DNA from: a virus
Reading direction: 5' to 3' (one strand)
IMG/VR virus record: IMGVR_UViG_3300031654_000029
Span: 1-20,007 of that record
DNA: 20,007 bases
Numbering within the stretch: position 1 is the stretch's first letter; each line of letters begins with the position of its first letter. Below the pieces are notes generated by a model that was not told the origin of the DNA, searched no databases, and worked only from the letters and a program-made list of their open reading frames with translations. Shown here piece after piece: positions 1 to 20,007 of this stretch. The translations under genes and the position numbers were made by a program.

Positions 1-185
1 TCCCTGATTGTGTGATGGTACGGGGAGATAGAGTGGTCATTGCTGAGTTGAAGAGCGAAAAAGGTGTGGTCTCCGAGAAACAACAGGAATGGCTCGATGC
101 CTTGAAGGAAGTCCCGTACCTTGAAGTCTTCCTGTGGCGAGCTGGGGATGAGGCGATAGAAGAGATAGCAGAGGTGCTGAAGTGA
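1..185 (+). CDS. VRR-NUC domain nuclease, C-terminal end (5' truncated by window)
   Basis: The frame opening at base 3 gives 60 residues up to a TGA at 183-185. It begins PDCVMVRGDRVVIAELKSEKG and continues to an LEVFLWRAGDE segment near the end. The PD, the E-L-K and the following EKQQEW are the core of the VRR-NUC branch of PD-(D/E)XK nucleases, a family common in phages as small stand-alone proteins of about 100 residues, so roughly half is missing upstream. Family members are thought to cut branched or structured DNA during replication or recombination. The stop overlaps the GTG of the next small gene, so it belongs to an early-type cluster. The domain call is firm; the exact substrate is not known from sequence. 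Confidence 0.8.
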   Translation, partial: PDCVMVRGDRVVIAELKSEKGVVSEKQQEWLDALKEVPYLEVFLWRAGDEAIEEIAEVLK

Positions 186-340
186 AGCACTGGTACAGTT
201 TCAGAAGCAAGGACGGCAATATACGGGGCTATTGCCCGGCAAAGAATAAGCAGGAAGTGGCTTGGTTTGCTGGATACCCTATAGCAGGGTTGCATATAGA
301 GCGGGTTGAATGGAGTGGCGAGGAGTTTAAGCAATGTTAA
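182..340 (+). CDS. Small hypothetical protein, 52 aa
   Basis: A GTG-started frame overlaps the stop of the nuclease gene by four bases (GTGA) and ends in a TAA that overlaps the next ATG. The product (VKHWYSFRSKDGN..., ending EEFKQC) is short, mixed in charge and rich in aromatic residues, with no membrane segment and two cysteines. I do not recognise a family. The overlaps at both ends are the best evidence that it is real: they are what translationally coupled early phage genes look like. No separate promoter is visible. Confidence 0.55.
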   Translation: MKHWYSFRSKDGNIRGYCPAKNKQEVAWFAGYPIAGLHIERVEWSGEEFKQC

Positions 341-561
341 GAAATCAGATTGAGCGGATGGAATACTTAGCCTTACAAGATTTGGTGATAGCTAGGAATA
401 AACTCATCAATGATTTGCTTGAGGAAATACCTGAAACAGACAAGGCGTTTAGGAAGGGACTCGAAATGCGAAATAAAGCGTGGGAAAAAGATAAAGAAAT
501 TTGGGCAAAGGCTAGAAAGCAAAGGGATGAGGAGTTTACAGAGTGCCAGGAAACGAAGTAG
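334..561 (+). CDS. Small charged helical protein, 75 aa
   Basis: The ATG at 334 overlaps the preceding stop (ATGTTAA), suggesting coupled translation. The product is strongly charged and predicted helical throughout, with the segment from about residue 30 to 72 dominated by Lys, Glu and Arg in a coiled-coil-like pattern. No catalytic motif or membrane segment is seen. It may be an oligomerising accessory protein of the early region, but no family is recognised and function is unknown. The end overlaps the GTG of the next small gene. Confidence 0.6.
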   Translation: MLRNQIERMEYLALQDLVIARNKLINDLLEEIPETDKAFRKGLEMRNKAWEKDKEIWAKARKQRDEEFTECQETK

Positions 562-710
562 ACTTAGATAAAGAGATGGAATTGATAGTTGAGAGGCTGA
601 AGCTCGTCGAGGAAGCTGGTCATGGCGAGGTTATCATTAGGATTGCCGATGGGCAGGTTGTGTATATCACTCACAGTATAGGGGAGAAGGTTAAAAATGG
701 ACACAAGTAA
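543..710 (+). CDS. DUF2292/YezD-like small protein, 55 aa
   Basis: A GTG-started frame overlaps the preceding gene by 19 bases and ends at the TAA at 708-710. From about residue 14 the product reads IVERLKLVEEAGHGEVIIRI, followed by a short DGQVVYI strand. This helix, then two beta strands around a DGxVV turn, matches the layout of the DUF2292 (YezD) family, small proteins often found in anaerobes and phages, whose role is unknown. The match is from memory of the family pattern, not a search. It closes the first gene cluster; a new promoter follows 18 bases later. Confidence 0.55.
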   Translation: MPGNEVDLDKEMELIVERLKLVEEAGHGEVIIRIADGQVVYITHSIGEKVKNGHK

Positions 711-727
711 AACTTATATGTGTTTTC

Positions 728-756
728 TTGTAACTAGTCCATAGCTGTGGTATAAT
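728..756 (+). promoter_or_regulatory. Sigma70-type promoter with extended -10, leaderless start for HNH gene
   Basis: A TTGTAA at 728-733 is followed by a 17-base spacer and a perfect TATAAT at 751-756. The bases TG at 748-749 provide an extended -10. Only six bases lie between the -10 box and the ATG at 763, so the expected transcription start falls on or next to the A of the start codon. There is no usable Shine-Dalgarno in that gap. The transcript should therefore be leaderless. Confidence 0.8.
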
Positions 757-762
757 ATAGGT

Positions 763-1509
763 ATGAAGAAACATTTGTTAACACAAGAGGACAGGAAAGC
801 AGGGAATATCGCAAGGTGGCAGGGGTATCAGAAACAGATATTAAATTGTATTGAGTGTGGCAAGGAGTTTTCTGTCCCGCCATCAGTAATCAAAAAAGGA
901 AAGGGTAAATACTGTTCCCAATTATGTGCAAATAGGGCAAAGGGGAAAGCGATGTCAGTAGAAAAGCATTTTAAGCAGAATGGTTATATCTACATCAAGA
1001 ATTGGGAACATCCGTATAGGAGCAAACAGAATTTAGTTGCCGAGCATCGGCTTATTGTGGAGGAGTATTTAGGGAGGTACTTGGAATCTCAAGAGGTTGT
1101 TCACCATCTAGATGAGGATAAGCACAATAACGAACTCTACAATCTTTTCTTATGTAAAGATGATATTGAGCACCGTATCGTTGGGAGGATTGATAAGCAG
1201 TTTCTGTGTATGTTTAATGTTGCCCGTTATCAGTATTGGGATGATTTTAAAAACTTTGACATTACAAAAGACCGACAAGACCAGCTGCAGGAGATGAGGG
1301 GATTCTATGAAGACAAATTGTGGCTAGATACGCTTTGTCAATTTTTCGATTTTATGTATGAGAAAAGTACTAACAAGTTAGACGAAAATCTTTATGAGTG
1401 GCTTCCTATCCCTAAGTTTACCTCAATGGAACAACTCTGGCTAGCCTTTCTTTTTGCTGGAAAATACGGTAAATATTGGGATGGTTCTGATTGGGTTGAG
1501 CAGAAGTAA
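763..1509 (+). CDS. HNH endonuclease with N-terminal zinc finger (HNH_3 type), 248 aa
   Basis: Residues 29-55 hold a four-cysteine zinc site (C29xxC32, C51xxxC55). Residues 74-137 form the nuclease core: a GYIYIK strand, AEHR (H95), then EVVHHLDEDKHNNELYNL with the paired H114-H115, N122-N123 and N127. This is the HNH_3 layout of phage free-standing homing or nicking endonucleases. Residues 140-248 are an aromatic-rich tail I do not recognise, possibly the DNA-recognition part. The gene has its own promoter with an apparently leaderless start and its own terminator, so it looks like a mobile or moron cassette placed between early genes and the regulator block. Some phages carry an HNH protein beside the terminase that aids cos packaging; here it lies 1.3 kb upstream of the terminase genes, so this is possible but less likely. 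Confidence 0.88.
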   Translation: MKKHLLTQEDRKAGNIARWQGYQKQILNCIECGKEFSVPPSVIKKGKGKYCSQLCANRAKGKAMSVEKHFKQNGYIYIKNWEHPYRSKQNLVAEHRLIVEEYLGRYLESQEVVHHLDEDKHNNELYNLFLCKDDIEHRIVGRIDKQFLCMFNVARYQYWDDFKNFDITKDRQDQLQEMRGFYEDKLWLDTLCQFFDFMYEKSTNKLDENLYEWLPIPKFTSMEQLWLAFLFAGKYGKYWDGSDWVEQK

Positions 1510-1547
1510 TAATTAAATAACTAATCGCTGACTCAAGAAGCGAGAGG

Positions 1548-1585
1548 CGACTTTGACAGGAGAAATCCTGCGGAGTCGTTTTTTT
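1548..1585 (+). terminator. Intrinsic terminator after HNH gene
   Basis: A stem built from CGACTTTG with CGGAGTCG and CAGGA with TCCTG, separated by one bulged A, is closed by a GAAA tetraloop and followed by seven Ts at 1579-1585. It ends the HNH unit. No clear promoter lies between it and the next gene at 1599, so that gene needs read-through or a start site I do not recognise. An upstream GACTC at 1529-1533 could pair with the terminator's 3' arm as an alternative fold. Confidence 0.8.
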
Positions 1586-1598
1586 ATTAGGAAAGAAA

Positions 1599-1811
1599 AT
1601 GGTTATAGCAACTGAGAGAAATACCTGGCCTCTTTGGCAATGTCTAAAAGCTGAATCGCTGGCGATGCTGATTCAATATCAGTGGAAGCACTACGGGACC
1701 AAGCTTGACCTATTGGTTGACCGATATAAAGAACTGGAATCCCTTCCAGAGATAGACCGTTTGATGCGGGAGAGACCGCGCTATAGGGGAAAGGTGTGGT
1801 TTGGTGGCTAA
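1599..1811 (+). CDS. Hypothetical protein, 70 aa
   Basis: The ATG follows an AGGAAAG ribosome site at good distance and lies 13 bases after the terminator's T-run. The product is mostly helical, contains several tryptophans in its first third (NTWPLWQCL, YQWKHYG) and ends in a basic stretch (RERPRYRGKVWFGG). No known motif is seen. It overlaps the start of the next gene by 11 bases, so it is probably the first gene of the small regulatory block at 1599-2488. Function unknown. Confidence 0.6.
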   Translation: MVIATERNTWPLWQCLKAESLAMLIQYQWKHYGTKLDLLVDRYKELESLPEIDRLMRERPRYRGKVWFGG

Positions 1812-2070
1812 GAAAGACCCGACACCACGCTATCGTCAATACCCGGATAGAGGTTGTTTTCTTTATCCGTCTTGTCTTTCTTGTCCTCTCCCAAAATGCT
1901 TTTTTGAGTTAACCTTAGCTGAGAAACGCCGTCTACTTGGTAGAGGTAAGAGCGATGAGATAATAGAGCGGCTTGCTAAGGGTGAGGATATAGAGGCAAT
2001 TGCCAGGGCTCTTGGTGTCTCGGTAAGAACGATTCAGAGGGCTGTGAAGAGGTATAAGGATGGGGGGTAA
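1801..2070 (+). CDS. Cys4 plus helix-turn-helix DNA-binding protein, 89 aa
   Basis: Two parts are visible. Residues 17-33 carry DRGCFLYPSCLSCPLPKC, a C-x5-C-x2-C-x4-C cluster that could bind zinc or an iron-sulfur cluster. Residues 54-86 are a homeodomain-like helix-turn-helix (IIERLAKGEDIEAIARALG then VSVRTIQRAVKRYK) as in transposase and resolvase DNA-binding domains. A TTG at 1801 or GTG at 1804 can start it; AAAGG at 1790-1794 serves either. It overlaps both neighbours. Its small size, metal-site-plus-HTH make-up and place just before the late promoter suggest a transcription regulator (inference). A small recombinase-like adaptor is the main alternative. Confidence 0.75.
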   Translation: MVAKKDPTPRYRQYPDRGCFLYPSCLSCPLPKCFFELTLAEKRRLLGRGKSDEIIERLAKGEDIEAIARALGVSVRTIQRAVKRYKDGG

Positions 2071-2488
2071 AAGCTGGTATAGCCCTAGAGAGATTAAATT
2101 TACTCGCCAGCAAGTTCTTTGGCTTATTAGAAATCTACCAGCCTTGAGGGAGGGCTCCTGGCCCGCCGAGGCAAGCAGCTATACGGATATTCCTATAGGT
2201 AAGAGGAGTGGTAAGAATAAAGCATACTTTGAGACACCAGCCGAATACGCTGCTGAGGTAGAGTCTAGACTGGAGCGGGCCGGTATAGATGGGCTTATCT
2301 TGGAAGCTATAGAGTGCTGGGACAAAAGTGAGCAATCAATGGCAAGCTATCTGAGACTACCTGCCGAGGTGATAAGGAGTAGGGCGAACATGGCTCTAGG
2401 TTATATATCTGGATGGCGTAGAAAAGTATCATATCGGGATTTTAGAGGGCGCAAAAAATCCGATACTCAGGCTCAAATGTCGGAATAA
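2060..2488 (+). CDS. Putative late-gene regulator, sigma-region-4-like HTH, 142 aa
   Basis: The ATG at 2060 sits inside the end of the previous gene with AAGAGG upstream. Residues 58-90 are helical with a GIDGLILEAIECW segment. Residues 90-120 look like a sigma-region-4 type helix-turn-helix (SEQSMASYLRLPAEVIRSRA then MALGYISGW), followed by a basic tail (WRRKVSYRDFRGRKK). ArpU/RinA activators and Q21-like antiterminators are of similar size, end in such an HTH and lie directly before the late genes. This gene ends one base before the -35 of the promoter at 2490. The role is inferred from shape and position; no diagnostic motif proves it. Confidence 0.6.
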   Translation: MGGKSWYSPREIKFTRQQVLWLIRNLPALREGSWPAEASSYTDIPIGKRSGKNKAYFETPAEYAAEVESRLERAGIDGLILEAIECWDKSEQSMASYLRLPAEVIRSRANMALGYISGWRRKVSYRDFRGRKKSDTQAQMSE

Positions 2489-2489
2489 C

Positions 2490-2518
2490 TTGACAACACT
2501 TTGTGCCTGTGGTATATT
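2490..2518 (+). promoter_or_regulatory. Strong sigma70 promoter, likely late promoter
   Basis: A perfect TTGACA at 2490-2495, a 17-base spacer and TATATT at 2513-2518 with an upstream TG (extended -10). The bases TGTGGTATA are shared with the promoter at 728. The expected start is near 2525. It precedes the zinc ribbon, terminase and all head genes, and is followed almost at once by a terminator. Confidence 0.85.
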
Positions 2519-2542
2519 GACTTATTAGAAGGCTAGAGCTTA

Positions 2543-2571
2543 GACCCAGCAAAAAACGGCTGGGTCTTTTT
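2543..2571 (+). terminator. Intrinsic terminator in late leader
   Basis: GACCCAGC at 2543-2550 pairs perfectly with GCTGGGTC at 2559-2566 around an eight-base A-rich loop, followed by TTTTT. It lies only about 20-45 bases past the predicted start at 2525, so default transcription would make an RNA of about 47 bases. It points in the direction of the late genes and is not preceded by a gene. Confidence 0.85.
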
Positions 2572-2578
2572 AGTTGGT

Positions 2579-2616
2579 AGCCCATCGGGAGGCTTGAAGG
2601 CCGACCCCGGTGGGCT
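2579..2616 (+). promoter_or_regulatory. Long stable hairpin in late leader
   Basis: AGCCCATCGGG at 2579-2589 pairs with CCCGGTGGGCT at 2606-2616: 11 pairs with a single T-G wobble. Inside, GGC at 2591-2593 can pair with GCC at 2600-2602. It has no T-run, so it is not a terminator. It lies between the leader terminator and the ribosome site of the zinc-ribbon gene. It may protect the late mRNA 5' region, be an RNase III target or act in antitermination; which one cannot be told here. Confidence 0.6.
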
Positions 2617-2641
2617 GCTTGTATATACGGGGGAAGTCTAT

Positions 2642-2809
2642 ATGAAAGTATGCCAACATTGTCATAGAGTAAACCCTGATGATACTACGAGATGTATTAA
2701 CTGTGGCCGGTCGGGCTTTGACAAGCTATGGCTAGAACCGCCGTGGCTTGTTGACTTTGTGGCGGAATGGCAAAAACGAGAGAAGGCATTGGGCAGGAAG
2801 CGGGAGTAA
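2642..2809 (+). CDS. Zinc ribbon protein, 55 aa
   Basis: The product starts MKVCQHCHRVNPDD and has a double CxxC site (C4, C7, C18, C21) typical of small zinc ribbons, then a helical, lysine- and arginine-rich C-terminus. The frame is open upstream to about 2594, but that longer start lies in a hairpin and has no ribosome site. The ATG at 2642, after GGGGGAAG, is chosen. It is the first gene of the putative late operon, 15 bases before the small terminase gene. Such proteins in phages may bind nucleic acid or act as adaptors; no specific role can be read. Confidence 0.7.
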   Translation: MKVCQHCHRVNPDDTTRCINCGRSGFDKLWLEPPWLVDFVAEWQKREKALGRKRE

Positions 2810-2824
2810 GGTTGGTGAGTATAT

Positions 2825-3220
2825 ATGGCTAATGGAAAGAATAACGGCAACAACGGCATATCTAAAAAAAGAGAGCGGACAGCACAAAAGATAATCGGAG
2901 CCCTAGGAGAAACTAAGGGACTGTTGACACTGGCAGCTCGCAAGGCTGGCGTATCCTATAGAACTCTAAACCGCTATGCCAATGAGTTCCCCTCTGTGCG
3001 AGAAGCGGTAGAAGAAGCTAAAGAATCAATGGTTGACTTTGCTGAGGGCAAACTGTTTGACAAGATAAGCAAGGGTAACACAGCTTGTATAATCTTTTAC
3101 TTGAAAACGCAGGGTAAATCTAGGGGATACATAGAGAGGCATGAGGTTGGTGGTGAAGGCGGCCATCCTATAGAGGTCTCGGTTATAGAGAAGGTTAAAG
3201 ACTATGGTAGTGGCGACTGA
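2825..3220 (+). CDS. terS: Terminase small subunit, 131 aa
   Basis: It lies directly before the large terminase gene and overlaps it by 17 bases. Residues 15-53 form an N-terminal helix-turn-helix (LLTLAARKAGVSYRTLNRY) as in the HTH-type small terminases. Residues 58-83 form a helical segment (REAVEEAKESMVDFAEGKLF) that in the family drives oligomerisation. The following KGNTACIIFYLKTQGKSRGY is a conserved small-terminase signature. The family recognises the pac or cos site and feeds DNA to the large subunit. Length is usual. Function call is based on motif and position. Confidence 0.88.
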   Translation: MANGKNNGNNGISKKRERTAQKIIGALGETKGLLTLAARKAGVSYRTLNRYANEFPSVREAVEEAKESMVDFAEGKLFDKISKGNTACIIFYLKTQGKSRGYIERHEVGGEGGHPIEVSVIEKVKDYGSGD

Positions 3221-4493
3221 AATCCCCCCCTTCCGTGAGCTAAAAGACGGAAAGCTCACTCTTAATTATCACCCGGGCCAGGTCAGAGCCGATGACAGCA
3301 AGGCTCGGTTTGTGGTTATGCTGTCGGGTACGCAAAGTGGCAAAACATGCTATGGCGTTCACTGGCTATATGATGAGATACAGGGTAAGGGACCGGGCGA
3401 TTACCTGGCAATAACAGCTACCTTCCCTCTTCTGAAGCTCAAGATGCTGCCTGAGTTCCTATATGTCTTTGAGGCACTACTCCACGTGGGTACATTTAGA
3501 GAATCGGACAAGGTGTTTATCTTCCATGATGGGCAGACTAGGGTAATCTTCGGCTCAGCCACTAATCCTGAATCAATAGAGAGTGCTACTGCTAAGGCAG
3601 CCTGGTTAGACGAAGCAGGTCAAAACCAGTTTAAGCGTGAGGCATGGGAAGCCATACAGAGGAGGCTGTCAATCCACCAGGGCAGAGCTTTATTTACCAC
3701 TACCCTATATGGCTTGGGGTGGCTGAAAACAGAGATATACGATAAGTGGCGAGCTGGTGCTCGGGATATAGAGGTCATCCAGTTTGAATCTACTGTAAAT
3801 CCTGCCTTCCCCAGAGAGGAATTTGAGAGGGCTAGGACTGTTATGCCGCGGTGGAAGTTCAATATGTTCTACCGCGGCCAATACGATAAACCGGCTGGGC
3901 TAATCTATGATGCCTTTGATGTAGCTACCTGCAAGATACCCCGCTTTCCTCTCAATGATGAAGCTCACAAACACTGGCCTCGTTTTGTGGGACATGACTT
4001 CGGTGGTGCTAATCCAGCAGCCATGTTCTACGCCCAAGACCCGGCTACCGGCTATTTCTATGCTTACCATGAATACCTACCGGGACCGGGCAGGTCAACC
4101 CATGAGCATGTAGAGGAGTTTAAGAAGATTACGGCTGGCACAAATGTTCTGAAGAGGGCTGGCGGTTCTCACCAAGAAGAGGAGATAAGGGAAGCATATA
4201 GGGCGCACGGCTGGCCGATTCAGGAACCGAAGGTAAGGAGTGTTGAAGCAGGTATTGATAAGGTCTATGCCTTGCATAAACTCAATAAGCTCTTCGTCTT
4301 TAACGACCTCTATGCTTACCTGGATGAGAAGCTGAACTACAGCCGTGAGTTGGATGAAAATTACAATCCGACTGAGGAGATAGAGGACAAGGAGCGCTAT
4401 CATTTGATGGATGCTGAGAGGTATATACTGAGCGACTTTACCCCGGAGACGGTGATTGTGCAGAAGTCCAGGGCACCGAGTAGTTACCTATAG
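3204..4493 (+). CDS. terL: Terminase large subunit, 429 aa
   Basis: This is the DNA-packaging motor. The ATPase half shows Walker A GTQSGKT (residues 42-48), Walker B with the catalytic glutamate in AWLDEAG (133-139) and a coupling-type segment LFTTTLYGLGWLK (163-175). The nuclease half begins at FVGHDFGGANPAAM, with D265 as the first metal ligand of the RNase H-like fold, and ends in RYHLMDAERYI (D403) as a late acidic ligand. Length fits the family. The protein docks on the portal at the prohead, translocates DNA and cuts it. The ATG at 3204 is inside the small-subunit gene, with AAGG upstream. I count AUA as the commonest isoleucine codon here (10 of 20). Confidence in function is very high. 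Confidence 0.96.
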   Translation: MVVATEIPPFRELKDGKLTLNYHPGQVRADDSKARFVVMLSGTQSGKTCYGVHWLYDEIQGKGPGDYLAITATFPLLKLKMLPEFLYVFEALLHVGTFRESDKVFIFHDGQTRVIFGSATNPESIESATAKAAWLDEAGQNQFKREAWEAIQRRLSIHQGRALFTTTLYGLGWLKTEIYDKWRAGARDIEVIQFESTVNPAFPREEFERARTVMPRWKFNMFYRGQYDKPAGLIYDAFDVATCKIPRFPLNDEAHKHWPRFVGHDFGGANPAAMFYAQDPATGYFYAYHEYLPGPGRSTHEHVEEFKKITAGTNVLKRAGGSHQEEEIREAYRAHGWPIQEPKVRSVEAGIDKVYALHKLNKLFVFNDLYAYLDEKLNYSRELDENYNPTEEIEDKERYHLMDAERYILSDFTPETVIVQKSRAPSSYL

Positions 4494-4502
4494 GAGTAGC
4501 GA

Positions 4503-6227
4503 ATGGATACATTAGAGATTGTCCAAAAAAGAGTAGATGAACTTCAGCCATTATATAATCGCATGGATAAAACCAGGGACTTGGCTTATCATACTCCCTT
4601 TAAGCTCAAAAACTTTGACGGTATAGCGATAGATAATGTCGTCAATGTAACCACCAACTGGCCCGGTATATATGCCAACGCTATCATCTCAGACCTTATG
4701 GGGGCGGTATGGCAAACAGTCATCGAGAGTGAGAAGGGGCTTTCTGATAAGCAGAAGCACGATATAGAGAACTTCATAGAGGATAATCTGGCACAGGCAG
4801 ACGAGCAACTAGGACGGAAAGGCATTGCTGACTTATTTACCTGGCTCTGTAACCATGTTTGTATCAGGAGTCTGATAGGCGCACGCTGGATTTCTCAGTT
4901 TGATGGGGACTCTTATAAGATTGATTGCCTGCCAGTGGACATGCGCTGGACTCCGTTTGAGTTTGGCAATGACGGCTTAAACTGGGTGGCATACAAATCC
5001 ACCCGCAGTGCTACCCGAGTTAAAGCACAGTATGGCATAGATGTAGGCACAGAGGATATAGAGGTAACGGACTTCTGGGATAGCAAACAGAATAAGGTAT
5101 ATCTTGAAGGTGAAATGGCTCCAGGGTGGCCGAAAAAGCACGGCTTCGGACAACCCCCCTTCGTGATAGCAATTCCCTCTTCTGGGTTTATGCTTAGAGA
5201 CAAGGGGTGGATAGAGCATGAGGCTGAGGATTTATTCTTCTTGAATCGGGGTTTATATGATGAGCGTAGCCGTCAAATGTCCATTGAGCAAACTCTGGGT
5301 ATGGATGTTCTCTTCCCTCCGTATGAACAGGAAACGGAAGAGCCAGGGAAACCAGCAGATAAGCCACCTAAGACTGGGGAAACAACGAAGGTCAAAACAG
5401 GTGAAAGGCACCAACTCCTTCCGAGGGGAGACATTTCCAATGCCTTCCGTGCTGGGCATGCTGATGTTCAGAGGGACTTACAGATGGGCGGTGTCAATGA
5501 TATAGACCTGGGTACTGTGAGCCAAACAGTGTCAGCGGTGTGGATTACCGAGCAGTCAGAGATACGCAATAAGCTGATTAAACCCAGGTTAAAAGCATTG
5601 GCTTCATTCCGTCAGCAACTAGCCCGAATGATGATTGACCAGTATATAAAAATCAGTGAGAAGGCTAAAAAGAGTAGCTCTGAAATTGAAGTGGGTGTTG
5701 CCGGTCGGAAGCGTAAGTATTCAGCCAAGCAACTAGGAGACCCTGGGACCTACACTATAACAAACGAGTTGATGTCTAAAAGCAAGAAGCAGGAGATTGT
5801 TAATCTGGCGATGTTCGAGGCAGCCAAGGGAGAGTTACCGCTAAGGGTGAGACTGACCGATATTCTAATGGCTGACGATCCGGACGGGATAATGCGGGAG
5901 CTTGAGATAGAGGGTGCCAAGCGAGCCGACCCTGCTCTTGCACTATTTGAGATGGCTGTCAGATATGCAGAGGATGCCGAAAACTTAGAGGGGCTTGACG
6001 CTGAAACCAGGAAAATAGAGTCCATGATGCTGACTGAAAAGGGATGCTCAATTATTAGGCAGAGGGCTTTAGGGACAGAACCCACAGAAGAGACAAAAGT
6101 CGCGGGGGAAGAACCTACAGGTTCTAAGCTGCAAGCGCTCATGCCATTGCTGGGACAAGGAGGAGTAGCTGGGGGCGGTGGGCGAAGACCAGAGGAAACG
6201 ATGGAGGAGACAATTGGCGAAGGTTAA
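4503..6227 (+). CDS. Portal protein, 574 aa
   Basis: It follows the large terminase by nine bases with an AGGAG ribosome site, the normal portal place. The N-terminal 100 residues are helical; the middle (LPVDMRWTPFEFG, TRVKAQYGIDVGT, VTDFWD, PPFVIAIPS) has the pattern of portal clip and wing regions in large portals. A segment at about residues 280-300 is rich in Pro, Lys and Glu. The C-terminal region after about 470 is helical and ends in a Gly-rich linker and acidic tail. The portal forms the dodecameric ring for DNA entry and exit. No catalytic residues are expected. The assignment rests on size, overall pattern and order; individual motifs are weak. Confidence 0.88.
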   Translation: MDTLEIVQKRVDELQPLYNRMDKTRDLAYHTPFKLKNFDGIAIDNVVNVTTNWPGIYANAIISDLMGAVWQTVIESEKGLSDKQKHDIENFIEDNLAQADEQLGRKGIADLFTWLCNHVCIRSLIGARWISQFDGDSYKIDCLPVDMRWTPFEFGNDGLNWVAYKSTRSATRVKAQYGIDVGTEDIEVTDFWDSKQNKVYLEGEMAPGWPKKHGFGQPPFVIAIPSSGFMLRDKGWIEHEAEDLFFLNRGLYDERSRQMSIEQTLGMDVLFPPYEQETEEPGKPADKPPKTGETTKVKTGERHQLLPRGDISNAFRAGHADVQRDLQMGGVNDIDLGTVSQTVSAVWITEQSEIRNKLIKPRLKALASFRQQLARMMIDQYIKISEKAKKSSSEIEVGVAGRKRKYSAKQLGDPGTYTITNELMSKSKKQEIVNLAMFEAAKGELPLRVRLTDILMADDPDGIMRELEIEGAKRADPALALFEMAVRYAEDAENLEGLDAETRKIESMMLTEKGCSIIRQRALGTEPTEETKVAGEEPTGSKLQALMPLLGQGGVAGGGGRRPEETMEETIGEG

Positions 6228-6369
6228 ATGGACTAAGGACGATGTCATTAAGAAGTTTCAAGAAGCGATGGCACAGGCGCAGCCAAAGGCAGGGCAAAGA
6301 CCCAATACGCTTCAAACTTTGTTAAGCAAGATTAAAGGAAAACCAGGAGAGGGTGAAGAGACTGTATGA
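6214..6369 (+). CDS. Small basic protein between portal and giant gene, 51 aa
   Basis: This frame could start at a GTG at 6178, but a TTG at 6214 follows a strong GGAGGAG (6203-6209) at ideal spacing and reduces the overlap with the portal gene to 14 bases, so I prefer it. The product (starting MAKVKWTKDDVIKKFQEAMA) is basic and helical in the first half, then rich in Gln, Pro and Lys. The TGA overlaps the ATG of the giant gene (ATGA). Its fixed place between portal and giant protein suggests a partner or chaperone of one of them (inference). No family recognised. Confidence 0.65.
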   Translation: MAKVKWTKDDVIKKFQEAMAQAQPKAGQRPNTLQTLLSKIKGKPGEGEETV

Positions 6370-9300
6370 GCAACGGCATCTCTGATTTACTCAAGAAGTA
6401 TGGCACCAGCCTAGAGCAAACGAGGGCATTGATGCCCAAGCTGACTGAAGCCGTTAAACGACAGCGAGCTATTAAACTTCCAACCTTGCCGACTGTGCCT
6501 CAGTTCTTTACTCCTGAAGAGGCTAAGGATTTAGGCGTTGAGCTTGAGCCTCGTTGGTCATTAAAGGTATCACCGGGGAGAGATGGTCAAGAGCCTTCTT
6601 TCAGCTACATTACACCTACAGGCTGGGAGATAACGCAAGCTGGGCTATACGTCTCGCCTGAAGGAAAGAGATATACCCCAGAGCAGTTGCAGGCGGAGCA
6701 GGAAGAGTATCTTAAATCTCTTGGGAGAATGCCTCCGATGGAGAAGGGCGTGCTTACTCCTGAGCAACTGGGAATAGAGCGAGGTTATAGAATCCCTGAA
6801 GTGCCTCCAGAGCTTGAGGAGATATACGGTAAAGTATTCCCTGAGAGTGATATTAACAATTTATTGCTCTATGCTGAGGCTCAACCAGAAGCCTTTTACA
6901 AGGATATACTGACTATAGGCAGAACTGAGGATACTGAGGAATTACTCGAGAGGATGTTTCCTGAGATAAGACCTGAGCAGCTTGAGGAGTTCTTTGCTCC
7001 TATGGCTGAGGAGCCAATAAAGGAAATCGCTGCTGAATTGCCAGAGACTGAGCCAGAAGCAGTGTTCCTACCAATGATTGGTGTTGTCAGAAAAATGTCT
7101 GCCGGAGAGAAGGAGGCGGCTCCAACATGGGTGAAAGCCTTTGCTTCAGGTTTAGGAGACGTATATAGCTCTGTTGCTGGTGCGGCTAGGTGGCTTGGCT
7201 TTGGCAATATAGGAGAGGGTTTATCAAAGGAGGCTGAGAGATTACATCGAGAATACACATATCCCGATACTTTAGGTGACTTTGAATTCGCTGACCTGCT
7301 CAATCCTGAATTTTATGAAACTAAGATTGTTAGGGCTATCCCGTTTGCCTTATCACTAGCTCCACTGGCTGTAGGCGGTTACTTTGGGGGTGTTGCCATC
7401 GCTAGTGCTGCTGGACTTGGGACGATATGGTCAGCAATTGTTGGTGGTTTCACTGGTGCTGCTTTGAGTCGACCTCTTGAAAGTGCAATGGAAGCTGGCG
7501 GTCAATATGACGATGCCATAGCAAGGGGCAAGACGGAGAAGGAAGCTACAGCAGAAGCCAATGAGGTATTTCGTAATAATATGCTACTAGCCGGTGCTGA
7601 TGCTTGGGAGATAGCTATAGCCTTAGCACCTACTCCCAAGTGGGTGCCAACGGCATTGATTAAGGGTGGATTAGCGAGGACAGTTCAAGTCGCTGGCAAA
7701 ATGGTAATTGTGGGACTGTCTGAAGGTGGGGAGGAAGTCTATCAGGATATGATACAGAGACACGCTAGAGGCGAGGAGTGGCAACTAGACCCTATATCTA
7801 AAGAAGTATTTGCTATCGGTGCCGTTATGGGTATGGGTATGGGGTTAGGTGGTGATGTAATCTCCTCAATAATTAGCAGGTCAAAAGAAGATATGACCCC
7901 TTCACTTAAAAAGGACTTTGACAATGCTGTTTCTGATTTTAAGGAACAAGGATATAGAACTGACCAGGCGGAATTGAAAGCACTGGATGTTATAGCCAAA
8001 ACCCCAGAGGGTGAGAAGGTTGTAAGTGAAGCTATTAAAGAGGTCAAGGCAGAGAAGGAAGCTCCTGAAGTAGCACCTGTTACCCCAGAGGTAACATTAA
8101 CTAAAGAGGAAGCATTAAAATTTGCCAATCCAGAAAAGCCTTATATTGTAGATGAAATCTATGATAAGGGTTTGAGTGTTAATTCTGATGGAACTATGAC
8201 GTTGTATCATGCTACTACAAAGGAGAGGGCACCAGAACTTGTCAAAACTGGTATATTTAGGACGGCAGAAGGTGCTCCCGATGCTTATGGTGTGTATTTT
8301 TCTACGAGTCAAGAAGTAGCTGAAAGTTATGGAGATGGCACTTTGGTCAAAGTTAGAGTTAATCTAAGAGACCTTAATTTAGATGACTCATTCCCTGGCA
8401 GACCCCGAATGGATTTTCAAGTTAATACAAAGAGAGGAATATATAAACCAGTTTCAGTTGAGGTCACAGAACGTGAGGTCAAACCAGCAACCCCCAAAGC
8501 TGAAGCAAAACCTACTGAGGCGGAAATTACTGCACCCCTCCCTGAAGAGGAAGAGGTTAGGCGCCAGCTTAATGAATTACAAAAGATGTCTGAAATCTGG
8601 AGTAAGAAGCTGGCAGATAGGGAAGAGGTCAAGTCTCAGCTTGCGAAGTATGTCAGAGAGAATTTACCTCCAAGTGTCAGGGGTAAATACATAACGGCTG
8701 TAGCTAAGGTCAAGACTGACGCTCAGTTGGAGAGACAAATAGCCAAAGTATCGGAGTTTGCAGAACTCAATGCTCAAAAGACTCTAAAGATAGAAATCAG
8801 AAAGGAAATCAGAAAAGCTAGGGCGAAGATAAAAGACCATATACTCAAGGGTAAGTTTACTCCTGAAGTTCAAAGGCGATTAGATGTTGTCTCTCATAAC
8901 CTTGAACTCGACAGGGATGCAGCCAGAGAGAGGATAGCGGAGAATATCACGGCGTATCAAGAAGGCAAACTCGGCTATGAAGAGATGCTTACTGATAACG
9001 AAATGCTTAACTTTGCCGGTATTGATGGTATGTCCGCAGAGGAACTCGCTAATACACTAGGCTATATCAAAATTCTTGAGTCAAGAGGTAAATCAGAGAG
9101 GCAGGCTAAACAGGAAAAAGCCACAGAGAAAATAAAAGCTACTCGCTCTGATATTAGTAATATCTTAACCGGTGGGAAAGGGTTAAAGACAGGTATCGGA
9201 GCTGTTCCTAGGGGGGAACTGGCAGCTAAAACGGGCTGGTGGGATACCTTTGTTAATTGGCAATATGGTATAGATAATCTGGCTGATAAACTCAGCAAAC

Positions 9301-12300
9301 TAGACCCAACCTCAAAGCCGTATCAAAGTGAGTTGAGTAAGTTTGTGGCTCAGGTTCACAGGGCTACACACAGACAGGTCGCTGGTACTAAAAACGCTTT
9401 CAAGAAGATACAGGACGTGATTCGAGAAACCTATGCAGTAAAGAGCACTCACGATATTAACCAAAGGCTCAATGCTCTGGATGAAGAAGTTAATCTCGGT
9501 GTCTTTGACCTAACCGCAGAATATAGAGCAAATCACCCTGGTGCTACTAATGTTACTGTTAAGATGACACGAGACCAAATGATTGCCAAGTATATGCAGA
9601 TGCGGGACCCCACGCTTAATGATACTTTTACTACGGGCATGGGATGGTCGCAGGATGTAAAGGATGCAGTGGCTAGTAATCTTACGGAGGAGGAAAAGAA
9701 ACTAGCCAGTGCCATATTTGAATTTTACGAAGGTTACTATGATGCTACGAACGAAATCTATCAGGAGTTGTTCAATGTAGACATGCCTCATAATCGTGTC
9801 TATTCTCCAATAAGGAGAGACTTTGAGGCTGAAATAGCTGAGAATATCCTCACAATGCGGGATGCCTCACAGTATGCTTCGGTGCTTAATGGTAGCCTGA
9901 AAGCCAGACAAAGGAATATCAGACCGTTGAGGTTCAATGGTGCTTTAGCGATTCTGTCCAATCATATTCAGCAGATGGAGCACTTCAAAGCATGGGCTAT
10001 CACCATGAGGGATATGCGAAGGGTCTTTGGAAATAAAGAAGTCCGGCAAGCAATAGAGCAATATCATGGCCGGGGAGTGCAAAGGTTAATAGATACCTTC
10101 TTAAACCAGATGGCTAGAGGCGGAATAGAGACAGCAACCACTAACCGAGCTGCCGATTTTCTTAGGAGAAACTTTACTAAATCTATTCTGGCTATTAAGC
10201 CGGTTATTATGTTAAAGCAGATACCCTCACTATTCGGCTATATCTCAGAGATGAATCCAGTGGAGTTCTTCACGGGTATAGCTGACTTCTGGACTAACCC
10301 AGTTGCCCATTTCAAATTCCTACATGCCAATTCAGAAATGTTTAAGGCAAGAATGGAAGCAGGCTTTGAGCGTGATATTCGAGCTGCTATGGAGAAGCAT
10401 GGCAAGCAGCTAATATCGGGGCGGGGGAAGGTTACAGACTGGTTTATGCTTCAAATCAGATTGGGTGATACTTTTGCTGTAACCCAAGGAATGTGGGCGA
10501 AATATAAAGCGGGGCTAAAAGAGGGTTTATCTCAAGAAGATGCTATTGCTGCCGCCGAAGATACTACTGGTAGAACTCAGCCGTCATTTGGTATTGATAC
10601 TCTATCCGCCATTCAAAACGGCGGTTCATTCCTTAAATTGTTGACAATGTTCCAGAACCAGCCGAATAAGTATTTCAGAATGGTTTTTGATAATGCAAGG
10701 AATTTTCACTATGGTAGGGGAAGTAAGGCAAAGGCAGCCTCCACTATACTCTTGGCTTGGGTGGTATTACCAATGATGTTTCAGTATATTGCTGATGCCT
10801 TCCAGTGGAAGCCAGAGAGGCAAGCCCGGGCGGGTATTCTTGGCCCACTTAATTTTATCCTGATTGGTGGGCTGTTGGTTCAATCTATGTGGGGATGGCT
10901 TACTGACCAGCCTTTTGATTATCAGATTAGCCCAGTGGCTCAAACTGGCAGAGACTTACAGATGATATTCCTGAAGGCTAAGAAGCTACTTAATCAAGGA
11001 CTTGACCCCTATAAGGATATTTGCGGAGATGATGTAGCTGCCGTTATAGAGTATCTAGGTAAAGCAACTGGGCAAGTCTTAGGACTACCAACACCCTACT
11101 TTGCTCAACTCTCAAAACTAATACGGCACAAGTTTGCAGCCGGTGAGGAACTTCAAATTAAGGACTTTCTCTTTAGCGAGTGGGCATTAACGCCACCTGA
11201 AAAGACTGCCGAAGAACAGGTTGAGGAACTTAACCTCAAGCTCGGCGAGCCAGAAGAAGGAGTTGAAGATAAGCCTCTAACCGACAAGCCCATACCAGTT
11301 TATGATACCGCAGACTGGTTCAGAGATATAGGCAAGGTGTATGATAACGTATTGCCACAGGACGTGCTTGATGACCCTAATGCCTCAAAGGAAAGCAAGG
11401 CATGGGCGGAATATGAGATAGCTCGGTCTAAGTCTGATATACTGCCTAACACTGCTCTTTACAAGATAAACACTGAGGATAACAGCGATACTATAATCAA
11501 CTATTACCAGCAATGGAAGGCTAGGGAGAAGATAACTAACCTAGCCAAACTAAAGGAATTTGATAAGCTCTATCCGAAAGCCTATCTTGGCAATGTTACG
11601 AGACAGCAGTATAGCTTACTGGTTAAATACTTGGAGGCTGAGGACAAAGATACATTCCTTACGGAACATCCTGAACTCAGAGTAAACCCTAGAGACGAAT
11701 GGTTGAAAGCCAATCCAACTGATAATGCTCGTCTGGCATTAGCGGGGCAAGCAAAGATACTCAGCCTAGAGGCATACAATGAGATTAAAAAACTCATTAA
11801 GGAATTAGATATACCGGATGATGCTATACCTGAGTTTACCCTACCGCCTGAAGGGTCAGTTGAAAATTACTTTAAGTACCAAGACATCATTGAGGAGTTC
11901 AGTGCTAATAGCTGGGAAGCACAACTTCTTATGGCACAGGATAACGACCTCCGTGAGTTCTTAGAACGAGAGCCAATAGAAACGCCTATAACAGCCCTTG
12001 AGTTGAAGATTAAACACCGAGAACTCTTTGACCTATATGATGCTTATGGGGATAAGGATTCGCCACTATACATTGAGGATGATGACGCTAGGGATGAGGC
12101 AAGGGATAAGCTGAGGGCTGACAACTCAGAGTGGGTAGATGATATGAGGCGGATAGAGGCTATTGAACACGAAGCCTCCGACACTATCATTGAATCGTGG
12201 GTAGAACGAGGCAAGTTGGTTGATGAGTTTTCTGGTGGCAGCTCCGAAGTTAAGGTTTGGTTGGTAGACCATAAGAATGTTTGGGATTGGGCATTAGAGC

Positions 12301-12809
12301 AAGAACTACTGACTGATGATGGCAGCGATTGGAATGAACCTGTCCTGCGTATCAATGCTAAATGGCGAGTTGAGGATGATGAATATGATGCCCTTGAGAC
12401 TGATGAAGAACGAACGGATTACCTTGCCTCACACGCTGAATACCATGAGGCTAGATATCGGAGGAAGGCTTATAGCATAGAGGACTTTCCTAAAGACCAG
12501 ATAGAAACGTATGTAGAATACTATACAAGTCCCAAACTGAAAAAGCCAGCAGATTGGAAGTACAAATATTGGTTCGAGGATGACTGGTTCTTAATTGAGC
12601 ACGCTGAGTTTTACAAAACTATGCTGAAGCTGAAGATATGGCAGCCACGAGAGTTAGAAAAAGTGCCAACTCGCAAAGTCTTTGAGTTTTACAAGACATG
12701 GTATGATTTACCGCTGGGTAAGCCAAGAAGGTTCTTTGAAGAGACTCATCCCGATTTGGATATGTGGCTACACTTGAAATTCGGGACTAAGTTGGAAAGT
12801 GAGAGATGA
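6366..12809 (+). CDS. Giant polyvalent virion protein with ART-like and LPD38-like domains, 2147 aa
   Basis: Residues 1-320 are acidic, Pro/Glu-rich and repetitive (PEEAK, PEQL, PEVPPELEE). Hydrophobic segments lie near 327-368 (APLAVGGYFGGVAIASAAG), 481-503, 1458-1479 and 1489-1512. Residues about 600-710 look like an ADP-ribosyltransferase: TMTLYHATT (Y614, H615), then GVYFSTSQEVAESYGDG around Y644, then a strand LVKVRVNLRDL. The usual third glutamate is not evident. Residues 850-1600 are mainly helical and resemble the LPD38 region of large polyvalent phage proteins (IKPVIMLKQIPSLFGYISE). The C-terminus (1700-2147) is acidic with repeated H(P/A)E-type motifs. Polyvalent proteins are described as effector arrays delivered with phage DNA. 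Sitting between portal and scaffold, with membrane-type segments, it probably enters the virion and is ejected (inference). Confidence 0.85.
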   Translation: MSNGISDLLKKYGTSLEQTRALMPKLTEAVKRQRAIKLPTLPTVPQFFTPEEAKDLGVELEPRWSLKVSPGRDGQEPSFSYITPTGWEITQAGLYVSPEGKRYTPEQLQAEQEEYLKSLGRMPPMEKGVLTPEQLGIERGYRIPEVPPELEEIYGKVFPESDINNLLLYAEAQPEAFYKDILTIGRTEDTEELLERMFPEIRPEQLEEFFAPMAEEPIKEIAAELPETEPEAVFLPMIGVVRKMSAGEKEAAPTWVKAFASGLGDVYSSVAGAARWLGFGNIGEGLSKEAERLHREYTYPDTLGDFEFADLLNPEFYETKIVRAIPFALSLAPLAVGGYFGGVAIASAAGLGTIWSAIVGGFTGAALSRPLESAMEAGGQYDDAIARGKTEKEATAEANEVFRNNMLLAGADAWEIAIALAPTPKWVPTALIKGGLARTVQVAGKMVIVGLSEGGEEVYQDMIQRHARGEEWQLDPISKEVFAIGAVMGMGMGLGGDVISSIISRSKEDMTPSLKKDFDNAVSDFKEQGYRTDQAELKALDVIAKTPEGEKVVSEAIKEVKAEKEAPEVAPVTPEVTLTKEEALKFANPEKPYIVDEIYDKGLSVNSDGTMTLYHATTKERAPELVKTGIFRTAEGAPDAYGVYFSTSQEVAESYGDGTLVKVRVNLRDLNLDDSFPGRPRMDFQVNTKRGIYKPVSVEVTEREVKPATPKAEAKPTEAEITAPLPEEEEVRRQLNELQKMSEIWSKKLADREEVKSQLAKYVRENLPPSVRGKYITAVAKVKTDAQLERQIAKVSEFAELNAQKTLKIEIRKEIRKARAKIKDHILKGKFTPEVQRRLDVVSHNLELDRDAARERIAENITAYQEGKLGYEEMLTDNEMLNFAGIDGMSAEELANTLGYIKILESRGKSERQAKQEKATEKIKATRSDISNILTGGKGLKTGIGAVPRGELAAKTGWWDTFVNWQYGIDNLADKLSKLDPTSKPYQSELSKFVAQVHRATHRQVAGTKNAFKKIQDVIRETYAVKSTHDINQRLNALDEEVNLGVFDLTAEYRANHPGATNVTVKMTRDQMIAKYMQMRDPTLNDTFTTGMGWSQDVKDAVASNLTEEEKKLASAIFEFYEGYYDATNEIYQELFNVDMPHNRVYSPIRRDFEAEIAENILTMRDASQYASVLNGSLKARQRNIRPLRFNGALAILSNHIQQMEHFKAWAITMRDMRRVFGNKEVRQAIEQYHGRGVQRLIDTFLNQMARGGIETATTNRAADFLRRNFTKSILAIKPVIMLKQIPSLFGYISEMNPVEFFTGIADFWTNPVAHFKFLHANSEMFKARMEAGFERDIRAAMEKHGKQLISGRGKVTDWFMLQIRLGDTFAVTQGMWAKYKAGLKEGLSQEDAIAAAEDTTGRTQPSFGIDTLSAIQNGGSFLKLLTMFQNQPNKYFRMVFDNARNFHYGRGSKAKAASTILLAWVVLPMMFQYIADAFQWKPERQARAGILGPLNFILIGGLLVQSMWGWLTDQPFDYQISPVAQTGRDLQMIFLKAKKLLNQGLDPYKDICGDDVAAVIEYLGKATGQVLGLPTPYFAQLSKLIRHKFAAGEELQIKDFLFSEWALTPPEKTAEEQVEELNLKLGEPEEGVEDKPLTDKPIPVYDTADWFRDIGKVYDNVLPQDVLDDPNASKESKAWAEYEIARSKSDILPNTALYKINTEDNSDTIINYYQQWKAREKITNLAKLKEFDKLYPKAYLGNVTRQQYSLLVKYLEAEDKDTFLTEHPELRVNPRDEWLKANPTDNARLALAGQAKILSLEAYNEIKKLIKELDIPDDAIPEFTLPPEGSVENYFKYQDIIEEFSANSWEAQLLMAQDNDLREFLEREPIETPITALELKIKHRELFDLYDAYGDKDSPLYIEDDDARDEARDKLRADNSEWVDDMRRIEAIEHEASDTIIESWVERGKLVDEFSGGSSEVKVWLVDHKNVWDWALEQELLTDDGSDWNEPVLRINAKWRVEDDEYDALETDEERTDYLASHAEYHEARYRRKAYSIEDFPKDQIETYVEYYTSPKLKKPADWKYKYWFEDDWFLIEHAEFYKTMLKLKIWQPRELEKVPTRKVFEFYKTWYDLPLGKPRRFFEETHPDLDMWLHLKFGTKLESER

Positions 12810-12828
12810 GCAGATTAGCCTTAGAATG

Positions 12829-12978
12829 TCAGGGAGCCGGGAACGCGGTGGGTAGATAGGCAAAACGTTCGGGGACAATACCGAGTAGAGAGGCAATGAA
12901 ATATAATACAAACAGAGCGATAAAAAAGCCAAATATGGCATTACCTACCCATGGTTCCCATTGCTTCTTCGGTTTCAT
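12829..12978 (-). CDS. Small single-helix membrane protein on minus strand, 49 aa
   Basis: Reading the minus strand from the ATG at 12976-12978 gives MKPKKQWEPWVGNAIFGFFI followed by ALFVLYFIASLLGIVPERFA and a short Pro-rich end, with TGA at 12829-12831. A positive N-terminus precedes one hydrophobic helix (about residues 11-35), then a short outer tail, suggesting an inner-membrane protein with its N-terminus inside. It is too short for many gene finders. It has a TTGACA/TATTAT promoter of its own, with only six bases between -10 and ATG. It is the only minus-strand gene seen, which makes it look like a moron expressed apart from the late operon. Superinfection exclusion or holin-type action is possible but unproven. 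Confidence 0.65.
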   Translation of the reverse strand: MKPKKQWEPWVGNAIFGFFIALFVLYFIASLLGIVPERFAYLPTAFPAP

Positions 12979-12984
12979 ACCTTA

Positions 12985-13012
12985 ATAATAAATATTTTTT
13001 AGACTTTGTCAA
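12985..13012 (-). promoter_or_regulatory. Minus-strand promoter, leaderless start for membrane protein
   Basis: On the minus strand a perfect TTGACA (13012 down to 13007) is followed by 16 bases and TATTAT (12990 down to 12985). Six bases (TAAGGT) then separate the -10 from the ATG at 12978, so transcription should begin at or beside the start codon. The arrangement copies that at 751-765 (TATAAT-ATAGGT-ATG). Confidence 0.72.
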
Positions 13013-13045
13013 GAGGGGGAGAGCAATGAAAAGATAGTTCTAATA

Positions 13046-13120
13046 TGCGGGTAGGACAAATGGTAAGTCAGCCAGTCTCATAAGCTGGAGAAGGGGGTTC
13101 AATTCCCCCACCCGCTACCA
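13046..13120 (+). tRNA. tRNA with CAU anticodon (Met or Ile2), CCA encoded
   Basis: The 3' half is canonical: anticodon stem CCAGT/GCTGG around loop CTCATAA (anticodon CAT), short variable loop, T arm GGGGG-TTCAATT-CCCCC, acceptor strand ACCCGCT, discriminator A and an encoded CCA. The acceptor stem GCGGGT/ACCCGC pairs over six bases, with T facing T at the outer 1-72 position. The D arm is weak (GAC/GTC, three pairs) with the normal GG in its loop, and position 8 is A rather than T. The anticodon fits elongator methionine, or Ile2 if modified to lysidine to read AUA. No three G-C pairs of an initiator anticodon stem are present. Confidence 0.85.
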
Positions 13121-13152
13121 AAGGTTAAACAGATACCCGATGCCATAAACAC

Positions 13153-13198
13153 GGCTTTTTGTATGCCTGTGAAATCTTACATCACAGGCTTTTTGTAT
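13153..13198 (+). repeat. Direct 12-bp repeat around a terminator
   Basis: GGCTTTTTGTAT occurs at 13153-13164 and again at 13187-13198. The second copy is the 3' arm end and T-run of the terminator at 13165-13194. The first copy follows a weak potential stem (GCC/GGC) and looks like a duplicated or decayed terminator end. Confidence 0.6.
13165..13194 (+). terminator. Intrinsic terminator between tRNA and scaffold gene
   Basis: GCCTGTGA at 13165-13172 pairs perfectly with TCACAGGC at 13182-13189 around a nine-base loop, followed by five Ts. It stands after the tRNA and just before the scaffold ribosome site. No plus-strand promoter is evident between it and the scaffold gene, so capsid expression would need read-through or antitermination from upstream. 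Confidence 0.8.
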
Positions 13199-13216
13199 TT
13201 AAGGGAGGTAAACACA

Positions 13217-13933
13217 ATGACCATGGACGAAACCAAAGGAGCTGAACAGGACACAACTTCGGGTAAACCCGGACAGTCTTCTGGCAGCAAGGGTGGGACT
13301 ACTTCAAAAGACAAGGTATCCATCTCCAAGTCAGAGTATGAAAAATTACTCGAAGACGCCAAAGCGTCAGGAGGACGTGCCCAAAAGGTCAGTTCTCTTG
13401 AACGTGAAAGGGACATCCTCAAAGACAAACTTGAGTCTACTAATAGTAGGCTTGACGGACTTGAGAGGGAGGTAAATGAGTCCCGTCTCGCCGAGGCAAG
13501 AGGAGACCCCGACCAACTCCGTGTCTATCAACGGGAACAATCTTTGACTAAGCGGGAGCGAGAACTTGAGGAAACCATCAGGGACATGACCAGACGTGAG
13601 GGGCAATTGAAGGAAGAGCGCGCTGAAGTTGATAAAGACAGAGGCGTTGTCTCACTCGCCTATATTGCTGCCAAGCATGGTTTGGAAACTGAGGAACTGG
13701 AGTCACTTGGTATCAGTGACCGCGATACTCTTGAGAAAGTCGCTGAGAAAATCGCTAAAGCTAAGCCATCCGAGCGCGGTGAAGGAGAGGGAGAAGGTGA
13801 AGGGGAAGGTGAAACATTTACGCCTGACTCTGGTGAGACTACTGGTGGAGAGAAAAACTATGCAAAGGTGAGCTTTGCGCCAAGTGCCCCAAGTGGTAAG
13901 GAAATGATAAGCAAGGGGCTAACGAAAGAATAA
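13217..13933 (+). CDS. Putative scaffolding protein, 238 aa
   Basis: The gene directly precedes the major capsid gene, the usual scaffold place. The frame is open from 13163, but that start lies in the terminator hairpin; the ATG at 13217 follows GGAGG with eight bases spacing and is chosen. Residues 1-40 are a Gly/Ser/Lys/Thr-rich disordered part, 56-145 a long charged coiled coil (LERERDILKDKL, RERELEETIRDM), 145-182 a compact helical part, and 188-199 an unbroken Gly-Glu repeat coded by a GA-rich tract. This disordered/coiled-coil build is typical of phage scaffolds, which assemble the prohead and then leave or are cleaved. No protease motif is seen. Function is inferred from composition and position. 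Confidence 0.8.
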   Translation: MTMDETKGAEQDTTSGKPGQSSGSKGGTTSKDKVSISKSEYEKLLEDAKASGGRAQKVSSLERERDILKDKLESTNSRLDGLEREVNESRLAEARGDPDQLRVYQREQSLTKRERELEETIRDMTRREGQLKEERAEVDKDRGVVSLAYIAAKHGLETEELESLGISDRDTLEKVAEKIAKAKPSERGEGEGEGEGEGETFTPDSGETTGGEKNYAKVSFAPSAPSGKEMISKGLTKE

Positions 13934-13945
13934 GGAGGAACTGAA

Positions 13946-14968
13946 ATGGCTAACACATTAGCCGAGTATAAGTATCTCGGTAATGCAGCCGAAATCAGGG
14001 CGGGAATCGCCAAGACAATTATCTATGAGTCTCCGCTCCTGAGGTCTCTGCCATTCAAAGAGATACACAACAATGTATCCCGGTACAAGATGGAGACAGT
14101 TGAAGCTCGTGCCGATACCTATGAAGTGGGGGACACCTGGGTTGAAGGTACTCCAACTTGGGAGTACAGGGATGCGCCTCTGGCAATCCTGGGTGGTGAT
14201 GCTGATGACGATAACTTCGGAAAACTAGCTGCTGCTGGTGAAAACACCATGGCTGTTGTGACCGAGTTAAAGTCAAAGTCTATTGCTCACTGGTTTGAGC
14301 AGTTGGCGATTGTCGGTCGCACAAGTTCAGTTGCAGCCTATTTAGCCGAAAAGAACTTCAAGGGGCTGATAAGGCTCAACTGCGAGGCTGAGGGTAAAAC
14401 CAAGACCGACCTTGATGGTGCTCTGTATTCCGCAGTAGGAAGTGCCAACAATCCCCAAGTAATCCAGGCTGTTTCCGGTGATTCAGCAACATTGACCCTC
14501 GATATGGTTGATGTGCTGATAGACCTGGTGAAACCGAAGCCCACTCACCTGTTAATGTCTAAACTGATGAGGCGCAAGGTAACCTCATTGGCAAGGGCAT
14601 CCGGCAATAACCTTGAGCACGACAAAGACCAGCTTGGCTTCCCAATAACACGATATGGCGAGCAGATTGTCCTTGTTGGCGACTTCGTGCCAGACAACTT
14701 TGACGACCCGACAGCGCTAGTATCGGCACCGGCAACTTGGGATGCTGACCAGGCGGTATCGGCAACCCATGACACTTCACCGATATTCGCTATGCGACTT
14801 GCTGAAGATGGACTGTGCGGTATCAATGGCGAAGGCATGATTCAGACAGAAAAGTTTGACAAGCTGGAAACCAAGGATGCCAAGAGGGTTCGCATCAAGT
14901 TCTACGCTGGGATACGGCTGACCAACAAACTCGCTCTGGCCGGTCTCTACAGTGCTACAGCGAGCTAG
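13946..14968 (+). CDS. Major capsid protein, HK97-fold type, 340 aa
   Basis: It follows the scaffold gene with a strong AAGGAGG site. Size and residue pattern fit HK97-fold coat proteins: an N-terminal helix (AEYKYLGNAAEIRAGIAKT), an E-loop-like segment (RYKMETVEARADTYEVGDTW), a long spine-helix region around residues 100-130 (GENTMAVVTELKSKSIAHWF), a P-domain with THLLMSKLMRRKVTSLA, and a C-terminal strand segment (RVRIKFYAGIRL). It has no long N-terminal delta domain, which fits a separate scaffold protein. The product forms the icosahedral shell. Fold assignment is by pattern; precise family is not determined. Confidence 0.9.
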   Translation: MANTLAEYKYLGNAAEIRAGIAKTIIYESPLLRSLPFKEIHNNVSRYKMETVEARADTYEVGDTWVEGTPTWEYRDAPLAILGGDADDDNFGKLAAAGENTMAVVTELKSKSIAHWFEQLAIVGRTSSVAAYLAEKNFKGLIRLNCEAEGKTKTDLDGALYSAVGSANNPQVIQAVSGDSATLTLDMVDVLIDLVKPKPTHLLMSKLMRRKVTSLARASGNNLEHDKDQLGFPITRYGEQIVLVGDFVPDNFDDPTALVSAPATWDADQAVSATHDTSPIFAMRLAEDGLCGINGEGMIQTEKFDKLETKDAKRVRIKFYAGIRLTNKLALAGLYSATAS

Positions 14969-14974
14969 TAAAAA

Positions 14975-15008
14975 GGGCTTTAAGGGGGGTGTGCCTTAAC
15001 ATCCCCCT
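14975..15008 (+). promoter_or_regulatory. Intergenic RNA hairpin 1, after capsid gene
   Basis: Bases 14983-14992 (AGGGGGGTGT) pair with 14999-15008 (ACATCCCCCT) in ten pairs with one G-T wobble and a GCCTTA loop. No T-run follows, so this is not a standard terminator. TTAAGG in the 5' arm can instead pair with CCTTAA, a competing fold. It closely resembles the element at 15533-15568. Confidence 0.7.
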
Positions 15009-15031
15009 AAATAAACTAAGGAGGATAAATC

Positions 15032-15526
15032 ATGGCCGCACCTGCAACACAAGTATATCCTGACTTCAAGACATCGGTTGGCGAAGGCGGAGCTTTGAGG
15101 GAGTTCTGGATTAAGATAAAAGGATGCATTGGCAGTGCTGCTGCTGATAAGGGTGTCCAGAATGTTGTCCAGAATCCGCTTGACATGGACTTGGTCATAC
15201 TAGAGGCGATAATCAATGTGACCACTGAGTCTGGGGATGTAGCTGCAGATTACAACATCGGACTTGGTGATAGTGTAGCTGGAGCTACCAATGGCGATGA
15301 ACTCGCCGATGGTATGGTAGCAGCTACCCTGAACACAAAAGGCATTAAAGAGCTTGGCATTGTCCATGCGATAGCAGCACCGCCAGTCAAGCCTATCTGG
15401 AAAGCAGCACTGGCTGCTACCACTGCTGATAGCTGGCTTGTTTGTGACCAAGACGGAGATGTGGACGCCAGTGCGCTTCGCTTTGACCTTTATGTGAAGG
15501 TCATTCCATACGTTGACTTAGCTTGA
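15032..15526 (+). CDS. Putative head structural or decoration protein, 164 aa
   Basis: The ATG follows AAGGAGG. The product is Ala/Gly/Asp-rich and mostly beta-type, with strands such as LREFWIKIKG, LVILEAIINVTT and LRFDLYVKVIPYV, and no cysteine-rich site or membrane segment. It is translated next to the major capsid protein, where decoration or head-stabilising proteins often lie. Its gene is enclosed by two related RNA hairpins, one on each side, which suggests that its dosage is set at RNA level (inference). I do not recognise the family, and a tail-type protein cannot be excluded. Confidence 0.72.
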   Translation: MAAPATQVYPDFKTSVGEGGALREFWIKIKGCIGSAAADKGVQNVVQNPLDMDLVILEAIINVTTESGDVAADYNIGLGDSVAGATNGDELADGMVAATLNTKGIKELGIVHAIAAPPVKPIWKAALAATTADSWLVCDQDGDVDASALRFDLYVKVIPYVDLA

Positions 15527-15532
15527 CGGGAA

Positions 15533-15568
15533 GGCTTTAAGGGGGTTGTGCCTCTAAACAACCCCTAC
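15533..15568 (+). promoter_or_regulatory. Intergenic RNA hairpin 2, related to hairpin 1
   Basis: Bases 15541-15549 (GGGGGTTGT) pair with 15558-15566 (ACAACCCCT) in nine pairs with one G-T wobble at the base, with a GCCTCTAA loop. Compared with hairpin 1, the inner G-T pair is replaced by a T-A pair, a structure-preserving change. The flank GGCTTTAAGG and the loop start GCCT are identical in both. Confidence 0.7.
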
Positions 15569-15587
15569 TTCTTCTCAGGAGGTAAAC

Positions 15588-15995
15588 ATGGAAGAGTATC
15601 CGAGATTTGTTTATGCCAAAGATAAAGACGGCAATCAATTGATGTTCCAGCTAGACGCATCTGGTAGAGCAATTAAGGGTTCTAGTGCAATGCAGACAGC
15701 CACAATAGCTAATGGGGCAAAGCTCAGTGGTGAAATAGACTTAGGTGCGCCATTTGAGAATGCCCTAGTTATAATGCCCGACCTAACAACTGATGCAACG
15801 GCTGCTGTTCAAGTAGCCGAAAAAACAGGTGGGACATTTGTAACCCTTTATGGACTACACCTGGCGACACCTGGAGATATTGCTGTTCCCAAGTCAAAGG
15901 CATCCATCGTTCCTATTGGTGGTGCTCAATACCTAAAAATAAGCTGCACAACCAATCAGGGAGCAGAGAGAACAATCTATGTTAGGGGTATTTAA
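15588..15995 (+). CDS. Putative virion structural protein, 135 aa
   Basis: The ATG follows CAGGAGGT. The product opens with a strand pair (RFVYAKDKDGNQLMFQLD), then shows a run of beta strands (ATIANGAKLSGEIDLG, NALVIMPDLTT, TFVTLYGLHL, AQYLKISCTT, RTIYVRGI), consistent with a small beta sandwich. It starts just after hairpin 2 in the capsid block and is followed ten bases later by another gene. A head-fibre, decoration or tail-associated role would fit; none can be shown. Family not recognised with confidence. Confidence 0.7.
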   Translation: MEEYPRFVYAKDKDGNQLMFQLDASGRAIKGSSAMQTATIANGAKLSGEIDLGAPFENALVIMPDLTTDATAAVQVAEKTGGTFVTLYGLHLATPGDIAVPKSKASIVPIGGAQYLKISCTTNQGAERTIYVRGI

Positions 15996-16004
15996 GGAGG
16001 TAAG

Positions 16005-16271
16005 ATGTCGTTAATTCCACAAATCTCATACACAGAACTCAAGAAGCTCACCGCCTCAAAAGTCAAAGAGATGAAATCAGTTGAGGTTACTTCCGATGGT
16101 GAGGCATTGTTTTACGCAATCATCCCACCAGAACAAGGTGGCATGAGTATTACTGATGCTATCAAGACTCAAGCTGAATATCTCGGCGTTAGGGCTAATA
16201 CCGTAGGTGGTAAAGAGCCTACTGAATTACTGGAGGGAAAGGATGCCGATATATCCTTACCAGTGCCCTAA
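16005..16271 (+). CDS. Hypothetical protein with Phd-like N-terminal pattern, 88 aa
   Basis: AAGGAGGT precedes the ATG closely. Residues 6-42 (QISYTELKKLTASKVKEMKS, then VEVTSDGEALFYAIIPP) follow the helix-strand-strand order of Phd/YefM-type antitoxin N-termini, which begin with a short strand, a helix and then a strand-turn-strand ending near a Pro. The second half is helical (ITDAIKTQAEYLGVRA) and ends in an acidic tail. No toxin gene is next to it, so it may be a structural or regulatory protein with an unrelated fold. The stop overlaps the next gene by 29 bases. Confidence 0.6.
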   Translation: MSLIPQISYTELKKLTASKVKEMKSVEVTSDGEALFYAIIPPEQGGMSITDAIKTQAEYLGVRANTVGGKEPTELLEGKDADISLPVP

Positions 16272-16449
16272 GTGCAACTTTAACTTTGAGCTTCTATTAC
16301 CAATACCGGGACAGGCTTATCACCGGTGCCCGAAATGCGGTGGTAAAGCCGAGAGAAAGATTGCCTCGGTGAACTCTAGCTTCGGCTGGCGTCTATCCGA
16401 TGCAAGCAATGAGCCATTTCACCAGGATGAATTAGTAAGGGATATTTAG
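16243..16449 (+). CDS. FmdB-like zinc ribbon protein, 68 aa
   Basis: The sequence MPIYPYQCPKCNFNFELLLP opens the family pattern and a second CPKCGGKAERK follows: C8, C11, C29 and C32 form the zinc site. FmdB-type proteins are small regulators named from formamide metabolism and are frequent in phages. An earlier in-frame start at 16207 is possible, but the ATG at 16243 follows GGAGGGAAAGG and is preferred. The gene overlaps the preceding one by 29 bases and is 11 bases from the next. It is the second zinc ribbon of the late region. Specific role unknown. Confidence 0.8.
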   Translation: MPIYPYQCPKCNFNFELLLPIPGQAYHRCPKCGGKAERKIASVNSSFGWRLSDASNEPFHQDELVRDI

Positions 16450-16459
16450 GAGGTGAGTT

Positions 16460-16618
16460 ATGCCATACGCAAAAGACCAACTAAAGCTATTTGGAATTGC
16501 ACTGGCGATGAAGCGAGGTGAAACGCCGTATAGTTATAGCGCAGCAGCAGCAAAGATAGCCAGAAACACATCGGAAGCTACGCTCAAGAAGATGATTAAA
16601 GAGGGAGAAAAGAAGTGA
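16460..16618 (+). CDS. Small DUF3008-like protein, 52 aa
   Basis: Starting from an ATG after AGGAGGTGAG, the product opens MPYAKDQLKLFGIALAMKRG and ends in a helical basic segment (TLKKMIKEGEKK). The MPxxKxQxxLFGxAxxxKxG opening is typical of small phage proteins of the DUF3008 kind, found near head genes, whose function is unknown. It is too short for many ORF calls, but ribosome site, tight spacing and family-like opening make it credible. Confidence 0.65.
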   Translation: MPYAKDQLKLFGIALAMKRGETPYSYSAAAAKIARNTSEATLKKMIKEGEKK

Positions 16619-16626
16619 GGTGAGTT

Positions 16627-16743
16627 ATGGCAACAAAAGGTATTCCCAGAAAAGATGGGAGCGGTGGTGGCGTTAGAGCAAACAGAGGGCGTGGGGGCTG
16701 TAAGACAACGAGAAGCACGGGTAGGGGCAGTAATAGGAGATAG
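16627..16743 (+). CDS. Tiny Gly/Arg-rich basic protein, 38 aa
   Basis: An ATG eight bases after the preceding stop, with a GAGGTGAG ribosome site, gives MATKGIPRKDGSGGGVRANR followed by GRGGCKTTRSTGRGSNRR. Nearly half of the residues are Gly or Arg, with a single cysteine. It resembles the small Gly/Arg-rich phage peptides of the MPRGDGTG type. A nucleic-acid-binding role is plausible from charge alone. The next gene starts five bases after the stop. Being in line with its neighbours and in the same strand supports it as real. Confidence 0.6.
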   Translation: MATKGIPRKDGSGGGVRANRGRGGCKTTRSTGRGSNRR

Positions 16744-16747
16744 GTAA

Positions 16748-17371
16748 ATGGCTACTAAGACACTATCGGCAATCAGAAACATAGTGCGTCAATTTCTTCG
16801 TGACGAGTTTATTTCTGGCTCAGCCTTTAAGTGGGAAGATGACGAGCTTGACCTATACATTGCCCACACTCTCGGTGAAATATCTGAGTGTAGACCCTAT
16901 GAGGTAAAGGAGACATTGACGACTACTGATGGCTCTAGGGAGCTTGATATTAGCTCCATTGAGGACCTGGTTGACAAGATAGACGAGAGGAAAGACAAAC
17001 TGGAATACAAGACGGGCTCTTACCCCAGAAACTACAGAAACCTCATTGAGATAGATGCTGACACTATAGAGATAGATACTACGCTGACACCGGGTGATGC
17101 TGAGGATGTCTATCTCTATTGCCGCAAGCTACACCAGCTTACGGAAAGCTCATCTACTCTAAGCCCTCAGATAGAGACTGTATTGGTCTTAGGCACTGTC
17201 GCTTATGCTGCTATAGGTAAAGCCCGGTCCCACGTAAATAAAGTTAATATCGGGGGCTCTCGTGCAGCTAGTGATATGCAAGGCTGGGGAACAGCAAAAA
17301 TGGCACTCTATCTATCAGCCCTAAGACGGCTCGCCCGGTCTACAACATATAAAGAATACCCTAAATCATAA
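16748..17371 (+). CDS. Putative head-tail connector/adaptor protein, 207 aa
   Basis: Residues 1-60 form a helical start with WEDDELDLYIAHTLGEISEC, the DDEL pattern seen at the beginning of gp6-like adaptors that sit under the portal. A strand-rich middle follows (RELDISSIEDLVDKID, LIEIDADTIEIDTTL, VYLYCRKL), then a helical end (VLVLGTVAYAAIGKARSHVN ... ALYLSALRRLA). Length and position after the capsid genes fit an adaptor that joins portal and tail. The call is by pattern and order; no search was possible. Confidence 0.7.
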   Translation: MATKTLSAIRNIVRQFLRDEFISGSAFKWEDDELDLYIAHTLGEISECRPYEVKETLTTTDGSRELDISSIEDLVDKIDERKDKLEYKTGSYPRNYRNLIEIDADTIEIDTTLTPGDAEDVYLYCRKLHQLTESSSTLSPQIETVLVLGTVAYAAIGKARSHVNKVNIGGSRAASDMQGWGTAKMALYLSALRRLARSTTYKEYPKS

Positions 17372-17386
17372 TAAAGGAGGAAGACA

Positions 17387-17839
17387 ATGGCGATAACAGC
17401 AAAGGCATTTTCACACATGCCAGAGAACGCAATCAAGAAGCTCATCAACGACCTAAACGCTGGGGGGACTACTGTAAAGTGTGCACTCTTCACATCAGCG
17501 GCAGCACCAAATCAGGAAACAATGAATGACAAGGCTGATGTAGATGCTGCTATGACCGAAGTCGCTAATGGCAATGGTTACACGACTGGTGGAGCAGCAC
17601 TTACTACTAAGGCCGTGACGGAGGCGACCAGAGTAACCAAGTTTGACGCTGATGATGTGGAATGGACTGACTCTACCATCACTGCCCGATATGCTGTTCT
17701 GTATGATGATACTGGGGTGGCTGGGACTAGCGTGGTGCTTACCTACATTGACTTTGGCGAGGATAAGTCCAGCGAGAGTGGCACTTTCAAAATCGCTTGG
17801 AATGCTAGCGGTATCCTGACGATTACAGTCGCGGCATGA
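17387..17839 (+). CDS. Phage tail/virion protein of unknown family, 150 aa
   Basis: An AAGGAGG site precedes the ATG. The sequence shows a pattern common in phage structural proteins: VKCALFTSAAAPNQETMND, a GNGYTTGGAALTTKAVTEAT turn, STITARYAVLYDDTG, then YIDFGEDKSSESGTFKIAWN and a last strand (GILTITVAA). The GYTxGGAxL and TARYAVLYDD motifs recur in phage genes close to tail fibres. It is mostly beta and likely to form part of the tail or its fibres. Exact function is not known. Confidence 0.75.
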   Translation: MAITAKAFSHMPENAIKKLINDLNAGGTTVKCALFTSAAAPNQETMNDKADVDAAMTEVANGNGYTTGGAALTTKAVTEATRVTKFDADDVEWTDSTITARYAVLYDDTGVAGTSVVLTYIDFGEDKSSESGTFKIAWNASGILTITVAA

Positions 17840-17852
17840 TAGGAGCCTAATA

Positions 17853-18194
17853 ATGGCAGACACAAAGAAAAGGGATGTAACTATCAGTGTTTCAGAAGGG
17901 ATAATTGGCGTTGCGCTTAAGCATTCGGAGGAAGTAGGGAGGCCTCCTCAGCACCCTCTTCTTGGATTCTCAAAACTTGAAAAAGGGGGTATCACTGCGT
18001 TTATGCCTATTTATAAGGATTATCCCCGTCATCTAAGATATCCTTTACCCTGCATGCTTTTTGAAGTGCCTAACGCTGATTATGTTAGGGCAATTAAGCG
18101 CATGGAGAGTGACATCAAAGATGAATTAAACATCAAGGAATTACACGTAGCTGAAAAATTCATGTTTGAGGAAGGAGTAAAAATCTATGACTGA
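17853..18194 (+). CDS. Hypothetical protein, 113 aa
   Basis: GGAGCC-type ribosome site before the ATG at 17853. The product opens MADTKKRDVTISVSEGIIGV, has a central region rich in Pro and aromatics (FMPIYKDYPRHLRYPLPCML) and ends in a helix with KRMESDIKDELNIKELHVAEK. No domain is recognised and no membrane segment is seen. It overlaps the next ORF by eight bases. Its first residues resemble those of that next small protein. Confidence 0.65.
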   Translation: MADTKKRDVTISVSEGIIGVALKHSEEVGRPPQHPLLGFSKLEKGGITAFMPIYKDYPRHLRYPLPCMLFEVPNADYVRAIKRMESDIKDELNIKELHVAEKFMFEEGVKIYD

Positions 18195-18279
18195 CACAAA
18201 GAAACCTGATAAGAAGCGGGAGAGGAGAGACGTGATTATCGAAGCTCCTGCTGTGTCCGTGCAGATAAAGACGAAATAG
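18187..18279 (+). CDS. Tiny protein resembling the N-terminus of its neighbour, 30 aa
   Basis: An ATG overlapping the previous stop gives MTDTKKPDKKRERRDVIIEA followed by PAVSVQIKTK and a TAG. It shares DTKK and RDV with the first 10 residues of the preceding protein (MADTKKRDVTIS) with a basic insert in between. GAGGAAGGAG lies just upstream of the ATG as ribosome site. It may be a partial duplicate of that gene's start or a true small protein. The next gene starts 11 bases downstream. Confidence 0.5.
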   Translation: MTDTKKPDKKRERRDVIIEAPAVSVQIKTK

Positions 18280-18289
18280 AGGTGAAATT

Positions 18290-20007
18290 ATGCCTCCAAT
18301 TGAACTGATAGAGCCTAGAGAGATAAAGCCTATCAATGCTACGACCTATGAGGTAGAGCTACTCGGTCACGATAAGGTTGAGATAGGTAATAGGGATGCC
18401 CTTGTCTTTGAACCTCATATCAAACTCAATCGGTGGGATGGGGAATGCTTTATAAAAGTTGGCCTGCCTACTCCTAAGAAGATTACCCCTATCCTCAATG
18501 CTGGTAAGGTTAAATGGGTTGACAGAGATACAGAAGCCCATCTCTATCCTCTTGAGCCTAGAACTGTTATTGCCAAAGATAAAGAGGGTAGAGACCATCA
18601 ATTTACCCAGAATGAACTTGGTGGGTTTGAGTTTGAGGTTATCCTGAAAAAGAAACCCAAAACTAACAAGATTGTCTTTGACATTGAAACACAAGGGCTT
18701 AAATTTTATTATCAACCCCCCTTAACACAAGAGGAAATAGATGATGGTAGCATCTGCCCCGAGAATGTGGTTGGCTCTTATGCAGTTTATCATGCCACTA
18801 GAACTCCATTTCATAAGAGTAAGGCAGATGCAGATAAATATAAAGTTGGCAAGGCATTTCATATTTACCGCCCTAAGATTACCGATGCTTTAGGTAATTG
18901 GGTGTGGGGGGAGTTATCCCTAGATGAAACGGCAGGAATTTTAACAACTATAATACCCCAAGATTTCCTTGATACTGCTGTTTATCCCATCAGCACAGGA
19001 ACGACCAATTTCGGGCATGAAGGTATAGGTGGTAAAAGTGCCTCCTTAGACTCTTACGTGAGGGGAACTAGCTATAGTTGTGGGGGAACGGGAAATGCAC
19101 TTTCTATGACATTTTATGGAGATGGCTACTCAGACCCAGGCGACAGAGCCTTAACCGCTTTATACCGAAAGTCTGACCATAAGCCTTTAGAAATTTCATC
19201 TGAACTTAATAATAAGGGCTTGGGCTGGCACACTTTCACACTTTTGAGTAATCCAGCATTAACTGCACAAGATTATGTCCTTTGTGCTAATTCAAATGAC
19301 AGGTGGGTTATATACTATGATTCTGTCACTGTATACAGATATTATAAGACAAGCTGTTGGTATTCCAACTTTGAGGATTGGCCTGACCCTTGGGATGGGA
19401 CTAAAGGGGATGCAGCTTATAAATATTCCATCTACTGCACTTATGAGGCAGGGGGGGGAGTTGATGTAACCGTTGAGCCTCCTCTTACTGCCGTCACCAG
19501 CGAAGGCAAAGTGCCCTCAATGAGTCTGGGGCTAAGTCTATCTTCTCCCTTAATCGCAGTAGATAGCCAAGGGCATACGCCTACTATGAGGCTTGACCGC
19601 ATCTTTAGCTCACCACTGGTTTCTGTAGATAGCGAAGCGCCGGCTCCCATATTCAGCCTTAGCCCGGAAATTCTACTGCCGCCTCTGGTTGCCATTGATA
19701 GTGAAGGGCTAGTCCCTAGCTTGCTTACCGAGTTAGTTATTTTGCCCCCGCTCATAGCTATAGACGCTGAAGGTTTAGCTCCTAGTCTAAGTCTCGGTTT
19801 AGGTCTCACAATTCCACTGGTGGGTGTAGATGCTGAGGCACTAACACCTAGTCTCTTAAGAGACGCTATATTTGGAGTCCCCCTTGCTACGATAGATAGT
19901 GAGGCTCTGGTTGCCACTATCATAACCCCAGGGGGTGTTACCATAACAGTTCCCCTGATTGGCATTGATGGACAAGTCTTAGTCCCAACGTTAAGCCTTG
20001 GGACAAT
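18290..20007 (+). CDS. Large tail/fibre-type protein, 3' truncated by window (572+ aa)
   Basis: The frame is open from the ATG at 18290, after GAGGTGAAA, to the window end. Residues 1-240 contain LVFEPHIKLNRWDGECFIKV, IVFDIETQGLKFYYQPPLTQ, a PENVVGSYAVYH segment and AFHIYRPKITDALGNWVWGE, an arrangement seen in uncharacterised phage tail proteins. Residues 240-390 are beta-type, with YPISTGTTNFGHEGIGG and a Cys/Trp/Tyr-rich middle. From residue 395 at least eight repeats of about 22-24 residues follow, of the form PPLxAIDSEGLxPSL. A run of eight Gs at 19451-19458 codes the Gly linker before them. It is probably a receptor-contact or fibre protein (inference); the C-terminus lies outside the window. 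Confidence 0.75.
   Translation, partial: MPPIELIEPREIKPINATTYEVELLGHDKVEIGNRDALVFEPHIKLNRWDGECFIKVGLPTPKKITPILNAGKVKWVDRDTEAHLYPLEPRTVIAKDKEGRDHQFTQNELGGFEFEVILKKKPKTNKIVFDIETQGLKFYYQPPLTQEEIDDGSICPENVVGSYAVYHATRTPFHKSKADADKYKVGKAFHIYRPKITDALGNWVWGELSLDETAGILTTIIPQDFLDTAVYPISTGTTNFGHEGIGGKSASLDSYVRGTSYSCGGTGNALSMTFYGDGYSDPGDRALTALYRKSDHKPLEISSELNNKGLGWHTFTLLSNPALTAQDYVLCANSNDRWVIYYDSVTVYRYYKTSCWYSNFEDWPDPWDGTKGDAAYKYSIYCTYEAGGGVDVTVEPPLTAVTSEGKVPSMSLGLSLSSPLIAVDSQGHTPTMRLDRIFSSPLVSVDSEAPAPIFSLSPEILLPPLVAIDSEGLVPSLLTELVILPPLIAIDAEGLAPSLSLGLGLTIPLVGVDAEALTPSLLRDAIFGVPLATIDSEALVATIITPGGVTITVPLIGIDGQVLVPTLSLGT
19472..20007 (+). repeat. Tandem degenerate 66-72 bp coding repeats
   Basis: Eight successive units within the last gene start with V/S/L/T-PPL or similar and contain (A/G)(V/I)D(S/A)E(G/A)LxP(S/T): for example SSPLIAVDSQGHTPTM, LPPLVAIDSEGLVPSL, LPPLIAIDAEGLAPSL, TIPLVGVDAEALTPSL. 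The nucleotide repeats have diverged, so selection acts on the protein pattern. The array continues past the window end. Confidence 0.85.

Follow-up and report, generated by a model that had tools for sequence, protein, structure and literature searches.

A small gene, a strong promoter and a terminator conserved ahead of the packaging genes of uncultured phages: a candidate Q-type late switch

Organisation of the early-late boundary

The window analysed here is an entire viral fragment of 20,007 bases (IMG/VR record IMGVR_UViG_3300031654_000029, positions 1-20,007). It starts with small genes of early type, followed by a small regulatory operon (1599-2488) and a geneless stretch with a promoter and a terminator (2490-2571); behind this leader come the genes of the small and large terminase subunits, a portal-like gene, the gene of a 2147-aa protein, and the capsid and other genes (Table 1). 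An earlier note, made from the sequence alone, had placed all late genes beyond the leader, and this holds for the visible ones, as small terminase, large terminase and capsid are recognised downstream. The 2147-aa open reading frame (6366-12809) lies between the portal-like and capsid genes and has relatives in two of the contigs described below (L032 and L105). In the early region, an HNH endonuclease gene has its own strong promoter (TTGTAA-17-TATAAT, with TG) and terminator (together 728-1587); the HNH part may be an insertion, because separate homologs of part of the protein occur in L105 and L111.

Table 1. Features at and around the leader of the window
Feature	Position	Strand	Basis
Intrinsic terminator upstream of the regulator operon	1544..1587	+	-21.8 kcal/mol
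Small conserved partner gene in the regulator operon, 70 aa	1599..1811	+	homologs in other contigs
Cys4-HTH protein	1801..2070	+	HTH_23, E 1.5e-9
Candidate Q-like late regulator, 142 aa, new protein family	2060..2488	+	homologs; predicted sigma-R4-like fold
Late promoter, pR'-like, TTGACA-17-TATATT with TG extension	2490..2518	+	exact TTGACA in 13/13 homologous contigs
Predicted terminated leader RNA, about 47 nt, geneless	2525..2571	+	start inferred 7 nt past the -10 box
Intrinsic terminator, tR'-like	2542..2571	+	-16.3 kcal/mol, then TTTT
Second strong hairpin, poor in U-tract	2577..2618	+	-30.7 kcal/mol
Small zinc-ribbon protein, first gene behind the leader	2642..2809	+	Zn_Ribbon_1, E 2.9e-5, just below its cut-off
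Terminase small subunit	2825..3220	+	phrog_309, E 2.7e-9
Terminase large subunit	3204..4493	+	recognised in the window annotation

Of 33 promoter-like (sigma70-like) sites in the window, the promoter of the leader scores highest: it matches at 11 of 12 positions, has a 17-nt spacer and a TG before the -10 box, and only 1 nt separates it from the stop codon of gene 2060-2488. The terminator stem (2542-2567, AGACCCAGC/GCTGGGTCT) is among the clearest in the window. If transcription starts near position 2525, the stem would occupy about +17 to +42 and termination would leave an RNA of about 47 bases, as the earlier note had predicted; its description of a promoter that fires into an intrinsic terminator with no gene between the two is confirmed. 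The note had also counted a second late promoter between 2572 and 2642 as an argument against the proposed switch; none with at least 9 of 12 matches was found there.

Such an arrangement is rare by chance. In 100 dinucleotide shuffles of 20 kb, searched on both strands for a promoter followed by a terminator within 60 nt, promoters with 11 of 12 matches occurred 0.23 times on average (0.01 times with the TG) and never together with a terminator; even with promoters of at least 10 of 12 matches the pair was found only 0.05 times per 20 kb. The window leader folds better than all of 200 shuffles (z = -4.5). No Rfam match was obtained near the leader at E-values up to 1, and a structured-RNA family at this position was rejected on that ground. 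The hairpin that follows the terminator had been overlooked in the earlier note; it is the stronger of the two and is perhaps a back-up terminator. Second hairpins after the terminator were also seen in L105, L112, L113 and L117 when the sequences were read directly.

Conservation across viral contigs

A terminase profile gathered about 80 viral loci. L032, which has a terminase 60% identical to that of the window, carries a diverged homolog of ORF 2060-2488, and 14 nt past the stop codon of this homolog there is a TTGACA-17-TATACT promoter, followed by a terminator. Further loci were collected with profiles made from the window and L032 pair and then from five members, and each locus was read; in total, 12 distinct viral contigs besides the window encode a homolog of the 2060-2488 protein (the 13 contigs are the window, L032, L104, L105, L106, L111, L112, L113, L116, L117, L118, L119 and L122). 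Alignments were needed for this, as single-query searches with the window protein and the L032 protein detected no new relatives; a last scan with all 13 members yielded no further ones. In the Peregrinibacteria MAG, the sole genome with a related terminase contig, the regulator family was not seen, which proves little.

The comparison with related phages, which the earlier note had suggested, shows that gene and promoter are conserved together: an exact TTGACA promoter is present downstream of the family gene in 13/13 contigs, which represent fewer than 13 independent events because some contigs are related, those of the L111-L117 group especially. The -35 box is perfect in all 13 promoters and the -10 boxes mostly match at 4-6 of 6 positions. 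In the window, L105, L032, L111, L116, L122, L106 and L113 the promoter follows the family gene directly, and in L105, L111 and L116 the -35 box even overlaps its stop codon; elsewhere the promoter is kept behind inserted genes, namely a methyltransferase (L104), HNH genes (L118, L119) or small ORFs (L112, L117). An intrinsic terminator between the promoter and the packaging or late genes, sometimes behind an inserted gene, is found in 12 of the 13 contigs; the exception is L118, with a long leader stem that has no canonical U-tract. The automatic scan misses or misplaces the leader in L117, L118, L119 and L122, and these four rest on reading the sequence.

When 109 other gene ends of the same contigs were scanned, only three promoter-terminator pairs were detected and all three were the same leaders behind an inserted gene, leaving 0/106 at independent gene ends. 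The loci were found through the 2060-2488 family and the test is one-sided: where the family gene is present, the leader is present. The terminator stems differ in sequence between the contigs and yet persist, which suggests selection for termination. Judged from these comparisons of sequence, the regulatory cassette is real and conserved, with promoter, terminator and gene order tied to a single protein family.

The terminases of L104, L105 and L106 gave no match to the window terminase in a pairwise search; all four share the broad phrog_2 profile, and for this reason the idea that they are unrelated was dropped. They appear to be only distantly related to that of the window.

Some related terminases are preceded by promoter-terminator leaders with no recognisable 2060-2488 homolog (L040, 601-678; L050, 2892-2984; L081, 175-299 and 497-640), and these leaders are possibly served by other regulators with the same plan. 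L081 (550-580) and L103 (1590-1620), otherwise different phages, have a leader element in common (ATACCGATGA...TTTTCTCATAA) downstream of a strong promoter.

The candidate regulator

The earlier note had left it undecided whether the Cys4-HTH protein or the product of gene 2060-2488 would be the antiterminator. The Cys4-HTH protein is real, as judged from its HTH_23 match, but it is much less conserved: clear homologs are present only in L111 and L112 (L113, L116 and L117 begin too late to judge), and it was rejected as the main regulator on these grounds. The comparison favours the 2060-2488 protein, which is the better candidate because its gene always accompanies the leader in the 13 contigs. 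The 70-aa product of the first gene of the operon is widely conserved: L104, L111, L112, L119 and L032 have a homolog ahead of the regulator gene, and L105 and L122 a weaker one. A terminator upstream of the regulator operon is present in L105, L032 and L111 as well as in the window, and in weaker form in L104, L112 and L114; it could serve to delay the regulator.

Searches of Pfam, NCBIfam and the PDB sequences gave no match to the 2060-2488 family, PHROGs gave only weak ones, and tblastn searches with three different members against 50,697 phage records found no match. Direct profile comparison with Q and RinA, as proposed in the earlier note, showed no homology (hhalign probability under 1% for lambda Q, QuuD and 80alpha RinA). 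The expectation that the system would be distant from known Q families was thus borne out.

For the window member, AlphaFold gave a model with a mean pLDDT of 76 overall and about 90 or more in a helical core (residues 61-110). This core matches sigma region 4 (Foldseek probability 0.90-0.94; SigC with an rmsd of 1.3 over 53 columns) at E-values of about 0.5-3, which are not significant alone. Sigma region 4, sigma factors, KorA and Q21 are the best matches of the model among solved structures, a consistent theme at non-significant E-values; the matches to the Q21 chains are weak (TM 0.37-0.43, E not significant) and are among the highest-TM weak matches. The HTH resembling sigma region 4 that the earlier note had read in this protein finds support in the predicted structure but not in Pfam. 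It is also not universal in the family, since the L105-type subfamily lacks about 11 HTH residues and has a Cys-rich N-terminus instead; the predicted model of this type has no structural match, sigma region 4 included. In the family alignment, the C-terminal HTH segment (window, L104, L111-L113) is seemingly traded for the Cys-rich N-terminus (L105, L106, L032, L118, L122), and L119 has the Cys-rich N-terminus together with part of the HTH segment.

A possible late switch and competing readings

Phage lambda holds its late genes off until the Q protein lets RNA polymerase through. The genetic order in lambda is Q, pR', tR', with the promoter 42 nt past the Q stop codon, and the window has a similar order: the candidate regulator gene comes first, a strong promoter follows it directly, and the late genes begin only behind an intrinsic terminator that this promoter reads into. 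The two differ in several respects: the window protein is unrelated to Q by hhalign, the leader has about 47 nt in the window and about 190 in lambda, packaging genes come first in the window and lysis genes in lambda, and nothing recognisable as a -10-like pause element is present in the window leader. Q proteins require a promoter binding element and a -10-like pause element (PMC6606751). The best match to the latter in the window leader is 2/6, too little to count as found; L117, L118 and L122 have 5/6 and the family mean is 2.7 compared with 1.7 expected, and a lambdoid pause element common to the family was rejected as weak overall and absent in the window. Promoter spacers, compared by eye only, contain TGTGcc-TGTGgt in the window and no motif common to the homologs; even the spacers of the window and L104, the closest homologs, are alike in little. 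Q21, which itself has a fold resembling sigma region 4 (PMC6606751), is of similar size to the window protein and shares with its model a helical core of this kind, but there is no sequence or Pfam match, the structural E-values are non-significant, and the 6-bp direct-repeat binding element of Q21 was not found in the window. AlpA of Pseudomonas aeruginosa, which has no homology to Q, acts as an antiterminator: it loads at a site inside the promoter and enables polymerase to read through an intrinsic terminator a short way downstream (PMC7969949). By analogy, a protein unrelated to Q could do the job of Q from a promoter-embedded site; AlpA is, however, a host cell-death regulator and not a phage late regulator.

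In layout the system works like a Q system, while its protein is outside the known Q families. We consider it very likely that the leader has a late-switch role of whatever kind. The consensus -35 boxes speak against regulation at the step of initiation, and for a consensus promoter that reads into a terminator the best explanation is control at a step past initiation; we infer that the 2060-2488 protein acts at the leader, on termination and not on initiation. Polymerase would start early in infection at the strong promoter, probably with no need of an activator, and stop at the terminator about 47 nt on, so that a short RNA but no virion protein is made. The regulator would build up from the early operon and load, in a way that is likewise conjectural, onto polymerase at or near the promoter; loaded polymerase would then pass the terminator, the second hairpin and later terminators, and the packaging, portal and capsid genes would be expressed. 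On the sequence, model and analogy evidence we favour, with moderate confidence, a Q-type late switch with antitermination by the 2060-2488 protein, and it is to a similar degree probable that this is a new, previously unrecognised protein family doing the job of Q. Of the lambda-like Q/pR'/tR' plan read by the earlier note, the layout is strongly supported by the conserved promoters and terminators and the empty control gene ends; antitermination in place of activation remains the conjectural part.

Activation is the most serious of the competing readings, if an unlikely one: the 2060-2488 protein would be an activator of the late promoter of RinA/ArpU/Ltr type and the terminator a modest barrier, or a block to read-through from upstream, and not a control point. 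Ltr regulators are described as proteins of about 140 aa, encoded at the end of the early cluster and directly upstream of the promoter they control (PMC13123087), and the RinA, Alt and Ltr proteins of Gram-positive phages resemble the window protein in position, size and the proposed control of packaging genes; its predicted fold, a generic sigma-region-4 or HTH fold, would suit an activator too. Moreover, five phages have an intrinsic terminator behind the late regulator gene and ahead of terS or whichever gene comes next: the RinA phages 80alpha, phinm1 and IPLA88, Lactobacillus phage PLE2, and TP901-1 (L127, 2221-2408 in 80alpha; L131, L128, L129 and L132); none was found after the late regulator of D6E. 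As these phages are described as controlled by activators, the layout alone is no proof of antitermination, and our confidence was lowered. However, perfect -35 and mostly good -10 boxes are unlike an activator-dependent promoter, and there is no profile match to RinA and no NCBIfam or Pfam family match. TP901-1 Alt is described as binding repeats at about -76 to -32, whereas upstream direct repeats of Ltr type are missing from most of the 13 promoters or occur there at about the chance level, with one imperfect pair in the window; they were rejected as a family feature for this inconsistency.

Control might also lie in the RNA, with the leader or its hairpins bound by the 2060-2488 protein or a host factor (as in put RNA or riboswitch-like antitermination) and the promoter DNA unrecognised. 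In six leaders (L111-L114, L116 and L032) a further hairpin rich in G+C does lie between the promoter and the terminator, and the window and L104, the closest pair, seem to resemble each other more at the transcript start (TTAGNAGG ... AGAGCTT) than in the promoter spacer. No such extra hairpin, besides the terminator itself, and no Rfam match were seen in the window leader, and among 5 consensus pairs of the extra hairpin there are 0 compensatory changes, so that covariation gives it no backing; we regard RNA-based control as improbable. Still less credible is that the terminator merely ends early transcription, or that the promoter makes a small regulatory RNA, with the late genes controlled by neither. 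A terminator at the early-late boundary is ordinary and an RNA of 47-100 nt could be an sRNA, but a plain terminator does not need a strong promoter 25-50 nt before it, and one is present in 13/13 contigs; the leader RNA is, unlike an sRNA, unconserved apart from its hairpins, and the stretch up to position 2642 offers the late genes no other promoter of at least 9 of 12 matches.

To our knowledge, few antiterminator protein families are known, and the mechanism has been worked out mostly in E. coli phages. The cassette is compact, with about 140 codons of gene and about 50-100 nt of leader, and its presence in uncultured phages would add a new case, open to testing, of late control that evolved independently; it could also help to identify late regulators when uncultured phage genomes are annotated. 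The terminators after RinA/Alt regulator genes raise the question of whether those activators, too, work on termination, as they might; open-access literature on RinA together with antitermination or a terminator contained nothing relevant. More tentatively, we suggest a new family of late antiterminators that is unrelated to lambda Q, Q21 and AlpA, loads without a lambdoid sigma-dependent pause, comprises subfamilies with an HTH or a Cys-rich N-terminus, and belongs to a cassette that passes between phages whose packaging genes differ; by the same reasoning, activators of RinA/Alt type may antiterminate as well.

The late region of the window has some further features. Upstream of the capsid gene, a tRNA-Met gene is followed by an intrinsic terminator (13165-13189, within 13046-13190), which late polymerase would have to pass. 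On the minus strand, a strong promoter (TTGACA-16-TATTAT, within 12870-13012) apparently serves a small membrane-like ORF that runs opposite to the late genes. L002, a contig from another sample that is 99.8% identical, starts exactly at window position 2578, which falls between the two hairpins of the leader, and stops at 13022, immediately ahead of the tRNA; these ends are possible module exchange points, a genome end or assembly breaks.
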